Shown here in pieces: positions 1-64,000 of a stretch of 64,000 nucleotides of DNA. The stretch comes from Actinopolyspora xinjiangensis (GTDB lineage: Bacteria; Actinomycetota; Actinomycetes; Mycobacteriales; Pseudonocardiaceae). The stretch's first letter is position 1. Each line of letters begins with the position of its first letter. The translations under genes were made by a program, and so were the position numbers. The notes below the pieces were generated by a model, which searched no databases, was not told the DNA's origin, and saw only the letters and a program-made list of their open reading frames with translations. Location of the stretch: NCBI RefSeq assembly GCF_900104475.1, contig NZ_FNJR01000019.1, positions 1 through 64,000 of the forward strand. The letters are read 5' to 3'.

Positions 1-4
1 CTAA
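1..4. repeat. Target-site duplication CTAA, left copy
   Basis: The four bases flanking the left end of the insertion sequence are CTAA, repeated at 1357-1360 beyond the right end. The window opens exactly on this duplication, so the gene the element entered continues to the left, out of view. Confidence 0.75.
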
Positions 5-1356
5 TACTGCAACGGCGCTCAGAGTGGGTAGCCGCGTTGTTGGTAGTGGCAGTGTCGGGCTTGGTGGTGTGCGTCGTCGGCGCCAGCGTGACCAGGACCA
101 GACGTGGTCGGCGGGGTGTGGTGTTCGGGTGATGAGGTTGATCAACAGGCGACGGAGCTCTGCTAAGGTGTAGTCGATCATGCCCTGGTTGCTGACGCGG
201 TTTCCCCCTGTATGGCCTGGGTTTTCGCGACGGCTAGCCAGGCGAGGGCGAGCAGGGACAGGGTGGTGTGGGCGTACCAGGCTCGCCAAGAACGTGCTTG
301 GTAGTGGTCGAGTCCGGCCTCGTTGTTGGCCTGTTGGAAGCATTCCTCGACATGCCAGCGCGAGCCGGCGGTCCAGGCCAGGTCGAGCAGCCGGGATCGG
401 CGGGGCCCATAGGCGATGTAGTAGGCGATCTCGCTGGGGTCGCTGATCGAGCGTCGCGCCAGCAGCCAGCGACCCCGCCCGGGCGGCCAGGCCGTGCCCA
501 GCGGCACGCGGGCCCAGTCATACAGGCGTGGCCCGTGCCCACCGGCCCCGACCGACAGCCGCCGCCACGAGCCCGGCGAGAGTGTGGTGACGAGCTCGTC
601 GGCCCGGCGCGTGTCACCGCCGGCGGTGGTCAGGGTGTCGGTGCGTTTGGTGGCCAGCACGTAGGCCACATCACGGTGCTCGAGCCAGTCCCGCAGGTAA
701 TGCGCCTGCCCGTAAGCCTCATCGCCGGTGACCCAGGCGAACGGCACCCCGGCCTGCACAGCACGGTCGATCATGGCCTGGGCCTGCTGGGGCTTGGTGG
801 CGAAACCGACCTCGTCGGGTATCCCGGCCGCTCGGCACCGATCCCGGTCGTCAGTCCACGACCTCGGCAAATACAGCTCCCGGTCGATCAACGCATGCCC
901 GGACCCAGAGGCGTAGGCCAAAAAGGTGCCGATCTGGCAGTTCTCCGTGCGCCCCGCCGTGCCGGAATACTGCCGCTGCACCCCCGCCGAACGCGTGCCC
1001 TTCTTCACAAACCCGGTCTCGTCAACGATCAACACCCCGTCGGACTCGCCGAGATGCTCGATGACGTAGTCCCGCACGTCATCGCGGACCCCAGCAATGT
1101 CCCAGTCCGCCCGCCGCAACAGCCGCTGCATCCCGTCCGGACTGACCTCACCAGCCTGCTCGGCAATCGTCCACCCGTTCTTGCGCTCCAAGCCCGCGAC
1201 CAGGCCAGACACATACTCACGCACCCGCGCCCGCGGCTCGGAACGCACAAACCGCCCCGCAATCCGCGCGTGCACCCGCTCCAACTCCACCGAGATCACA
1301 TCCAGCACCACACCCACCACGATCCACTACCGACTCACACGAGTGCCGTTGCAGTA
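5..1356 (-). mobile_element. IS701-family insertion sequence, apparently intact
   Basis: The element is bounded by imperfect terminal inverted repeats. The left end reads TACTGCAACGGCGCTC at 5-20, and the reverse complement of 1341-1356 reads TACTGCAACGGCACTC, so 15 of 16 bases match. CTAA occurs at both 1-4 and 1357-1360 as a 4-bp direct repeat, which fits the YTAR target known for the IS701 family. One transposase gene fills the element. The full reading frame and preserved ends suggest a recent insertion. Confidence 0.88.
178..1320 (-). CDS. IS701-family DDE transposase
   Basis: This 380-residue protein starts at a GTG and is the only gene of the insertion sequence. It is expected to cut and rejoin the element ends. 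A first acidic residue lies in VDETGF near residue 98, a second in VTGDEAYG near 199, and the late Glu in WHVEECFQQAN near 325, giving a DDE catalytic triad in the expected order. The length is normal for the family and no frameshift is seen. The gene stops well inside the left repeat, leaving about 150 bases of non-coding left end. Confidence 0.92.
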   Translation of the reverse strand: MVGVVLDVISVELERVHARIAGRFVRSEPRARVREYVSGLVAGLERKNGWTIAEQAGEVSPDGMQRLLRRADWDIAGVRDDVRDYVIEHLGESDGVLIVDETGFVKKGTRSAGVQRQYSGTAGRTENCQIGTFLAYASGSGHALIDRELYLPRSWTDDRDRCRAAGIPDEVGFATKPQQAQAMIDRAVQAGVPFAWVTGDEAYGQAHYLRDWLEHRDVAYVLATKRTDTLTTAGGDTRRADELVTTLSPGSWRRLSVGAGGHGPRLYDWARVPLGTAWPPGRGRWLLARRSISDPSEIAYYIAYGPRRSRLLDLAWTAGSRWHVEECFQQANNEAGLDHYQARSWRAWYAHTTLSLLALAWLAVAKTQAIQGETASATRA

Positions 1357-1360
1357 CTAA

Positions 1361-1548
1361 CCCCGCCGGTGAGGCCATCGCGAAACTCAATCAACAGGTC
1401 GCCGCCGGAAACGAGGACGCCTCCGAGGAAAGGACCTTACGGGACCGAGAGAAGACCCCCGAAGGCCGTCCAATCTTTCCACTAGGAAATCCGACTTCCC
1501 CAGGAAACCGACGAAGGCAACGTCACCAACCTCGGAAAGCAGGAATGA
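1361..1548 (+). pseudogene. Decayed 3' end of an unidentified gene
   Basis: Right of the insertion sequence, one frame reads a coding-like peptide beginning AGEAIAKLNQQVAAGNED. A later frame reads EIRLPQETDEGNVTNLGKQE and ends in TGA at 1546-1548, overlapping the ATG of the next gene as ATGA. That overlap is typical of a true upstream partner. The switch of frame implies at least one indel, and the insertion sequence has removed or displaced the 5' part. No family can be named. This is inferred from frame and overlap only. Confidence 0.35.
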
Positions 1549-1874
1549 CCACCATGCCCCGACACTCCACAACAAGCCGCACCACCCTGCTGGCAGGGCT
1601 CGCTACAGGAAGCCTGCTGCTCGCCGCCTGCGGAGTAGACAGCTCCGGCGAGGACAGCTCAACCACTGATGAAGAGTCCACGACAACCGCAAACAACAGT
1701 TCCACACTCGCGCAGGAAAACCCGTGCGAACAACTACCACAGCCGACAAGGAAAAATCTTATGCGACACCATCGGAGAAAACCGAAATACAGCGATCCCT
1801 TTCAACGAAAAATTCTCCGCAAGTATAAGCAACGCGGTCGAATACATCCTTTCGTGGTGCGCACCGGCAAATAA
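1545..1874 (+). pseudogene. Lipoprotein gene, frameshifted
   Basis: The first 30 residues form a lipoprotein signal peptide: basic start, hydrophobic core LLAGLATGSLLLA, lipobox LAAC with Cys about 27, then a Ser/Thr/Asp-rich tether. The tether and the following ENPCEQL recall DUF3558-type actinobacterial lipoproteins, but the match is weak. After about residue 65 this frame becomes a run of Lys/Arg unlike a mature lipoprotein. The +1 frame (1740-1956) instead reads a balanced peptide containing CDTIGENRNTAIPF. A frameshift near 1740 is the simplest explanation. The 1750-2100 stretch is visibly richer in A/T than the rest of the window, suggesting foreign origin. Confidence 0.5.
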
Positions 1875-2099
1875 GGCCGCTTCTATTATACGAAAAACCC
1901 CCAGGAGATTATCGATCAGAACACCCATATACTCTAGACCAATCAGCGTACGCTGAATCATGCCCTCGTGCGAGTGAAGCAACACAATAGAGCCCAACCC
2001 GTGACGGAACACACAGACGCTTGCAACATGAACACTGAACACCATAAATTTATTACCCGAACCAGAATTAATTTCCCGGCACACCAAGAAGGGGAATCT

Positions 2100-2693
2100 A
2101 TGCGTCGCTTTCTAGCGACTCTGGCTAGCGGTGCTATCGTCGCTACTGCGCTCGTGACTGCTGGACCGACAGCTAGCGCCGATCCGGCACCAGGTTTCGA
2201 GTTCGACGCCGCAAAGCTGGAACAACGCATGGATGACTACCTAGAATAGGCTGTTGACAACAGCTTCGTCATCATGGGCTGGGTCAACCCCAGCACTGGC
2301 GAAACACACCAATGGCGCTGCAGCTCTCTCAAACACATGGTGTGGGACACTGAAAATCGCCCCGCGCACGATCCCTACGTTGATGTCTATAGTTTCATGC
2401 ATTGTGCCGACCGGGTGGTAAGTTATGGCTTTCCCCGCCCAGGTGATCCAGGAAATACACGTTACATCGTTCAGTACCACGGAACGGACCGCAGAGGTGA
2501 CGTCGTCGTCAATGACGCGACCGGAGACATAGCCACGATCTACACTGAGCCAAATAATGACTGGCGCGAGTGTACCTTCTGGCAGCCTGCTTCGGCCCAG
2601 AAAGACACCCTCGAAGACAAGCAGTGGCGAATGACCTACCCTGCCTCGAATGAGACCGAGGGGAGTACGGCAGCGGATTCAGCAGCTGCGTGA
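2100..2693 (+). pseudogene. Secreted protein gene interrupted by in-frame TAG
   Basis: ATG at 2100 follows a good ribosome site (AAGGGG, 2088-2095). It opens a signal peptide, MRRFLATLASGAIVATALV, with an Ala-x-Ala cleavage site before DPAPG. The frame hits TAG at 2247-2249 after 49 codons and then stays open for 147 more codons to 2693. The downstream part is Cys-containing and looks like an extracellular domain. The simplest history is a point mutation of a Lys, Gln or Glu codon to amber; readthrough is possible but unsupported. The last dozen Ser/Ala-rich residues read out of frame into the next gene, so the original C terminus may also be lost. No family was recognised. Confidence 0.6.
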
Positions 2694-3279
2694 GCACGCC
2701 GAGCGACAGGACCAGGCCAATCCACATCTGGCGTTGCGCCGTGGCTTGACCCGGTTCATCCACGGGTGCGCCGCGTTGGGGTACTCCGACATCCCCGGCA
2801 CCACCCTGGTGGAATCCTATCGAGAAGTGCGTGCGCTGTTGGACGACCCCGGTCAACAGCGCACGCACAGCACGCTGGAACGGGTGAGCCTGGACTGCAT
2901 CGACCAATTGGGGAAGTGCGACGCCTTCACCGAAGTCGCCGCTGATCCGCAGCGGAAAGCAGGGCGTGACGACGAAATCGCCGAGCCGGTTCTGCTGCGG
3001 ATACCCCCGAGAACACTGATGGGCCGAGACACCTCCGATTCCTACTTTCCCATGGCCTGCTTCAACGCTGCCGGGACCTGTCTGGACGGTGTCTTGTCCC
3101 CCTACCGTTGCTGCCTCCTCGTTACCAGTTTGGGGTACTACGAACCGGCCGAGGAACGAGAGTTGCTCGACATGATGCGCACCTTCCGCATCGACTACGA
3201 AGACCAACCCGATAACCGCACAGCCATCGCTGAACGGATTACTCACCAGCTGCGGGACTTCGCTCGGCGGTTCGAGTAG
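2650..3279 (+). CDS. Hypothetical protein, possibly truncated at its N terminus
   Basis: This 209-residue frame has plausible soluble composition but no motif I recognise. Its start lies inside the end of the preceding broken gene, has no convincing ribosome site, and the first coding-like residues (RQRIQQLREHAERQ) look like the middle of a helix. It may therefore be the 3' part of a larger gene joined to the secreted-protein remnant by recombination. It has one Cys-rich patch (GTCLDGVLSPYRCC) near residue 150. There is no membrane segment. The function is unknown. Confidence 0.45.
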   Translation: MRPRGVRQRIQQLREHAERQDQANPHLALRRGLTRFIHGCAALGYSDIPGTTLVESYREVRALLDDPGQQRTHSTLERVSLDCIDQLGKCDAFTEVAADPQRKAGRDDEIAEPVLLRIPPRTLMGRDTSDSYFPMACFNAAGTCLDGVLSPYRCCLLVTSLGYYEPAEERELLDMMRTFRIDYEDQPDNRTAIAERITHQLRDFARRFE

Positions 3280-3321
3280 ACCACCCTCCGAACGCCCGGT
3301 AGGCCATTCAGGGGCATCTAG

Positions 3322-3335
3322 TAGTGCGACGGCAT
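3322..3335 (+). repeat. Possible solitary IS701-type end
   Basis: The sequence TAGTGCGACGGCAT follows CTAG (3318-3321) and matches the terminal repeat of the insertion sequence at 5-1356 in about 11 of 14 bases, with CTAG fitting the family's YTAR target. No element body follows, so if real it is a relic left at the border of the helicase fragment. The match is short and could be chance. Confidence 0.3.
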
Positions 3336-3355
3336 CTATAGAGCCCCTAACGCAT

Positions 3356-4003
3356 TTGGTGTGGGAGTCGTCGCCAGCAGATGAGGCTGGTGACCAGCGG
3401 CACACCACCAGCGCCCCCGCCGGTGTACCGGAGATCACGCTGGACCACGTGGGAACAGTGGAGAACGCGGCGAAAGTGATCGCCGCACTGCACCGGGGTG
3501 AGAAACGGCTGGTGTTCGTCGACTCCCGGCGCAGGGTGGAAGAGCCGGCCACGGCGCTCCGTTTCCGCGGAGTGACGACCTTCGTCTCGCACTCCTCGCT
3601 GTCGGCGACGCAGCGGCGTTCCTCCGAGCAGGCGTTCGCCGAAGCGAGCGACTGCGTGATCGTCGCCACCTCCACCTTGGAACTCGGCATCGACGTGGGG
3701 GACCTGGACCGGGTGATCCAGTTGGGTGCCCCCGCGACAGTCTCCTCGTTCCTGCAGCGGCTCGGCCGCACCGGCAGGCGTACCGGCTCGGTACGGAACT
3801 GCCTGTTCCTGGGCCCGAACGAGGAATCGGTGCTGCACGCGGCCGGTCTGCTGCGGTGCTGGAACGCGCTGCGCGGGCTGAAGTTCGCCACGGCGCTGCC
3901 CGAGGAACTGGCGGTGGACACGCTGGCACAGCGTCACATGGACACCACCGGCAGTGCCACAGTGCTGGGAGAACCACTGCGGCGAGTCGTCATCGAGGAG
4001 TGA
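3356..4003 (+). pseudogene. Lhr-like SF2 helicase remnant, truncated at both ends
   Basis: The frame encodes the second RecA-like half of a superfamily 2 helicase. Motif IV is RLVFVDSRRRVEE, motif V is ATSTLELGIDVGDLD, and motif VI is FLQRLGRTGRR. The family normally begins with a RecA1 domain carrying the Walker A and DEAD/DEAH motifs, and full-length Lhr-like proteins are several hundred residues longer. Here that half is absent and the first 25 residues look unrelated. The C terminus stops soon after the helicase core. I read it as a dead fragment, consistent with the damaged genes around it. Confidence 0.7.
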
Positions 4004-4203
4004 ATGGCGAGCGAGAGGCGATGGAATCGGTCCGCTACTTCGGTACCGCTTTGGTGAAAGTCCGCTCGACATGGACGGTCACCCGGTGCAAGCAGTCCAG
4101 GATCTCGACCTCGTTCCTGTCGGCTCCGAAATCCGGCCGATTCTCGGGTGGGCCAGTGGCCACCGAGATCGCCCTGACCGGCTCAAATGCCGAGCCGCGC
4201 CGC
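4004..4203. other. Non-coding gap after the helicase remnant
   Basis: Two hundred bases separate the helicase fragment from the end of the MarR gene. One plus frame (from about 4044) reads a short coding-like stretch containing PVQAVQDLDLVPVGSEIRP, but it has no start or family match and may be another gene scrap. Nothing else is convincing. Confidence 0.3.
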
Positions 4204-4659
4204 TCAGTCCTCCAACCCCCGCGCCACCGTGTCGAGCCCGTCGGTCAGCGCGGCCAGCTGTTCGCGGCTGAGCAGGTCGATCAGGGAGGAGCGGACCAGC
4301 TCCACATGGCCGGGGGCGGCCCGGCGCAGTGTCGCCATCCCCTCCTCGGTCAGCACCGCGAGCACCCCACGATCGTCCCCGGGGCACGAGCTCCGGCGGA
4401 CCAGCCCGGCCTTCTCGAGCTTGCCGATCTGGTACGAGGCGCCGCTCTTGGAGGTCAGCAACGACTCGGCCAGCTCGGTCATCCGCAGCTGCCAGTCCGG
4501 CGCGTCGGCCAGCCGCACCAGGATCTCGTACTGGGGGTGCGAGAGTCCCTCCTGCTCGCGCAGGTGATGTTCCACACGCCGCTCCACCCGGTGGCTCACC
4601 TCCAGGAAGGCGTTCCACGCTGCCTTCTCCTGGGAGTCCAGCCACCTTGGTTGCGTCAT
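4204..4659 (-). CDS. MarR-family transcriptional regulator
   Basis: This 151-residue winged-helix regulator most likely represses the divergent doxX-like gene and itself. The start chosen is the ATG at 4657-4659 (MTQPRW); an upstream in-frame extension would run through the operator. The fold is visible as the helix pair around RVEHHLREQEGLSHPQYEIL, a recognition segment LAESLLTSKSGASYQIGKLEKAGLV, and a wing with the family-typical DDRGVLAVLTEEG (MarR proteins usually show DxRxxxxxLT). The ligand cannot be deduced. Confidence 0.9.
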   Translation of the reverse strand: MTQPRWLDSQEKAAWNAFLEVSHRVERRVEHHLREQEGLSHPQYEILVRLADAPDWQLRMTELAESLLTSKSGASYQIGKLEKAGLVRRSSCPGDDRGVLAVLTEEGMATLRRAAPGHVELVRSSLIDLLSREQLAALTDGLDTVARGLED

Positions 4660-4674
4660 GCATCCATCATAACG

Positions 4675-4694
4675 GTTGTTCGAATTTGAACAAC
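4675..4694. promoter_or_regulatory. Inverted repeat, probable MarR operator
   Basis: GTTGTTC (4675-4681) and GAACAAC (4688-4694) form perfect 7-bp arms around a 6-bp AT-rich centre, GAATTT. The site is 16 bases upstream of the marR start and 76 upstream of doxX, in a gap of only 111 bases. The position and dyad symmetry fit a dimeric MarR repressor controlling both genes. Confidence 0.65.
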
Positions 4695-4770
4695 CCGGTA
4701 GTTTGGCGGTGGTTTCGATTCGAACTATCCGGGCCGGGATCTCCCGGCTCCGACCCACAGGAGGAAGACC

Positions 4771-5214
4771 GTGCCGCAGTTACCAACCGCCGTCCGCGAC
4801 CTGGCCCTGCTGCTCGGGCGTGTCGTGATCGGGATCGTGTTCGTCGTGCACGGCCTGCAGAAGTTCACCCAGTGGGGGATCAGCGGTACGACCGACTCGT
4901 TCGCCCAGATGGAAATCCCCGCTCCCGCTCTGTCCGCGTGGTTCGCGGCGCTGGTGGAGACGCTGGGCGGTATAGCCCTCATCGTGGGAGTCGCGCTGCC
5001 GCTGGCCGGAGCACTGCTGGCGGTGGTCATGCTCGGCGCGCTGTTCTTCGTACACCTCAGCCAGGGCTTCTCCGAGTACGAGTACGTGCTCGTGCTGGCC
5101 GCCGCCGCGCTCGCCCTCGGCTTCAACGGTGGCAACTACTCGATCGACCGGCTGCTGCGCGGCTCGGGCACATCGGGCAAGTCGAACACCGCGCCCGAAA
5201 GCGCCAACGCCTGA
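4771..5214 (+). CDS. DoxX-family membrane protein
   Basis: The gene starts at GTG 4771 with AGGAGG seven bases upstream. The 147 residues contain four hydrophobic segments (about 11-30, 52-72, 77-96, 102-120) and the DoxX hallmark FVVHGLQKF near residue 27. DoxX proteins are small inner-membrane proteins; in mycobacteria one forms an oxidoreductase complex involved in thiol and oxidant homeostasis, but most have no assigned reaction. Its divergence from a MarR regulator suggests induction by a small molecule or redox stress. Confidence 0.85.
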   Translation: MPQLPTAVRDLALLLGRVVIGIVFVVHGLQKFTQWGISGTTDSFAQMEIPAPALSAWFAALVETLGGIALIVGVALPLAGALLAVVMLGALFFVHLSQGFSEYEYVLVLAAAALALGFNGGNYSIDRLLRGSGTSGKSNTAPESANA

Positions 5215-5308
5215 CGAACCCCACGCCGTCCCCACTGGTCGGCCCCGACGCCGGGAACCGGCGGTCATCTCCGGAAGGATCGCTCCGGTCACCCCCTTCC
5301 GACCAGTT

Positions 5309-5326
5309 CCGGGGAACTTTCCCCGG
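5309..5326. terminator. Hairpin between convergent genes
   Basis: CCGGGGAA (5309-5316) and TTCCCCGG (5319-5326) pair perfectly around two bases. It sits between the end of doxX-like (5214) and the end of the SagB-type gene (5351), so it could stop transcription from both sides. There is no T-run, as is usual in high-GC actinobacteria. Confidence 0.45.
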
Positions 5327-5350
5327 CAGCGGTGGAACCGGACCACCGGA

Positions 5351-6484
5351 TCAGCTGGACTCCACGGCGACTCCGCCGAGGTCGGTGCGCCGGAAGGTCT
5401 CCACCTCGGCCATCGGTGGCGCCTCGGTCTGCTCGGGCGCCGGGTACCCGGCCGCCAGCACGTAGAGCGGGGTGCTGCCGATGTTGTCCAGGCCCAGCCG
5501 TTCCGCGACGACCGAGTCGTGGAACGCCCCGGTCTGCGCCGGTCCGAGCCCCAGGGCGGTGGCGGTCAGCGCGAAGGTCTGCCCCAAGTGCCCCGCGTCG
5601 AGCAGCATCACGCGGTAGGAGCGCGGCGTGGGGTACTTGCTCAGCAGCCGGTCCACCACCGCGCTGAGCACCACCAGGAACGCCGCGCCACGCGCCCACT
5701 CCTGGTCCGCGCAGAAGTGGGTCGCGTCCTCCGGGGTGAAGCCCTCGGAGAGCAGTTCCAGCGAGTGCTCTCTGAGGTTGTAGTGGTACGTCCCCGGCCT
5801 CACCCCGGTGACGTTGCGGATCGCCACGTAGGCGTCCAGCTCCTGACGAGCCCCGCCCGCGGGGCTCGTGCGGCGGAACAGCGCGCAGCGTCCGCAGTCG
5901 ATGTAGTCCACCGGGGCGAACACCGTGGCGAGCAGCGCGCTCAACACCTCGAGCGGTACCGGTTCCTCGGTGTGGTCCCGGCGGGTGCGGCGCGCGTACA
6001 GCACCTCGTCGTAGGGGGTGGCGAGCTCCGGGCAGCGCGGCCGGGGCAGCAGAATCCGGTCGGCCTCCGGATAACCGGTGAACAGCACGAAGGGGGAATC
6101 GGATTCACCGCCCGACACGATGTTCGCCGGCTGCTCCGTGTCGGGGTACTTGACGTCCTGGGTGGCGTAGTGGAAGAAGGACGCCTCCGGGGCCCAGGTA
6201 CCCCACTGCCGGTCGAACCGTTCGTCGGACTCGGCCTCGGCGCTGCCCTCCGCCAGCAGCAACCCGTTCTCGTGCAACTGATCGACCGCGCCGGACAGGC
6301 TCTCCCCGGAGAGATGCCCCAGCTCCTCGGCCGCCTCCAGGGGATCGGTCCACTCCTCGAACGCGGAGAGGATCTCGGCCGCCACCGGGTGCATCGTGAG
6401 CGGATCACCGCCAGGATGCGGGTGGACGACGAAATTTCCCCCGTGCCAGTAACAGACCAGTCCGCGACGGCGACGCAATCGCAT
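5351..6484 (-). CDS. SagB-type (ThcOx/nitroreductase-fold) dehydrogenase
   Basis: This 377-residue protein has an N-terminal winged-helix-like region (about 1-80, including HPVAAEILSAFEEW and LHENGLLL) of the kind found at the front of SagB enzymes. A nitroreductase-fold FMN domain follows from about residue 160. Recognisable blocks are YARRTRRDH (FMN-phosphate region), NVTGVRPGTYHYNLREHSL, and SYRVMLLDAGHLGQTFALTATALGLG. The best-known SagB enzymes oxidise azolines in modified peptides; others act in unknown pathways. No cyclodehydratase (YcaO) gene is in the window. The ATG at 6482-6484 has GGAG six bases upstream. A tiny Trp-rich reading frame and a strong hairpin precede it on the same strand. 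Confidence 0.85.
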   Translation of the reverse strand: MRLRRRRGLVCYWHGGNFVVHPHPGGDPLTMHPVAAEILSAFEEWTDPLEAAEELGHLSGESLSGAVDQLHENGLLLAEGSAEAESDERFDRQWGTWAPEASFFHYATQDVKYPDTEQPANIVSGGESDSPFVLFTGYPEADRILLPRPRCPELATPYDEVLYARRTRRDHTEEPVPLEVLSALLATVFAPVDYIDCGRCALFRRTSPAGGARQELDAYVAIRNVTGVRPGTYHYNLREHSLELLSEGFTPEDATHFCADQEWARGAAFLVVLSAVVDRLLSKYPTPRSYRVMLLDAGHLGQTFALTATALGLGPAQTGAFHDSVVAERLGLDNIGSTPLYVLAAGYPAPEQTEAPPMAEVETFRRTDLGGVAVESS

Positions 6485-6532
6485 GAAGCACTCCGAATTC
6501 TCCGGCGTCGAAACAAGAATTCCCGATCAAGG

Positions 6533-6562
6533 TCGTGAGGCGGGGATTTCCCCGCCCCACGA
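6533..6562 (-). terminator. Strong hairpin between the Trp-rich peptide and the SagB-type gene
   Basis: TCGTG plus GGCGGGG (6533-6545, one A bulge position) pairs with CCCCGCC plus CACGA (6550-6562), giving a 12-bp stem with one A-C mismatch and a 4-base loop. It begins 12 bases after the peptide stop codon and lies 49 bases before the dehydrogenase start. It can act as a partial terminator giving more peptide than enzyme, or as an attenuator governed by translation of the peptide's Trp codons. No T-run follows. Confidence 0.65.
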
Positions 6563-6574
6563 CGGAAGTGATCA

Positions 6575-6661
6575 TCAGGACTGGCTCCACCACCAAACAA
6601 AGGGGCGCTCCTTGCGATCACTCCTGTTCACAGCGGCGATCCGCATGTCGATACTGCGCAT
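6575..6661 (-). CDS. 28-residue Trp-rich peptide: RiPP precursor or attenuator leader
   Basis: The second of two in-frame ATGs (6659-6661) is preceded by a textbook ribosome site, GAGGAGG, at 8-base spacing; the first ATG (6665-6667) is too close to it. The peptide is basic and polar for 20 residues and ends RPFVWWWSQS, with three consecutive Trp codons at positions 23-25. A compact ribosome-engaged peptide gene just upstream of a SagB-type dehydrogenase fits a ribosomally made precursor with a C-terminal aromatic core. The run of Trp codons followed by a hairpin also fits an actinobacterial trp-type leader peptide that senses charged tRNA-Trp. The sequence alone does not decide, but translation is well supported. 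Confidence 0.6.
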   Translation of the reverse strand: MRSIDMRIAAVNRSDRKERPFVWWWSQS

Positions 6662-7164
6662 TTTCATCACCTCCTCTCCACATCCGACGGGACGATGCGC
6701 CCACAATTGAGGCAGCACCACCACGGCCGGACAATGAGAAGGACGACCAATCACACCACAGGTGACAGGGAAACACTCGCATGTCGCAGTGAAACATATT
6801 TCACGAACCCGACACACCGGCAAGGAAATTATACTTGTTCCCGATGCCGCCCCGTGTGGAACGCGTGAACGAACGCGTCGGAAACGACGGACGAGGATAA
6901 TCCACTCCGGACGGATTTTCGCCGGCGTCCCTGTCGAGGCGGAGAGCCCGCGGCCTGCCCGGACGAGGGATCCTGCAGTTCCGGCCGCGAGCCCTCCGGT
7001 CGGGTTCCGAGGAGTACCGCCCCTCGGACGATCTACGCAACGGGCCCGCCGGGACTTCGTCGACTCGCCTCGGCGACGGCTCGCTCGGCGCTACCTCCCG
7101 CCGACTCCCCCCGGCAGGACCGACATCGAGCGGGCACGTCCGAACCCGATGGAGCACCAGCACG
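6662..7164. other. Upstream region of the peptide gene; no further gene seen
   Basis: About 500 bases hold no convincing reading frame. On the minus strand there is a TATAAT box (reverse complement of 6828-6833) without a clear -35, and a 6-bp-arm inverted repeat at 6789-6804, both about 130-170 bases upstream of the Trp-rich peptide. The remainder up to the palindrome at 7165 is featureless GC-rich sequence. Confidence 0.45.
6789..6804. promoter_or_regulatory. Inverted repeat GTGAAA-N4-TTTCAC
   Basis: GTGAAA (6789-6794) and TTTCAC (6799-6804) are perfect 6-bp arms around CATA. The repeat sits 128 bases upstream of the peptide start and just downstream of a TATAAT box on the minus strand, where a repressor could block transcription. 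No regulator gene is adjacent, so a partner cannot be named. Confidence 0.4.
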
Positions 7165-7206
7165 GTGGTGTGTGGTGGTTTTCGCGCGAAAACCACCACA
7201 CACCAC
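7165..7206 (-). terminator. Perfect 42-base palindrome at operon end
   Basis: Bases 7165-7185 are exactly the reverse complement of 7186-7206, centred on CGCG, with long runs of GTGGT on one side and ACCAC on the other. It starts 12 bases after the stop codon of the kinase ending at 7219, so it is most likely the terminator of the whole minus-strand polyol operon. The complete absence of mismatch is unusual for a terminator and could also make it a cruciform or protein site. Confidence 0.7.
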
Positions 7207-7218
7207 TGGCGGAAGAGC

Positions 7219-8676
7219 TCAGCCCATCCAGTCACGCCAGAGCTCGCGCATGCTGTCCAGGGTCTCGCGGTACCGGCGATAGCCGTCCTCGTAGCGCTCC
7301 CGCACCCCGGGATCGGGCTCGACCTCGCGCAGCGGCAGCGTCCACTCGCCCGAGTCCACCTCGTCGCCCAGCGCGCGAGCCGCCGTCACGGCCGCTCCCC
7401 TGGCACCCATGCCGGGGTCGTCCGGCAGGTGCAGCGGCTGCCCCAGTACATCGGCGAACACCTGCGCCCAGGGGTGCGAACGCGTGCCACCACCGCATGC
7501 CACCAGCTTGCCGTCCAGCCCGGCCGCCTCGAAGCAGTGCCGCGCCGCGTAGGCCACGCTCTCGCAGACCGCCCGCACCACGTCGCTGCGGCTGGTTCCC
7601 AGCCGCACCCCGCTGAGCTGCCCACTGGCACGCGGGTCCACGAACGGCGAGCGCTCCCCGCCCGGCGCCAGGAACGGCAGCGCGGAGACGTCGTTGGCGC
7701 CGGGCGGGCTGGTCTCCAACGCACCACCCAGGTCGCCGATCTCCATCCCGAGCAGCTCCAGCACCCAGTCGAGGCTGGCCGTTCCCACCATCGCTGGCAT
7801 GCCGTGCAGCAGCTCGTCCTCCTCGGGCGTGCACAGCCACATCCCGGAAGGCTCGTCCTGCCAACGGCGCTTGCCCACCTCGGTCAGCACCTGGCAGGCC
7901 AGCGTGGTCCCCACGATCAGCAGCCCGTCGCCGAACTCGCGCAGCCCGCCGCCCACGGCGCAGGCGGGCAGGTCGAACGGCCCCGCCGTGACCGGCAGCC
8001 CCCGCGGTAAGCCGAGCAGTTCGGCACCGTCGGCGCCGAGCTCGAACAGCTGCCTCGGCCGGGCCGGTTCGGGCAGCAGGTGCCGGTACTCCTCCAGCCC
8101 GCACGCCCGCAGCGCCTGCTCGTCGTACTCCCTGGTGTCGGCGTCCAGGAACGGCACGGAGGCGTCCGAGGCGTCCACGCCGATCTCACCGGTCAGCACG
8201 TGCAGCACCGAGTCGACGCAGTAACCGGCCACGGCGGCCTCGCGCAGCGACTCCGGCTCGTGGTCGCGGAGGTGGGCCAGCAGGGGGCCCTGCGCACCGG
8301 GGAACAGCCCGTTGCCGGTGCGGTCGTAGACCTGCCTGCTGACCCCGTCGCGCTGCCACCGCTTCACCACGGGAGCGGCGCGACCGTCCATCCACGAGAT
8401 GGGGCGGCGGACCGGCCTTCCGGCGGAGTCCCGCAGCCACAACCCGTCGCCCTGCCCGGTCAGCGCCACCGCGCGCGGCCGCTGCCCGGTCCGCTCCCCC
8501 ACCTCACGCACCACCGCGGCCACAGTGGACACGACGTCGTCGAGGTCCTGCTCGACCCTGCCGTCGGAGTGGTGCTCCAGGCGCGAGTGCCTGCTCGCCT
8601 CGACCAGCACGCGACCCGAGTCGTCGAAGGCCGCCGCCTTGGTCAGCGAAGTCCCGATGTCGACCGCGGTGATCAT
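7219..8676 (-). CDS. FGGY-family carbohydrate kinase, erythritol-kinase-like
   Basis: This 485-residue ATP-dependent sugar/polyol kinase starts at ATG 8674-8676, overlapping the stop of the upstream dehydrogenase as ATGA. FGGY landmarks are visible: N-terminal phosphate loop TAVDIGTSLTKAAAFD, VEQDLDDV near 45, ALTGQGDGLWLRD near 75, and the C-terminal CGGGTRSHPWAQVFADVLG. The TGQGDGxW block and the following DGRAAP resemble erythritol kinase (EryA) more than xylulokinase, as far as I can recall the families. Phosphorylation of a tetritol or related polyol is therefore the favoured role. The gene ends the operon just before a 42-base palindrome. Confidence 0.85.
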   Translation of the reverse strand: MITAVDIGTSLTKAAAFDDSGRVLVEASRHSRLEHHSDGRVEQDLDDVVSTVAAVVREVGERTGQRPRAVALTGQGDGLWLRDSAGRPVRRPISWMDGRAAPVVKRWQRDGVSRQVYDRTGNGLFPGAQGPLLAHLRDHEPESLREAAVAGYCVDSVLHVLTGEIGVDASDASVPFLDADTREYDEQALRACGLEEYRHLLPEPARPRQLFELGADGAELLGLPRGLPVTAGPFDLPACAVGGGLREFGDGLLIVGTTLACQVLTEVGKRRWQDEPSGMWLCTPEEDELLHGMPAMVGTASLDWVLELLGMEIGDLGGALETSPPGANDVSALPFLAPGGERSPFVDPRASGQLSGVRLGTSRSDVVRAVCESVAYAARHCFEAAGLDGKLVACGGGTRSHPWAQVFADVLGQPLHLPDDPGMGARGAAVTAARALGDEVDSGEWTLPLREVEPDPGVRERYEDGYRRYRETLDSMRELWRDWMG

Positions 8677-9710
8677 GTCTCGCTCCCCAGGACGTCGGGG
8701 TTGGCCAGGTGCGCGGCCGGCTCGCCGCGCGCGTAGCGTCCGACCTCGGCCGCGACGATCTCGGCGGCCCGGTGCGCGGTCTGCCGGGTGGCCCCCGCCA
8801 GGTGCGGAGTGGTGATGAGGTTGGGCGCGCCGTGCAACGGCCAGTCGGGCGGCGGGGGTTCCTCGTCGTAGACGTCCAGCGCCAGCGCGCCCAGCTTGCC
8901 GTCGCGCAGCAGCCCGGACAGCGGCCGGTAGTCGAGCAGCCCGCCCCTGGCGGTGTTGACCAGCACCGCTCCCTCGGGCAGCAGCGCCAGCCGGTCGGCG
9001 TCGAGCAGGTGCTTGGTCTCCGGGGTGAGCCTGGCGTGCAGGCTGACCACCGAGCAGCGCGGCAGCATCTCCTCCAGCCCGACCGGTTCCACCCCGTCGG
9101 CGCGCAACTTGTCCGGGTCGGTGTAGGGGTCGGCCACCAACACTTCGGCGCCGAAGGCGCGCAGCACCCTGGCGACCCTGCTGCCGATCGCGCCGTAGCC
9201 GACCAGGCCGACCGTGCTGCCCTCCAGCTCGATGCCCGCCTCGGGGTAGGCGTAGAAGTCGCCCCGCCACTCGCCCCGTTTGAGCTCCGAGTCGGAGTCG
9301 GGGATGCGCCGCATCGCCGCCAGGATCATGCCGACCGCGTACTCGGCGGCAGCGGCGGCGTTGCGCCCCGGCGCGTAGGTCACCGAGACCCCCGCCCTCG
9401 TCGCCGCCGCCAGGTCCACGTTGACCGGACCGCCGCGCGAGACGGCGACCAGCTGCAGCGAGGGCACGGCGTCGAACACCCGCTCGGTGAACGGCGCCAT
9501 CTGGGTCACGCACACCTCGGCGCCCTCGGCGGCCTCGATGACCTGCTGTTCGGTTCCGCTGGCCTCCTCGACCCCGCCTACGGGGCCGAACGGCTCGACC
9601 GGCCAGGGAAGTTTGAGCCTGCCGACCTCCGGGGCGTCCACCTGGGAACGCACCGCGGTCTCGAGCAGGTCCGGGCCGACGAAGTTGTCTCCCGCTGCCA
9701 GCACGCGCAC
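8673..9710 (-). CDS. D-isomer 2-hydroxyacid dehydrogenase (SerA-like)
   Basis: The chosen start is GTG 9708-9710, eight bases after AGGAGG; an upstream in-frame ATG lacks a site. The 345-residue protein has an NAD-binding Rossmann motif, TVGLVGYGAIGSRVARVL, near residue 175. The family's catalytic Arg is in NTARGGLLD, the Glu in DVYDEEP and the His in TPHLAGAT. Such enzymes reduce or oxidise 2-hydroxy/2-keto acids. In a polyol operon it may act on a sugar acid or a phosphorylated intermediate, but the substrate is unknown. It overlaps the kinase start by 4 bases, so the two are translationally coupled. Confidence 0.85.
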   Translation of the reverse strand: MRVLAAGDNFVGPDLLETAVRSQVDAPEVGRLKLPWPVEPFGPVGGVEEASGTEQQVIEAAEGAEVCVTQMAPFTERVFDAVPSLQLVAVSRGGPVNVDLAAATRAGVSVTYAPGRNAAAAAEYAVGMILAAMRRIPDSDSELKRGEWRGDFYAYPEAGIELEGSTVGLVGYGAIGSRVARVLRAFGAEVLVADPYTDPDKLRADGVEPVGLEEMLPRCSVVSLHARLTPETKHLLDADRLALLPEGAVLVNTARGGLLDYRPLSGLLRDGKLGALALDVYDEEPPPPDWPLHGAPNLITTPHLAGATRQTAHRAAEIVAAEVGRYARGEPAAHLANPDVLGSET

Positions 9711-9835
9711 TGTTGATTCCTCCTTCAGCGGTCCCACCGCTGTCCGATGGCTCACCGCGACGGCGGGCCGGGGCCGATCCAGCTACTCCGGGGGCACTCC
9801 GGCCGTTCCACCGCTGCCGCCGACGGCCGCGGCTA

Positions 9836-10300
9836 TCAGCTCCGGTGTTCGTAGTCGGTTATGTAGGCGACCTTGGCCGCGCTCGCCGAGGACGGGTCGA
9901 AGGAATAGCCCAACCACTCGTCGACCAGTCGTCTGGCCAGCTCGGGGCCGATGACCCTGGCTCCCATGGTCAGCACCTGGCAGTCGTTCGACTTGATCGA
10001 GCGTTCCGCCGAATAGGAGTCGTGCGCGACCGTAGCGCGCACTCCCTCGACCTTGTTGGCCGAGACGCACATGCCGATCCCGGTGCCGCAGACCAGCACC
10101 GCCCGGTCGGCCTCGCCGCGCGCCACGGCTTCGGCCGCCGCCAGCCCGAGCCGGGGGTAAGCCCGGTCGTCGGAGTCGTCGTGCACCCCGTAGTCCAGCA
10201 CCTCGCCCACCCTGGAGTCACCCTCCAGCTGTTCGGCGAGCAGCTTCTTGAGTTCCACACCGGCGTTGTCGGCCGCCACGGCCACGGTGATCGGGCTCAT
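9836..10300 (-). CDS. RpiB/LacAB-family sugar-phosphate isomerase
   Basis: This 154-residue aldose-ketose isomerase begins with ATG overlapping the kinase stop as ATGA. The RpiB Cys block is clear, VLVCGTGIGMCVSANK near residues 69-84, followed by VAHDSYSAERS and VLTMGARVIG. Two substitutions stand out: the usual DHAG at the N terminus is DNAG, and the usual HN pair is KSND. These point to a substrate other than ribose 5-phosphate. RpiB paralogues in tetritol pathways (EryI/DerI type) convert D-erythrulose 4-phosphate to D-erythrose 4-phosphate, which fits this neighbourhood, but this is inference. Confidence 0.85.
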   Translation of the reverse strand: MSPITVAVAADNAGVELKKLLAEQLEGDSRVGEVLDYGVHDDSDDRAYPRLGLAAAEAVARGEADRAVLVCGTGIGMCVSANKVEGVRATVAHDSYSAERSIKSNDCQVLTMGARVIGPELARRLVDEWLGYSFDPSSASAAKVAYITDYEHRS

Positions 10301-12036
10301 GATCGCGGGTTCCCCTTTCGACGGTTCCGCTCGCAGGCGCCGTCGGAGACTCCGGCGGCCACGGCGTTGAGCAACAGGGCCAGGGAAGTGGCACCGGGGT
10401 CGACGGTGCCCAGGTCGTGCCCGCCCAGCCGGGAGGCGCGACCGCGCGCGGAGGTCAGCAGCGCGGTGTCCCGCGCCGCCTCGGTGGCGACCTCGGCAGC
10501 GGCGGTCAGCGCGGCGGGCTGCTCGGATCCGACACGAGCCTGTTCGGCGAGCTCCTCGGCGAACGGCTCCAGCGCGTCGAGCAGCGTCTTGTCACCCTTG
10601 GCGGCGCCGCCGAGCTCGGCGACCGCCCTGGACGCTTCCCACACCGCTTCGGCCAGCAGGGCGGTGCTCACGCTCCCGTGGTCACGCAGTCCGGCTCCGG
10701 TCTGGCTGAGCAGCGTGCCGTAGAGCGCACCGGAAGCCCCACCGGCCGCGTCGGCCAGCGCGGTCCCGGCCGCCAGCAGAGCGTCACCGATCGAGCGCGG
10801 GTCCGCCGAGTCGCTGCCCGCCCCGTCCGCGGCCCGGACGGCGGCCCGCAGGCCGCGCACGATGCCCTGACCGTGGTCCCCGTCGCCCGCCACGGCGTCG
10901 AGCCCGCCCAGTTCGTCCTCGGAGGCGGCCACGTCGCGCAGTGCGCGGTCGAGCAGTTCGTGCACGAGTCCACCCCGGCTCTCGGACTCCTCCGAGGGTG
11001 CGGCTCCGCGTTCGCCGGGGGCGGGCTCGTCGGCGGCCGGCGGTCGCAGCGGCCGGTGACCGGGGGTGTCGCAGTCCGCGTCGTAGAGCTCGGCGAGCTC
11101 GTCGTCCAGCGCGAGCAGCGACAGCGAGAGCCCGGCCATGTCCAGCGAGGTGACGAACTCCCCCACCTCCGGGCGGTGGGGGCGCAGCCCGGCGGCCCGC
11201 AACCGGCGCTCGACGGCCGGGTAGCAGGCGAACATCTCCTCGTACTTGGTGCGTCCGAGTCCGTTGAGCAGCACGGCCACCCGCTCGGTGCCGGGCGGCA
11301 GCTCGGCCAGCAGGTTGTCGACCAGCTCGGCGGCCAGTTGCTCGGCGCCCATGGCGTCGACGCCGCGCGCCCCGGACTCCCCGTGGATTCCCAGCCCCAG
11401 CTCCATCCGGCCGGGCTCGACGGTGAACAGCGGTTCCGACCTGCCGGGCAGCGTGCAGCCGCCGAAGGCGGCGCCGTAGGTGCGGGTGCGCTCGTTGGCC
11501 CTGCGCGCCAGCGCGGCCACGCGGTCCAGGTCGTCGCCGCGCTCGGCGGCGGCACCGGCGATCTTGAACACGAAGAGGTCCCCGGCCACGCCGCGCCTGA
11601 CCTCGGGGGTGTCGGCGGAACCGCTGGCGATGTCGTCGGTGACCAGCACGGTGCGGCTGTCGACACCCTCGGCGGCCAGTCGCCGTGCGGCGAGCCCGAA
11701 GTGCATCACGTCGCCGGAGTAGTTGCCGTAGCTGAACAGCACCCCGGCTCCGCCGTCGGCGGCCAGCGCGGTGCGGTAGACCTGTTCGGCGCTGGGGCTG
11801 GTGAACACGTCGCCGATCACGGCGGCGTCGGCCAGCCCGGGGCCGACGAGCCCGGCGAAGGCGGGGTAGTGCCCGCAGCCGCCGCCGATGACCACCGACA
11901 CCCTGCCCCGGCGGGGGGCGTGCCTGCCCACCACGCCGTAGGCGCCGGGCACGCGTGCCACGGAACGGCCGTAGGCGGCGACGAAACCGTCCAGCCAGGA
12001 GTCCTTGAAGGTGGCGGCGTCCGTCAGTCCGGTCAT
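10297..12036 (-). CDS. DAK-family (dihydroxyacetone/tetrulose) kinase, DhaK-DhaL fusion
   Basis: This 579-residue protein fuses a DhaK-type substrate domain (1 to about 325), an acidic linker, and a DhaL-type ATP domain (about 355-565). The substrate-binding His is present at residue 218 in GLGIHGESG, and Asp109 sits in NYSGDVMHF. The DhaL Mg-ADP motif is DAVAGDGDHG (380-389) with GGASG at 432-436. The DhaK loop normally GGGSGHEP reads GGGCGHYP here, keeping His56 but changing two neighbours. Actinobacterial paralogues (LerK, DerK) phosphorylate L- or D-erythrulose, which suits the linked RpiB-like isomerase better than plain dihydroxyacetone. Start ATG shares one base with the HAD stop (TGATG). 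Confidence 0.88.
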   Translation of the reverse strand: MTGLTDAATFKDSWLDGFVAAYGRSVARVPGAYGVVGRHAPRRGRVSVVIGGGCGHYPAFAGLVGPGLADAAVIGDVFTSPSAEQVYRTALAADGGAGVLFSYGNYSGDVMHFGLAARRLAAEGVDSRTVLVTDDIASGSADTPEVRRGVAGDLFVFKIAGAAAERGDDLDRVAALARRANERTRTYGAAFGGCTLPGRSEPLFTVEPGRMELGLGIHGESGARGVDAMGAEQLAAELVDNLLAELPPGTERVAVLLNGLGRTKYEEMFACYPAVERRLRAAGLRPHRPEVGEFVTSLDMAGLSLSLLALDDELAELYDADCDTPGHRPLRPPAADEPAPGERGAAPSEESESRGGLVHELLDRALRDVAASEDELGGLDAVAGDGDHGQGIVRGLRAAVRAADGAGSDSADPRSIGDALLAAGTALADAAGGASGALYGTLLSQTGAGLRDHGSVSTALLAEAVWEASRAVAELGGAAKGDKTLLDALEPFAEELAEQARVGSEQPAALTAAAEVATEAARDTALLTSARGRASRLGGHDLGTVDPGATSLALLLNAVAAGVSDGACERNRRKGNPRS

Positions 12037-12758
12037 CAGGCACCCTCGCTCTCGGTCACCGGTTCGGACAGCATGGCCAGCAGGGTCTCGCGCACTCGGT
12101 CCAGCGAATCGACGACGACGGTGGCCGAGGCGATGGCGTCCGGCTTGGGGGGATAACCGGCGTTGGGGATGGCGACCACGCTCATCCCGGCCGCGTGGGC
12201 GGCGCGGATGCCGTTGCTGGAGTCCTCGACGCCCGCGCACTCCGGGCCGGTGAACCCGAGCCGGTGGGCCGCCTCGGTGTAGACGTCGGGGCTGGGCTTG
12301 CCCCTGGGAACCTCGGCGCTGGAGACGGTCGCGGTGAAGTGCCCGGCCAGACCGTGCCGGTCCAGCACGGCGTCGATCAGCCGCCTGGCTGCCGAGGAGG
12401 CGAGCGCGATGGGAACCACCGCGCTGACCTCGGTGACCATCTCGCGGGCACCGTCGAGCAGCTCGATCTCGCCGTCGTCCAGCGCGGCGATCATGTCGTC
12501 GACGACAGCGCGTTCGGTCTCCGAGGCGGGTTCGGGGCCGCCGCAGACCCTGCCGAGGTAGGCCGACCATTCCGGCGAGCTCATTCCCTGGACCGTCGAG
12601 GTGTCCTCGGCGCTCCACTCGTGCCCGTGCCTGGCGGCGTAGCGGGTCCACATGCGTTCCCAGAGGTGCTCGCTCTCCACCAGCACGCCGTCCATATCGA
12701 ACACGACCGCCCGCAGCGGTCCCGCCGACCGGGGCTCGATTACCTGACTGACCGTCAT
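12036..12758 (-). CDS. HAD-IA hydrolase, beta-phosphoglucomutase/phosphatase-like
   Basis: This 240-residue first gene of the minus-strand operon starts at ATG 12756-12758, six bases after AAGGA. Motif I is VVFDMDGVLVES, a helical cap follows (about 35-100), motif II is ALASSAA, motif III is the Lys in PRGKPSPD, and motif IV is GVEDSSNGI. The set is complete, so it should be an active phosphatase or phosphomutase on small sugar or polyol phosphates. Its role in the operon could be detoxifying a dead-end phosphate. An operator, GAGTTAAATTAACTC, lies 22 bases upstream. Confidence 0.88.
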   Translation of the reverse strand: MTVSQVIEPRSAGPLRAVVFDMDGVLVESEHLWERMWTRYAARHGHEWSAEDTSTVQGMSSPEWSAYLGRVCGGPEPASETERAVVDDMIAALDDGEIELLDGAREMVTEVSAVVPIALASSAARRLIDAVLDRHGLAGHFTATVSSAEVPRGKPSPDVYTEAAHRLGFTGPECAGVEDSSNGIRAAHAAGMSVVAIPNAGYPPKPDAIASATVVVDSLDRVRETLLAMLSEPVTESEGA

Positions 12759-12780
12759 GCGCCGTCCTTTCACAAACTTA

Positions 12781-12795
12781 GAGTTAAATTAACTC
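12781..12795. promoter_or_regulatory. Operator O1, GAGTTAA-N-TTAACTC
   Basis: This is a perfect 7-bp-arm palindrome with one central base, placed 22 bases upstream of the HAD start. The same half-site recurs at 12820-12826 and 12943-12949, so the whole divergent control region is probably served by one dimeric regulator. No regulator gene lies in the island. Confidence 0.7.
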
Positions 12796-12819
12796 CAATC
12801 ACTTTAAATGTCCAGGGTC

Positions 12820-12826
12820 GAGTTAA
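12820..12826. promoter_or_regulatory. Operator half-site GAGTTAA
   Basis: A single copy of the GAGTTAA half-site, 25 bases from O1, with the partner arm degenerate (CACG). It may add cooperativity or be a weak site for the same regulator. Confidence 0.4.
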
Positions 12827-12942
12827 CACGTAAGCACGCCTCGATTCCCTCGACTGCGCAGCGACACCCGTTGGCCACCCCTGGACCGATTCACGTCTCG
12901 CGCATAGCGATCACCACAGGAAACTCAGAAATAACATCTTGC

Positions 12943-12957
12943 GAGTTAAAGTAACGG
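12943..12957. promoter_or_regulatory. Operator O2, imperfect copy before the permease
   Basis: GAGTTAAAGTAACGG matches O1 in the first arm fully and most of the second arm. It is on the permease side of the divergent region, so both transcription units carry the same kind of site. Confidence 0.55.
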
Positions 12958-13088
12958 AGTGCATGATAACCAATCAACACCGGCGGTGCCGCGCATCACA
13001 CTCCGATCGCTCAGCCGCCGCGTCCACGGGACTCCGCCGACCGAGGCCGCGGGGTCCGGCACCACCACTCGCTTCGGAGGCGGAGACA

Positions 13089-14465
13089 TTGGTACAGCAA
13101 CCAGCCGCGGCGGACGGCTCGGCCGCCGCGTCGGAGAGCCGTAGCCGGCTCGACAGAATCGGCATCCCCAAGCCGCTGCTGTGGGGTTTCGTCGGTGTGC
13201 TGATCTTCATGATCGGCGACGGCGTGGAGATCACCTACCTGACCGACTACCTCCAGCAGCCCGAGGGCGGTGGGCTGGAGGGCTCGCAGGCCACCTTCGC
13301 CACCGTGACCATCTACGGCCTCGCCGTGATGATCGCCTCCTGGTTCTCCGGCACGCTGTCCTCGATCTGGGGGCCGCGCTACGTGATGTGGCTCGGCGCG
13401 GCCTGGTGGATCGTCTTCGAGCTCCTGTTCCTGTTCGTGGCCGTCCCCACGCAGAGCTACGCGCTGATCCTGACCATCTACGGCATCCGCGGCTTCGCCT
13501 ACCCGCTGTTCGCCTACGCCTTCCTGGTGTGGGCCCAGGTGGCCAGCCCGGTGCACATGCGCGGTTCGGTCGCGGGCTGGTTCTGGTTCGTGTTCACCGG
13601 CGGCCTGCCCACCCTGGGTGCGGCCGTGGCGTGGTTCGCGATCGGCCCGCTCGGCATGAGCCTGCACGCCACCCTGGTGCTCTCACTGGTGCTGGTCGCC
13701 ATCGGTGGCCTGATCGGCTGCTCGGTCAGCGAACCGCACGGCACCAGGCCCATCGCCGACGAGAGCGTGGCCAACCCGCGCAGCCCGAAACGGCTGCTGG
13801 AGGGCGTGGACATCCTCTGGCGCGACAAGCGGACCCTGGCGGGCGGCATCACCCGCATCGTCAACACCGCGCCGGAGTTCGGCTTCTTCGCGATGTTCCC
13901 CTTCGTGATCGGCCCCGCGACCCCCGGCGGCGGCTTCCTCAGCGCCTCCCAGATCGCGGCGATGACCAGCATCGTCTACGGTGCCAACATCGCCGCCAAC
14001 CTGGCGTTCGGTGTGCTGGGCGACTACTTCGGCTGGCGCCGCACCGTGACCTGGTTCGGCTGCGTGGGCTGCGCCGTCTCCACCCCGCTGTGGTATTTCG
14101 CCACGGTGGCCAGCGAGAGCTTCACCGTCGCGGCCACGCTGGGCGCCGTCTACGGCGTGCTGCTGGCCGGGTTCGTCCCGCTGTCGGCGCTGATGCCCTC
14201 CATGGTCGCCACCAAGGACAAGGGCTCGGCCCTGGCGGTGCTCAACTTCGGCGCGGGCGGGGCGGCCTTCCTCGGCCCGGTGACTGTCTACGCCGTCCAC
14301 CCGGTGTTCGGCGGCGGTGGCGTGGCGATCGCCTTCGCGCTGATGTACGTGCTCGTGGCGGTGCTGTCCTGCTTCGTCAAGGACGACAGCGACCCCGGCG
14401 AGGCCAGGAGGAAGCAGCGGGCCACCCCGGACACCGCCCCGACGACGGAGGCCACGACGGCCTGA
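13089..14465 (+). CDS. MFS transporter, polyol permease-like
   Basis: The favoured start is TTG 13089, eight bases after GGAGG; an ATG at 12963 is in frame but its leader is low-complexity and its ribosome site is too close. The 458-residue protein has about 12 membrane segments. The first reads LLWGFVGVLIFMIGDGVEITYLTDYL. The FMxGDGxE block followed by TVTIYGLAVMIASWFSGTLS and WGPRYVM recalls the DalT/RbtT pentitol:H+ symporter family. It opens the plus-strand half of the island and is therefore the probable uptake system for the polyol handled by the linked kinases. Confidence 0.85.
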   Translation: MVQQPAAADGSAAASESRSRLDRIGIPKPLLWGFVGVLIFMIGDGVEITYLTDYLQQPEGGGLEGSQATFATVTIYGLAVMIASWFSGTLSSIWGPRYVMWLGAAWWIVFELLFLFVAVPTQSYALILTIYGIRGFAYPLFAYAFLVWAQVASPVHMRGSVAGWFWFVFTGGLPTLGAAVAWFAIGPLGMSLHATLVLSLVLVAIGGLIGCSVSEPHGTRPIADESVANPRSPKRLLEGVDILWRDKRTLAGGITRIVNTAPEFGFFAMFPFVIGPATPGGGFLSASQIAAMTSIVYGANIAANLAFGVLGDYFGWRRTVTWFGCVGCAVSTPLWYFATVASESFTVAATLGAVYGVLLAGFVPLSALMPSMVATKDKGSALAVLNFGAGGAAFLGPVTVYAVHPVFGGGGVAIAFALMYVLVAVLSCFVKDDSDPGEARRKQRATPDTAPTTEATTA

Positions 14466-14601
14466 CGCCGGGACGGCGAATACCGCGGGAGGACGCGGAG
14501 GGTGCCGCCGAACCGGCGACGAGACGACGCCGTACGGCGTCACGGGGAGTTCGAGCCGCCACGGGCGAGAATCTCCGAGAGCACCCCGTTCCCCCTGGAG
14601 G

Positions 14602-14635
14602 CGGCGCGTGCGGTGGCCGGACCCCGCACGCGCCG
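14602..14635 (+). terminator. Hairpin between permease and second HAD gene
   Basis: CGGCGCGTGCGG (14602-14613) pairs fully with CCGCACGCGCCG (14624-14635) around a 10-base loop. It sits in the 255-base gap after the permease. It would limit readthrough into the HAD/FGGY pair, which may thus be expressed at a lower level or from its own promoter. Confidence 0.55.
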
Positions 14636-14720
14636 TTCCGGCACACCACCCCGCCACGCGCCCGCACGCCGCGAGCGGACCCTGGTACCAGCACACCGTC
14701 CGAACCCCACTGCGAGAGCC

Positions 14721-15425
14721 ATGACCAGCGAAGCGAACAGCCACCGGCCCGCCCCCACCGAACTGGTGCTGCTGGACGTGGGCGGGCCGATCTACGACGA
14801 CGCCGTCTACCGCGACGCGCTGCTGCGCGCCACCCGAGAGCTCGCCGAAACCGAGATCGACCGCGAGACGTTTCAGCGGGTCTACGACGGACAACGGCAG
14901 CGGCAGGCGGGCTCGCTGCGCACCGCCGTGGCCGAGCACTTCCTGACACCGGGGGACCGACGCGGGCTGTCCGACCTCGCCGAGAGCTACTGGGAGTACC
15001 CGCCGAGCGCGCTCTACCCGGAGGTGGTGCCCACCCTGCGGACGCTGGCCGGGAGGTACCGGCTGGCCGTGGTGGCCAATCAGCGGGAGCTGGTGGTGAA
15101 GGCGCTGCGCCGCGACGGCATCGCCGAGCACATCGACGTCTGGGCGATCTCGGAGACGGTCGGTGCGGAGAAACCGGACCCCGCGATCTTCCGGTACGCC
15201 TTGGACCGGGCCGGGGTCCCCGCCGAGCGAGCGGTTCACGTGGGCAACCGGCTGGACACCGACGTGCGTGGCGCGAAGCGAGTCGGGCTGCGCAGCGTGT
15301 GGATCACCCGGGGCGAGGCACCTCCCGAACCCACCGAGGCGCAGCTGGCGGAACCCGACGCCGTGATTCGCTCGCTCGACGAGCTCCCTGCGGTGCTGGA
15401 ACGGCTGGAAGGGACGGCGTCGTGA
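14721..15425 (+). CDS. HAD-family hydrolase
   Basis: This 234-residue protein starts at ATG 14721. Motif I is VLLDVGGPIYDD: the nucleophile Asp is kept but the usual second Asp (DxD) is Gly, a variation seen in some HAD phosphatases and dehalogenase-like members. The conserved Lys is in GAEKPDPAIF and motif IV is HVGNRLDTDVRGAKRVG. The cap is helical. It overlaps the following FGGY kinase as GTGA, so the two are coupled. The substrate is unknown; a sugar or polyol phosphate is likely from context. Confidence 0.8.
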   Translation: MTSEANSHRPAPTELVLLDVGGPIYDDAVYRDALLRATRELAETEIDRETFQRVYDGQRQRQAGSLRTAVAEHFLTPGDRRGLSDLAESYWEYPPSALYPEVVPTLRTLAGRYRLAVVANQRELVVKALRRDGIAEHIDVWAISETVGAEKPDPAIFRYALDRAGVPAERAVHVGNRLDTDVRGAKRVGLRSVWITRGEAPPEPTEAQLAEPDAVIRSLDELPAVLERLEGTAS

Positions 15426-16888
15426 GCCCCAGGACCTCGGAACCCGGCGGGTCGGCCGAACCGTTGGTGGTGGGCGTGGACATGGCCACGGCGGAGGTGC
15501 GGGCCGAGGTCCGCGACAGCCGGGGCGGCCTCGCGGCGAGCGCGTCGGCGGCGCTGCCGCACCCGATCCACGGCGCCGACGGCTCGGCCGAGCAGGACGC
15601 CCGGACCTGGTGGCCCGCCGTACGCGAGGCGCTGGCGCGCTGCACCGCCGAGCTCGGCGACCGGAGTCGTGCGATAGCGGCGCTGGCCGTCTGCGCCACC
15701 TCGGGCACCGTCACCGCGGTGGACACCGACGCGGAGCCGGTCGCGCCCGCGATCATGTACGACGACAGGCGCGGCACCGAACCGGCGGCGCGGGCCAGGC
15801 GCGCCGGGGCGGGGCGCTGGAACGACATCGGTATCACCCCTTCGGCTACCTCGGGGCTGGCCCACCTGGCGCTGCTCGCGGAGCACACCGAGGCCCCGGG
15901 CACCAGGCTGGTGCACACCCCCGACGTGATAGCCGAGCGGCTGGTCGGCCACCCCGTCGCCACCGACAGCAGCCACGCGCTCAAGAGCGGCTACGACCCG
16001 CTGCGCGAGCAGTGGGTGCACGAGGCGCTGGAGGCGGCGGGGGTCGCACCGGAGCGCCTGCCCGAGGTGGTGGCACCGGCCCGCCCGTTGGGCCTGGTCT
16101 CCCGGAAGGCGGCCGCCGAGACCGGACTCCCGGTCGGTTGCCAGGTGCGATCCGGGATGACGGATGGCTGCGCCGGACAGCTCGCCGCCGGAGCGGTGGA
16201 GAACGGCCAGGTGGTCACCGTCATCGGGACCACGATGGTGCTCAAGGCGGTCTCGGCCGAGCTGGCGCACGACCCGACCGGCGTGGTCTACAGCCACCGG
16301 CACCCCGAGGGCGGCTGGTTGCCGGGAGGGGCCTCCAACACCGGGGGTGAGGCGCTGGCGGACATGGCCGGCGAACTGGCCGAACTGGACCGGGCCGCCG
16401 AGGAGCGCGGTCCGGCCGGAATGGTCTGCTACCCGCTGCGCAGGCGGGGGGAACGGTTCCCGTTCTCCGACGAGCGGGCGCGCGGCTTCCGCTCGGCGGA
16501 ACCCGGCGACCGGGTGGAGCTGCACCGGGCGCGCCTCGAAGGGGTGGCGTTCTGCGAGAAGCTGGCGCTGCGCAGGCTCGGTGCGCTCGGGGTCACCGTG
16601 AACGGGCCGATCCGCACGGCGGGCGGCGGTGCCCGCAGTTCCACCTGGTGCCGGATACGCGCCTCGGTGCTCGGCGAACCGGTGCTGCGCGTTCCCGGTG
16701 CGGGCACACCGCTGGGGGCGGCGCTGCTCGCCGCCAGCGGCACTGTGTACCCCGATCTGTCGAGCGCGGCGGCGGTCATGGCTCCGCGAGCGCGGGTGGT
16801 GGAACCGGTGGCGGACGAGGTGGAACGGCTGGCCGAGAGCTACGAGACCTTCCGGGCCGAGCTCACCGCCAGGGGATGGCTCGCGTGA
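15422..16888 (+). CDS. FGGY-family carbohydrate kinase (second copy type)
   Basis: This 488-residue kinase starts at GTG 15422 inside the HAD stop. Landmarks are the N-terminal loop VVGVDMATAEVRAEV, AVCATSGTVTAVD near 100, PAIMYDDRRG near 118, IGTTMVLKAVS near 275 and the C-terminal TAGGGARSSTWCRIRASVLG. It differs clearly from the kinase at 7219-8676, with a ribulokinase/xylulokinase-like SGT block rather than the GQGDG block, so the two probably have different substrates. The catalytic Asp is likely in SGMTDGCAGQLAAGA (FGGY enzymes use an Asp in this position). It is the last gene on this side of the island. Confidence 0.83.
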   Translation: MSPRTSEPGGSAEPLVVGVDMATAEVRAEVRDSRGGLAASASAALPHPIHGADGSAEQDARTWWPAVREALARCTAELGDRSRAIAALAVCATSGTVTAVDTDAEPVAPAIMYDDRRGTEPAARARRAGAGRWNDIGITPSATSGLAHLALLAEHTEAPGTRLVHTPDVIAERLVGHPVATDSSHALKSGYDPLREQWVHEALEAAGVAPERLPEVVAPARPLGLVSRKAAAETGLPVGCQVRSGMTDGCAGQLAAGAVENGQVVTVIGTTMVLKAVSAELAHDPTGVVYSHRHPEGGWLPGGASNTGGEALADMAGELAELDRAAEERGPAGMVCYPLRRRGERFPFSDERARGFRSAEPGDRVELHRARLEGVAFCEKLALRRLGALGVTVNGPIRTAGGGARSSTWCRIRASVLGEPVLRVPGAGTPLGAALLAASGTVYPDLSSAAAVMAPRARVVEPVADEVERLAESYETFRAELTARGWLA

Positions 16889-16969
16889 CCGCCGACGGGT
16901 CGGCCCACCGGGGGTGAATTCCTCAGGGAAAAAGCGGCGGCATTGTTCTCGACGATCCGTGCCACTTTG

Positions 16970-17040
16970 TTGAGGTTCACCTAAATTCGATGAGGCTCAC
17001 TTATCGGAGGCAAGGCGAACTTTTTTGAGGCGACCCTGAG
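16970..17040. promoter_or_regulatory. Tandem IdeR/DtxR-like boxes before ferritin
   Basis: TTGAGGTTCACCTAA (16970-16984) contains AGGT-TC-ACCT symmetry; TGAGGCTCACTTA follows at 16991-17003, and a third partial copy, TGAGGCGACCCTGAG, lies at 17026-17040. The IdeR consensus is TTAGGTTAGGCTAACCTAA, and tandem upstream boxes are known to allow iron-dependent activation of a ferritin gene in mycobacteria. The match is partial, so this is a candidate only. Confidence 0.45.
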
Positions 17041-17076
17041 GAAAATACCACGGAAGAAAAGGCGTACATTCGTGGT

Positions 17077-17637
17077 ATGACTTTGAAGGCCGCCAAACCG
17101 GAAGAACGCGAATCCAAGTTCCACCAGCTGCTGCAGAAGCAGGTGCGCAGCGAGTTCAATGCTTCACAGCAGTACATCGCACTCGCCGTGTGGTTCGACA
17201 AGTCCGATCTCCCCAGGCTTGCCGCGCACTTCTACAAGCAGGCCCTGGAAGAACGCAATCACGGGATGATGATCGTCCGGTTCCTGATGGACAACGACAT
17301 TTCCGTACACATTCCGGGAACCGACGAGGTGCGGAACGAGTTCAACGAGGCCCGCGAACTGGTCGCACTGGCACTGGAGCAGGAGCGCGAGGTCACCCGC
17401 GAGATCGAGATGCTGGCCAAGACGGCACGCGCCGAGGACGACTACATCGGCGAGCAGTTCATGCAGTGGTTCCTCAAGGAGCAGGTCGAGGAGGTCTCGC
17501 AGATGTCCACGCTGCTGACCGTGATCGACCGTGCGAACGGCAACCTGTTCGAGGTGGAGACCTTCCTCGCACGGGAGAACGTCGGCGACGGCGGCGAGGA
17601 CCCCTCCGCGCCCGAGGCCGCGGGCGGTGCCGTCTGA
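17077..17637 (+). CDS. Non-heme ferritin (BfrB/Ftn-like)
   Basis: This 186-residue iron-storage protein is expected to form a 24-subunit shell. The ferroxidase ligands are visible: Glu in VRSEFNASQQYIA near residue 28, Glu and His in ALEERNHGMM near 61-65, and a second Glu cluster in EQEREVTREIEMLAK. There is no bacterioferritin-type heme Met pattern, so non-heme ferritin is preferred. The C-terminal tail is short and acidic-Gly-rich. Iron-box-like repeats upstream suggest control by IdeR. Confidence 0.9.
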   Translation: MTLKAAKPEERESKFHQLLQKQVRSEFNASQQYIALAVWFDKSDLPRLAAHFYKQALEERNHGMMIVRFLMDNDISVHIPGTDEVRNEFNEARELVALALEQEREVTREIEMLAKTARAEDDYIGEQFMQWFLKEQVEEVSQMSTLLTVIDRANGNLFEVETFLARENVGDGGEDPSAPEAAGGAV

Positions 17638-17689
17638 GATCACGCGAAGCGAAGCACTGTGTCGGCTCGACTCTCGTAACAGCGCGCTT

Positions 17690-17720
17690 GGCGGAACCTC
17701 TCGCGGGCTCTCGCTGCTTT
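17690..17720 (+). repeat. Partial copy of dispersed repeat R1
   Basis: The segment with GGCGGAACCTCTCGCGGGC is nearly identical to 54411-54437 (GGCGAAGCCTCTCGCGGGC, then TCTCGCT) and resembles the first part of the copies near 43.0 and 47.7 kb. Only the 5' third of the repeat is present here. Confidence 0.5.
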
Positions 17721-17753
17721 GCCGTACCGGTCGCTCTGGCACGGCGGTCGGGT

Positions 17754-17818
17754 AGCCGGCACGTGAGGCGGCACCTCGCCGCGTTGGGCCGCTCTTGAGC
17801 AGCGACCTACGCGGCGAG
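17754..17818 (+). repeat. Dispersed intergenic repeat R2, copy 1
   Basis: About 65 bases beginning CCGGCACGTGAGGCGGC and ending GCGACCTACGCGGCGAG are closely repeated at 54238-54303, 36 kb away, also intergenic. The inverted GCGGC.. and GCCGC-like segments could form a hairpin. Both copies sit beside an R1 repeat, in opposite relative order. Confidence 0.6.
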
Positions 17819-17875
17819 GCGGCCCCGGAGGTTCCGCCGAGAAACCGACTACGCGGGGCGAGCCGCCGACCCCGA

Positions 17876-18838
17876 CTACCGGATGGTGATCTGCCGCCCG
17901 CGCAGCCCGTCCCGGGCACGCCGCTCGGAGGCGTCCAGCCCCCGCTCGTCCAGCGAGGCCAACGCCTCGTCCAACCGGCCGCCCAGCGCGGCGGCGGGCT
18001 CCTCCCACTCGCGGTGGTGCTTCTCGCGGTCGAGGTCCCACACCGGCACCAGCAGCCCGTGGGCGCGGAACGACCCGGCGTAACGGCTGTCCTCGTCCAG
18101 CGCGAGCTCTCCACGGGCCGACAATCGCGCCAGCGCGGAGATCAGCTTCTCCTCCGGCTCGGAACGCACCCAACGCAGGTGGGCCCGATCGGTCGCGTCC
18201 ACCCAGTAGGCGGCGTGCACCCCCTCGGCCTCCAGCCGCCGGGTGGGCATGATCGCCGCGTTGGCGCGTTCCAGCGACATGGCGACCTCCCCCGAGGCCT
18301 CCACGCCTTCCGGCATCCACCACGAGAAGTCCTCGTGGATGCGCACGTCCAGCGGGGCGTCGGGATCCATCAGGTCCTGCAGCCGGTTGGGCACGGTGCC
18401 CTCGGGTGCGTCCTCCGGGCCGACGGCCGACAGGGAGTTCCCCGGCTCGGCGGTCTCCGCCCACTCCACGGCCCGCGCCAGGTCCCGGCTGATGTCTCCC
18501 GACCTGGTCTGCACCTGCAGGCCGACGAACGCCTTGCCGTCGGTGCGCACCAGGGCGGCCGCGGCCATCGGCAGCACCGTGGCCAGCTCGATCTCCCGCT
18601 CACCGGACCGTCTGGGCAGGACAGCCGTGGCCGAGGGGACGAACTCGCGCAGCGCGACCAGCTCGCACTCCGCCGCCAGCCCCTCGAAAGGTCTGGTCAC
18701 CTTGATCTTGCTCTGCCCGCCCGAGGCGCCGTGGCAGGCCTTGTAGCGCTTGCCGGAACCGCACGGACACGGTTGCCTGCGCCCGACCACCGGGATCTCC
18801 GAGGCGGGACGTTGTTGTGCTTCGGTGCGTTCGTTCAC
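17876..18838 (-). CDS. DUF5926-family protein with N-terminal SEC-C zinc motif
   Basis: This 320-residue protein starts with a SEC-C metal-binding motif, CPCGSGKRYKACHG, at residues 24-37, the same type found at the SecA C terminus, where it binds zinc. The rest matches actinobacterial DUF5926 in layout: an alpha/beta body with several Trp-containing helices (EDFSWWMPEGVEASGE near 165) and a basic C terminus. The function is unknown. It is separated by 157 bases from the upstream DUF4328/rhodanese pair on the same strand and may share their transcript. Confidence 0.82.
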   Translation of the reverse strand: MNERTEAQQRPASEIPVVGRRQPCPCGSGKRYKACHGASGGQSKIKVTRPFEGLAAECELVALREFVPSATAVLPRRSGEREIELATVLPMAAAALVRTDGKAFVGLQVQTRSGDISRDLARAVEWAETAEPGNSLSAVGPEDAPEGTVPNRLQDLMDPDAPLDVRIHEDFSWWMPEGVEASGEVAMSLERANAAIMPTRRLEAEGVHAAYWVDATDRAHLRWVRSEPEEKLISALARLSARGELALDEDSRYAGSFRAHGLLVPVWDLDREKHHREWEEPAAALGGRLDEALASLDERGLDASERRARDGLRGRQITIR

Positions 18839-18995
18839 GATCTCTCCTGGTAGTGCTCGTCAGAGGGTTGCCGCGCTCTCAGGGGGTGCCGCTCCCGGCG
18901 GGAGCACCGTGCCGTGCCCACCTTCCCGGACGACAGCACCGACACATCCCACCACGCGCCGCGCCGCCGGCTGGCGGAGTCCGACGACGGGACGG

Positions 18996-19913
18996 TCACC
19001 GCACCGCGTGCGGCGGCCTGGGTGCTCGCGGAGGTGCGGGAGCTCCGGTCACCCGCCGAACCAGCACGGGACGCGACGCCGTCGGGTCGACGGGCACCAG
19101 CAGCCGGGTGATCCGTTTGACGACCAGCGCCGAGAGCACCGCCACCACGGTCAACGCCACGTCCGAGGCGGCGTGCAGCAGCACACCGTCGGCCAGCGCC
19201 TGCGCGCTGTCGCGCAGCCCCCACAGCAGCGTGCCCCACCCCAGCAGCAGGCTCGCGCACCAACCGCCCCACCACAGGCCGACGAGCCGCGAAGGAGCGG
19301 GCCGGGTTCGCCGGTCGGCCTCACCGAGGCCGCGCAGCGTGGCGTGCTCCAGCTCGGCCAGCGCCGATCCGGGGACGAACAGGTTGAGTCCGGGAACCAC
19401 GAACCCGGCCACCACCTGCCAGTCCCGGCGTGCGGGCAGCAGCCCGGCGCGATTGTGGGCGTGGGAACGGGCCCGCAACGCCCACAGCACGCCGAAGACA
19501 CCGCCGAGCACCCCGAACAGCCAGGTCATGATCCCGGCGGTGGCCACGAGGGCGTCCGAGACCGCGAGAACGGTCCCGTTCAGCGCTCCACTCCTGCTGT
19601 GCAGCAGCAGCACGTACCGCCACAGCTCGGCACCGGCGGCGGCGCACCCCAGCACCGCCGTGATCCACAGGGTCGCGACCGTCGTCACCGACAGCGAGGT
19701 GATCCGCTCGGCGGGGTCGGCACGACTGTTCGTCGGCAGCGCCAGCGGCCAACGCCAGGCCAACGGCGGGAAGCCCCAACGCGGCGGGGCCGGGTAGGAG
19801 GGCGGACCGGTGTAGGGCCGCCGGGTGCGCCGTCGCCGCGGTGGGGGTGGGCCACCCGGCGGGGTGGCCGTCCACTCCGCCGGGCGTCCGGACGCGGGCG
19901 GATGACTCGTCAC
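18996..19913 (-). CDS. DUF4328 domain membrane protein
   Basis: The start is GTG 19911-19913, overlapping the rhodanese stop as GTGA. The first 60 residues are Pro/Arg-rich and cytoplasmic; five or six membrane segments follow (among them LWITAVLGCAAAGAELW, a long Ala/Val/Leu segment near 105-130 and LTVVAVLSALVVKRITRLL), with NRAGLLPARRDWQVVAGFVVP near 150, a block typical of DUF4328. The family is common in actinobacteria and has no known function. The tail is Pro/Arg-rich again. Confidence 0.8.
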   Translation of the reverse strand: MTSHPPASGRPAEWTATPPGGPPPPRRRRTRRPYTGPPSYPAPPRWGFPPLAWRWPLALPTNSRADPAERITSLSVTTVATLWITAVLGCAAAGAELWRYVLLLHSRSGALNGTVLAVSDALVATAGIMTWLFGVLGGVFGVLWALRARSHAHNRAGLLPARRDWQVVAGFVVPGLNLFVPGSALAELEHATLRGLGEADRRTRPAPSRLVGLWWGGWCASLLLGWGTLLWGLRDSAQALADGVLLHAASDVALTVVAVLSALVVKRITRLLVPVDPTASRPVLVRRVTGAPAPPRAPRPPHAVR

Positions 19914-20263
19914 AGCACGTAGGGTTCCGCGTCGGGGTCCTCGGACACCAACGGGCGCCCGATCGAGGACCAACCGTTCATGCCCCGCTGGACGTTGACC
20001 GCGTCCCAGCCGCTGGCGTTCAGGTAAGCGGTGACCTTGGAGGAGCGGCCTCCCGAACGGCAGATCACGTAGAGCTGGTCCACCTCCGGGATCTCGTCCA
20101 ACCGCTGCGGGATCTCGTTCATCGGAATGTGCACCGCGTCCGGTGCGTGTCCGGCGGACCACTCCTCGTGCTCCCGCACGTCCAGCAGCGCCCCGTCGGG
20201 CAACCGCTCCGGAAGTTCCTCGGGGGCCACCTCGGGAACGTGGCCGTGCATCGGTGTAGTCAC
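19910..20263 (-). CDS. Single-domain rhodanese-like sulfurtransferase
   Basis: This 117-residue rhodanese domain has the active-site loop CRSGGRS near residues 69-75, whose Cys would carry the persulfide. Also present are the entry block LLDVREHEEWSAGHAPDAVHIP and the C-terminal VQRGMNGW that usually precedes the last helix. It is a cytoplasmic sulfur-transfer or GlpE-like protein; the acceptor is unknown. It is translationally coupled to the DUF4328 membrane protein. Confidence 0.9.
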   Translation of the reverse strand: MTTPMHGHVPEVAPEELPERLPDGALLDVREHEEWSAGHAPDAVHIPMNEIPQRLDEIPEVDQLYVICRSGGRSSKVTAYLNASGWDAVNVQRGMNGWSSIGRPLVSEDPDAEPYVL

Positions 20264-20377
20264 ACCCCGATACTGCCACCCTCGAGCCCGCTCCGATAAC
20301 GGGCCGGGCGCGGCCCGCCGTCCGCACGGCGGATGCCGCCGCCCGCCCCGGTGTCTCGGTAGCTCGCCCTCGTGGTC

Positions 20378-22219
20378 TCAGCGGCGGCGTCTGCCGCGCC
20401 GCAGCCGGTGACGCCCGTTGGAACGACCCGGGTTCTCCGCCGTGGTGCTCCGCTCCGCCGCGTGGTGGTCGGCCGAGCGGTCCCGCGTGAACCCGAGCCG
20501 GTCCGGGGTGTGCATGCGCAGCATGACCCTGCCGGTGGCTTCGGGAACCCCACCCGCGGTCAGTTTGCTCACCAGCACCGTCACCAGGAAGGCGAGCGGG
20601 ACGGTGAACGCGGCGGGCTGCAGCAGCACCGCCGACCACCAGCCGTAGCCGTCCCCCAGGAACGCCCCCGTGAGCACGGCCAGCAGCACCAGGCCGCCCC
20701 CCACGACCAGTCCGCTCATCGCCCCCACGGCGGTGAGCCCCCGCCACCAGATGCCGAGCACCAGCAGCGGGAAGAACGTGGAGGCCGCCATCGCGAAGGC
20801 CAGCCCCACGCTCTGCGAGATGTCCCGGCCGATGGCGATCACGGCCAGCGCGGCGGGCAGGATGCACGAGCCCAGCGCGACCAGCCGGAAGTTGGAGAGT
20901 CTGCCCGGCAGCAGGTCGGTGAACAACACCCCGGCCACGCTCATCACCAGACCGGACGAAGTGGACAGAAAGGCCGCGAACGCCCCGGCGGCGGTGATGG
21001 CGCCCACCAGCTCGCCCGGCCAGCCCCCCAGCATCTCGGTCGGCAACAACAGCACCGCCGCGTCGGTTTTGCCGGTGACCAGCAGCTGCGGTACGTAGAA
21101 CCGCGAGAGCACCCCGAGAACCGTGGGGAACAGGTAGAACAGCCCCAGCAGGCCCAGCACGACGAGGGTGGTGCGCCGGGCGCTCCACCCGGTGGGGTTG
21201 GTGTAGAACCGCACCAGCACGTGCGGCAGCCCCATCGTTCCCAGGAAGGTCGACATGAGCAGCGAGTAGGTCTCGAACAGCTCGTAGGAGTCGCCGTCCT
21301 GGGGCAGCAGCCAGGAACGGTTGTTCGGTTCGGCGTCGGCCACCGCCGGAACCGCGCTACCCGCCGGGAACCGCAGCTCGGAATCGGCACTGACCGCGTG
21401 CATGCCGGGCGCGAGGTAGACCGTCGCACCACTTCGCCCGGGCGGCTGTTCGGCCGGTCCGCTGACCCGTTCCGGCCCGGGGCCGGAGAGCACCTCCACC
21501 CACACCGCCTCGGTGACCCGCAACCGCACGTCCGTTTCGATCCGGACCGTGGTGGCCCGCTCGAAGACCGGCGGCATCGGCGCGTCCAGACCGCGCCGGT
21601 GCTGCGAATCGTGCCCGAGGAACACGAAGAACAGCACGAACACGGGGACGGCTATCGCGAAGAGCTTGACCCCGTACTGGAACGCCTGCACCAGCGTCAC
21701 CACGCGCATCCCGCCGCTGAGCACCCCGGCCAACACCACGATCGCCACCATGGCTATCCCGCCCGCGTAGGAGATACCGGTGACGGTGGACAGGGTCACC
21801 CCGGCCGCCTGCAGCTGCGGTACGAGGTACAGCCAGCCGATCAGTACCACCAGAACGGTGGACAGGGTTCGCACCCGGCTCGAATCCAGCCGTACCTGCG
21901 CGAAGTCCGGCAGGGTGTAGGCACCGGAGCGGCGCAGCGGCGCGGCGACGAACAGGATCAGCGCCAGGTAGCCCGCCGTGTAGCCGATCGGGTACCAGAG
22001 CGCCTCGATGCCGTCCTTGAGCAGCAACCCGGCGATGCCGAGGAACGAGGCGGCGGAGAGGTACTCCCCCGCTATGGCGGCCGCGTTGCGCTCCACACCG
22101 ACCATGCGTCTGGCGAGCAGAAAGTCGGAGGTGGTCCGCGCGCCGCGCGACCCCCAGGCCGCCAGGCCGAACGTGCCGACCGCGATCAGCGCGACACCGC
22201 CGAGTGCCCAGGGGTTCAC
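20378..22219 (-). CDS. Sodium/solute symporter, cation:acetate (ActP/MctC) type
   Basis: The gene starts at GTG 22217-22219, overlapping the partner's stop as GTGA. The 613-residue SSS-family carrier has about 13 membrane segments. ASSFLGIAGL-type first-helix sequence (EYLSAASFLGIAGLLLKDG) and GTMGLPHVLVRFYTNP near residue 340 are hallmarks of the acetate/pyruvate subgroup. An extra hydrophilic domain (about 220-325) sits between two membrane segments and is probably extracytoplasmic. The Arg-rich tail is cytoplasmic. It probably imports short carboxylates with Na+ or H+, controlled by the LytTR/LytS pair next door. Confidence 0.88.
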   Translation of the reverse strand: MNPWALGGVALIAVGTFGLAAWGSRGARTTSDFLLARRMVGVERNAAAIAGEYLSAASFLGIAGLLLKDGIEALWYPIGYTAGYLALILFVAAPLRRSGAYTLPDFAQVRLDSSRVRTLSTVLVVLIGWLYLVPQLQAAGVTLSTVTGISYAGGIAMVAIVVLAGVLSGGMRVVTLVQAFQYGVKLFAIAVPVFVLFFVFLGHDSQHRRGLDAPMPPVFERATTVRIETDVRLRVTEAVWVEVLSGPGPERVSGPAEQPPGRSGATVYLAPGMHAVSADSELRFPAGSAVPAVADAEPNNRSWLLPQDGDSYELFETYSLLMSTFLGTMGLPHVLVRFYTNPTGWSARRTTLVVLGLLGLFYLFPTVLGVLSRFYVPQLLVTGKTDAAVLLLPTEMLGGWPGELVGAITAAGAFAAFLSTSSGLVMSVAGVLFTDLLPGRLSNFRLVALGSCILPAALAVIAIGRDISQSVGLAFAMAASTFFPLLVLGIWWRGLTAVGAMSGLVVGGGLVLLAVLTGAFLGDGYGWWSAVLLQPAAFTVPLAFLVTVLVSKLTAGGVPEATGRVMLRMHTPDRLGFTRDRSADHHAAERSTTAENPGRSNGRHRLRRGRRRR

Positions 22220-22614
22220 CGATCCACCAACTCCGTGAACTCGCGCTCGTGCCGTTCCGCCTCGCGCGTGGCGATGTAGCCGATCAGCAGGATGAACGGG
22301 AAGGGCAGCACTCCGAGGACGATCCACGGCAGCGGGATCGCCCACAGCTGGATCCGCGAGATCGCGGGGACCCAGCGCAACAGCGCGGGAAGCGCGCCCA
22401 GCACCACCACGCTGATCCCGGCCAGCAGCAACGCGGTGCGCAGCTGGGCCCGCACCAGTCCACGCACCATCGCCTCACCCATGGTGCTCTGGTCCTCGAG
22501 CTCGATGATCGTGCGCGGCACCTGGCGTTCCCCGCGCCGGTTGGCCAGCACTACCCGTTTGCGACGTGGTGGGCGCTGCTGCGCCGCGGACGCCCTGCTG
22601 GAAGTCACGATCAT
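22216..22614 (-). CDS. Small membrane partner of the symporter (DUF485-like role)
   Basis: This 132-residue protein has a basic cytoplasmic N-terminal 55 residues and two membrane segments (a Leu/Val/Ala-rich one near 62-82 and PLPWIVLGVLPFPFILLIGY), then a short charged tail with EAERHEREF. Acetate-type SSS carriers are usually preceded by a small two-helix protein (DUF485/YjcH), and this one holds that position and overlaps the carrier gene by four bases. Sequence similarity to DUF485 itself is not obvious, so the assignment rests on topology and context. Confidence 0.7.
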   Translation of the reverse strand: MIVTSSRASAAQQRPPRRKRVVLANRRGERQVPRTIIELEDQSTMGEAMVRGLVRAQLRTALLLAGISVVVLGALPALLRWVPAISRIQLWAIPLPWIVLGVLPFPFILLIGYIATREAERHEREFTELVDR

Positions 22615-22650
22615 CGACCTTCTTCGGAGTGATGGCCCGTGGTCATCCCG

Positions 22651-23574
22651 TCATTCCCGCCGCTGGCGGGGCGACCGTACCAACCTGTCCTTGAGCTCTC
22701 GGGTGTGTCTGCGGCTCACCGGCAGTTCACGAGTCTCGCGGTACTGCCCCCCGGCTATCAACACCGAGTACCCGGAGGAGGACATGCGCAGCTCGTTGAT
22801 GAGGTTCAGCGAGACCAGGTAGGAGCGGTGGATGCGCACGAACCCGGCGTCGGCCCACTTCTCCTCCAGTTGGGCCAGCGGAATCCGCACCAGGTGCGAG
22901 CCCTCGTCGGTGTGCAGCCGCGCGTAGTCGCCCTGCGCCTCCACCCAGCGCACCTGGGAACGCTGCACCAGGCGGGTGGTTCCGCCGAGCTCTACTGGGA
23001 TGACCGAGTGGTCGTCCTGCCCACCCGAGCCGATCGCGGCGTTGCCCGAGCCCTGGTTCAGCGCTGCCTGTTCACCGGTCGTCCCCTCCAGCGGCATGGT
23101 GATCCGCTGGACCTTGCGCAGCGCGCGTTCGACCCGTTCCGGGCTGGCCGGTTTCATGACGTAGTCGATGGCCCCCAGGTCGAAGGCCTCCAGCGCGTTC
23201 TCGCCGTGAGCGGTTATGAACACCAGGGCGGGGGCGTTCTCGAAGGAGAACAGCACCCTCGCCAGGTCCATGCCGGTCAGTCCCGGCATGGCGACGTCGA
23301 TGAACACGGCGTCCACCAGCGGGGCGTCCGAGGGACGTCCGGCGAGTTCCGGATTGTCCTGCCGCAGTTTCCGCAACGCCTCGGCGGCGTCGAAGGCGGT
23401 CAGCACCTTGCCGACACGTGGATTGCTGTTGAGCATGTCCCGTGTCGTCGAGATTCCCGGCTCCTCGTCGTCGACGACGAGCACGACGAGCCCGCCACGA
23501 TCCGAATCGGCGGCACCCGCACCGGCCCGCTCGATCCGACCGTGGGAACCGTTGATGCGATATGGGGTACTCAC
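22651..23574 (-). CDS. LytTR-family response regulator
   Basis: The receiver domain (about 30-150) has the acidic pair DDEEPG near 35-40, the phospho-acceptor Asp93 in VFIDVAMPG, and Lys in DYVMKPASPERVERAL. The C-terminal LytTR DNA-binding domain (about 205-305) carries VRWVEAQGDYARLHT and FVRIHRSYLVSLNLI, both diagnostic. The chosen start is GTG 23572-23574, 12 bases after GGAGG; other in-frame starts are possible. Its kinase is probably the LytS-like protein at 25201-26568. Comparable pairs (BtsS/BtsR, YpdA/YpdB) switch on carboxylate transporters, which fits the neighbouring symporter. Confidence 0.88.
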   Translation of the reverse strand: MSTPYRINGSHGRIERAGAGAADSDRGGLVVLVVDDEEPGISTTRDMLNSNPRVGKVLTAFDAAEALRKLRQDNPELAGRPSDAPLVDAVFIDVAMPGLTGMDLARVLFSFENAPALVFITAHGENALEAFDLGAIDYVMKPASPERVERALRKVQRITMPLEGTTGEQAALNQGSGNAAIGSGGQDDHSVIPVELGGTTRLVQRSQVRWVEAQGDYARLHTDEGSHLVRIPLAQLEEKWADAGFVRIHRSYLVSLNLINELRMSSSGYSVLIAGGQYRETRELPVSRRHTRELKDRLVRSPRQRRE

Positions 23575-24200
23575 GACAACGCCCAATCCTCCCGAGTTCA
23601 CCGGGCACTGTCCACGGCCGACTCCCATCGCCGGTCACGACGCGTGAGCTTCGCACGGTCCGTGGTCGCCGGCCGAGGGGTGAGTGGGCACACTCACCGA
23701 TATCAACCTAAGCCCCCGCATTCATGTTTCGCGCGGTGGGTGCAAATGCATTCGCACGATCGTTGCAACGATCCCCGGTTTTTCCTCCGTTGGAGGGAAG
23801 CCGAGGAGCTCGGGAAACCGTCACTCGACGGTTCCGCGAAGCGGACCGCTGAAAGCACGAGCCGAATCCCGTCAGGTCACTGTGGACTCCCGGTCGAACC
23901 GGCGGACGAGCCGAGCTCCCCTCCGGAACTCCGCGCTGGAGCTCCGCGCGACCGACTCGGCCACCGGTGGGCTCTCCGGAGTCGCGCTACCGCGAGGAGG
24001 AATCATCCCCGGATCGACTGGCGTCCGATCGAGATCACCGGGCGCGCGAGCGCGGGTCGTATCGCAGCGCGGGGCGCGGAGAGCTGACGAGACGGGAACG
24101 CTCCCCGCGCGGGGCGCGGTTCGGAGCCGCCCCGACACCGCGAGGCGCCGCTTCACCTGCCGGGAACCGGACCCGCGCACCCGAGGTCGCGACCGAACCG
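23575..24200. other. Gene-free stretch with two abutting palindromes
   Basis: Six hundred bases upstream of the response regulator hold no convincing gene; frames on both strands are Arg/Ser/Pro-rich shadows. The notable feature is a pair of adjoining palindromes at 23740-23773. The part from 23850 to 24200 is GC-rich and featureless. Confidence 0.5.
23740..23773. promoter_or_regulatory. Two adjoining palindromes upstream of the LytTR regulator
   Basis: GTGCAAATGCATTCGCAC (23740-23757) is an 18-base palindrome with one mismatched pair. GATCGTTGCAACGATC (23758-23773) is perfect and follows directly. They lie about 170 bases upstream of the response-regulator start in an AT-richer island, where operators are expected. 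The binder is unknown; LytTR proteins usually prefer direct repeats. Confidence 0.5.
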
Positions 24201-25118
24201 TCAGAGCCCGAAGCGGGACCACATGGTCCTGTTGTCGGCGCTCTCGAACAGCCCTCGCACCAGTCCGGCCGCCAGTTCCTGGGTTCCCCCGGCGGGGCCG
24301 GTCATCCCCAGTCGCGCCAGCAACGGCTTGCGCGGTTCCACGGAGACCACGTGCGACTCCGGGAAACGGCGGGCGACCACCTCGCGCAGGTTGCCGACCC
24401 CGTCCACCAGCCCGAGCTCCCGAGCCCGCCTGCCGGTCCAGACCTCGCCGGAGAACAGGTCCTCGTCGGCCGCCTCCAGCGCGTCACCGCGCCGCTGCCG
24501 CACCCAGTCCGCGAACTGGGTGTGCAGCTCCTGCTGCATCCCCTGCAACCACTGCACGTCCTCGGCGTTCTCGGGGCGGAACGGGTCGAGGCGGCTCTTG
24601 TGCTGCCCCGCGGTGTGCACCCGGCGTTCGACCCCGGCGCGCCGGATCAGTTCCTCCAGGCCGAAACCCGCGCTGACGACGCCGATCGATCCCACCATCG
24701 AACTGGCGTGGGCGTAGACCTCGTCACCGGCACAGGCCAGCCAGTACCCGCCGGAGGCTGCCACGTCCTCGCAGAAGGTCAGGACCGGCACCTCCTTCTT
24801 GACGGCCAGGTCGCGTATCCGCTCCGCGACCAGGGCTGACTGGGTGGCCGCACCGCCCGGCGAGTTGATCGCCAGCGCCACGGCGGACAACCGGTCGAAG
24901 GAGAACGCGCGGGTCAGCGCGGACTCCACGGTCTGCAGCGAGATCGAGGGACGGCTCACCGGCGAGGGAGTGGGAGTGATCGGCCCGTGCAGCCTGACCA
25001 CGGGGACCACCGGCCCCCGCTCGGCACGCTCGGCCAGCTTCCCCGGCAGCTTCTCCGAGAGCTTGTCCGACAGGGCGGCGGTGAACTTCTGGGGGGACTT
25101 GTCGTTCATGTCCCCCAC
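24201..25118 (-). CDS. S49-family serine protease (SppA/SohB-like)
   Basis: This 305-residue protein has the S49 core from about residue 35. LAINSPGGAATQS is the oxyanion strand, the nucleophile Ser lies in EDVAASGGYWLACAGD near 123, SSMVGSIGVV follows, and the general-base Lys is in TAGQHKSRLDPF near 175. It lacks an obvious N-terminal signal anchor, so it may be cytoplasmic or peripherally bound. The family degrades signal peptides or membrane-protein pieces. The gene lies between the two halves of a LytS/LytTR system on the same strand. GTG 25118 or ATG 25109 may be the start. Confidence 0.88.
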   Translation of the reverse strand: MGDMNDKSPQKFTAALSDKLSEKLPGKLAERAERGPVVPVVRLHGPITPTPSPVSRPSISLQTVESALTRAFSFDRLSAVALAINSPGGAATQSALVAERIRDLAVKKEVPVLTFCEDVAASGGYWLACAGDEVYAHASSMVGSIGVVSAGFGLEELIRRAGVERRVHTAGQHKSRLDPFRPENAEDVQWLQGMQQELHTQFADWVRQRRGDALEAADEDLFSGEVWTGRRARELGLVDGVGNLREVVARRFPESHVVSVEPRKPLLARLGMTGPAGGTQELAAGLVRGLFESADNRTMWSRFGL

Positions 25119-25200
25119 GTTACTGTCCGTGGACGTTGCGTCCGCGACTCGATCGCTCTCCGAAGCCGAGCACCGCCCGCGGCGGCGTGGCGCGGGGGAC

Positions 25201-26568
25201 TCACCCGGAGGGCGAGGGGTCGGTCGAGACCACCGCTCGTACCGGTTTATCCACTTCGGACTCCCGGACCTCTTCGTCCTCGGTTCCGGAGAGCTCCCCC
25301 GTCCCAGGCGGGCGCTCCGGGTCCACGTCGGGCTCGGGCACTTCGGGGCAGTCGAGCTCCTCGAACGGCTCGGGAGCGGCGGGACGCACTCCGGGGGCGA
25401 ACTTCGGCACGCGCATCACGACCTTCATCCCCGCTCCGCGCTCGGTCTCCACGATCAGGCCGTAGTCGTTGCCGAACGTGGCACGCATCCGATCGTTGAC
25501 GTTGCCCAGCCCCACGTGCGATCCCTCGGTGTGACTGCCCTCCAGCTCCAGTTCCAGCTCGCGGGGGTCCATACCGACACCGTTGTCGTCCACGCTGATC
25601 AGCGCCTCGCTGCCGTTGTCCTCCGCGACGACCGAGAGCGTCCCGCCACCAGGCTGCTTGGCGAGCCCGTGCCGCACGGCGTTCTCCACCAGCGGCTGCA
25701 GCGCCAGGAACGGCAGCACCACGGGAAGCACCTCGGGTGCGATCTTGAGCTGCACGTTCAGCCGTTCCGGGCCGAACCTGGCGCACTCCAGCGTCAGGTA
25801 GCGGTCGATGTTGCGCATCTCGTCCGCCAGGGTCGTGTACATCTCGTTCGAGCGGAAGGAATACCTGGTGAAGTCCGCGAACTCCTGGATGAGCTCCCTG
25901 GCGTGGTCCGGGTCGGTACGGATCAGCGCCGAGATCGTGTTCAGCGAATTGTAGACGAAATGCGGCGAGATCTGGGCCCGCAGCGCCCGCACCTCGGCCC
26001 TGGCCAGCTTCTCCCGGGAGACCTGCAGCTCGGCCAGTTGCAGCTGTGAGGTGACGTGCTCGGCCACCTCGTTGGCCGCACGGATCAACCGGCCGCGCTC
26101 CCCCGCCGTGATCAGCACCAACGCACCCCGGATCACACCGTCCACGTCGAGTGGCACGATCACGACGTGCCGCATCAGGCAGGGACGTTCGTCGCAGACG
26201 ATGTCGGAATGGTCCACGTACTCGCTCTTGCCGGTGCGCAGTGACCGCTCGATGCTCTCGGTGAGGTCCTGGTAGTGCCGGTTGGCCCCGCCGTCCCACG
26301 CGAGCAGCGTCCCTTCCGGGTCGACGATGCCCACGGCCAGGCAGGACAGCAGGGCGCGCAGGTGCGGCGCCGTCTCGTCGGCGGACTCCTGGTTGAGCCC
26401 GTGGCGCAGGTGAGGGGCGGCGCTGGTCACGCGGTGCAGCGCCGCCAGCGTGGCGTCCTCTTTGGAAGTGCTGACTCGGCGTGAACGACACAGCATCACG
26501 AACATGCCGAGCACAGCCAACGCGGCGATGACGGTCAGTACTGTTCGCTCAGTCAACAGCTCGAGCAC
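25201..26568 (-). CDS. LytS-type sensor histidine kinase
   Basis: This 455-residue protein has one N-terminal membrane segment (about 10-28), a GAF-like sensor region (about 45-165) with a Cys pair in DIVCDERPCLMRH, and a His_kinase domain whose phospho-accepting His203 lies in AQISPHFVYNSLN. The ATP-binding part has LQPLVENAVRHGL and DDNGVGMDP. The final 60 residues are acidic and Pro-rich. The family signals to LytTR regulators; the one at 22651-23574 is the obvious partner. The Cys pair could make the sensor redox- or metal-responsive, which is speculation. Confidence 0.88.
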   Translation of the reverse strand: MLELLTERTVLTVIAALAVLGMFVMLCRSRRVSTSKEDATLAALHRVTSAAPHLRHGLNQESADETAPHLRALLSCLAVGIVDPEGTLLAWDGGANRHYQDLTESIERSLRTGKSEYVDHSDIVCDERPCLMRHVVIVPLDVDGVIRGALVLITAGERGRLIRAANEVAEHVTSQLQLAELQVSREKLARAEVRALRAQISPHFVYNSLNTISALIRTDPDHARELIQEFADFTRYSFRSNEMYTTLADEMRNIDRYLTLECARFGPERLNVQLKIAPEVLPVVLPFLALQPLVENAVRHGLAKQPGGGTLSVVAEDNGSEALISVDDNGVGMDPRELELELEGSHTEGSHVGLGNVNDRMRATFGNDYGLIVETERGAGMKVVMRVPKFAPGVRPAAPEPFEELDCPEVPEPDVDPERPPGTGELSGTEDEEVRESEVDKPVRAVVSTDPSPSG

Positions 26569-26679
26569 ACTTCACATGTTCACGGGAATCACTTGAGGAA
26601 TCAAGGAAGTCACGACCAGTGAACCCCGTGAGTCGGTGAACGGTTCGCCGGTTTCCCCGCTACCCCATATGGCGGCTGA

Positions 26680-27116
26680 TCACTCGACCGGTTGCAGGGC
26701 TCCGTTCATGTCGGGTTCGGCGTAGAGCTCGATGTTGCGCGCCACCCGCGCGCTCTCCTGCCTGGCGGTGAGCGCGCCCCGCACCACACCGACCCAGCGC
26801 TCCGGCGGGTGTTCGTCGGTGTCACCGGGGGTGTCGGCGATGATCGTCCACGGCCTGCGCACCAGCCAGCGAACCGGGAAGAACAGCACCAGCACCAGCA
26901 GGGCCAGGATCAACCAGCCCGGGACGACCACGGCGGAAGGGGTCCAGACCAGGAACGTACCGATCATCACGATCACGACCGTGCCCATCACCAAGCCGGG
27001 TGAACGACCGCCGCTGACGTCGAGCTCCCACTCGTCGACCTGGAGCGGATCGCTCCACTCGATATTGGTCTTCAGGGTCCATCTCCGCCCGTCGGAACCA
27101 CGTACCGCGCGGTTCA
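26680..27116 (-). CDS. DUF983-family membrane protein
   Basis: The start is ATG 27114-27116 with GGAGG five bases upstream (longer frames have no usable start). The 145-residue protein begins MNRAVRGSDGRRWTL, the conserved head of actinobacterial DUF983 proteins. Two membrane segments follow (a Val/Ile/Met-rich one near 43-60 and VVPGWLILALLVLVLFFPVRW), then a RRPWTIIADTPGD motif and a polar C terminus. The function is not known. It stands alone between the kinase and a divergent PPOX gene. Confidence 0.78.
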
Positions 27117-27338
27117 TTACCGCCTCCACGCACTGGTCGAACAGGTCCGGGACCGTGACGGCCCGTCCCCGGTTGATCGGCAACCGTGATCCCACCGTAC
27201 CGCGCGGACTCCGCGAATGCGTCGAACAAGACCGCGGTCTTACTCTTCCGGAGGAGTCGAGCAGCCGCCGTCCGTCCGCCGCGGGACGGCCCACCACCCA
27301 AGCCGGTCCGGCCGAAACGGCCGGAGCAGGGAGGACCG

Positions 27339-27737
27339 ATGGATCTGGACCAGGCACGCGCGATCGTGCGCGAGCAGCACCACGCGGTGCTGGCGACCCG
27401 GCGCTCCGACGGCTCACCGCAGTTGAGCCCGGTGCTGGCCACCGTGGACGCCGGCGGTCGTGTCACCGTCAGCACCACGGCGAACACCGCCAAGGTGGCC
27501 AACATCGCCAGGGACCCGCACGTGTCGCTGTGCGTGCTCCCCGACGAGTTCTTCGGCCGGTGGGTCCAGCTCGACGGCACGGCCGAGACGGTGCGGCTGC
27601 CCGAGGCGATGCCGCTGTTGGAGGAGTACTACCGCGCCGTCTCGGGCGAGCACGAGGACTGGGAGCGGTACCGCGCGGCCATGCGGGCCGAACAGCGGGT
27701 GCTGCTGCGGATCGAGCCGACGCGCGCGGCCCCTTGA
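27339..27737 (+). CDS. PPOX-class (F420/FMN-dependent) oxidoreductase
   Basis: This 132-residue split-barrel protein starts at ATG 27339 after GGGAGG. The opening AIVREQHHAVLATRRSDGSPQLSPV is typical of the pyridoxamine-oxidase-like family in actinobacteria, many members of which use deazaflavin F420. VTVSTTANTAKVANIARDPHVSLCV and FFGRWVQLDGTAE follow in the expected order. Such small proteins reduce quinones or other cofactors; the substrate is not predictable here. F420 use is inferred from family frequency. Confidence 0.85.
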   Translation: MDLDQARAIVREQHHAVLATRRSDGSPQLSPVLATVDAGGRVTVSTTANTAKVANIARDPHVSLCVLPDEFFGRWVQLDGTAETVRLPEAMPLLEEYYRAVSGEHEDWERYRAAMRAEQRVLLRIEPTRAAP

Positions 27738-27880
27738 GCCGGCTCCCCGTGCGGGGCGTAGGGCCGCGCCGCACGGGGCGACGCCCACACGGGGACCCCC
27801 TTGTCGGGGGTCTCTCCGGGATGGGTTAGAGTATTCAGCAGCAGCGGCGGGGAGCCGGTGCGGATGTGAAAACCAAGCAC

Positions 27881-27955
27881 GCGGATGTAGCGCAGCGGTA
27901 GCGCATCACCTTGCCAAGGTGAGGGTCGCGGGTTCGAATCCCGTCATCCGCTCCA
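27881..27955 (+). tRNA. tRNA-Gly (GCC)
   Basis: The cloverleaf is complete: a 7-bp acceptor stem GCGGATG/CATCCGC, a D arm with AGCGGTA loop, an anticodon arm TCACC-TTGCCAA-GGTGA with anticodon GCC, and a T arm GCGGG-TTCGAAT-CCCGT. A discriminator T and an encoded CCA (27953-27955) follow. A strong hairpin starts directly after. Confidence 0.96.
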
Positions 27956-27956
27956 C

Positions 27957-27993
27957 GAGAGAACCCGCCGGGAATTTCCCGGCGGGTTCTCTC
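27957..27993 (+). terminator. Strong terminator after tRNA-Gly
   Basis: GAGAGAACCCGCCGGGAA (27957-27974) is followed one base later by its exact reverse complement (27976-27993), giving up to 18 paired bases. It directly follows the tRNA 3' end and should stop tRNA transcription. Confidence 0.8.
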
Positions 27994-28095
27994 ATCGTGA
28001 CAGCCCCGTCTTGACGACAGGTCGCGGCGGTCCGGCCCGGTACGGACACTAGGGGCCGTCACTCGATCCCTCGTGTGAACCGGTCAACGAGTTCC

Positions 28096-28305
28096 TCATT
28101 CCTCCAGCCGGAAACCGACCTTGAGACCCACCTGGAAGTGCGCCACCTCGCCCTCGGCGACGTGCCCTCTGATCTCGGACACCTCGAACCAGTCGACCTC
28201 TCGCAGCGTCCGCGACGCGCGGTGTACCCCCTTGCGGATGGCGTCGTCGAGCCCCTGGTCGGAGGTACCGACGATCTCCGTTACCCGGTAAACGTTGTCA
28301 CTCAT
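28096..28305 (-). CDS. Dodecin
   Basis: This 69-residue protein starts at ATG 28303-28305 (MSDNVYRV). Dodecins form 12-mers that store or scavenge riboflavin, FMN or related cofactors. The family pattern is complete: VYRVTEIVGTS, DDAIRKGVHRASRTLR, the flavin-stacking Trp in VDWFEV, and the C-terminal VAHFQVGLKVGFRLE strand. It is a single-gene unit between the tRNA terminator and the LPMO regulatory region. Confidence 0.95.
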   Translation of the reverse strand: MSDNVYRVTEIVGTSDQGLDDAIRKGVHRASRTLREVDWFEVSEIRGHVAEGEVAHFQVGLKVGFRLEE

Positions 28306-28392
28306 CCCCGCATGCTCGGCGCAGCCGGGGAACGGCGCAAGAGACGAGCGCGCTTCCCACCTGTCAGAGTGGCGCACTCGCCCATTCGGACT

Positions 28393-28408
28393 ACAGGTCT
28401 AGACCAGA
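28393..28408. promoter_or_regulatory. DasR-like site 1 (dre)
   Basis: ACAGGTCTAGACCAGA has a perfect GGTCTAGACC core and resembles the DasR responsive element (A-S-TGGTCTAGACCA-S-T) known from streptomycete chitin/GlcNAc genes. It lies about 130 bases upstream of the AA10 oxidase start. Confidence 0.7.
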
Positions 28409-28416
28409 ACTGGCCA

Positions 28417-28432
28417 TGAGGTCTGGACCAAA
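28417..28432. promoter_or_regulatory. DasR-like site 2 (dre)
   Basis: TGAGGTCTGGACCAAA repeats site 1 with one change in the core (GGTCTGGACC). The two sites are centred 24 bases apart, near two helical turns, which allows two dimers to bind on one face of the DNA. Confidence 0.65.
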
Positions 28433-28536
28433 GTGATGGTGATCATCCGCCCCGAATTACGCGAAACGGAGCTGCCGACGCCCCGAAGAACGTCCGTAGC
28501 TTTTCCCGTTACCAAACAGCGACGAAGGGAGCACCC

Positions 28537-29145
28537 ATGCTCACCAAACGCATCCGACGGGCACTCGGCATCGCCGCCTTCGCGGTCGTACCGCTGGCGC
28601 TGCCCATGGTCACCTCGGGGGCCGCGGCGGGCCACGGCTACACGCAGAACCCGATGAGCAGGCAGGCGCTGTGCGCCGACGGTACGGTCAGCAACTGCGG
28701 CTCCATCCAGTGGGAGCCGCAGAGCGTGGAGGGACCGGGCAACTTCCCCGCCCAGGGACCGTCCGACGGCCAACTTTGCAGCGGGGGCAACAGCCGGTTC
28801 TCCGAGCTGGACGACCCGCGCGGTGGCGACTGGCCCGCCACCGAGCTGAACGCGGGGCAGGACCTGCAGTTCCGCTGGAAGCTCACGGCGGCTCACTCCA
28901 CCGAGTCGTTCCGCTACTTCATCACGAAGGACAGCTACGACCCGAGCCAGCCGCTGACCCGCAGCGACCTGGAGCTGGACCCGTTCTTCACGGTGAACTA
29001 CAACGGTGAGCAGCCCGACTTCACCGTCACCCACACCGGGCAGCTGCCCAGCGACAAGAGCGGCAAGCACCTGATCTTCGGTGTTTGGGAGGTCGCCGAC
29101 ACCGCCAACGCGTTCTACACCTGCTCGGACGTCAACCTCAGCTGA
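28537..29145 (+). CDS. AA10 lytic polysaccharide monooxygenase (secreted)
   Basis: This 202-residue copper enzyme cleaves chitin or cellulose chains oxidatively outside the cell. The signal peptide is residues 1-32; cleavage after AAAG exposes His33 (HGYTQNPMSRQALC) as the N terminus, forming the copper His-brace with His120 in KLTAAHSTESF. Two pairs of Cys and a C-terminal block HLIFGVWEVADTANAFYTCSDVNL match AA10 enzymes. There is no carbohydrate-binding module, so it is a single-domain form. AGGGAG precedes the ATG. The two DasR-like sites upstream suggest induction by chitin-derived amino sugars, favouring chitin as substrate. Confidence 0.93.
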   Translation: MLTKRIRRALGIAAFAVVPLALPMVTSGAAAGHGYTQNPMSRQALCADGTVSNCGSIQWEPQSVEGPGNFPAQGPSDGQLCSGGNSRFSELDDPRGGDWPATELNAGQDLQFRWKLTAAHSTESFRYFITKDSYDPSQPLTRSDLELDPFFTVNYNGEQPDFTVTHTGQLPSDKSGKHLIFGVWEVADTANAFYTCSDVNLS

Positions 29146-29226
29146 TGCCCGGCGCACGGTCCCACAGCCGCGCACGGACGAGGCCACCGAGCCGAAGTGC
29201 CGGTGAATCGGCCGTGAGCGGGAAAC

Positions 29227-29260
29227 CCGTCCCGGCGCCACCGTTGCGGCGCCGGGACGG
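29227..29260 (+). terminator. Terminator after the AA10 gene
   Basis: CCGTCCCGGCGCC (29227-29239) pairs fully with GGCGCCGGGACGG (29248-29260) around an 8-base loop, 82 bases after the oxidase stop and before the convergent msrA gene. It can serve both transcripts. Confidence 0.7.
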
Positions 29261-29322
29261 ATCACGTCCGGCCCACGCGATCTCTCGCGAAATGTACGCG
29301 GTGCGTACGGCCGGAGCGTCCG

Positions 29323-29979
29323 TTACACGGCCAGCCCGGTGGGGCAGGCGACCCCGGTCCCACCGATGCCGCAGTATCCGTTCGGGTTCTTCGCGTCCGA
29401 GAGATACTGCTGGTGGTACCCCTCCGCGTAGTAGAACTCGCCGAGCGGAGCCACCTCGGTCGTGATGGCGCCGTGCCCGGCATCGGTGAGCGCCCGCTGG
29501 AACCGCTCCCGACTCGCCTCGGCCACCTCCCGCTGCCGCTCGTCGACGGTCAGGACGGCCGAGCGGTACTGCGAGCCGACGTCGTTGCCCTGCCGCAGCC
29601 CCTGCGTCGGGTCGTGGTTCTCCCAGAACACCCGGAGCACACCGGCGTAGTCGATCACCGCCGGGTCGAACACCACCAGCACGACCTCGGCGTGCCCGGT
29701 CATACCGCTGCACACCTCCTCATAGGTGGGGTTGGGGGTGTAACCGCCCGCGTACCCCACGGCGGTGGTCCAGACCCCCTCGGTGCGCCAGAAGGTCCGC
29801 TCCGCGCCCCAGAAGCACCCCATGCCGAGCACCGCGCGCTCGGTTCCCTCCGGGAAGGGCCCCACGATGGAGCGGTCCGGGTACACGGCGTGCCGCTCGG
29901 GGACGTTCAACGGGGTGGAACGGCCCGGCAGCGCCTCGGCGGGCTCGATCATGCGGGTCTTGTTGCCGAACAGTGCCAT
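29323..29979 (-). CDS. msrA: Peptide-methionine (S)-S-oxide reductase MsrA
   Basis: This 218-residue repair enzyme reduces methionine-S-sulfoxide. The catalytic Cys55 is in [14 protein letters not shown], followed by [27 protein letters not shown] and [23 protein letters not shown], all strongly conserved. The C terminus [14 protein letters not shown] supplies the recycling Cys pair. ATG 29977-29979 ([10 protein letters not shown]) is the start typical of actinobacterial MsrA. It is a stand-alone gene. Confidence 0.96.
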
Positions 29980-30070
29980 GCCCCGAGGATACGCGGCGAC
30001 GCGGCCGAACCGGCCGCGAACGGGAACGACCCGGGATCCCGGAGGACCGCGCCGGGAACCGGCTCGTGGC

Positions 30071-31438
30071 TCACCACCGTCCGCGCTCCCGGTGGCCGGC
30101 GTCCTCGTCCACTCCGTCGCCCTCACCGGCGGGGACGCGCGGCAGCACCGGGGAGGTTCGCTCCTCGGCCGACTCCACCGGCAGGACCGTTGAAGTGTGG
30201 ATCGGTTCGGTGGGCGGGCCGTCGACGCCCGAGGAATCGGCTCCCGGAAACACGGTTTCCCGGGCCTCCTCCCCTCGCTCCTGCTCCGGTGCGTGCCCCG
30301 GGGCGCCCGAGGGCTCCCCGAGCGGCTCCCCGGCTCGGTGGGAACTCCGCGCGCGGTGCGGCACCAGGTAGTGGCGCAACCGCATGGTGGGTTCCTCGAC
30401 GAACTTCCACGACAACGTGCCCACCACGTAGGCGATCGGTGCCGCCAGCCCCAGCAGCAGCCACTGGTTTCCAACCCCCGCCAGCACGAGGGTCTGCTGG
30501 ATGGGGAAGGCCCAGACGTAGACGCCGTAACTACCGTTGACCCAGGTCCCCGGCACGCTCGCCCGGGCGGGCCAGTGGTGCCCGAAGACGATCACCGCGT
30601 AGCTGACCGCGATGCACATCCAGAACGAGGTGACCTCACTCATCGGCATGGCCGCCAGCGCGAGCAACCCGCTCGTCGCCGCCAGGGGTGATCGGGGAAC
30701 CGGGTAGAGCCGCAGCACGACGCCGATGGCGAAGGCCACCGAGAAGGACAGCAGCGGCTCGACGGGCACGCTCAGCAGCGAACCACCGGTGTCGGCCCCT
30801 GGAGCGTGCGCCAACCTGCGGTCCACGACCACGAGCACCACGAGGGCCAGCAACGCCAGCCACCGCTCGCGTCGGCGCGCCGCCCCCAACAGCAACAGCA
30901 CCCACAGCCCGGCGTAGGCGATCAGCTCCATCGGAAGTGTCCACAGTGAACCATTCACCGAGCCGTCCCAGGGGTTGTCCTCGAACACCCCCGGGACGTA
31001 GTGCCGCAGCGTCAGCATGCCCGCGTTGTTGACCACGTACCCCCAGGTGGGGCGCGCGGCGAAGTAGTCCTCCAGTGGCAGCGTGGTCACCAGCGGTCCG
31101 AGCACCAGGGCGACGAACAACGAGACGCTCAGCATGGGCGGCCAGAGCCGGAGCACGCGTTTGACCGCGAACCGCAGCGGATGCGGATCACCGATCCAGC
31201 TACCGGTGATCTGGAAACCGCTCATGGCGAAGAACCCCATGAGCAGCCCGTGGTCGGGCTGGACCGGCCACTCCGGAGGGAACATCTCGTTGCCGCTGAC
31301 CAGCGGATAACTGTGGCCGTAGATGACGACCAGCGCCCCGATCATCCGCAGCCAGGCGAACCCGTGACTGGGCTCGGCGAACCGAGCGGGACGCGTGCCG
31401 GGACGCGTGTGACCGACGTGTGGCGCGCGTTCACCCAT
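30071..31438 (-). CDS. Acyltransferase 3 family integral membrane protein
   Basis: This 455-residue protein has about ten membrane segments between residues 25 and 355. It carries the acyltransferase-3 head [19 protein letters not shown], whose His is the proposed catalytic residue, [14 protein letters not shown], and the [15 protein letters not shown] block with the family's conserved Trp/Glu. The final 100 residues are hydrophilic, Pro/Glu/Arg-rich and probably cytoplasmic. Members O-acylate cell-surface sugars, peptidoglycan or secondary metabolites; the acceptor is unknown. A large glycosyltransferase gene lies 1.7 kb away. Confidence 0.87.
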
Positions 31439-31795
31439 CCCGCGACCTCACCCGTACGACTGCGGCGACGCGACGTAGCCTAACCTCCGCGCCGTGCTGC
31501 CCGGGCCCAGCGTTCACGGGCGACCGCGCCCGGTGAGGCACGCGGCTGTCCGCGGCCGGTGAGGCACGCGGCTGTCCGCGGCCGGTTCCCTCGGGCAACT
31601 CCTCGCGGCACACGCCGAGCGGGGCATCGCGGCGGGCCCGAACACTGCCGCACGAGGACTTCTCCGAGACGGACTCCGCACGGGCTCGTCAGCACGATCG
31701 TTTCCGGGTAGTGACCACACCGGGCCCTCGGGGGTGCGATGATGGAGAACGGTCGCGGTTGGGGCGCGGCCGTGCGATCCGGAAAGGGCTCAGCG
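31439..31795. other. Intergenic region with a 26-bp tandem duplication
   Basis: About 350 bases between divergent genes hold no clear gene. A perfect 26-base tandem repeat lies at 31535-31586. The rest is likely promoter sequence for the acyltransferase (minus) and the membrane protein (plus); no convincing -35/-10 pair was found. Confidence 0.5.
31535..31586. repeat. Two tandem copies of a 26-bp unit
   Basis: The unit beginning GAGGCACGCGGCTGTCCGCG and ending GCCGGT occurs at 31535-31560 and again at 31561-31586 without mismatch. A slippage-prone array in the leader of one or both flanking genes. Confidence 0.85.
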
Positions 31796-33064
31796 GTGAC
31801 CTGGCAAGACGAGCTGCAACAACTGGACGCGGAACTCGCGGCGGGACAGATCTCCGCCGAGGAGTACCGGCAACGGCGCGACGCCGTGCTGGGCCGCGTC
31901 CAAGCGGAGCAATCGGGCGGCCCATCGGACGGTTTCCCGACGCAGCAGCCCGATCCGGGACCGGATTCCGGCGGTGCGACCTCCTGGCCTCGGCACTCCG
32001 GCGACGCGGCCCAGAGCTCGGGACCCCACGGAGGACAGGCGGGGACCCCGCAGAGCCCGTTCCCACCCGCGTTCAGCTGGCAGCAGTACGGCGGGGACGC
32101 CGACGGCCAGTCGGAAAGCACCCAGGTGGTGCGCAACAGCGGGGCGCAGCCCCCCGCCGGGCAGGGGTTCCCGCAGCAGGGCTACCAGCAGCAACCGCCC
32201 AGTCCGCCGGGAGGCTGGCCGAGCCAGGGACAACCCCAGCACGGACAGGCACACGAACAGTTCCAGTGGGGGCAGTACTGGGGCACCGGTGACAGCGGCG
32301 GCACTCCCTGGGGCAACTCAGACCTTCCACCGGAACACGGTGACACCAGCTGGATGCGGCAGGGCCCCGAGGTCTTCGAGACGGTGGGCAAGTCCTCCAG
32401 TAAGGGCAAGACTGTGGGGATCACCGTCGGCGGCGTGCTGATGGTGGGCCTCGTCGTCGCGGCTGTGTTCTACTTCGTCTCCGCCGACGAACCACCCCGG
32501 GCGACGCCACCGCCGGTCACCAGCAGCTCGACCCCCACCTCGACGACACCGCCGCTGCCGGAGCCGCCTCCCGCCAAACCGGCGCCGGGCAACGCCGAGG
32601 AAGTCCTCATCCAGCCCCCCGAAGGGCCGAGGCACCCGTTCAACGGCCCGTTGGGCAGGAGCGCACTGGAGGGACCGCACTCGGGCGCCCTGCTCGGGCC
32701 GGTCCGCGAGTTCGCGCTCAACAACGGCATCGTCAACGGCCGCTACGCCGGGACCAACGACGAGGGCGTGCCGGTACGCACGACGCTGATCGCCATCGAG
32801 ATGCCCGACGAGGCCACCGCCGAGCGGCTCACCCGGAAGTACCTGGAGCAGCAGGAGGCGCTGGCGGTCATCGACGAGCTTTCCTACCGGGGCGTCGAGG
32901 TCTACTCCTCCGGCGACACACTGCGGACGGCCTACACCAGCCACAGCTGGACCGTGATCGTGGACGTGCAGACTCTCGACGCCCCGGACGGCGAGGCCCG
33001 CTCACTGTTCGAGGACGTCCTGAGCCAGCAGCTCGCGAAGACACCGCCGACGGTTCGCGAGTGA
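31796..33064 (+). CDS. Membrane-anchored protein with SHOCT-like head and extracytoplasmic domain
   Basis: The favoured start is GTG 31796, with AAGGG upstream; a longer frame from 31739 is possible. The 422-residue protein has a short helical domain (about 1-35, LDAELAAGQISAEEYRQRRD) resembling SHOCT/short C-terminal-type domains, then a Gln/Gly/Pro-rich linker to about 195, one membrane segment (a Val/Gly/Met-rich segment near 206-228), a Pro/Thr spacer, and a 170-residue extracellular domain with no recognised family. The layout is like actinobacterial proteins with a cytoplasmic Q-rich arm and a wall-facing sensor or scaffold. The function is unknown. Confidence 0.72.
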   Translation: MTWQDELQQLDAELAAGQISAEEYRQRRDAVLGRVQAEQSGGPSDGFPTQQPDPGPDSGGATSWPRHSGDAAQSSGPHGGQAGTPQSPFPPAFSWQQYGGDADGQSESTQVVRNSGAQPPAGQGFPQQGYQQQPPSPPGGWPSQGQPQHGQAHEQFQWGQYWGTGDSGGTPWGNSDLPPEHGDTSWMRQGPEVFETVGKSSSKGKTVGITVGGVLMVGLVVAAVFYFVSADEPPRATPPPVTSSSTPTSTTPPLPEPPPAKPAPGNAEEVLIQPPEGPRHPFNGPLGRSALEGPHSGALLGPVREFALNNGIVNGRYAGTNDEGVPVRTTLIAIEMPDEATAERLTRKYLEQQEALAVIDELSYRGVEVYSSGDTLRTAYTSHSWTVIVDVQTLDAPDGEARSLFEDVLSQQLAKTPPTVRE

Positions 33065-33168
33065 CCCCCGGAGGGCGGGGCGGCGGGTGCGCCCGCCGGA
33101 CGCGTCCGGCGCCCACCCACGAGCCGGTGGTGGGCTCCGCCGACTCGGCGGCGACGGAAACCACCGTT

Positions 33169-36100
33169 TCAGGTCTGCCGCACGCCGAGTGAGAGCAGTT
33201 CCCGCAGCGTACGCTCGCAGACCTCCGGCCCGAACTGCTCGGCGACGGCGCTTCCACCCACTTCGGACAGGCGGGACCACTCGGTGTCGTCGGTGAGCAC
33301 CCGAACCAGGCGGGAGGCCAGTCCGGCCGCGTCATCGGCGACCGGGACGTCGCGGTCGGGGGTGAGGCTTATGCCCTCCAGCGCCAGGTTGGTGCCGACC
33401 ACCGGCACCCCGGCCGCCAGGCTCTCACCCACCTTGCCCTTGACTCCCGCCCCGAACCGCAGCGGAGCCAGGGTCACCCTGACACGGTCGTAGATCCCGG
33501 CGAGGTCGTCGACCCAGCCGTGCACCTCGACACCGGGCCCGTGCAACCCGTTGACCTCCGGTGGCGGATTGCTGCCCACGACGTGCAGCCGGGCGCTCGG
33601 GCACTCGCGCCACACCAGCGGCATGATCTCCCGGACCGCCCACTCGGCCGCGTCGACGTTCGGCGGGTGATCGAAACCGCCGACGAACAGCACGTCAGCG
33701 CGCCCCTCGGGGCCTCCGTTCGCCCGGCGGACCTCGTGCACGTTGGACAGGACGCGCACGTCGGCGTCGTCCACCAGTTCGGTCAGCATCCGTCGTTCGT
33801 CCTCGGAGACCACCAGCGTCACGTCGCAACTGCGCACGAGGCCGATCTCCGACTGCCGGGACGCGAAGGCCCTGCGGCGCAGCGCTTCGGCCTCCGAGGT
33901 CCGCGACCGGGCCTCGGCCAGCTCTGCCTGCCGCCCCAGGCGGACGAAGTGCATGTCCACCGTGTCGTAGGCGATCACCGCGTCGGGGGCGTCCACCCGC
34001 AGCCGCTCCACCAGGCTCCAGGCGACCTGCGGACGGGACAGCAGCGCCAGCGTGATCTCGGAGCCCGCTTCGGCGAGGAAGGCGTGCTGGTGCTCCTGCC
34101 TGGCGAGCACGGTGACTCCCAGCCTGCGCAGGTCCTCGGTGTAGGGCCGCGGTTCGGCGTGATTGTCCGGGAAGAACACGACCCTGGCCCCCAGGGCGAC
34201 CAGCCGTTCCAGGACACGCCACATGCGCACCGAACCGGAGTCGTGGTCCGGGCGGGGGACCTGGTGGTCCTTGACCAGCACCAGCGGACCGAAGTGACCG
34301 TGCGTGCCGCGTTCGCGCGCCAGCCAGAGGGCCCGCGTGTCCGCCTCCGGCAGATGCTGCTCCCGCAGCGTGTCCTCCCATTTCGCGACGAAGGACCGCC
34401 GGTTGAGCTCCTGGTGTCGTTTGACCCCCGAACCGGTCTCGGTTCCGTTGGAGACCCCCTCGTGGTGCACCACGACCGCCCGAGGCTGCACCACGGTGCG
34501 GTAGCCGGCGGCACGCACCCCGAACGCCAGATCGGTGTCCTCGTAGTAGGCGGGCGAGTACCGGGTGTCGAATCCGCCCAGCGAGTCGAAGAGTTCACGA
34601 CGCACCAGCAGCGCGGCGCCCGAACAGTAGTCCACATCGCGCAGCGCGGCGTACTCGGGAGCGTCCGGGTCGCCGAGCCTGCCGAGGTTCCAGCCGGTGC
34701 CGTCGGACCACACGACGCTGCCGCACTCCTGCATCCGCCCGTCGGGGTAGAGCAGCCTGGCACCGACAAGGCCGATCCGCTCGTCGGAGTCGGCCGCCGC
34801 GAGCAGCTCGTCCAGCCACGATTCGGTGACCTCGGCGTCGTTGTTGAGGAAGAACAGGTAGTGCCCCCGGGCGTGTTCGGCGCCGAGGTTGCAGGCACCG
34901 ACGAAGCCCAGGTTGCGCCCGGTTCGCACCAGCCGCACCCCGGGGCAGCGTGCCAGCAGCTCGGCGCTGTCGTCCGGTGAGGCGTCGTCGACCACCACCA
35001 CCTCGAAGGGGGCGCTCGCCCGGTGCCCGGCCAGGCTGCGCAGGCACCGCCTGGTGTAGTCCCACTCGCCGTGCACGGGCACGATCACGCTGACCTCGGG
35101 CTGTTCACCGTACGGCACGGCCACCGGCCCCCGCTCGGTCGTGACCTGCGAGGCGGAGGTTCCCCGGCCCATCGCGATCTCGTAGACGTCGCGCCTGGTG
35201 GTGCCGCGCGGGGCGATCCGTTCGACCACATTGCGATACCTGGTCACGGCGCGCTGCACGAGGGCGGAGTTCTGCTCGGTCAACTCGGCGACCCGCCGCC
35301 CTGCTTTGTCCAGTTCGGATTCCAGCTCGCCGACCGTCTCACGCAGCCACTCGTTGCGTGCCGACTCGCGCCGCCACCACGACCGGACCTCGTGCAGCTC
35401 GGCGCGCAGCGCGTCCCGCTCCCGCTCGGCCTCGACGGCGCGGCTCTCGGCGGCTCCGCGCGCCGACTCCAGTTCGCCGATGGTGCGCTTGAGCTCCTCG
35501 GCCTCGGCCCGGTTGGTGCGGAACAGCTCGTTGAGCCGGGCGACGTCGGCCACCGCCGCGTCACGCTGTTCCAGGACCTCGCGTCGTTCCTGCCCGGCGT
35601 CGGCCCGCGCGAGCTTGAGGTCGGCGTCCAGCAGCACCGCCGCCGCGGGAAGCTGCGGCAACTGCCGATCGGAGGCCAGCCCCAGCAGGTAGGTGTGGTC
35701 CACCCCCTGCCGGACCTCCCAGCCACCGGAGTCCAGCTGGCGCATGGTCTGCAGCCGCACCCCGTCGGCGGCGGTGTCGGGGTCCCCGGGGTCGGCGGGT
35801 GTGACCAGCGAGCCGACCGCGACGTTCTGCTTGAGCATCGCCACGTGCCGGAAGGAGTCCCGCAGCAACGCCTCGAACTGCGGGGCCGCGAGCTCCTTGA
35901 CGTGGAACGGATTGTCGTTGCCGTGCTCGTCGTGGTACACGGCGGTGTCCGGGGTGCTGATCAGCAGCAGCCCGCCGGAGGCGAGCCTGGCGCGGACGAG
36001 CCGGAGCACGGCGTCGTGCTCGGCGACGTGCTCGATGGCCTCGAAACAGACCACGACGTCGAAGGAACCCGCGTCCGACAACACCTCGGGATCGGTGATC

Positions 36101-36402
36101 GATCCGGTGTGGAACGTCAGGTTCGGCGCGGTGTAGTTGCTCGCGGCGTGCCGCACGGTCTCCCGATCGATGTCCACCCCCACCACCTCGGATGCCTGGG
36201 TGGCGAGCATGGCGGCGCCGAAGCCCTCGCCGCTGGCGAGGTCGAGGACGCGCTTGCCGCGCACGAGACGGGCGGCCAGGGCGTAGCGGTGGTAGTGCTC
36301 GTAGATGACCCGCGCGTCGTCGGACCACGGGACGCACCGCTCCCCGGTCCATTCGATCAACCGCCGTGGCCGTTCCGTGGCCGGACCGCCGTTGTCGCTC
36401 AT
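33169..36402 (-). CDS. Trifunctional methyltransferase / GT2 / GT4 glycosyltransferase
   Basis: This 1077-residue protein has four parts. Residues about 15-240 are an S-adenosylmethionine methyltransferase (motif I VLDLASGEGFG at 52-62, VVVCFEAIEHV near 116). Residues about 265-385 form a long charged coiled coil. Residues about 437-700 are a GT2 domain (SVIVPVHGEWDYT, VVVDDASPDD at 470, FFLNNDAEVTESW with the metal-binding acidic residues near 520, and a DVDYCSGAALLVRR acceptor loop). Residues about 775-1077 are a GT4-like domain ending VTLAPLRFGAGVKGKVGESL. The start is ATG 36400-36402. It probably assembles and caps a surface or secreted glycan by methylation. Both glycosyltransferase halves keep their key residues. 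Confidence 0.88.
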   Translation of the reverse strand: MSDNGGPATERPRRLIEWTGERCVPWSDDARVIYEHYHRYALAARLVRGKRVLDLASGEGFGAAMLATQASEVVGVDIDRETVRHAASNYTAPNLTFHTGSITDPEVLSDAGSFDVVVCFEAIEHVAEHDAVLRLVRARLASGGLLLISTPDTAVYHDEHGNDNPFHVKELAAPQFEALLRDSFRHVAMLKQNVAVGSLVTPADPGDPDTAADGVRLQTMRQLDSGGWEVRQGVDHTYLLGLASDRQLPQLPAAAVLLDADLKLARADAGQERREVLEQRDAAVADVARLNELFRTNRAEAEELKRTIGELESARGAAESRAVEAERERDALRAELHEVRSWWRRESARNEWLRETVGELESELDKAGRRVAELTEQNSALVQRAVTRYRNVVERIAPRGTTRRDVYEIAMGRGTSASQVTTERGPVAVPYGEQPEVSVIVPVHGEWDYTRRCLRSLAGHRASAPFEVVVVDDASPDDSAELLARCPGVRLVRTGRNLGFVGACNLGAEHARGHYLFFLNNDAEVTESWLDELLAAADSDERIGLVGARLLYPDGRMQECGSVVWSDGTGWNLGRLGDPDAPEYAALRDVDYCSGAALLVRRELFDSLGGFDTRYSPAYYEDTDLAFGVRAAGYRTVVQPRAVVVHHEGVSNGTETGSGVKRHQELNRRSFVAKWEDTLREQHLPEADTRALWLARERGTHGHFGPLVLVKDHQVPRPDHDSGSVRMWRVLERLVALGARVVFFPDNHAEPRPYTEDLRRLGVTVLARQEHQHAFLAEAGSEITLALLSRPQVAWSLVERLRVDAPDAVIAYDTVDMHFVRLGRQAELAEARSRTSEAEALRRRAFASRQSEIGLVRSCDVTLVVSEDERRMLTELVDDADVRVLSNVHEVRRANGGPEGRADVLFVGGFDHPPNVDAAEWAVREIMPLVWRECPSARLHVVGSNPPPEVNGLHGPGVEVHGWVDDLAGIYDRVRVTLAPLRFGAGVKGKVGESLAAGVPVVGTNLALEGISLTPDRDVPVADDAAGLASRLVRVLTDDTEWSRLSEVGGSAVAEQFGPEVCERTLRELLSLGVRQT

Positions 36403-36609
36403 TCGGACCCCCTTCGACGCGGCGGAACATCGGCCCGGGTCCGCCGCCCATCCCGCGCCGTCCACCGGCGACCGTGTCCTCAATTCTGCCTCGGTTCGGC
36501 CGCACCTCCGGAGCGGGCCGGGAAATCGTTCCGGGGTTCGGTCGAGTTATCACCCGAACGGCGGCCCGGTGCGGACCTCGCGGCCTCGCCGGACGACTCG
36601 GACGGCGGG

Positions 36610-37524
36610 CTAGGCCACTCCGTACCGCCCGAACGCCCGTTCCTCCTCGGGCTCCTCGGGCAGCTCACCGATCACAGCGGGGACCGCGCCCGGAGCGGCG
36701 CCGAACAGCTCGTCGGGGTCCGTGTCCTCGAACATCCCCCCGGCGCGCCGGTGCTCGGCGTCCTCATCGGACTCCTCGTCCCCACGCGAACCGGCGAATC
36801 CGGGGAAACCGCGCCCACTGATCCCGCCACGCCCGGTGACCCGCTCGTTGAGCACACCGCCGCCGAGCACCGCTCCGCCGGTGGCGACCAACCCCGCGGC
36901 CCCCGCGGCCACGTGGGCACCGGAAACCTCGTCGGGGCCGGTCACGGAGTCGGTCCCCGCTTCCGAGGAGTCCCAGAACGCCGAGTGCGTCGGTGCCGGG
37001 TCGGCTTCGCCGCCCGGCTCGACGAAGCGCGGTGTGCTCCGGGTGTTCTCGGCGGTGCGGGCTCCGTAGTCCTCCAGAGCCGCCTGGTTCGCGCGCTGCT
37101 TGTCCCCCAGCGTCGCGGACTCCTCGACGACGGAACCGGGATCGGCGGCCCCGGCCGGGGAATCGGCGGCGGTCGAGCGCTCGGCGACCTCCAGAACCCG
37201 CTTCCTGGCCTCGTGGAACCCGAAGCTCTGCTCCCGCAACGCCTCTCCGGCCCGCTCGGCGAGCTCGGCCGAGTCGTCGGTCGCGGCACGAAGCCTGCGG
37301 CCACGATCCCGCACCGCCTCGGCCGCGTCGCCGCTCCAGGACGCCGCCAACCGCCTGACGGCGGTGTCGACGTGCTCGGCGGCCTCGGCGTGCCTACCCG
37401 CTATCCTGCGCCAGCTCTCGGCCGCCTGGTCCAGGCTCCCGGTGCCGGGAGCGTGGTGGAACCACTGGTGGATCGTCTCGGCGTCCACTCCCTGGGGACG
37501 GAGCCACGAATCGGGCCGGTCCAC
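36610..37524 (-). CDS. ESX/PPE-like secreted-effector-type protein
   Basis: This 304-residue protein starts at GTG 37522-37524. The first 110 residues are helical with a WXG-like pair context (AESWRRIAG and AASWSGDAAEAVRDRGRRL), as in PPE/WXG100-type ESX substrates. A Ser/Ala/Gly-rich middle with a Gly/Ala hydrophobic run near 200-215 and an acidic tail ending in RYGVA follow. No signal peptide is present, as expected for type VII export. It is 185 bases downstream of another helical protein on the same strand, a likely heterodimer partner. The toxin or effector function is unknown. Confidence 0.62.
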   Translation of the reverse strand: MDRPDSWLRPQGVDAETIHQWFHHAPGTGSLDQAAESWRRIAGRHAEAAEHVDTAVRRLAASWSGDAAEAVRDRGRRLRAATDDSAELAERAGEALREQSFGFHEARKRVLEVAERSTAADSPAGAADPGSVVEESATLGDKQRANQAALEDYGARTAENTRSTPRFVEPGGEADPAPTHSAFWDSSEAGTDSVTGPDEVSGAHVAAGAAGLVATGGAVLGGGVLNERVTGRGGISGRGFPGFAGSRGDEESDEDAEHRRAGGMFEDTDPDELFGAAPGAVPAVIGELPEEPEEERAFGRYGVA

Positions 37525-37709
37525 GTGTCACCGCCTTTCGGATCGGGGCCACGAGGTGCCCGCCGGTCGGGCACGATCGCATGCGGCCCCGTCACCGCGC
37601 AGTCTGCCAGAAGCGGAACTCGGTTCCGGGCGGTTCGCGGGAAAACGCCCCGACGGACCGGTCCACCTCGACCGAACCGGCCCGTGGGGCCGGACGGCAC
37701 GGCCCCACT

Positions 37710-38174
37710 TCATTCGGAGACGGAGCGCAGCGCGCGATCCGCCTCCTCCTCGCGCGCGTCGTAGTCGCGCATGGCGTTCTCGACAACCGAGATCATCGCG
37801 CGCAGCTCTTCCTGCTCGCGTTCGTTGGCGGTCAGGTACTCCGCCACCAGTCTCGGTCCCATCTCGTGCGCGGCACGACGACTGTGGGGGTCGTGGCCCG
37901 GCGCGACCAGATCCTCGTTGCCCCGGGCCTCGTCGGCGGCACGCTCCAGTGCGTGCAACGCCCGCCGCAGCTCCGCGACGACCTCGGGAACCCGGTCGAG
38001 GTCGATCGTGTAACCGGAGGAATCCGCCGTCGCGGTCTCCCGCTCGGTTCCCGTCGACGCGGGAACCCACCCGTCCTCGTCCATCGGCGTCGCAGAGTTC
38101 ACCAGCCGCGGCCTCTCCGTCAGGTACAGGGACTCGACAAGGGTGCGGGTCTCCGGCGGAGGTACGTACCGCAC
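37710..38174 (-). CDS. Helical ESX-associated-like protein
   Basis: This 154-residue protein starts at GTG 38172-38174. After about 60 variable residues, a helical hairpin of about 90 residues is predicted (PEVVAELRRALHALERAADEA, then NEREQEELRAMISVVENAMRDY), the architecture of PE-like or small ESX partners. No enzyme motif or membrane segment is visible. Its position directly before the WXG/PPE-like gene suggests the two are made and exported together. The assignment rests on context and helical pattern. Confidence 0.55.
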   Translation of the reverse strand: MRYVPPPETRTLVESLYLTERPRLVNSATPMDEDGWVPASTGTERETATADSSGYTIDLDRVPEVVAELRRALHALERAADEARGNEDLVAPGHDPHSRRAAHEMGPRLVAEYLTANEREQEELRAMISVVENAMRDYDAREEEADRALRSVSE

Positions 38175-38289
38175 CCGATCGCGCAGTCTCGCAGACCGAA
38201 CCGGGTCCGTGGTCCGGACGGAAACGAATCGCCGCTCGGAACACCCCGCGATGCGGACGGGAACCGCCGCGCCTCCGAAACGGGATCGG

Positions 38290-39486
38290 TCATCCCTTCA
38301 CGCAGACGACCTGCCGCAGCTTCGCCACGACCTCCACGAGCCCCGCCTGTGCCTCGACGACGGAGTCGATGTCCTTGTAGGCCCCCGGGATCTCGTCGAG
38401 CACCCCGTCGTCCTTGCGGCACTCCACCCCCGAGGTCTGCCGCAGCAGGTCCTGGGAATCGAACGTCTTCTTGGCCCTGTTCCTGCTCATCCTGCGCCCG
38501 GCGCCGTGCGCCGCCGACTGGAAGGACTCGGTCGAACCGAGGCCGCGGACCACGTAGGACCCGGTTCCCATCGAGCCGGGTATGAGCCCCATGTCGCCCT
38601 TCCCCGCCCGGATCGCTCCCTTGCGGGTGACCAGCATGGGCTGACCGTCGATCGTCTCCTCGGCCACGTAGTTGTGGTGGCAGGAGATCGGCTCGTGGAA
38701 GTCCACCTCCCTGTCGGCGAAGCAGCCGCGCAGCGCGCGCGTGGTCAGCGCGAGCATGATCCGCCGGTTCACGCGGGCGTACTCCTGGGCCCAGAACAGG
38801 TCGTGCCGGTAGGCCGTCATCTGCGGCGTGTCGGCGACGAAGACCGCCAGGTCGCGGTCCGGCAGGTCCCGGTTGTGCGGGAGTTCGCGGGCTTCGGCGA
38901 TGTGCTGCTCGGCGAGTTGCTTCCCGATGTGGCGGGAGCCGCTGTGCAGCATGATCCAGACCGAGTCGTCCTCGTCCAGGCACACCTCGATGAAGTGGTT
39001 GCCACCGCCGAGCGTGCCGAGCTGTTTGCCCGCCTTGCCCTCCAGCGAGCTCACTCCCGCGTGCAGCTCGCCGTAACGCTTCCAGAGATCCTTCCACTCC
39101 GAGGTGTCCAGCCCCAGCCGAGCCGGATCCACGGCCTCCTCGTGCGCCCGGAAGCCCACCGGGACGGCGCGCTCGATGCTCGCGCGGATTCCGCCGAGGT
39201 CGGCGGGCAGGTCCTCGGCCCGCAGCGAGGTCTTGACGCCCTCCATGCCGCAGCCGATGTCCACCCCGACGGCGGCCGGGGAAACGGCCTGCCGCATGGC
39301 GATGACCGAACCGACCGTGGCGCCCTTGCCCAGGTGCACATCGGGCATCACCCGGACGCCGTGCACCCAGGGCAGGGCCGCGATGTTGCGCAGCTGGTCG
39401 AGCACGGCCGGTTCGACCTCGTGCTCGGCCGCCCACATGAGCGTGGGAGCGCGCGCACCGGACAGTGGCACGGGGTACTCGATCAA
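38290..39486 (-). CDS. rtcB: RNA-splicing ligase RtcB
   Basis: This 398-residue enzyme joins RNA 2',3'-cyclic phosphate or 3'-phosphate ends to 5'-hydroxyl ends using GTP and Mn2+. The metal-binding AVGVDIGCGMEGVKT (Cys near 79), LGGGNHFIEV near 150, LHSGSRHIGK near 168, the FHEPISCHHNY block and the guanylylated His in SAAHGAGRRMSR near 335 are all present. The length is close to E. coli RtcB. The start is TTG 39484-39486 with GGTGAAG upstream. No archease or RtcA gene is adjacent. The RNA target here is unknown; stress-induced tRNA/rRNA repair is the usual guess. Confidence 0.95.
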   Translation of the reverse strand: MIEYPVPLSGARAPTLMWAAEHEVEPAVLDQLRNIAALPWVHGVRVMPDVHLGKGATVGSVIAMRQAVSPAAVGVDIGCGMEGVKTSLRAEDLPADLGGIRASIERAVPVGFRAHEEAVDPARLGLDTSEWKDLWKRYGELHAGVSSLEGKAGKQLGTLGGGNHFIEVCLDEDDSVWIMLHSGSRHIGKQLAEQHIAEARELPHNRDLPDRDLAVFVADTPQMTAYRHDLFWAQEYARVNRRIMLALTTRALRGCFADREVDFHEPISCHHNYVAEETIDGQPMLVTRKGAIRAGKGDMGLIPGSMGTGSYVVRGLGSTESFQSAAHGAGRRMSRNRAKKTFDSQDLLRQTSGVECRKDDGVLDEIPGAYKDIDSVVEAQAGLVEVVAKLRQVVCVKG

Positions 39487-39827
39487 GACACTTCACCCTC
39501 TGCACACGAATAGCGGAACTCGCGCGCCCGGTGGGGCACGCGAGCCGGACGAATCCCTCCTCAACGGCCCCGGAGATCCGGGGAGGCGAGGCGGAGCCCT
39601 CGTGCGGAATCGACACCCGCTCGCGGGGTCCGCAGCCGAGCTCGGGGATTCGGAAATCGGACGACAAAACCGTAAACCCGGCCGGAAAAGGGCGTCCAAC
39701 GGTTTTGTTCCCGGCAGGAGCACCGCCGAGTTCCCCGGAAGAGGGTCTGTCGGAGCCGCACTGCCGGATGGTGACCAGCGCCCTCGCGGCGGCGACCGCG
39801 CGGGCGACCCCGCGAGGGCGCCGGTGC
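39487..39827. other. Intergenic region with one hairpin
   Basis: The 341 bases between gamma-glutamyltransferase and rtcB contain no gene. An inverted repeat at 39664-39708 is the only clear structure. The rtcB promoter should lie in this stretch, but no strong box is seen. Confidence 0.5.
39664..39708 (-). terminator. Inverted repeat, probable terminator
   Basis: ACAAAACCGT (39664-39673) and ACGGTTTTGT (39699-39708) are perfect 10-bp arms around 25 bases. It lies 120 bases after the gamma-glutamyltransferase stop on the minus strand. With the T-rich arm it resembles a weak intrinsic terminator, but it could be a control site for rtcB. Confidence 0.45.
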
Positions 39828-41630
39828 CTACCGCCCCACCGCGTACCCCTGCGCTCCTCGGGCGTTGGCGGCGCCGCGCAGCATCCCGGTGTCCGGGTCC
39901 CTGCCGACGGCCGAGAGCCTGCCCAGCGCCCAGGGACCGGCGTCGGTCACCTCGTGGCCGCGTCGCCGCAGCCGCTCCACCGCGTCCGCGCCGAGCCGGG
40001 ACTCGACCAGCACGCGGCGCGGCTGCCAGCCGCGCGGGTAGAACGAGGCGGGGAACGCGGTGGTGTGCCAGGCGGGCGCGTCGATCGCCGCCTGCAGGTC
40101 CAGCCCACCGCGCGCGTGGGCCAGCCAGAAGCACAGCTGCCACTGATCCTGCTGGTCACCACCCGGCGTGCCGAAGGCCAGCACGGGATCGTCGCCCCGG
40201 GTGAGCAACGAGGGGCTGAGCGTGCTGCGCGGCCTGCGGCCCGGGACCAGCGAGTTCGGCAGCCCCTCCCGCAGCCAGCACATCTGGGCCCGGGTTCCCA
40301 GGCAGAACCCCAGCTCCTCGATGACCGGCGAGGACTGCAGCCAACCCCCCGAGGGGGTGGCCGAGACCATGTTGCCCCAGCGGTCGACCACGTCGAGGTG
40401 CACGGTGTCTCCCCTGCTGTCTCCGTTCGGGGAGACGGTCGGCTCACCGAGCCCGACTCCGCTGGGGTCGGGTGGCACCCCGGCACCCCGCCCCTCGGCG
40501 ACGAAGTCGGGCAGCCGGGGGAGGTGCCCGCCGGGACTGCCCGGCCGCAGCGTCGCCGCCGCCCGCTCCCCGATCAGTTCCCGGCGCGCGTCGGTGTAGC
40601 CGGTGGCCAACAGCTCCGGCAGCACGCCGGGATCGGCCGAGTCGCCGTAGTGGGCCTCCCGGTCGGCGAAGGCGAGCTTGGCCGCCTCCACCGCGTGGTG
40701 CACGGTCTCCGGGGTGGCCACCCCGTCCCGGTACTCCACCGGGAGCTCCTCCAACAGCCGCAGCTGTTGCAGCAACACGGGCCCTTGGCACCACGGGCCG
40801 AACTTCGCCAGCCGCCCGCCTTCCGGGGTCGGCAGCGTCACCGGCTCCTCGTAGCTCGCGGCGTAGGTGGCCATGTCCTGCCCGGTGAGCACACCGGGAT
40901 GCGACCGTCCCGAGCTGTCGGCGACGGGGTGGCGCACGAACCGGTCCACGGCTTCGGCGACGAATCCCTGCGACCAGGCACGGCGAGCCGCGTCGATACG
41001 CCGGTCACGGTCGCCCCCGGCCTCCTCGGCGGCACGCAGCAGTCGCTGCCAGGTCGCCGCGAGGGCGGGGTTGCGCAGCCTCGTCCCCGGTGCGGGAACG
41101 GCACCGTCACGCAACCACGTCCGTGCCGAGGAGGGCCACCACGCGCGGAACAGCTCGCGCACCGTGGCGATGGTCTCGGACAGGCGCGGGACTACGGGAA
41201 AGCCGTCGCGGGCGTAGCCGATCGCGAACCGCAGCACCTCGTCGAGCCGCTTGGTGCCGTGGTCGCGCAGCAACGACAGCCAACCGTCCCATGCGCCGGG
41301 CACGGTGGCGGGAAGCAGCCCGGAGCCCGGGATCAGTTCGAGCCCCAGCTCGTCCCGGAAGTGCTCGACGGTGGCCCCGGCGGGTACCGGTCCCTGGCCG
41401 CAGAGCGCCCGAACCGGACCGCCGGGCGCGGCGAACAGGACGGGAAGCTCACCACCCGGCCCGTTGAGGTGCGGTTCGACCACCTGCAGCACGAAGCCCG
41501 CGGCCACGGCGGCGTCGAAGGCGTTCCCGTCCTCCTCCAGCACCGCCATGCCCGCCGCCGAGGCGAGCCAGTGCGTCGAGGCGACCATCCCGTGCGTGCC
41601 CGCGAGTTCGGGGCGGGTGGTGCTGCCCAT
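39828..41630 (-). CDS. Gamma-glutamyltransferase family protein
   Basis: This 600-residue Ntn-hydrolase family member has the entrance block GMAVLEEDGNAFDAAVAAGFVLQVVEPHLNGPGG near residues 28-60 and the autoprocessing/catalytic Thr in SRGDTVHLDVVD near 415. The downstream SPSLLTRGDDPVLAFGTPGGDQQ follows. The proenzyme would cleave before that Thr into large and small chains. No signal peptide is obvious, so it is probably cytoplasmic, unlike classical periplasmic GGT. The substrate may be glutathione-like or a gamma-glutamyl metabolite; actinobacteria use mycothiol, so glutathione is less likely. Confidence 0.88.
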   Translation of the reverse strand: MGSTTRPELAGTHGMVASTHWLASAAGMAVLEEDGNAFDAAVAAGFVLQVVEPHLNGPGGELPVLFAAPGGPVRALCGQGPVPAGATVEHFRDELGLELIPGSGLLPATVPGAWDGWLSLLRDHGTKRLDEVLRFAIGYARDGFPVVPRLSETIATVRELFRAWWPSSARTWLRDGAVPAPGTRLRNPALAATWQRLLRAAEEAGGDRDRRIDAARRAWSQGFVAEAVDRFVRHPVADSSGRSHPGVLTGQDMATYAASYEEPVTLPTPEGGRLAKFGPWCQGPVLLQQLRLLEELPVEYRDGVATPETVHHAVEAAKLAFADREAHYGDSADPGVLPELLATGYTDARRELIGERAAATLRPGSPGGHLPRLPDFVAEGRGAGVPPDPSGVGLGEPTVSPNGDSRGDTVHLDVVDRWGNMVSATPSGGWLQSSPVIEELGFCLGTRAQMCWLREGLPNSLVPGRRPRSTLSPSLLTRGDDPVLAFGTPGGDQQDQWQLCFWLAHARGGLDLQAAIDAPAWHTTAFPASFYPRGWQPRRVLVESRLGADAVERLRRRGHEVTDAGPWALGRLSAVGRDPDTGMLRGAANARGAQGYAVGR

Positions 41631-41821
41631 GCGATTCCTCCGATCGGTGGGGAGAGCTTCGCGGCCCGGTCTACCGGGGCGCCCCGCTCGGGGGAACCCC
41701 AGGACGGTCGCCGAACACGGCGCGAGCGGAGCCGGGCGGTCACCGCGGTACTGACGCGACCGGGCGGCGGTGGGAGAAGACCCGTGACGCGAGGTCGCGC
41801 GCGCGGCTAGAGTCGGATCTC

Positions 41822-42784
41822 GTGGAACAGCGACGTCTGGGCGACTCCGGCCTCGTGGTGAGCGCCGTCGGTCTGGGGTGCAACAACCTGGGCAGGCCGG
41901 GCACGACGACCGAGTCCCCGCGCGGTGCGCAGTCCGTGGTCAACCGCGCGCTGGATTCGGGCATCACCTTCTTCGACGTGGCCGACGTGTACGGCTCACC
42001 CCGGGGACGCAGCGAGGAACTGCTCGGGCAGGCCCTGCGGGGGCACCGCGACCATGCCGTCATCGCGACCAAGTTCGGGATGGACATGCAGGGGTCCAAC
42101 GGGCCCGACTTCGAGGCGCGCGGTTCCCGCCGCTACGTGCGCCGCGCGGTGGAGGCGTCGCTGCGGCGGCTGGACACCGACTGGATCGACCTGTACCAGC
42201 TGCACCGTTCCGATCCGCTGACCCCGCTGGACGAGACGTTGTCCGTGCTGGACGACCTGGTCCGGGAGGGCAAGATCCGCTACGTCGGGCACTGCAACCT
42301 CGCCGGGTGGCAGACCACGGACGCGTCGTGGACCGCCTCGCACCGCGGGCTGACCGGGCCGGTCTCGGCCCAGATCCACTACTCGCTGCTGGAGCGCGAG
42401 GCGGAGCGCGAGGTGATCCCGGCGTGCGCGAAGTTCGGGGTGGGGCTGATCCCCTACTTCCCCCTGGCGAACGGACTGCTCACCGGCAAGTACCAGCAGG
42501 GGCAGGAACCTCCGGCCGGCAGCAGGCTCTCCGGCCGTGAGCGGCTGCTGGCCGACGCTCCCTGGGAACGGATCGAACGGCTGCGGGAGTTCGCGGGCAA
42601 GCGCGAGATATCGATGATCGCCGTCGCGGTCGGCTGGTTGGCGGCGCAGCCCACCGTCGGATCGGTGATCAGCGGTGCCACCTCGCCGGAGCAGGTCGAG
42701 ACGAACGCCTCGGCCGGGCAGTGGCGGCCGAGCCAGGCCGATCTCGACGAGATCGACACGATCTGCCCACCCGCCTACCGGTGA
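41822..42784 (+). CDS. Aldo/keto reductase
   Basis: This 320-residue NADPH-dependent TIM-barrel reductase starts at GTG 41822. The AKR signature is complete: FFDVADVYGSPRGRSEELLG with the catalytic Asp and Tyr, the Lys in VIATKFGMD, and the His in YQLHRSDPLTPLDETL. The C-terminal GSVISGATSPEQVETNA is the cofactor loop. Substrates are typically small ketones or aldehydes and cannot be predicted. It lies divergent to the gamma-glutamyltransferase across 190 bases and is followed by an SDR and a zinc alcohol dehydrogenase, but separate spacing suggests independent units. Confidence 0.92.
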   Translation: MEQRRLGDSGLVVSAVGLGCNNLGRPGTTTESPRGAQSVVNRALDSGITFFDVADVYGSPRGRSEELLGQALRGHRDHAVIATKFGMDMQGSNGPDFEARGSRRYVRRAVEASLRRLDTDWIDLYQLHRSDPLTPLDETLSVLDDLVREGKIRYVGHCNLAGWQTTDASWTASHRGLTGPVSAQIHYSLLEREAEREVIPACAKFGVGLIPYFPLANGLLTGKYQQGQEPPAGSRLSGRERLLADAPWERIERLREFAGKREISMIAVAVGWLAAQPTVGSVISGATSPEQVETNASAGQWRPSQADLDEIDTICPPAYR

Positions 42785-43094
42785 CGAGCGGGTATCGCTC
42801 GACAGTCCCCACGGCGTTCGCGACGCGGCGTGAGAACCGTCCACGACGATCCCACCGGGAGAACACCCCACGACAGGAGCGGCTGACAGACCCCGGATTC
42901 TCCCTCGGCGCTCCCGGCGCCCCCCAGAAACCGGCACCGCCGCGGGTTCTCCCGTGCGGCTCTCGCGAGGAAGGCCCGACGTCGTGCGGTACCTGCCCGA
43001 TGTCGGGACTGGCCGGAGCGGGAGCCGTGCGGGAGGTTCCGCCACGCAACCACCCCGGACAGGGGCAAGCAGGAAACCTCGACAGGAGAGAGAC
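42785..43094. other. Gap holding a dispersed R1 repeat
   Basis: The 310 bases between the reductase and the SDR contain no gene; most is occupied by an R1 repeat copy (about 42935-43050). A ribosome site, AGGAGAG, just precedes the SDR at 43084-43090. Confidence 0.6.
42935..43050 (-). repeat. Dispersed intergenic repeat R1, copy 1
   Basis: Read on the minus strand, this segment carries GTGGCGGAACCTCCCGCACG, then CCCGACATCGGGCAGG, ACGTCGGGCCTTCCTCGCGA and CCCGCGGCGGTGCCGG. The same blocks in the same order occur on the plus strand at 47708-47822 and 54409-54510. It is intergenic in all cases and contains short self-complementary stretches. Confidence 0.7.
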
Positions 43095-43853
43095 ATGTTG
43101 TTGAAGGACACCGCCGCACTCGTCACCGGCGGGGCCTCCGGGCTCGGCGCCGCCACGGCGCGCGAGCTGGCCGCCAAGGGCGCCCGCGTCTTCGCGCTCG
43201 ACCTGCCGGACGCCGTGGCGAAGGCCCCCGAGGTCGACGGCGTGACCTACACCGGCGCCGATGTGACGGACGCGGAGCAGGTGAGCTCGGCCGTGGAGCT
43301 GGCTGCCGGTTCGGGGCCGCCGCTGCGCACCCTCGTCAACTGCGCGGGCATCGGCCCCTCGGCGCGAGTCGCCGGGCGGAAGGGGCCGCACGACCTCGAC
43401 CTGTTCCGCAAGGTCGTCGAGGTCAACCTGGTGGGCACCTTCAACACGCTCCGGCTGGCGGCGGCCGCGATCGGCGAGACCGAACCGGACGGGAACGGGC
43501 AGCGCGGCGTCGTCGTGAACACGGCCTCGATCGCGGCCCACGACGGACAGATCGGGCAGGCCGCCTACGCCGCCTCCAAGGGTGGCGTCGCCAGCCTGAC
43601 CTTGCCTGCGGCACGCGACCTGGCCTCGGCGGGAATCCGCGTGATGACGATCGCCCCGGGCATCGTGGACACTCCGATGCTGGCCACGGTGGGCGAGGAG
43701 ATCCGCGAGACGCTCGCCGAGGGAGTGCCGTTCCCCAAGAGGCTGGGAACTCCCGAGGACTACGCCGGGCTGGCCCTGGACATCATCGAGCACGACTACC
43801 TCAACGGCGAGGTCATCCGGATGGACGGCGGGCTGCGGATGGGGCCCAAGTAA
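43095..43853 (+). CDS. SDR oxidoreductase, 3-hydroxyacyl-CoA dehydrogenase type
   Basis: This 252-residue classical short-chain dehydrogenase has the NAD site TGGASGLGAATARELAAKG, NCAGIGPSAR, catalytic Ser in NTASIAAHDGQ, and the YAASK Tyr/Lys pair near residue 157. The loop GIVDTPML and the end DGGLRMGPK resemble the type-II 3-hydroxyacyl-CoA/HSD10-like subgroup, which suggests beta-oxidation of branched or short acyl-CoAs. A ribosome site (GGAGAGAG) precedes the ATG. The next gene is a zinc alcohol dehydrogenase 160 bases on. Confidence 0.9.
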   Translation: MLLKDTAALVTGGASGLGAATARELAAKGARVFALDLPDAVAKAPEVDGVTYTGADVTDAEQVSSAVELAAGSGPPLRTLVNCAGIGPSARVAGRKGPHDLDLFRKVVEVNLVGTFNTLRLAAAAIGETEPDGNGQRGVVVNTASIAAHDGQIGQAAYAASKGGVASLTLPAARDLASAGIRVMTIAPGIVDTPMLATVGEEIRETLAEGVPFPKRLGTPEDYAGLALDIIEHDYLNGEVIRMDGGLRMGPK

Positions 43854-44014
43854 CCCGCTTCCCCCGAAGCGTCCTCCACGCGGGCGCGGGCGGACTCGGC
43901 GTGCGCCGGGAGGCGCGGGGGCGACCCCCGGCGCCGCCCCCGCGCCCGTGGAGCACTGCGGCGACCGCGCCGATACCGCATGATGCCAACGGCAGCGATG
44001 CGAAGGGGTGTGGA

Positions 44015-45061
44015 ATGTCGCGCACTATGAAAGCCGTTCAGTACCGCCGGGTTGGGAACCGACCGGAAGTGGTCGAGGTGGAAATTCCCGAACCGGGTCC
44101 CGGTCAGGTCCTGCTCAAAGTGGACGCGGCCGGGATGTGCCACTCGGACATAGCCGTGATGAGCTGGCCCGAGGAGGAGTTCCCCTACTCGCTGCCCCTG
44201 ACGTTGGGCCACGAGGGAATCGGCACCGTCAGCGCGCTCGGCCCCGGCGACCACAGCTGCGCCGAGGGCGAGCGGATGGCCGTCTACGGTCCCTGGGGCT
44301 GCGGACTCTGCCACATGTGCGCCCAGGGCAAGGAGAACTACTGCGACCACGCGGCCCGGTTGGGGATCCGCCCGCCGGGGCTGGGTGCGCCGGGCGCCAT
44401 GGCGGAGTACCTGCTCGTGGACGACGAGCGTCACCTGGTGCCGCTGGGGGACCTGGACCCGGTCGAGGCCGCCCCGCTGACCGACGCGGGGCTGACCCCC
44501 TACCACGCGATCAAGAAGTCGCTGCCGAAACTCGTCGGCGGTTCCACCGCCGTGGTCATCGGCACGGGCGGCCTCGGCCACGTGGCGGTGCAGCTGCTGC
44601 GCGCCCTCTCACCCACGAAGGTGATCGCGGTGGACGTCAGCGAGCAGAAGCTGGAGTTGGCGCACCGGGTCGGCGCGCAACACACCGTGCTCTCCGACGA
44701 GTCGGCACCGGGCAAGGTCCGCGACCTCACGGCCGGTTTCGGCGCCGAGGTGGTGTTCGACTTCGTGGGCAACTCCGCGACCACCGCCATCGCGGCGAAG
44801 TGCACCCGCACCGAGGGTGATCTCGCCGTGGTGGGCATCGGCGGTGGCACGGTGCCGGTCGGGTTCGGCTCGATGCCGTTCGAGGTCTCGGTCTCAGCGC
44901 CGTACTGGGGGTCGCGTTCCGAGCTGATCGAGGTGCTGGAGCTGGCCCGGGCCGGTTCGGTGCGGGTGCACGTGGACTCGTTCGGGCTGGACGAGACCCC
45001 CGAGGTCTACGAGCGCTTCCACCGGGGCGAGATCCCCGGCAGGGCCGTGATCGTGCCCTGA
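44015..45061 (+). CDS. Zinc-dependent alcohol dehydrogenase
   Basis: This 349-residue medium-chain dehydrogenase has the catalytic-zinc residues in AAGMCHSDIAV and TLGHEGIGTV, the structural-zinc Cys set in CGLCHMCAQGKENYC near 95-109, and the NAD(P) loop VVIGTGGLGHVAVQLLRA near 173. All ligands are present. The start is ATG 44015 with GAAGGGG upstream; a second ATG four codons later is possible. Related actinobacterial enzymes act on primary and secondary alcohols or aldehydes. No neighbour fixes the substrate. Confidence 0.93.
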   Translation: MSRTMKAVQYRRVGNRPEVVEVEIPEPGPGQVLLKVDAAGMCHSDIAVMSWPEEEFPYSLPLTLGHEGIGTVSALGPGDHSCAEGERMAVYGPWGCGLCHMCAQGKENYCDHAARLGIRPPGLGAPGAMAEYLLVDDERHLVPLGDLDPVEAAPLTDAGLTPYHAIKKSLPKLVGGSTAVVIGTGGLGHVAVQLLRALSPTKVIAVDVSEQKLELAHRVGAQHTVLSDESAPGKVRDLTAGFGAEVVFDFVGNSATTAIAAKCTRTEGDLAVVGIGGGTVPVGFGSMPFEVSVSAPYWGSRSELIEVLELARAGSVRVHVDSFGLDETPEVYERFHRGEIPGRAVIVP

Positions 45062-45128
45062 GCGACCGCTCCCCCGCCGGGGTCCGGTCGCGGCTCCGCC
45101 GGGCCCGGTGGGGGTGTTCCGGTGCCGG

Positions 45129-46841
45129 TCACAGCTCCCCGGTGTAGGGGATCTCCCGCACTCCTCCCGAGGTGATCCAACGGCGGATCGCCAGGGTGGC
45201 CCGCACGTCGTCCTCGTTGTACTCCAACAGCCGTCCGCGCTGCTTGTCCTCGGGCGGACCACCGTCGAAGCCGACGGCGTCGCGGTACCAGCGCATCGAG
45301 TTCTCCCCGCCCGCCTCGGCGTCGCGCCAGGCGAACCCCGCGCTGGGCGCGATGACCTTCAGGCCCTTGCCGTTCGGGCAGAGGAACTGGTCGCGGACCA
45401 CGGCGAACACGTCCACCCACTCGGGCGAGGTGATGAACTTCCGGACCTCCTCGACGGTGGGGATGCCGGGTTTTCCCGCGAACCGTTCGGCCGAGCTCAG
45501 CATCCAGCGGTTCTCGGCGAGCTCGTTGTAGCAGTAGGCGCGGAAGGTGAGGCCGCGCTCGCGGGCGGCGCGCCGCACCGAGGTGAACCAGGCCCAGAAC
45601 TCCGCGAACGAACGAGCCTCGTCGTCGGAGGGCAGCGGGTCCCAGGTGACGAACCCCCTGTAACCGGTCCCGAAGCCGAGCAGTTCGGCCGTGTCGGTGC
45701 TCCGCCCGCCCTCGTCACGCGGGTAGGAGAGCAGCGTCCCCCACAGGTACGCCCCGGAATCGGCGTAGCTCTCCATGTCCACGTCGATCTCGACGTCGCC
45801 GCGCGGAACCGTCACCTCCGGAACACGCCGCACCAACGGAAGGTCGCGCAGCCAGGCCCTGGCCAGCAGCACGGCGTCGCCCATCCGGTTGGCGGGAAGC
45901 GGTCGTCCCGACCTGTTGTCGGGGGAGAGCTCCGCCAACTCGTCCACGGTGTTGACCCCGACCCCGCGAAGCCGCACCGCGTCGTCACCGCGCACCACCA
46001 GGCTCACGTCGCGGGCGGTGCGCAGCTGCTCTCCGCAGACCGGCCACCAGGGGCAGCCCTTGCACTCCAGCACGCGGGTGGGCTGGGCCAGCGCCTCGTT
46101 CCGGCTCGCGGCTGCCTCGGCCACCGCGAGCCGGTCGGCGAACCGCTCGTCGTACTCGGCGAGCACGCTCCTGCCACCGGACCAGGTGCGGGCCTCCAGG
46201 TCGTGCCACAGCACGGTGTCGGCGTCGGAGCCGATGGCCCCGCCGAACTTCCTGCCGGTGCTGTGCATCCCGCAGGCCTGCAGCAACCGGACCAGGTGGG
46301 CCAGCCGGAGCTGGTCCCTGGCCTGCGAACGAGGCTTGCGGGTGGGGTCCTTGCGCGCCGATTCGGGCCTGGGATCGGTCAGCGGGGAGATACGGGCACC
46401 CTTGCCCGGGTCGGTCACCTTGTGACGGACCACGAGCACTGGGACGTAGCCATCGCCGCTGCGTACCAGCAGATCCACCGAGCCCTGTCGGCCGCCCTCG
46501 CGGTCCAGCGGCAGCTGCGCCCCCGATATGTAACCGGCACCGGCGCACATCGCGGCGAGGGTTTCCTCCTCGCGCTCCTCGGTGCTCGCCTCCCGGGGGA
46601 TCTCGGTCCAGTCCGCCCCGAGGGTGCCGCCGAGCCACTCGGCGAGTTCGCGCCGGTACTCGGCGGCGTCGGCGATCCGCTGCTCCGCACCGGGGTCGAG
46701 GGGCGCGGTCGGCGTGCCGATCATGGTCGGATCGTGGTCGAGATGTACGCGACGGCGACAGCGCGTCACCACATCGCCATCCAGCAGCACCTCTGAATCC
46801 ACGCTTGCAGGGTATGTCCTAACTCCGACGAGCGCGTCCAT
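45129..46841 (-). CDS. TM0106-family RecB-like nuclease
   Basis: This 570-residue protein begins with LLDGDVVTRCRRRVHLDHDP, the usual opening of actinobacterial TM0106 proteins, and a RecB/PD-(D/E)XK-like region (about 60-200). A Cys cluster in LECKGCPWWPVCGEQL near residues 245-260 probably holds an Fe-S cluster with another Cys. From about 340, an RNase-H/DnaQ-like exonuclease core is seen, with IDVDMESYADSG as its first acidic motif and EYNEDDVRATLAIRRWI as the last. The architecture resembles Cas4-like and RecB-family nucleases. The role in repair or transfer is not established. No CRISPR elements are nearby. The start is taken as ATG 46839-46841. Confidence 0.85.
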   Translation of the reverse strand: MDALVGVRTYPASVDSEVLLDGDVVTRCRRRVHLDHDPTMIGTPTAPLDPGAEQRIADAAEYRRELAEWLGGTLGADWTEIPREASTEEREEETLAAMCAGAGYISGAQLPLDREGGRQGSVDLLVRSGDGYVPVLVVRHKVTDPGKGARISPLTDPRPESARKDPTRKPRSQARDQLRLAHLVRLLQACGMHSTGRKFGGAIGSDADTVLWHDLEARTWSGGRSVLAEYDERFADRLAVAEAAASRNEALAQPTRVLECKGCPWWPVCGEQLRTARDVSLVVRGDDAVRLRGVGVNTVDELAELSPDNRSGRPLPANRMGDAVLLARAWLRDLPLVRRVPEVTVPRGDVEIDVDMESYADSGAYLWGTLLSYPRDEGGRSTDTAELLGFGTGYRGFVTWDPLPSDDEARSFAEFWAWFTSVRRAARERGLTFRAYCYNELAENRWMLSSAERFAGKPGIPTVEEVRKFITSPEWVDVFAVVRDQFLCPNGKGLKVIAPSAGFAWRDAEAGGENSMRWYRDAVGFDGGPPEDKQRGRLLEYNEDDVRATLAIRRWITSGGVREIPYTGEL

Positions 46842-47026
46842 CACCCCGGTGAGAGATACGACAATCACTCTTCCGGCTGGTAGAAAACCCTGGACAGGGC
46901 AATGGGAAGCCGCCCGGTGCGGCGAACGGCACATGACTCGTGCCCACGAACCGGAAAAACACCCAACACGTAAAGTAATCATCCGCTCGGTTCGCTGTAG
47001 CGACGAACGGCGGTACTTCCTAGACT

Positions 47027-47054
47027 GATCGGAGCAGCGTCTGCTACTCCGATC
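47027..47054 (+). promoter_or_regulatory. Leader hairpin before the DUF6474 gene
   Basis: GATCGGAGCAG and CTGCTACTCCGATC can pair over 8 plus 5 base pairs with one bulge around CGT. It ends 21 bases before the ATG at 47076, next to the GGAGG ribosome site, so it may affect translation or transcript stability. Confidence 0.4.
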
Positions 47055-47075
47055 GCCCCGGAGGTGTTCGTCGGC

Positions 47076-47684
47076 ATGACACGTACCCAGCGAGCGCGAG
47101 GCGCACCGACGGCGCGTCGGGATTCCGGACCCGGACGCCCCCGGGATGGGGAGAGGGGAAACTGCCGGGAGGGCAAGGACCCCGAAACCGCCAAGCAGGA
47201 GGTCAAGCTCGCCAAGCAGCGCCTCAAGGCGGCCCGCAAGGGCGAGCTGGGCAGGGTCACCCCCGGCAACGCCAGGAAGGTCGTGGGGGTCGTCAGGGTG
47301 ATCGGCCCGGTGCTGGCGCCCTACGCGGCGCAGGCCGCCTCCGCCGCCAGGGAGACCTACGAGCGGGCGAGAGCCCGCAGGCTCGGGGTGACCGTGGCGG
47401 AGGTGGACCGCTTCTCGGGGCGGGGCGCCGCCCTGCACGCCCGCATCGCCGGCGACAGCGCCGCCCTGCGGGACCTGCGTGAACAGGGTGTCCAGGATGA
47501 CCCCGGAAACGAGGTGCGGGAGTTCGTGGACTCGGCGCAGCGACGCCTGTCGGAGCTGGCCAGCACGGTACGCGCGGCCGAGCGGATGCCCTCGGGCAGG
47601 CGTCGCTCGGCGCACAGGGCCGTGCGCGGGGAGCTGGGCAGGATGGAGGACGACCTGCTGCGCCGCTTCCAGGCGAGCGAGTGA
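47076..47684 (+). CDS. DUF6474-family protein
   Basis: The 202-residue protein is Arg/Ala-rich. The middle reads KLAKQRLKAARKGELGRVTPGNARKVVGVVRVIGPVLAPYAAQAASAARE, the conserved core of DUF6474, followed by RARARRLGVTVAEVDRF. The hydrophobic part (near 68-90) could touch a membrane. The rest is a charged helical bundle. The function is unknown. ATG 47076 is preferred over the overlapping GTG 47064, which sits on its own ribosome site (GGAGG). Confidence 0.72.
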   Translation: MTRTQRARGAPTARRDSGPGRPRDGERGNCREGKDPETAKQEVKLAKQRLKAARKGELGRVTPGNARKVVGVVRVIGPVLAPYAAQAASAARETYERARARRLGVTVAEVDRFSGRGAALHARIAGDSAALRDLREQGVQDDPGNEVREFVDSAQRRLSELASTVRAAERMPSGRRRSAHRAVRGELGRMEDDLLRRFQASE

Positions 47685-47707
47685 GGGATCGTCGGCCCGG
47701 CTCGCCC

Positions 47708-47822
47708 GAGTGGTGCTGTGGCCGAATCTCTGGCACGGCTCCCGCCGCGGTCGTGCCCGACATCGGACAGTGACTACACAACGTCGGACCTTCCTCGCGA
47801 GAGCCCGCGGCGGTGCGGGCCG
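47708..47822 (+). repeat. Dispersed intergenic repeat R1, copy 2
   Basis: The plus strand carries TGGCCGAATCTCTGGCACGG, CCCGACATCGGACAGTG, ACGTCGGACCTTCCTCGCGA, then GAGCCCGCGGCGGTGCGGG. It is the clearest copy beside the one near 43.0 kb (opposite strand) and is followed by the hairpin at 47857-47888. Confidence 0.72.
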
Positions 47823-47856
47823 CGGGCGTGGTGGGAGTTCGGCACCGCGTCGAAGC

Positions 47857-47888
47857 GGGGTGTCGATCTCGCGAGAGATCGACACCCC
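47857..47888. terminator. Bidirectional hairpin terminator
   Basis: GGGGTGTCGATCTC (47857-47870) pairs perfectly with GAGATCGACACCCC (47875-47888) around a GCGA tetraloop, 14 base pairs. It stands between the ends of the DUF6474 gene (47684) and the BCCT gene (47927), serving both. Confidence 0.8.
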
Positions 47889-47926
47889 CAACGGACACGG
47901 CCCGCCCCCGACCGGGTCTTACAGCC

Positions 47927-49759
47927 CTACCGGTCCTGCTCGGCGGCGTCAGCGCCCGCCGTCGGAGATCCGGCGGAACCACCGTCCGACCGTTCGCCGT
48001 CGTCCTCGGAGATCTCCAGCTCGAAGTTGCCGTCGTGCCGCCGGTGCCCCTTGACCACGGCCCGCTCCAGCACCTCCGCCCCCTTGTCGGCGCGGAGCGT
48101 GAGCGGGTCGGCGCGCAGGTCCTTCACCAGCGCCACGCACATCACCACCATCACCACGGTGAACGGCAGCGCCCCGATGAAGGTCAGATTCTGGATACCG
48201 CTCAACGCGGTGTCCCCACCGTGTCCGATCACCAGCATCACCGCGGCGACGGCCCCGGTGGCCGCACCCCAGAAGATCACGACCCAGCGCCTGGGCTCGA
48301 TGGACCCGCGCTGCGAGAGGGTCCCCATCACCACCGAGCCCGCGTCGGCCCCGGAAACGAAGAAAATCGCCACCAGCACCATCACCAGCACCGAGGTGAC
48401 GGTGGACAGCGGGAGCCGCTCCAGCACGTTGAACGTCTGGGTCTCCGCCCCACCCTCCGCGACGGAGACCCCGTCCCGGGCCAGGCCGACTGCCGCTCCG
48501 CCGAAGATCGCGAACCAGATCACGCTGACGACACTGGGCACGAGCAGCACACCGCCCACGAACTGCCGGATGGTCCGCCCCCGGCTGATCCTGGCGATGA
48601 ACATCCCCACGAAGGGAGTCCAGGAGATCCACCAGGCCCAGTAGAAGACGGTCCACGTGGACAGCCACCGTTGCGTCCCGCTACCACCGGTGGCTCCGGA
48701 ACGCGAAGCCATTAGCCCGAAGTCGCTGAGGTAGGTGCCCAGCGAGGTGGGGATCAGGTTCAGCATGAACACCGTCGGCCCCACCAGGAACACGAACACC
48801 GCCAGCAGCGCGGCGAGCACCATGTTGATGTTGGACAGGTACTGGATCCCCCTGGCGATGCCGGACACCGCCGAAGCGATGAAGCAGACGGTGAGCACCA
48901 CGATGATCAGTACCAGCACGACGGTGCTCGCGCCGTCGATCCAGCCCGCCTCGCTGAGCCCGGTGCGGATCTGCAGGGTTCCGATCCCCAGCGAGGCGGC
49001 CGAGCCGAACAGGGTAGCGAACAGCGCGAGCACGTCGATGAGCTTGCCGAGCGGACCGGCGGCGCGGCGCTCACCGAGCAGTGGGGCGAAAACGGCGCTG
49101 ATGAGCTGTTCGCGCCCTTTTCGGAAGGCGCTGTAGGCGATCGCCAGCCCCGCGACCGCGTAAATGGCCCAGGGGTGCAGTGTCCAGTGGAACAGCGAGG
49201 TCGCCAGGGCGGTGCGAACGGCGTCGTCGGTGGCGCCGGGCGCCACGACGGCCTCGCCGTCCGGCCCCGGCACGGTGGGAACCGTCGCGGGTGGTGGTGA
49301 CACGAAGTGCGAGAGCGGCTCGCTGACGCCGTAGAACATCAGCCCGATCCCCATTCCCGCGCTGAACATCATCGCGATCCAGGAAACTGTCCGGAACTCG
49401 GGGCCTTCGTCGTCCCGGCCGAGCGGGATGCGGCCGAACCTGCTCACCGCCAGGTAGAGCGCGAACACGACGAAACCGGTCGAGGCGAGGACCAGGCTCC
49501 AGCCGAAGTTGCCGATGAGCCAGTCCAACGCGCCGCCGGACCAGTCGGCCAGCGATTCGGTGGCGAAGCCGCCCCAGGCGACCAGCGCGAACATGATGAG
49601 GGCCACCGTTCCGAACACGATCCGGTCGGTGGCTGGACCGTCGTGGCCGTCCACGGACGGAGTGATCGGATACGCGGTGTTCCCGGGGCTCTCGCCGGGT
49701 TCCGGCTCACCCGCCCCGAGTCCTTGCTGTTCGAGTGGAGTATTCGTGGACACAGGCAT
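47927..49759 (-). CDS. BCCT-family glycine betaine/choline transporter
   Basis: The 610-residue carrier has 12 membrane segments (about 50-555). The substrate/Na+ segment is FSAGMGIGLMFYGVSEPLSHF near 130, and the downstream WWISWTPFVGMFIARISRGR and FWGAATGAVAAVM match BetP-type proteins. The Gly-x-Gly in GMGIGLMF is the betaine/choline signature position. Acidic, hydrophilic tails at both ends resemble osmosensing extensions of BetP. Uptake of compatible solutes is the expected role, in line with a salt-adapted host. ATG 49757-49759 is taken as start; an in-frame GTG lies three codons earlier. Confidence 0.92.
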   Translation of the reverse strand: MPVSTNTPLEQQGLGAGEPEPGESPGNTAYPITPSVDGHDGPATDRIVFGTVALIMFALVAWGGFATESLADWSGGALDWLIGNFGWSLVLASTGFVVFALYLAVSRFGRIPLGRDDEGPEFRTVSWIAMMFSAGMGIGLMFYGVSEPLSHFVSPPPATVPTVPGPDGEAVVAPGATDDAVRTALATSLFHWTLHPWAIYAVAGLAIAYSAFRKGREQLISAVFAPLLGERRAAGPLGKLIDVLALFATLFGSAASLGIGTLQIRTGLSEAGWIDGASTVVLVLIIVVLTVCFIASAVSGIARGIQYLSNINMVLAALLAVFVFLVGPTVFMLNLIPTSLGTYLSDFGLMASRSGATGGSGTQRWLSTWTVFYWAWWISWTPFVGMFIARISRGRTIRQFVGGVLLVPSVVSVIWFAIFGGAAVGLARDGVSVAEGGAETQTFNVLERLPLSTVTSVLVMVLVAIFFVSGADAGSVVMGTLSQRGSIEPRRWVVIFWGAATGAVAAVMLVIGHGGDTALSGIQNLTFIGALPFTVVMVVMCVALVKDLRADPLTLRADKGAEVLERAVVKGHRRHDGNFELEISEDDGERSDGGSAGSPTAGADAAEQDR

Positions 49760-50526
49760 CGGCGCCACCCGCCAGCGGTGACGCCCCCTCCTCTCCGGTG
49801 CTCCGATGGTCGTCGGAACCCGCGTGCCGAGCCGGTGGGAGCGTTCCGGGCGAACGGATCGCGCAGCGGTGGCTGTCGACCGGTCCGACCGTCGAACGGA
49901 ATCCCCCGGGACTCGCGGACAAGCTCCGACCCTCCCTCCCGGAAGATCACTTCGAGTGGTTGGAACGCTTCATTGCGACGCGCCACATCGCGAACCGGAT
50001 CTGAATCAGACGAAAATGTGACATCGAACACATTTACATGGGACACGAGGGCCGATCCCACCGAGGCGGGAACCACTCCCTGCGCGCGCCCGAGTGGCGA
50101 AGCGGGAAACGAGACACTACGCTTCGCCGACGAACGCGGAACAGAATCGAAGCCCCACCCGTCAGCCGAACCGAAGTTCGGCAAAAACCGAACAAATCAT
50201 TCCACGATGCGAAAAGAAAGCCGTGTCGTTGAACGGTCGATTCTCGTCGGTGAGTTGCCGGACTTCGGCCGCGCCGATCGAATTCCGGCCACGACATGAC
50301 GTGTCCGGTCGAGTTCACCCGGTACACCGAGAGCGACGAAAAGCCCGTTCCCCTTCGGGACACCGCGCCTCCGGGGTGAATCCCGGCGGACACCCCAGGT
50401 CAGCAACACTCGCGCCGACCCGCGACCACTCCCTTTCCAAGCAGGGGGGAAACGCACGGCGACCCAGGGGCGAGTAACCGGCGCCGCGGCCGCCCGCACG
50501 GAATGCGAACCCGCGTACCCGCCGTT
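49760..50526. other. Gene-free stretch upstream of the BCCT gene
   Basis: About 770 bases contain no convincing gene; open frames are Arg/Ser/Pro shadows. The part around 49995-50040 is markedly AT-rich and carries the inverted repeat at 50014-50035, so the BCCT promoter and operator probably lie there, with a leader of up to 250 bases. Confidence 0.5.
50014..50035. promoter_or_regulatory. Inverted repeat AAATGTG-N8-CACATTT
   Basis: AAATGTG (50014-50020) and CACATTT (50029-50035) are perfect 7-bp arms around 8 bases in an AT-rich island about 255 bases upstream of the BCCT start. It could be an operator for osmotic control or for another transcript; no regulator is adjacent on that side. Confidence 0.45.
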
Positions 50527-51453
50527 TCAGCGGTAGGGGAACCAACGCACGGTGAAATCCCGCTCACGCATCGAACTCAACCGACGATAAAACTCGTCGG
50601 CGATCCCCGGATTACCGCGAAGATTCGGCAGCACACTCATGGTTATTTTGAGTTCGCGCAAGTCCCGCAGAACCGGGAAACCCGGCCAGTCGGTCACGTC
50701 GAAACCGTAGGCCTCCACGAGCTGCCGATACGCGAGCGGCGAGCGCCCCAACCGCAGGTAGCCCACCGCCATGGGCGTGAGGTCCCACTCCGGGGGCCCG
50801 GCACACAACGAGTCGAAGTCGCACAGCACCGGCCCGTTCGGCCCGACGATGACGTTGCCCAGGTGCGCATCGCCGTGCACGGCGCTGCGGGGGAGCACGA
50901 ACTCCAGTTCGGAGAGCCGCTGTTCGACGTCGTCGCAGTGCCGCTTCAGGAAATCCCGGTCGGCGCGGTCGAGCTCGCCCTCACCTTCCGCCAGTCGGCG
51001 CCGCGCGTCGCCCATCGGCTGCCACTCCGGAACCGAAGGGGGCTCCCCCAGGGAGTGCAGTTCGCGCAGCAACTTGCCCAGGTCGTATCCCGTGGGCTCG
51101 ACACCGGAGTCGGAGACCTCCTCCCAGAGGGTGGCGACGTGCCTGCCCACCCGCACCGGCTGGGAGATTCCGGGGTACAGCCGCACTGAGTCCACATCGT
51201 GCTCGGCCAACCAGCGGGCCACCTCGACCACGTTGTCCGCCCGGTAGGCCAACGAGGGGGAGAGCACGATCCGCACCACCACGGGGTGCTCCCGCAGCAG
51301 GAAGACCCCGTTGTTGACGAACCGCAACAGGCGTGCACCACGGTGGTCGAGACCTGCCTCGGCGCACACCCGGGCCAGCACCGTTTCGAGTTCGGGCGGA
51401 ATCTCGGCAGCGTGTGCCGACTTCGGCGGGAAAGTCATGTCGGCCGGTGTCAT
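50527..51453 (-). CDS. Aminoglycoside phosphotransferase-fold (APH) kinase
   Basis: This 308-residue protein has the protein-kinase-like APH fold. The catalytic HGDAHLGNVIV near residues 190-200, the metal-binding DFDSL near 210, and the preceding ELEFVLPRSAV are conserved. The N-lobe has LLRFVNNGVFLLRE with the ATP-binding segment. Such kinases phosphorylate antibiotics, choline, hydroxy-metabolites or proteins; the substrate is unknown. The gene is 62 bases downstream of the XRE regulator on the same strand, so the two probably form an operon. Confidence 0.87.
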   Translation of the reverse strand: MTPADMTFPPKSAHAAEIPPELETVLARVCAEAGLDHRGARLLRFVNNGVFLLREHPVVVRIVLSPSLAYRADNVVEVARWLAEHDVDSVRLYPGISQPVRVGRHVATLWEEVSDSGVEPTGYDLGKLLRELHSLGEPPSVPEWQPMGDARRRLAEGEGELDRADRDFLKRHCDDVEQRLSELEFVLPRSAVHGDAHLGNVIVGPNGPVLCDFDSLCAGPPEWDLTPMAVGYLRLGRSPLAYRQLVEAYGFDVTDWPGFPVLRDLRELKITMSVLPNLRGNPGIADEFYRRLSSMRERDFTVRWFPYR

Positions 51454-51515
51454 GTCGTGTCTTCTCGGTGTGGTCGAACCGGTTCCACGCTTCTTTCGAC
51501 CACCGGTGGTCGGGA

Positions 51516-52898
51516 TCAAACCGAACGCGCCTCCCGGAAGGTACGGACCTGCTCGGCGAAGTCACGCGCGTCCGGGTTCATGGTGTGTTTGGCCGCCTCC
51601 AGCTGCAAGGGTCGCAACCGGTCGGGAACCCTCGCCGACTTGACCAGCGCACCGAGTTCCAGCGCCTGCCTACCCACCTTGATCCCCTGCTGGACGTCGC
51701 CCGACCTCATGTGGTTGGTCGCCTGCATGCCCAACATGAACACGTGGCTGCGCTGCATGTTGTCACCGTACGACTCGTTACTCTTGAGCGTCTCGGAGAC
51801 CGCGAGCGGGGCGTAACGCTCCGGCGTGAACTCCGCGAGGGCGTCGTAAACGGAACCGGTCATGCCGTGCAGATCGTGCCGGTTGAAGAACTTCACCCAG
51901 TCCGGTTCCTCGTTGAGGTCGGCCCTGGCGAACTCGTCCCTGGTCCGCCCCAACATCTTCTCGACCTGGTCGGGGCGGTTGAGCATGCCGTAGGCCCAGC
52001 CCTCGTTCGCGCACATCACGGCGACCGTCAACGCCGAACCGGAGTCCTGCGCGGCGATCTGCCCCAGCTGGAACAGCTTGAGTGCCTCGTTCGGCTGCTG
52101 GTAGTGCAGGTACACCCGCCCCATGCGGTAGAGCACGTTGGCGACCAGGCTGTCGTCGTTGGCCTGCTTCGCGAACTGCAACGCCTTGCCGAAGTGACTG
52201 CGCGCGGGGTCCATCAGCCCCATGTCGAACGACGTCCACCCCGCGAGGCTGTGCATGTCGGCCAACGACACGAACAGCCGCTGCTTGACGTGTTCGGAGC
52301 AGTCGGCGTGCAGCAGCTGTCTCGCCCAGTTCAGCTGGGCCACGACAGCGTCACGGCAAGTCCCCCCGCCGTGCCGGTAGTCCAGATCACGCAGAGCCTT
52401 GGTCGCCGCCTGAATCTGTTGAACGTCGGTCATGCCGATGCGTGACGGCGCCGGAGTCTGGGCGCTGGACAACATCCACTCCCCCTCCTCGGCACCGAAG
52501 ACAGAAGCCCCCATCGCAACCGCCGCGGCATGGGTAAGAAACTTCCGACGCTTCACCGTCTCGTCCTCCTCAGCCGGGGAGCCACTCGGTTCGTGTTCGG
52601 TGGCTCTCACTGCCATCGCCCCGTCGTAGGCGAGGCCCATGTACCCCCTCGGGACGCCGAGACCATCCGCGATCCGGGCCAGCACGTCGTAGGCGATGAC
52701 CTGCCTGCCCTTGAGGATCTCCGAAACCTCGGACTGCGACTGGCCGGTAGCCGCGGCGATCTGACGCTGCGAGACACCGTGCTTGCGCAACAGCTTGTAG
52801 ATGTCGCTGATGTCGCGATTGGCCAGTGCTTGGCGCATCTCCCGCCCCTCCCAGACCTCGGGTGTAACGAGAGAACCGCTCGAACCGATGGTGTTCAT
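51516..52898 (-). CDS. XRE-HTH regulator with TPR-like repeats
   Basis: This 460-residue regulator has a Cro/C1 helix-turn-helix at about 30-90 (ISDIYKLLRKHGVSQRQIAAATGQSQSEVSEIL) and a linker containing the odd string KRRKFLTHAAAVAMGASVFG near residue 115, resembling a twin-arginine signal. The rest (about 155-440) is a series of TPR-type helices. The layout matches actinobacterial regulators such as the NsdA type that govern development or antibiotic production. GAGGGG lies seven bases before the ATG. It is divergent to two small genes and shares a transcript with the APH-fold kinase. Confidence 0.85.
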   Translation of the reverse strand: MNTIGSSGSLVTPEVWEGREMRQALANRDISDIYKLLRKHGVSQRQIAAATGQSQSEVSEILKGRQVIAYDVLARIADGLGVPRGYMGLAYDGAMAVRATEHEPSGSPAEEDETVKRRKFLTHAAAVAMGASVFGAEEGEWMLSSAQTPAPSRIGMTDVQQIQAATKALRDLDYRHGGGTCRDAVVAQLNWARQLLHADCSEHVKQRLFVSLADMHSLAGWTSFDMGLMDPARSHFGKALQFAKQANDDSLVANVLYRMGRVYLHYQQPNEALKLFQLGQIAAQDSGSALTVAVMCANEGWAYGMLNRPDQVEKMLGRTRDEFARADLNEEPDWVKFFNRHDLHGMTGSVYDALAEFTPERYAPLAVSETLKSNESYGDNMQRSHVFMLGMQATNHMRSGDVQQGIKVGRQALELGALVKSARVPDRLRPLQLEAAKHTMNPDARDFAEQVRTFREARSV

Positions 52899-53120
52899 TT
52901 GAAGACCCCTCTAAGCTTCTCGGGCGTCGATCGCAGATTAAGGCTCCGCCCAACAGGCGGTGAAGTCGATATCGTGCGTCGGTGATCGGTGGCGCCGAAG
53001 TCCGTTGACCGCTCATCGCGCGGTACGTCCGGTCGTCGCCCACCACCTAGCCAGTCGGCGGTTGTTCGTTCCAATCTAGTCATCGAGCAGGCAACCGAGC
53101 ACCGAAAGGGCATCCGAGAA

Positions 53121-53396
53121 GTGGATTCCTTCCAGCAGTCCGGCGAACCGGAGTCGGTGGGACCCGTCCCCCGACCGGAAGACCGCCACGACGACTCCGG
53201 GGAGACGGCCGGGGCGAATCGACTGCGGGTGCGGTGCCGGGGAGTGGACCACACCCCCCGGACCCTGGAGGTGCTCCTCGATAGGGACAGGGTGGTTCTC
53301 GCCGGACCGCCCGGTGCAACCGCGGCGCTGCCGACCGACCGCGTCGGTCAACTCAGCTCCGCGCTGCGGTTCGCCGCTGATCAGGCGAGAAAGTGA
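53121..53396 (+). CDS. Small hypothetical protein upstream of a zinc-ribbon-like gene
   Basis: The 91-residue frame starts at GTG 53121 with GAGAA upstream (a longer frame from 52989 also exists). It is hydrophilic, with a basic central strand LRVRCRGVDHTPRTLEVLLDRDRVVLAGPPG that could form a small beta domain. No family match is recalled. It is 12 bases upstream of the next gene, so the two are co-transcribed, and both stand divergent to the XRE regulator, which suggests joint control. Confidence 0.5.
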   Translation: MDSFQQSGEPESVGPVPRPEDRHDDSGETAGANRLRVRCRGVDHTPRTLEVLLDRDRVVLAGPPGATAALPTDRVGQLSSALRFAADQARK

Positions 53397-53408
53397 CGGT
53401 GACGTACG

Positions 53409-53747
53409 GTGGACGCGATCCTGGGACAGGTTCTGCGCAACGCGGTCTGGGAGCGACTCGATGTGCTCTCCGAGCTCGCCAACCGCGCGGATGCGTCGTC
53501 CCTGCTGTCCGTAGCGCGCTCCGAGATCCCGCGGCTCACGGCGGGGTGGCGGACGCTGCTGACCGCACACGAACCGGACGAACGGGGCAACTGCCCGGAG
53601 TGCTCGACCCGACTGCGCCAGCGCAAGGCACCCTGCGCGGTATGGCGCTCGGCCTACGAGCACCTGGTGGCCGGTGGCCTCGCACCCCGTCCCGCACGGC
53701 ACCTGCGCCCGGCGCAGGCCCTGCGCCGCGCGGCGCCGGTGCCGTAG
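53409..53747 (+). CDS. Small protein with CxxC..C zinc-ribbon-like motif
   Basis: This 112-residue protein starts at GTG 53409. The C-terminal half has CPECSTRLRQRKAPCAVW: two Cys spaced as CxxC and a later Cys followed by Val-Trp, as in compact zinc-binding domains. The N-terminal half is helical (RNAVWERLDVLSELANRAD). Similar short proteins are found beside regulators in Pseudonocardiales, as far as I recall, but no function is known. It pairs with the small gene just upstream and is followed by a strong hairpin. Confidence 0.6.
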   Translation: MDAILGQVLRNAVWERLDVLSELANRADASSLLSVARSEIPRLTAGWRTLLTAHEPDERGNCPECSTRLRQRKAPCAVWRSAYEHLVAGGLAPRPARHLRPAQALRRAAPVP

Positions 53748-53815
53748 GACTCGGCGGGCTCGGTCACCGGACACCACCTCCCCCGAACTGGTTTCGGACC
53801 GAGTCCCCGCCGACT

Positions 53816-53869
53816 GACCGGTGATCGGCATGACGTGCCCCCCGACCACGGCTATGCCGATCACCGGTC
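53816..53869. terminator. Long hairpin after the zinc-ribbon-like gene
   Basis: GACCGGTGATCGGCAT (53816-53831) is exactly complementary to ATGCCGATCACCGGTC (53854-53869), with a 22-base loop. It begins 69 bases after the preceding stop codon and is a likely terminator. Confidence 0.65.
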
Positions 53870-54237
53870 TCCCCCGTCCCCCGACAGGTGCGACGGCGGG
53901 AGTGGGACCACACCGTGGTGACAACTCCCGTGCGCCCAACAACTCCACAATGCCTTACAACAGCACAATATGAAGGTACGAACACCTTTTCGGGCCAACG
54001 ATTTCACCGAAAAGATCGTGCTCTCCGAGACTTCCGCGGGCCGGTACCGGCGTACTCCCCTCCCCCGAACCGGTGCCGGCTCGCGGATTCCAGCAACTCC
54101 GTCGTTGAGGAACTCCGCTGCTCAACCATCAACGACGACGGAGTCGAACCGGGATTCCGGCACTCGTTTCCCCCCTGGCGAGTACTGGAATCCCGGTTTT
54201 TTCGAATATGGACGGTGTCAGCGCCGTACGTGGTCGG

Positions 54238-54303
54238 TTACCGGCACGTGAGGCGGCGCCTCGCGGCGTTGGGCCTGGTGGTGAGTAGCGACCTGTGCGG
54301 CGA
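54238..54303 (+). repeat. Dispersed intergenic repeat R2, copy 2
   Basis: This copy matches 17754-17818 closely, beginning CCGGCACGTGAGGCGGC and ending GCGACCTGTGCGGCGAG. Both are intergenic and lie near an R1 copy. Confidence 0.65.
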
Positions 54304-54408
54304 GCGGCCCGGCCTTGCAATGCATCCGACTCACGCACCGGGGACAGCCACGCTGTTCGGGGTATGACGGCTGGCGCGACTCCGTGACTCGGCCGTTATA
54401 GCCGCTCA

Positions 54409-54510
54409 ATCGGCGAAGCCTCTCGCGGGCTCTCGCTACGGCCAGGCTCGACATCGGGTAGTCAACACGACGTCGGGCCTTCTTCGCGAGAGACCCCGCG
54501 ACGATGCCGA
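54409..54510 (+). repeat. Dispersed intergenic repeat R1, copy 3
   Basis: The plus strand reads ATCGGCGAAGCCTCTCGCGG, GACATCGGGTAGTCAACACG and ACGTCGGGCCTTCTTCGCGA. The same block order is found at 47708-47822 and, inverted, at 42935-43050, which identifies a family rather than chance similarity. Confidence 0.7.
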
Positions 54511-54644
54511 CCGCGGACACGGTGGGAGTTCAACCCGCTGGAGCGGTTGGAGTTCGGCACCGGCGAAACACGCACTGCTCAGCCGCATGGCCCTGTTTCG
54601 GCGAATGGTCCGACAATCTCACGCTCAGCGTCACAAGGGGCGGA

Positions 54645-57600
54645 TCACTTGCGGCGCAGTCGGGCCTTCTCCCGCAGCGATTCGTCCAACCGGGTTCCCG
54701 ACATGCGCGTCCCCCGAACAGGGAGCCGGGCGTACTGCGGCGGAACCATCATCAGTGGTTGCCTCGGCCCCAGCAGCGGCGAGAAGGCGGGAACGAACCC
54801 CTGGTCGATCAACGACACCGCGAAGTCCACCGCCACGTAGCCCCGGCTGTCCAGCACCCCGGTCCCCTGCCAGGGAAGCAGTCCTGAACCTCCCAGGTAG
54901 GTGAATCCGCAGCGCCCCTTGGTCACCGCGCTCACGGTGAGCCGAACCCTGGGGTCGAACAGCTTCTCGTAACCGAGTTCCTCGTCCACCCGCATGGTGG
55001 ACAGATAACGGACGGCGTTGTGCCAGGCGCGGCGGAGCACCGCGACGCGCGCCTGCCGCAGCCGCGACGCGAGGCGGGCGTCGTCGAGGTTGTACACGTC
55101 CGCGTAAACCCGCCTGGCCCAACCGAGCCGGTCCGTGCCCGACGGAGTCGGCACCGGCACGGAGTAGACCATGGACATGACCATCTCGCGGAACAGGTAC
55201 AGCGAACGCGCGGTGATCTCGGAGTCCGGCCCGAGCTGCGCGTCCGCCCGGTCCCGCACCCGGTCCAGCGTCCGCAGCGGCTGGTCGGTGATGTCGAGCC
55301 CGCGCAGCGCCTGTTCGAGTGAACGCCGGAAGCGCTCGTACATCGCGGGGCGGAGGTCGGTCACCTCCCGCCCGAACCGCTCGGTGGCCAGCGAGTCGAT
55401 CTCACGGATGGACACGCAGCCGTCGAGGCCGACCATCGAGGCGTACTCGTGCAGCTTGCGGGTGTAGGCGGCGGTCACCGAAGCCGGGCGGGGGCGGAAG
55501 TGCCTGCCGTCGGTGAGGATGTTGAACCGCAGCCCGGGCGGGTGGACGCCGCGTGCCGCGCGCTGCAGCTCGCGGAGCCGGATCAGCCCGCCGAGCTCGG
55601 CGAGGTCCGGCAGCGGCCCGCACGCCTTCAGCCGGTTCAGGGACTGCTTGACCGGGAACCCGAGCAGCATCACCTCCACGGGTTCGCCCCGCGTCACGAA
55701 GTGATCGGCGTCGCGGTGCATGTCCGCGACCAGGTAGTTGGACCGCGAGCCCTTGAGGAACTGCTTCCTGGTGAACACGTGGTGCAGCGCGCCGACGGTG
55801 CGACGCGCGCGTTCCGCCGGATCGGCGACCGGCTCGTCGGCGGCGAACTTCGCCACCGCCCCCCGTGCGGTTCGCTCGGCCGCTCGGTCGGCGTCGTCGA
55901 GCACGGCCTCCACCATGGACATGGTTTCCGCACTGGTCAGCCGTACCGCCCAGCGCCAGGAGCTGCGGTTCTCCCGCAACGAGGCGATCTGGAGTTCTTC
56001 CAGGGAGTGCGTGTTGGACAGCACCGGTTGCGCCCGGGCGGAACGCCGCCAGGGCGAGGTCTCGAAGCTGGAGATCACGGGAGCTCCGTCCTCCGACGAC
56101 GAGCGGGAGCCCACAGCGGTGTCGCGGTTGCCGTTCCGCTGCCGGGGGAGATCACCGTGCGTGGACACCGCCACGGTCAACACCCCGGCGAGCTCGCCGC
56201 TCCTCCGACCGGTGGAGGCGGTGTCGAAGACCGCCACGACGTCGGCGTCACCGAGTTCGCGCAACCTGCACACCGTCCACTCCACGGCCGTGCCCGCACC
56301 GTTGCCCGGAACCCGGATCAACTCGGCCTCGGGCATCCCGGCGCGGTCCAGCAGCGCCCGCGCGTGCTCGTAGTCGCGCTCGGACCCGAGTACGCAGAAG
56401 ACCACCCTCCCGCCCGCGTCCCGGACGTCCCAGACGAACCTGGGCAGTCCCGAACCGGTCGTGGCGGTGGTCCGGATGTCCAGTTCGGCCAGTTCCGCGG
56501 TCGGTGGATCCCACACGGTTTCCGGAGGCCGGTGGGGTTCCCGTCCCCGATCAGTCCGGTCGGAGGTAGTGGCGTGCTCCTCCTGGCCGCCGCTGTCCAC
56601 GCGGCGGCGGTGCGGTTGTTCGTCGAGCCCCGCCGGACGGGTGACCGCGTCGAACCCCGGTCGAGTCCGGGAGTGCTCGGGCCCGGACTGCTCCGGGGTG
56701 GAGACGCGTTCCGGCAGCAGGCCGCACGAGGCCACGTCTATGACCACGGCGGGCTGACCGAGATCGCGGTCCCACCTGCGCAGCCGGGTGCGTTCCTGCA
56801 CGGTGCGCAGCACCCTCCGGAGCAGCTCGTCCTGTTCGGCCGGAACGGTGTGGACGAAACCGCGCAGCGGGTGGTCGCCGGACAGCACGTCGGCGCTGCC
56901 GGTCTCCAGATCGCGCAGTTCGGCGGCCATAACCCGCCGCATGGCGGCGCGGAACTCGCCGCGCCGGGTCCGCTCGTGCTCGGCGAACTCCTCGCGCTCG
57001 AACGTCTCGGACAATCTCCAAAGCGTGTGGACCAGTTCGCGCACCCCCTCGTGGACCTCACCGGCGGTGACCCGTTCCACCTCGCGCACCGCCGTCCCGG
57101 GGGTCACGACGAACCGTCCGGTGGCCTGTGTCTCGGGGGAGAGCTCCACGGCGAGAGTGTCCGCGCTCGGGCACAGCAGCATCCCCCTCGGGCTCTCCAG
57201 CGCGAGCCGGAACGCCCGCAGCGGCGGCCGGACGAAGTGTTCGAGGAAATAGCGTGCGGCGTTCTCGCGACGCTCGAAGCGGTTGGTGATCACCTCACGC
57301 AGCAGCGTGTGCCCCAGCGCGGGGTCGGTCCGCAGCAGGGCGGGCAGCCGCACGGCGATGGTTCCACCTGGGAAGGCCGGATGGGCGGGGACCGGCTCGC
57401 CCAGCCGCCCCGCCACGCCGTCGAGGAAGCGGGGTTCGGCGGTGGCGCAGTGCATCCGGGCCGCCGGATCGTCGGCCAACATCCCGGCGAACCCGAGCCA
57501 TTCGGCACCGGCGTCCTCCGGCGCTGGACCGCCGTGCTCCGGATCGGCGCGCTGCGGGTCCAGGATCTCGGTGAGCAGGGCCAGCCAGGCCGGGTCGCGG

Positions 57601-57845
57601 CGCCTGCGGGTGAGCCGCAGCCGGATCAGGACCCGGTAGAGCTGTCGCCAGGTCGGGGGGCTTCCCAGCGAAACCCCGGTGCCCGCGCGTCGTCCGACCA
57701 GCTTGCTCATGCCGTCCTGCCGGACGACGCGTACTCCGTACTCGCCACCCGCGAGTACGGAGTTGGCCAGCGCCACGTCCAGCGGCCACGTCCCGAACGG
57801 CGGGGTCGTGTTCTCCTCGGGGTCAAGCCGGGGCCGACCGTCCAA
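54645..57845 (-). CDS. Large fusion protein with C-terminal DIT1_PvcA isocyanide-synthase-like domain
   Basis: The favoured start is TTG 57843-57845, seven bases after AAGGAG; longer frames have no site. The 1066-residue protein has three parts. Residues 1 to about 365 are of unknown family (helical, with ENAARYFLEHFVRPPLRAFR). Residues about 365-560 resemble a degenerate HAD-like region (VVIDVASCGLL, RVVFCVLGSERDYEHA, VVAVFDTAS). Residues about 680-1066 are DIT1/PvcA-like, with LLGFPVKQSLNRLKACGPL near 728 followed by LPDLAEL, and LRFNILTDGRHFRP then SVTAAYTRKLHEY. PvcA and IsnA enzymes turn the amino group of Tyr or Trp into an isonitrile. Whether this long form does so is unknown. It is a single-gene unit, with no adjacent oxygenase. 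Confidence 0.72.
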   Translation of the reverse strand: MDGRPRLDPEENTTPPFGTWPLDVALANSVLAGGEYGVRVVRQDGMSKLVGRRAGTGVSLGSPPTWRQLYRVLIRLRLTRRRRDPAWLALLTEILDPQRADPEHGGPAPEDAGAEWLGFAGMLADDPAARMHCATAEPRFLDGVAGRLGEPVPAHPAFPGGTIAVRLPALLRTDPALGHTLLREVITNRFERRENAARYFLEHFVRPPLRAFRLALESPRGMLLCPSADTLAVELSPETQATGRFVVTPGTAVREVERVTAGEVHEGVRELVHTLWRLSETFEREEFAEHERTRRGEFRAAMRRVMAAELRDLETGSADVLSGDHPLRGFVHTVPAEQDELLRRVLRTVQERTRLRRWDRDLGQPAVVIDVASCGLLPERVSTPEQSGPEHSRTRPGFDAVTRPAGLDEQPHRRRVDSGGQEEHATTSDRTDRGREPHRPPETVWDPPTAELAELDIRTTATTGSGLPRFVWDVRDAGGRVVFCVLGSERDYEHARALLDRAGMPEAELIRVPGNGAGTAVEWTVCRLRELGDADVVAVFDTASTGRRSGELAGVLTVAVSTHGDLPRQRNGNRDTAVGSRSSSEDGAPVISSFETSPWRRSARAQPVLSNTHSLEELQIASLRENRSSWRWAVRLTSAETMSMVEAVLDDADRAAERTARGAVAKFAADEPVADPAERARRTVGALHHVFTRKQFLKGSRSNYLVADMHRDADHFVTRGEPVEVMLLGFPVKQSLNRLKACGPLPDLAELGGLIRLRELQRAARGVHPPGLRFNILTDGRHFRPRPASVTAAYTRKLHEYASMVGLDGCVSIREIDSLATERFGREVTDLRPAMYERFRRSLEQALRGLDITDQPLRTLDRVRDRADAQLGPDSEITARSLYLFREMVMSMVYSVPVPTPSGTDRLGWARRVYADVYNLDDARLASRLRQARVAVLRRAWHNAVRYLSTMRVDEELGYEKLFDPRVRLTVSAVTKGRCGFTYLGGSGLLPWQGTGVLDSRGYVAVDFAVSLIDQGFVPAFSPLLGPRQPLMMVPPQYARLPVRGTRMSGTRLDESLREKARLRRK

Positions 57846-58364
57846 CGGGTATCTCCTTGCTCTTCCTCCGGCCGCGGGCGGAGACGCCGGGCTCCGCGAT
57901 CGGGCCGCCCGGTTCGGGACGACCTGTGCGGAAGGGTGCCGGGGTCGCGGACAGCGATGCGTACGGTCAGACAACACCATGTGCCACCCCGGAACCGCGA
58001 GAGTCAACCAACGAGTAATCGTGCGGGGGACTCCCGAACCGCTCGGGCGCAACGGATCACGCTACTGAGTGATCTTTTTCGCCGCCAATGTGACGGGGTG
58101 CATAATCGCGGAACGCGATCCGGATCGTGCGTGGGGCCCCGCCGGCGCCGGAAGGGTTCGTCGGAGCGATGACGGCGGCGGCCGGACGGACGAAAGATCG
58201 CTGCTCACCCTATCGACTGACACTCTGAAGGACCGCTCAGGAAGCATGATCGCTGCAAGAGCGCGAGACTAGGCAAGCCGTGCCGCTTGCCAGGCTGGCC
58301 CCGGCGGCGCGCCTCGGACTCGGTCCGGGAAAACCTGGAGCTCGGATACGATCAAGGAGTCACC
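57846..58364. other. Divergent control region before the fusion protein and TetR
   Basis: The 519 bases contain no gene. The minus side carries the AAGGAG ribosome site of the fusion protein at 57853-57858. The plus side carries the TetR operator at 58272-58291. Between them is GC-rich sequence with an AT-richer patch near 58070-58110. Confidence 0.5.
58272..58291. promoter_or_regulatory. Inverted repeat GGCAAGC-N6-GCTTGCC, probable TetR operator
   Basis: GGCAAGC (58272-58278) and GCTTGCC (58285-58291) form perfect 7-bp arms around CGTGCC, 74 bases upstream of the TetR start, in the region divergent to the fusion gene. Arm length and spacing suit a TetR dimer; autoregulation and perhaps control of the fusion gene are inferred. 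Confidence 0.55.
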
Positions 58365-59012
58365 TTGCCCACCGAAGTAGCCCCGTTGCGCCGCAAGCCC
58401 GTTCAACAACGCAGTGCCCAGCGCGTCGAACGAATGCTGGAGTCCTGCGCGCAGCTCATCGACGAAGTGGGCTACGACGGGCTGACCACGACGCTGATAG
58501 CCGAACGAGCCGGTGTCGCGGTCGGCTCGCTGTACCAGTTCTTTCCGGACAAGCGCGCGGTCGTGCAGGAGCTGACGCTGCGCAACCTGGACCGCTTCGT
58601 GCAGACGGTCTCCGAGCGGCTCGACCGGACCGAACTCGCCCACTGGTGGGACGCCGTGGACACGGTCTTCGACGTCTACCTGGGGATGCACCGGGAGATC
58701 CCCGCGTTCAGCAAGCTGCACTTCGGCGACGTGGTGGACCTGCGGTTGCTGCACGAGACCAAGGACAACAACGCGGTGATCGCGGAGAAGCTCACCAACC
58801 TCATCTCGGAGCGGTTCGGCATGACCGCCGGGGAACTGGAGCTCCCGCTGTCGGTGGCGGTGGAGGCCGCCGACGCGGTGCTGCACCTGGCGTTCCGGCG
58901 CGCGCCCGAGGGAGATCCGACGCTGGTCAACGAGGCCAGGGAACTGGTCCGGGGTTACCTGTCCAGCAGGATCTCGGAGGATCAGCCGAAGGACTTGCCC
59001 GCACCCCGGTAA
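58365..59012 (+). CDS. TetR-family transcriptional regulator
   Basis: The start is TTG 58365, five bases after AAGGAG. The 215-residue protein has the TetR helix-turn-helix near 20-65 (RMLESCAQLIDEVGYDGLTTT, AERAGVAVGSLYQFFPDKRAVV), and a helical ligand domain with HREIPAFSKLHFGDVV. No ligand can be deduced. It converges with, and overlaps by 31 bases, the PLP enzyme gene on the minus strand. The divergent neighbour is the isocyanide-synthase-like fusion, a plausible target. Confidence 0.9.
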   Translation: MPTEVAPLRRKPVQQRSAQRVERMLESCAQLIDEVGYDGLTTTLIAERAGVAVGSLYQFFPDKRAVVQELTLRNLDRFVQTVSERLDRTELAHWWDAVDTVFDVYLGMHREIPAFSKLHFGDVVDLRLLHETKDNNAVIAEKLTNLISERFGMTAGELELPLSVAVEAADAVLHLAFRRAPEGDPTLVNEARELVRGYLSSRISEDQPKDLPAPR

Positions 59013-60265
59013 GTGGCGACGGCACCGGTCCTGTGGTCCCGCCCCGTTTCCCCGGATTCGAGCAGGTGGTACTCGTGGAGCCGCTCGGCCAGCTCCCCCG
59101 CCTTGGCGTGCCGGAACCAAACCCGATCACCCGGCCGGAGCCCCCGTGCTCCCGGCCCCACGACCGGGGTCTGCACCTCCCCGGCGCCCTCGGTTCCGGT
59201 CAGCCGCAGCCCACTCGGCAGGTGAGGGGTCGGAAGGCGGTCCGCGCCGACGGCCCCGGAAGCCGTGTATCCGCCGGAGAAGAGAGTGGCGGTACGACGT
59301 CCGGGACGACGTACCACCGGCAGCGCGAACAGCACCGCGGGCAGCGGGCGGAACGCCTCGTAGGTGTCGAACAGGCCCGGTCCTATCAGTCCGGAACCCG
59401 CCGCCACCTCGGTGACGGCTCGTTCGGTGCTCGTCGTCTCCAGGCTCCCGGTGCCGCCACCGTTGACGAACTCCAGCGGGCAGAGCTCACCGACGGTCTC
59501 GGCCACAGCCGCACGACGACGGGCGAGTTCCGCGGCCGAACGCCGCCGCACCCAGCGCACGGCAGCCGCGCGTAGCGGCTGCCCGGGTGGGGCGTCGCCG
59601 ACTCCCGCGATCTGCCCCTCGTAGAGCATCAGGCCGACGAGCCGGAATCCCTCACGTCGCAGGATCTCCCGGGCCAGCTCGCGCGCCTGCCGCGCCGACC
59701 GCACCGGCGAGCGCAGCGGCCCGACGTGCGACCGCTCGACGAGCTCGGCTCCGAGGCGGGGGACGCGTTCGGCCACCGATCCCTCCAGCGGGCGCCAGGC
59801 GGCGTCGACCTCCAGGCAGATCCGCAGCCGACCGCTCCTGCCCGGGGCGGAGGCGGCGCGCTCGACGAGGTCCAGCTGGGTCGGGGAGTCCACGGTGAGC
59901 GTGATCGCGGCGGCTGCCGCCGGGTCCGCGGCCAGTTCGGCGAGGGCGGCGCGGTCGGCGGTGGGATAGGCGACCAGGAGGTCGTCGGAGACTCCCAGCC
60001 GGTACAGCCAGAGCGCCTCGGGCAGGCTGTAGCACATCAGCCCGGCGAATCCCGGCGAGCGCAGCGCGCGGCGAATCAGCTCGGGGCAGCGCAGCGACTT
60101 CGTGGCGAGCCGGATCGGCTTTCCGGCGGCCCGTCCGGCCAGCTCGGCGGCGTTTCGGTCGAACGCGGCCAGGTCCACCACTCCGAAGGGTGGGTCCAGC
60201 TCGGCGGTCACGGCGTCCAGACGTGCCGCGGAGCGGGCGATGGTTGGTGCTGCCGACGAGGTCAC
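58982..60265 (-). CDS. PLP fold-III enzyme, amino acid deaminase/aldolase-like
   Basis: This 427-residue protein has the alanine-racemase-type TIM barrel. The PLP-binding Lys56 lies in RLATKSLRCPELI. Later blocks are CYSLPEALWLYRLG, GLMLYEGQIAGVGD, the phosphate-binding GGGTGSLETTS near 275, and a C-terminal RPGDRVWFRHAKAGELAERLHEYHLL typical of the D-threonine aldolase/D-serine dehydratase relatives. It probably cleaves or deaminates a D-amino acid. The start chosen is GTG 60263-60265. The gene is divergent to an FAD-linked sugar oxidase across 86 bases and its 3' end overlaps the TetR gene. Confidence 0.87.
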   Translation of the reverse strand: MTSSAAPTIARSAARLDAVTAELDPPFGVVDLAAFDRNAAELAGRAAGKPIRLATKSLRCPELIRRALRSPGFAGLMCYSLPEALWLYRLGVSDDLLVAYPTADRAALAELAADPAAAAAITLTVDSPTQLDLVERAASAPGRSGRLRICLEVDAAWRPLEGSVAERVPRLGAELVERSHVGPLRSPVRSARQARELAREILRREGFRLVGLMLYEGQIAGVGDAPPGQPLRAAAVRWVRRRSAAELARRRAAVAETVGELCPLEFVNGGGTGSLETTSTERAVTEVAAGSGLIGPGLFDTYEAFRPLPAVLFALPVVRRPGRRTATLFSGGYTASGAVGADRLPTPHLPSGLRLTGTEGAGEVQTPVVGPGARGLRPGDRVWFRHAKAGELAERLHEYHLLESGETGRDHRTGAVATYRGAGKSFG

Positions 60266-60351
60266 GCATTCAAGGTAAGCCCGCACCCCTTGTTACGCGA
60301 GAGATATTCACATAATTTTCCGTCAATCGGCAGCGGAAGGACGATGCGGTC

Positions 60352-61686
60352 ATGACGAGCACCCGAACCACTTGGTCGAACTGGGCGAACACGGCCGTCG
60401 CCCCCGACAACAGGACGGCACGGCCCCGCCACGCCAACGACCTCTCCCGACTCGTCACCGAGGCCCGCGCGAACGGCCACGGCGTGCGCCCGCTGGGCTC
60501 CGGCCACTCGTTCAGCGACATCGCCGCACCACTGCCCGCCGACCCGCACGAGGAAGCGGTGGCACTGGACATGTCGGAGTGGAGCGGCATCACCGATGTG
60601 GACCGGGACCGAGGCACGGTCACCGTGCGCGGCGGCACCCCGCTGCACCTGCTCAACGAGCAGCTGGACCGGCTGGGGCTCGCGCTGCCCAACCTCGGCG
60701 ACATCGACCGCCAGACCGTGGCCGGCGCGATCTCCACCGGCACCCACGGCACCGGGGCGGAACTGGGCGGACTGGCCACCGAGGTCCTGGCGATGGAACT
60801 GGTGCTGGCCGACGGCTCCACGCTGCGCTGCTCGCCCACCGAGGATCCCGAGGTGTTCGACGCCGCCCGCGTCGGGCTCGGCGCGCTGGGCCTGATCAGC
60901 ACGGTCACGCTGCGCTGCGTACCCGCGTTCGCCCTGGCCGCCGAGGAGCACCCGCGCGAGCTCGACGAGGTGCTGGGCGAGTTCGACCGGCTCGCCGCCG
61001 ACAACGACCACTTCGAGTTCTACTGGTTCCCGCACAGCACGCACACCCTGGTCAAGCGCAACAACAGGGTGTCCGAGCACGAACGGCCCCGCCCGCTGCA
61101 TCCGCTCCGCTCCTGGCTGGAGTACCGCGTGCTGGAGAACGGCCTGTTCGGACTCGCCTGCGAGTTGGGCAGGCGCAGCCCCGCTACGGTGAAGCGGCTG
61201 AACCGGATCTGCGGCGCCACCTGGTCGGGACGCTCCTACGGCGACACCTCGCACCGGGTGTTCGTGACCAGCAGGACGGTGCGGTTCGTGGAGAGCGAGT
61301 ACGCGGTCCCGCGCGAACGGCTGCCGAAGGTCATCGAGCGACTGCGCGGCGCCGTGGGGCGGCTGCGTCACCCGGTGATGTTCCCCGTGGAGGTGCGGGT
61401 GGCCGCCGCCGACGACGTCTGGTTGTCCACCGCGCACGGACGCGAGACCGCCTACGTGGCGGTCCACCAGTACAGCGGGATGCCCTACCGCGAGTGGTTC
61501 GACGCCTTCGAGGGAATCGTGCGGGAGGTCGGTGGCAGGCCGCACTGGGGGAAGATGCACGGGCTCACCGCGGCGGAACTGCGCGCGGGCTACCCCAGGT
61601 TCGACGACTTCCTGCGGGTACGGGACCGGCTCGACCCGGAGCGGGTGTTCGGCAACCCCTATCTGGCGCGGGTGCTGGGCAGCTGA
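60352..61686 (+). CDS. FAD-linked sugar-lactone/alditol oxidase
   Basis: This 444-residue VAO-fold flavoprotein starts at ATG 60352. The FAD-attachment His52 is in GVRPLGSGHSFSD, followed by GGTPLHLLNEQL, and DRQTVAGAISTGTHGTG near 120. The C-terminal part has the ALO/GULO motif RPHWGKMHGLTAAEL near 400. Relatives include D-arabinono-1,4-lactone oxidase and streptomycete alditol oxidase, which oxidise a sugar lactone or polyol with O2 and form H2O2. The exact substrate is open; alditols would connect it to the polyol island elsewhere in the window. There is no signal peptide. Confidence 0.9.
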   Translation: MTSTRTTWSNWANTAVAPDNRTARPRHANDLSRLVTEARANGHGVRPLGSGHSFSDIAAPLPADPHEEAVALDMSEWSGITDVDRDRGTVTVRGGTPLHLLNEQLDRLGLALPNLGDIDRQTVAGAISTGTHGTGAELGGLATEVLAMELVLADGSTLRCSPTEDPEVFDAARVGLGALGLISTVTLRCVPAFALAAEEHPRELDEVLGEFDRLAADNDHFEFYWFPHSTHTLVKRNNRVSEHERPRPLHPLRSWLEYRVLENGLFGLACELGRRSPATVKRLNRICGATWSGRSYGDTSHRVFVTSRTVRFVESEYAVPRERLPKVIERLRGAVGRLRHPVMFPVEVRVAAADDVWLSTAHGRETAYVAVHQYSGMPYREWFDAFEGIVREVGGRPHWGKMHGLTAAELRAGYPRFDDFLRVRDRLDPERVFGNPYLARVLGS

Positions 61687-61915
61687 GCCGGGGGCTCCGG
61701 CCGGGCCTCCCGGCGCGGAGCTCCGGAGGCGGCGGCGATCTCTCACGAAATCGCCGCGCCACTTCGGTGCGCTGCCGACCCACCACCAGCCGCGCGGTCG
61801 GCGCCGCCGCGGGTCCTGCCGCGAGTACGGCCGGAGGCGTCGTCACGGATCCGCCACCCGATGTCGCCGGCGCTCGCTCACCAGACGCGCGGTGCAGCCG
61901 GGCCGGAGGGCGAGC

Positions 61916-62725
61916 TCAGTCCCGGCGGAGGTGTTCGAGCATCTCCTCGATCTTGGCGGTGACCTTGCGCTGGTCGGCGGGGGCGACGGTGAACCACTCG
62001 CGGCCGTCGCCGCCCGCGCTGCGGTGCGTCATGTAGCAGCCCTGCGCGGTGCGGAAGACCTGCAGGGTCACCGGCAGCTTGTGGGTCCTGTTGACCCTGC
62101 GGTCGTGGCTGCGGGCGGTGATGAGGGCCTCGGTGGTGCGCGGGGTGGTCATGACGTTGGCCAGTACCCGCGCGTCGTTCTGCCGGATGCCGGAGGCGGC
62201 CAACGCGCTCACCGCGCTGCCGGAGGGGTCTGCGCCCATCCGTTGCCCCGCCTGCTTGAGCAGCTCGGTGGGTACGCTGGCCGAGCCGCCGGGCAGCGGT
62301 TCGAGCTCACCGAGCAGTTTGACCGCGTTGCCACCGAGCCCGCCGTACTCCTGGCGGTCCAGCAGGATGTTCTCCGCCGAGGCGGCTTCGTCCGCGTCGG
62401 CCTGGTAGGCCCGCAGCGTGCCGCGCCCCTGCTCGACCAGCACCGCGTTGAAGCTCTCCTCGTCGTCGCGCACCGCCAGGCCCACCGCCAGCGGCGGATG
62501 GGCGAGCAGGTGCCAGGCGTCGTCCAGGAAGGGGTGCACCTCGTCGGTCTGGAGCAGCCCCTGCTGTCGCAGCTCGGCCCGGCCCTCCTCGGGGATGCGG
62601 ACCCGTTCCGCCTCTTCGAGCTGCACCGACAGCATCCCCACCCGGAGCAGGGGGTGGAGCGTCAGGTCGTAACGCTCACACAGGTAGATGGCGGCCGCCG
62701 GGCCGACAGAGATCTGGTTCCGCAC
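61916..62725 (-). CDS. ESX secretion-associated protein EspG
   Basis: The start is GTG 62723-62725, six bases after GGAA. The 269-residue protein has the EspG alpha/beta layout of ESX (type VII) clusters: the central GPAAAIYLCERYDL strand, HPFLDDAWHLLAHPPLAVGLAVRDD, and C-terminal GREWFTVAPADQRKVTAKIEEML. EspG chaperones bind PPE-type substrates in the cytosol and keep them soluble before export. The gene immediately upstream on the same strand encodes a PPE-like Gly-rich protein, the likely client. Confidence 0.82.
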   Translation of the reverse strand: MRNQISVGPAAAIYLCERYDLTLHPLLRVGMLSVQLEEAERVRIPEEGRAELRQQGLLQTDEVHPFLDDAWHLLAHPPLAVGLAVRDDEESFNAVLVEQGRGTLRAYQADADEAASAENILLDRQEYGGLGGNAVKLLGELEPLPGGSASVPTELLKQAGQRMGADPSGSAVSALAASGIRQNDARVLANVMTTPRTTEALITARSHDRRVNRTHKLPVTLQVFRTAQGCYMTHRSAGGDGREWFTVAPADQRKVTAKIEEMLEHLRRD

Positions 62726-62953
62726 CGTCACTTCCGTTGCTTTCTGGGTTCCGCGCGCCCGTCCGTCCGGGCGCGGTGTGTGGTCGGGGCGAGCTCGCGC
62801 GGGCGTTCGGTGCGGATGCCCGGACACCCGTCACCCGGCGAGCGATCGTCCCGGTTCGGGATCGGACCGGCCGTCCCGATGTGCTCGCGGGACGGCCGGT
62901 GGCCTCGCCCCGCTCCAGCGGGACTTCCGATGCGACCGAGGGCCGGATCTCGG

Positions 62954-64000
62954 TCAGCGGCCCTGCTCGTAGGGGGTTTCGCCGAGCACCGGCGGAGCGA
63001 CACGCTGCATGTCGTTGGTGAAGACGTCCTCGTCCTCGACCAGCCAGCTGGGGCGCTCGTGCTGCTCTTCCTCACCGCCGGCCTGGCGGGCGCCCGCACC
63101 GGCCATCGGGGCGCCGCGCATTCCGCCACCACGGCCACCGGCCGCGTTGGTCCCGGCCGCCACGGTCGAGCCGCTGCCCTTCGGGCCGAACGAACCGGTC
63201 CCGGAACGGCCACCGGCGGCGGGCTCACCGGCTCCGGTGCCGCCGAGACCACCGACACGGCCCGCGTAGCCACCGCCACCACGGGCGCCGCCGAGGCCAC
63301 CGGAACCACCGGCACGGCCGGTGTAACCGTCGCCACCGCGTGCACCGCCGACGCCGCCCGAACCACCGGCACGGCCCCCACCGGAGAGTCCCGGGGGGCC
63401 GTTCGGGGCGGGAGCCCACCGACCGTTGTACGGGTTCTGCCGCTGCCAGCTGCCGTCCGGGCCCTGCCGGTAGATGGTGCCGTCCGAGCCCCGGATCGCT
63501 CCCGGTGGCAGACCGTTGCCCGAGGAACCGCCCGTAGAGGGGTTCACCCACGCCGAGCCGGAGCTCGCGGGCGGCTGCGAGGTGTAGGAGCCACCACCGA
63601 CGCCGGAACCACCGGAGGGAGCGTAGGAACCGCCACCGACGGCCCCTCCGCCGACGGAACCGCCACCGACACCACCGGAACCGGCGGTCCAGGCCGAGGA
63701 CGAGGAGGCGGGCACCGAAGAGCCCGATCCCGCGCCGCTGCCGAAGGTGCTGCCCGCGACCACGCTGCCCGCGCCGGGGCCGTAGTCGGCCTGGCGGGAA
63801 GCGTCGGTGTCGGAGTCCTCCGGCGGCTTGAACTCGGGCAGGCTCCGCGTCGCGGAGGCGGTCTGCTCCTCGTACTGGGCCATCACGCGGTTGGCTTCCT
63901 CGTTCGTGGCCCGGTAGCGCTCCTGCTTCTCCTCGTAGTCGCTGGTCCAGCCCATCAGCGGGATGTCACTGACCCCGGTGTCGTCCGCCCAGTTCTTGTC
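62954..64000 (-). CDS. PPE-like, Gly-rich ESX substrate (5' end outside the window)
   Basis: The frame stays open to the window edge at 64000, so the N terminus is missing; an ATG at 63953-63955 is unlikely to be the true start because the upstream codons (DKNWADDTGVSDIPL) look coding. The visible 348 residues have a helical, charged head, then about 250 residues rich in Gly/Ser with VGG and GSYTSQPP repeats, and a C-terminal acidic part ending in VAPPVLGETPYEQGR. The last motif and the layout match Pseudonocardiales PPE-domain proteins. It is 228 bases upstream of espG, its probable chaperone gene, in one transcription direction. Confidence 0.72.
   Translation of the reverse strand, partial: DKNWADDTGVSDIPLMGWTSDYEEKQERYRATNEEANRVMAQYEEQTASATRSLPEFKPPEDSDTDASRQADYGPGAGSVVAGSTFGSGAGSGSSVPASSSSAWTAGSGGVGGGSVGGGAVGGGSYAPSGGSGVGGGSYTSQPPASSGSAWVNPSTGGSSGNGLPPGAIRGSDGTIYRQGPDGSWQRQNPYNGRWAPAPNGPPGLSGGGRAGGSGGVGGARGGDGYTGRAGGSGGLGGARGGGGYAGRVGGLGGTGAGEPAAGGRSGTGSFGPKGSGSTVAAGTNAAGGRGGGMRGAPMAGAGARQAGGEEEQHERPSWLVEDEDVFTNDMQRVAPPVLGETPYEQGR

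Follow-up and report, generated by a model that had tools for sequence, protein, structure and literature searches.

In the 64,000-nucleotide stretch of Actinopolyspora xinjiangensis DNA analyzed here (the window), we found a gene for a 28-residue peptide, followed by a hairpin and a gene for a SagB-type dehydrogenase, and we hold with high confidence that peptide and dehydrogenase are a precursor-enzyme pair. The best explanation of the locus, to which we give a probability of about 0.72, is a minimal two-gene RiPP system in which a flavin oxidase acts on aromatic residues of the precursor core. Its membership among the RiPPs is well supported by its architecture, which consists of an encoded short precursor with a conserved leader and a variable core, and an adjoining modifying enzyme. 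Textbooks describe SagB-type enzymes as azoline oxidases working after a YcaO, and a widespread family of lone enzymes with aromatic precursors of 20-30 residues would show that the SagB family does other chemistry. The pair recurs in many actinobacteria without a YcaO, a sign of aromatic-residue peptide chemistry that has yet to be studied. So small a substrate-enzyme pair also bears on a question posed in a preprint, namely the role of nitroreductases in YcaO-free RiPP clusters (PMC12636437). Every feature of the peptide-SagB locus lies on the minus strand, as read directly from the DNA:

6670 to 6675, minus strand: ribosome-binding site AGGAGG of the precursor gene, read from the sequence, with 8-nt spacing to the ATG at 6661
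6575 to 6661, minus strand: precursor peptide gene, 28 codons plus TGA, MRSIDMRIAAVNRSDRKERPFVWWWSQS, supported by similar frames in relatives and by its rank in a blind profile search
6532 to 6563, minus strand: hairpin between the precursor and SagB genes, its 14-bp stem including one G.T pair, with loop AAAT and no T-run
6491 to 6494, minus strand: GGAG, probable SagB ribosome-binding site, from the sequence
5351 to 6484, minus strand: SagB-type dehydrogenase, 377 aa (PF00881, E 7.8e-20; TIGR03605 above cut-off; model pLDDT 91.2)
6215 to 6484, minus strand: SagB residues 1-90, predicted RiPP recognition element (RRE), a bbb-aaa winged helix
5435 to 6067, minus strand: SagB residues 140-350, nitroreductase/oxidase domain by likeness to ThcOx, McbC, BmdC, and AlbAB
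5633 to 5638, minus strand: codons of Lys283-Tyr284, the proposed catalytic pair, present in 44 of the 46 enzymes in the alignment

The textbook ribosome site and 28-codon frame claimed in the initial annotation were confirmed by reading AGGAGG at 6675-6670, ATG at 6661, and the stop TGA at 6577-6575. A second in-frame ATG at 6667, which would yield 30 codons, is merely 2 nt from AGGAGG, and the start at 6661 aligns with the Met-Arg start of the peptides in relatives. Approximately residues 1-17 form the leader and residues 18-28 the core, which contains FVWWW, with Ser present and Cys absent. Pfam and NCBIfam searches with five precursors gave zero matches, and our literature searches, conducted mostly outside subscription papers, found no description of the precursor family. 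A blind profile made from 31 peptides, with the Actinopolyspora and Halosaccharopolyspora rows and L087 excluded, ranked the window frame first among 1199 stop-to-stop segments (E 0.0021; runner-up 0.076).

The same arrangement precedes the SagB orthologues of A. biskrensis (MRVITIQAAPVVRSDRKNKPFFWIWHHS), whose SagB is the nearest named one, Halosaccharopolyspora lacisalsi (MRTFAIQARPVVRQDRKASRFFWVWQHS), Amycolatopsis anabasis (MRAISINARAFVRQDRKASRWHWRWEYK), and Actinosynnema pretiosum (MRKISMKARPVIRLERSNQPNFYYWYNGDQP). Among the genomes of the family with a close SagB, 13 of 14 keep the frame, and the other has lost it together with SagB residues 1-102. Searching 390 genomes of the family with the precursor profile (21 first-look candidates scored per genome) gave 13 matches with E <= 7.1e-6, nine of which were themselves profile rows; all 13 lie directly upstream of SagB, and the next best match was at 1.2e-3. 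Similarly, strong matches in ten genomes of the genus were confined to the four (G000, G002, G004, and G009) that have a full-length SagB orthologue, with the next best at E 0.019. In another member, G003, SagB starts at about residue 103; precursor, hairpin, and the earlier SagB residues are missing together, and the equivalent of window positions 6814-6758 is fused directly to the remainder of SagB. Precursor, hairpin, and enzyme are conserved as one unit. Absence of the frame and its ribosome site from close relatives, which had been named beforehand as evidence against the proposal, was not what we found: relatives with a full-length SagB retain both, although their ribosome sites are partly so by construction (two scans demanded a site, one earlier scan did not). 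Conservation beyond Trp had likewise been proposed as the sign of a precursor, and the basic leader is indeed kept across relatives while the Trp codons are not. At the nucleotide level, a weak codon-substitution test counts against the proposal: changes in 17 chosen pairs fell on the three codon positions 86, 75, and 88 times, the third not being favored, and comprised 44 synonymous and 111 nonsynonymous codons; peptides in two of the 17 pairs (L081/L083 and L112/L115) are identical and differ only by synonymous changes. For 66 same-length pairs, the corresponding counts were 325, 264, and 355 overall and 183, 109, and 222 in the leader alone.

Related loci are found in Streptomyces, Amycolatopsis, Saccharothrix, Mycobacterium, Nocardia, Actinomadura, Nonomuraea, Nocardiopsis, and Micromonospora, among others (80 named loci). 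The SagB enzyme is widespread, yet not common, with alignment matches of E <= 1e-30 in 13 of 394 genomes of the class and 31 of 397 of the order. We recognized a precursor at 60 of the 80 named loci (57 in the main set, plus L100, L140, and L130, the last being the same locus as L057), choosing by eye for peptide likeness among short frames upstream of SagB; the precursors of L084 and L087 were taken from plain translations. The remaining 20 had no recognized precursor of these types: L099, L109, and L123 are YcaO-linked; the SagB match lacks the N-terminus in L103, L135, L145, and L149; L131 begins at a contig edge; L104, L113, and L137 yielded none; and L117, L119, L125, L127, L132, L139, L147, L153, and L154 are non-actinobacterial, with at most other candidate frames. 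At L052/L113 SagB is retained and no precursor was recognized. L140 carries two precursors in tandem (..REDRRTSGYGGR and ..RGDRRTLGWGNK), which lie about 425 and 301 bases ahead of a SagB whose match is incomplete.

We sorted 74 loci with a precursor into type A, with an aromatic core (40 loci, with L036 and L037 counted here; 37 distinct peptides), type B (17 loci; RRKKTR...LLNNHG or LLSNHPA and variants), a B-like kind (five loci), and type C (12 loci; e.g., IEIVED..LLHHPST). The enzyme tree (46 SagB rows and three outgroups) agrees with precursor type. The last 11 residues are free of Phe, Trp, and Tyr in all distinct peptides of types B (16) and C (11), nearly all of which have His there.

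The SagB-type identity proposed for the dehydrogenase was borne out by the NCBIfam SagB model TIGR03605, at 108.1 bits against a cut-off of 78.4. The best NCBIfam model by E-value is TIGR04511, a putative peptide maturation dehydrogenase (9.4e-43), yet its 146.7 bits fall under the cut-off of 240. PF00881 is the sole Pfam family in the 377-aa protein, the remainder being the RRE-like domain and a linker, and the Pfam search showed no MNIO fusion. The N-terminal region is predicted to form the PqqD-like bbb-aaa domain of an RRE; Pfam PqqD did not match it in the window protein, and detection of the RRE by sequence is weak, many of the PDB profile matches being designed alpha-repeat proteins. 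The structural model predicts an enzyme made of an RRE for leader binding, fused with a ThcOx-like nitroreductase fold. Both exceptions to the Lys-Tyr pair among the 46 enzymes are YcaO-linked rows (L099 and L109). The genome has a single match to the window SagB.

RRE-oxidase fusions are already known. In the cyanobactin oxidases ThcOx and CyaGox (PDB 5lq4, 8pz5), ThcOx converts thiazolines to thiazoles (PMC10783134) and has additional RRE copies (PMC8795117), while the window locus is without a YcaO. The bacillamide oxidase BmdC (PDB 7ly4, 7ly7) is an RRE-like plus oxidase didomain, as is the window SagB, and its proposed general base Tyr260 appears to align with the Lys-Tyr pair; unlike the window enzyme, BmdC acts on a thiazoline during NRPS synthesis, and no leader peptide is involved (PMC8795117). 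The cyclodipeptide oxidase AlbAB (PDB 8uc3) shares the nitroreductase fold and makes alpha,beta-dehydro residues (PMC11055893), but it is a two-subunit filament with cyclic dipeptide substrates. The SagB-McbC enzymes of TOMM/LAP systems share the SagB homology above the NCBIfam cut-off, but the window locus lacks their defining YcaO cyclodehydratase and its core has no Cys. Closest in chemistry may be the Pseudomonas cluster of PflA/PflD and PosA, which likewise pairs a nitroreductase-family enzyme with a RiPP precursor in the absence of YcaO. Its PflD nitroreductase domain, as described in the preprint, makes Z-dehydro-Phe in a RiPP, and the authors raise the possibility that nitroreductases working without YcaO elsewhere produce further dehydroamino acids (PMC12636437). 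This reaction on an aromatic residue, itself already known, serves as an analogy for what SagB may do here, and it makes the initial annotation's claim of novelty for this enzyme type under both of its alternatives too strong. PflD carries an MNIO fusion, is accompanied by HEXXH and GNAT partners, and has a leader modeled as nitrile-hydratase-like (PMC12636437), whereas the window enzyme is RRE-fused, stands alone, and has a leader of about 17 residues.

The type A cores are rich in aromatic residues. Of their last 11 residues, 22.6% are Phe, Trp, or Tyr, compared with 1.7% of leader residues, and across the 37 distinct peptides the last 11 residues contain an aromatic residue in all 37, Trp in 20, and Cys in one. 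The aromatics also show a preferred spacing. After removal of near copies (31 of 40 cores kept), 34 aromatic pairs were at i,i+2 against 13.5 in within-core shuffles, with 0 of 2000 shuffles as high, and Trp-X-Trp occurred 15 times against 3.8; because the cores are related by descent, these figures are not strict probabilities. Pairs at i,i+1 were less strongly enriched (23 against 14.8), those at i,i+3 were not enriched (11 against 12.1), and an aromatic pair two apart is present in 20 of the 31 cores.

In the mechanism that we propose, the basic leader, with its alternating hydrophobic residues, would probably dock as a strand on the RRE (SagB residues 1-90). Residues of the aromatic core FVWWW would then be oxidized by SagB's own flavin domain. 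The likeliest reaction would be a two-electron Calpha-Cbeta dehydrogenation of Trp, Phe, or Tyr. We favor alpha,beta-dehydrogenation because there is no YcaO to make an azoline, and because PflD makes Z-dehydro-Phe and cyclodipeptide oxidases make alpha,beta-dehydro residues; by this analogy, we give dehydrogenation of aromatic core residues about an even chance of being the actual reaction. Without a YcaO or a core Cys, azole formation is excluded for the window strain within known chemistry. As the type B and C cores have no aromatics, a single family-wide reaction, if there is one, would not be restricted to aromatic residues. As a tentative wider picture, which we think less likely than not, there may be a large YcaO-independent SagB RiPP class, with the lone RRE-fused flavin enzyme as its simplest form, oxidation of every second aromatic in Ar-X-Ar, His-core sisters with JmjC or siderophore-type uptake genes, and a YcaO-linked offshoot that lost Lys-Tyr.

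The enriched aromatics two apart (34 vs. 13.5; Trp-X-Trp 15 vs. 3.8) would also suit a different reaction by the same kind of RiPP pair, namely an i,i+2 aromatic crosslink, with Trp ring oxidation or an oxidative change at the C-terminus as further options. We consider such a reaction somewhat unlikely, as the relatives McbC, ThcOx, BmdC, AlbAB, and PflD all act by dehydrogenation in the sources consulted, and flavin-only crosslinking of aromatic residues in RiPPs was not found in our literature searches.

Alternatively, the peptide may serve as a scaffold that is later cleaved to give a small product (a modified amino acid, a cofactor, or a metal ligand), as with PQQ or the pearlins. The gene neighborhoods, in which Pfam names come from testing one member per cluster, speak on both sides. 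Blastp clustering of the called frames gave no third gene shared by the family's aromatic-type loci, apart from the synteny of near relatives, which in Actinopolyspora includes DoxX and MarR. Likewise, we saw no exporter common to the aromatic-type neighborhoods, as a scaffold would allow, and no common protease, which argues against cutting out. The two absences also weigh against the preferred reading, as these neighborhoods offer no shared candidate for releasing or exporting a modified peptide. Several type B loci adjoin PF01497, PF01032 (FecCD), or PF01794-cluster genes, in keeping with a small ligand, but the type A cores vary strongly, and a fixed small product would not need that. Overall, we regard the scaffold as an improbable reading, and modification of the aromatic core as the preferred one.

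Other neighbors differ among the groups. The Nocardiopsis group has a methyltransferase and an MFS transporter nearby. In L084, L086, and L089 a P450-like gene follows SagB on the same strand (PF00067 tested in L086), and YYIYK and YYIFK occur in the cores of L084 and L086. The type B loci L049-L052, L114, L116, L118, L121, L126, L129, L131, and L148 (RRKKTR..LLNNHG/LLSNHPA where found) adjoin PF01497 binding-protein-cluster genes, often with a FecCD permease (PF01032), and a ferric-reductase-like gene (PF01794) occurs near type B loci; these neighbors suggest a metal- or cofactor-related product. The type C loci L058-L061, L133, L134, L136, L138, L141-L143, L146, and L150-L152, with His-containing peptides (..LLHHPST), mostly have SagB plus an MFS transporter; a JmjC protein is frequent there too (PF08007 in L150). 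The JmjC proteins NO66 and MINA53 hydroxylate His, and by analogy the type C JmjC protein could hydroxylate the conserved His.

The hairpin after the peptide frame is present as initially annotated, with corrected dimensions: the stem is 14 bp rather than 12 bp, the gap from the stop is 11 nt rather than 12, and the gap to the SagB ATG (6484) is 47 nt rather than 49. The 60 nt past the precursor stop fold with z = -5.4 relative to shuffles. A stem of at least 10 bp beginning within 25 nt of the stop was seen in 61 of 74 loci (shuffled mean 17.2, maximum 25 in 20 rounds) and not in 13, a count that may favor hairpins in that one precursor scan took up to three candidates per locus by folding past the stop. 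Stem sequences vary among genera, while the stem position is conserved. A local scan of 6200-7000 found no intrinsic terminator with a T-run, and no 8 bases of the 60 nt past the stop hold more than four T in 67 of the 74 loci; as T-runs are rare, the hairpin is unlike an ordinary intrinsic terminator. Its role may be message stability or partial termination, and it would probably fix the ratio of precursor to enzyme message.

The tight spacing and strong RNA structure would also fit a translated leader that serves solely for translational coupling to SagB, its peptide sequence being irrelevant. We find this very unlikely, as amino-acid motifs are conserved across genera and the matching peptide frame in L100 is divergent from SagB.

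The initial annotation had offered two alternatives, a YcaO-free aromatic-core two-gene system and a tryptophan-sensing attenuator in which a ribosome stalls at the three Trp codons and the RNA re-pairs ahead of SagB. The first stands on conservation, the predicted RRE, and a genome without YcaO. The second, suggested by three adjacent Trp codons with a hairpin 11 nt downstream, would be aided in the window strain by RNA folding that hides the SagB start, with the SagB site pairing to the peptide frame at 0.60 versus 0.22 after shuffling. Across 40 loci, however, this pairing exceeds 0.5 in seven, and its mean of 0.27 against 0.19 in shuffles is slightly raised and inconsistent; moreover, Trp is found in the last 11 residues of only 20 of 37 type A peptides, the conserved part being the leader. 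The stretch read around trpE in the same genome had no WW leader, which is a weak comparison. With Trp codons not conserved, RNA pairing inconsistent, no terminator, and relatives with full-length SagB keeping the frame, we rejected the attenuator and consider its likelihood negligible.

An ordinary azole (TOMM) pathway with its YcaO located elsewhere might be read from the SagB family, the Ser in the core, and the YcaO found somewhere in 33 of 44 genomes with related loci, but we give it almost no weight given that YcaO (PF02624) is absent from the 99.93% complete window genome, occurs in flanking sequence at only 3 of 120 loci (L035-L154; searched with a 23-sequence YcaO profile), and would meet Cys in one of 37 type A peptide ends. 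A distant YcaO is rejected for the window genome, where its absence is firm; for the family at large the absence is not firm, and there we did not reject it.

The three flanking YcaOs belong to L099, L109, and L123, whose SagBs are close to the YcaO-free clade and are immediately preceded by a YcaO (in L099, PF02624 at E 9.5e-37). L099 and L109 are nested in the tree, with His-His replacing Lys-Tyr, and the frame-shifted L123 also seems to be without the pair. Short frames ahead of the YcaO at these loci, e.g., MGYPAAWDHSDTLD..LLAEAGIAERR, could be precursors with an N-terminal core. L136, a type C locus, shares its contig with two YcaOs situated about 8-11 kb downstream of SagB, and among loci with a YcaO near the examined range it alone had one on the same contig beyond the flank.

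Short acidic frames, e.g., MHDEDDDEFLLELEAEYKAQ..., precede the more distant SagBs of L062, L063, L072, and L073, and are possible precursors of further families. In L064, L066, L069-L071, and L074, the product of the gene before SagB resembles an ATP-grasp peptide ligase. For this group, branch 6 of the graspetides is offered as a comparison (PMC8939145). Upstream of the SagB locus, just past the stop of an FGGY kinase gene, the window has a perfect 42-base inverted repeat (7165-7206; 21-bp arms, no spacer), which probably ends the sugar-catabolism transcript. A 380-aa frame at window positions 178-1320 encodes what we take to be an IS701-type transposase.
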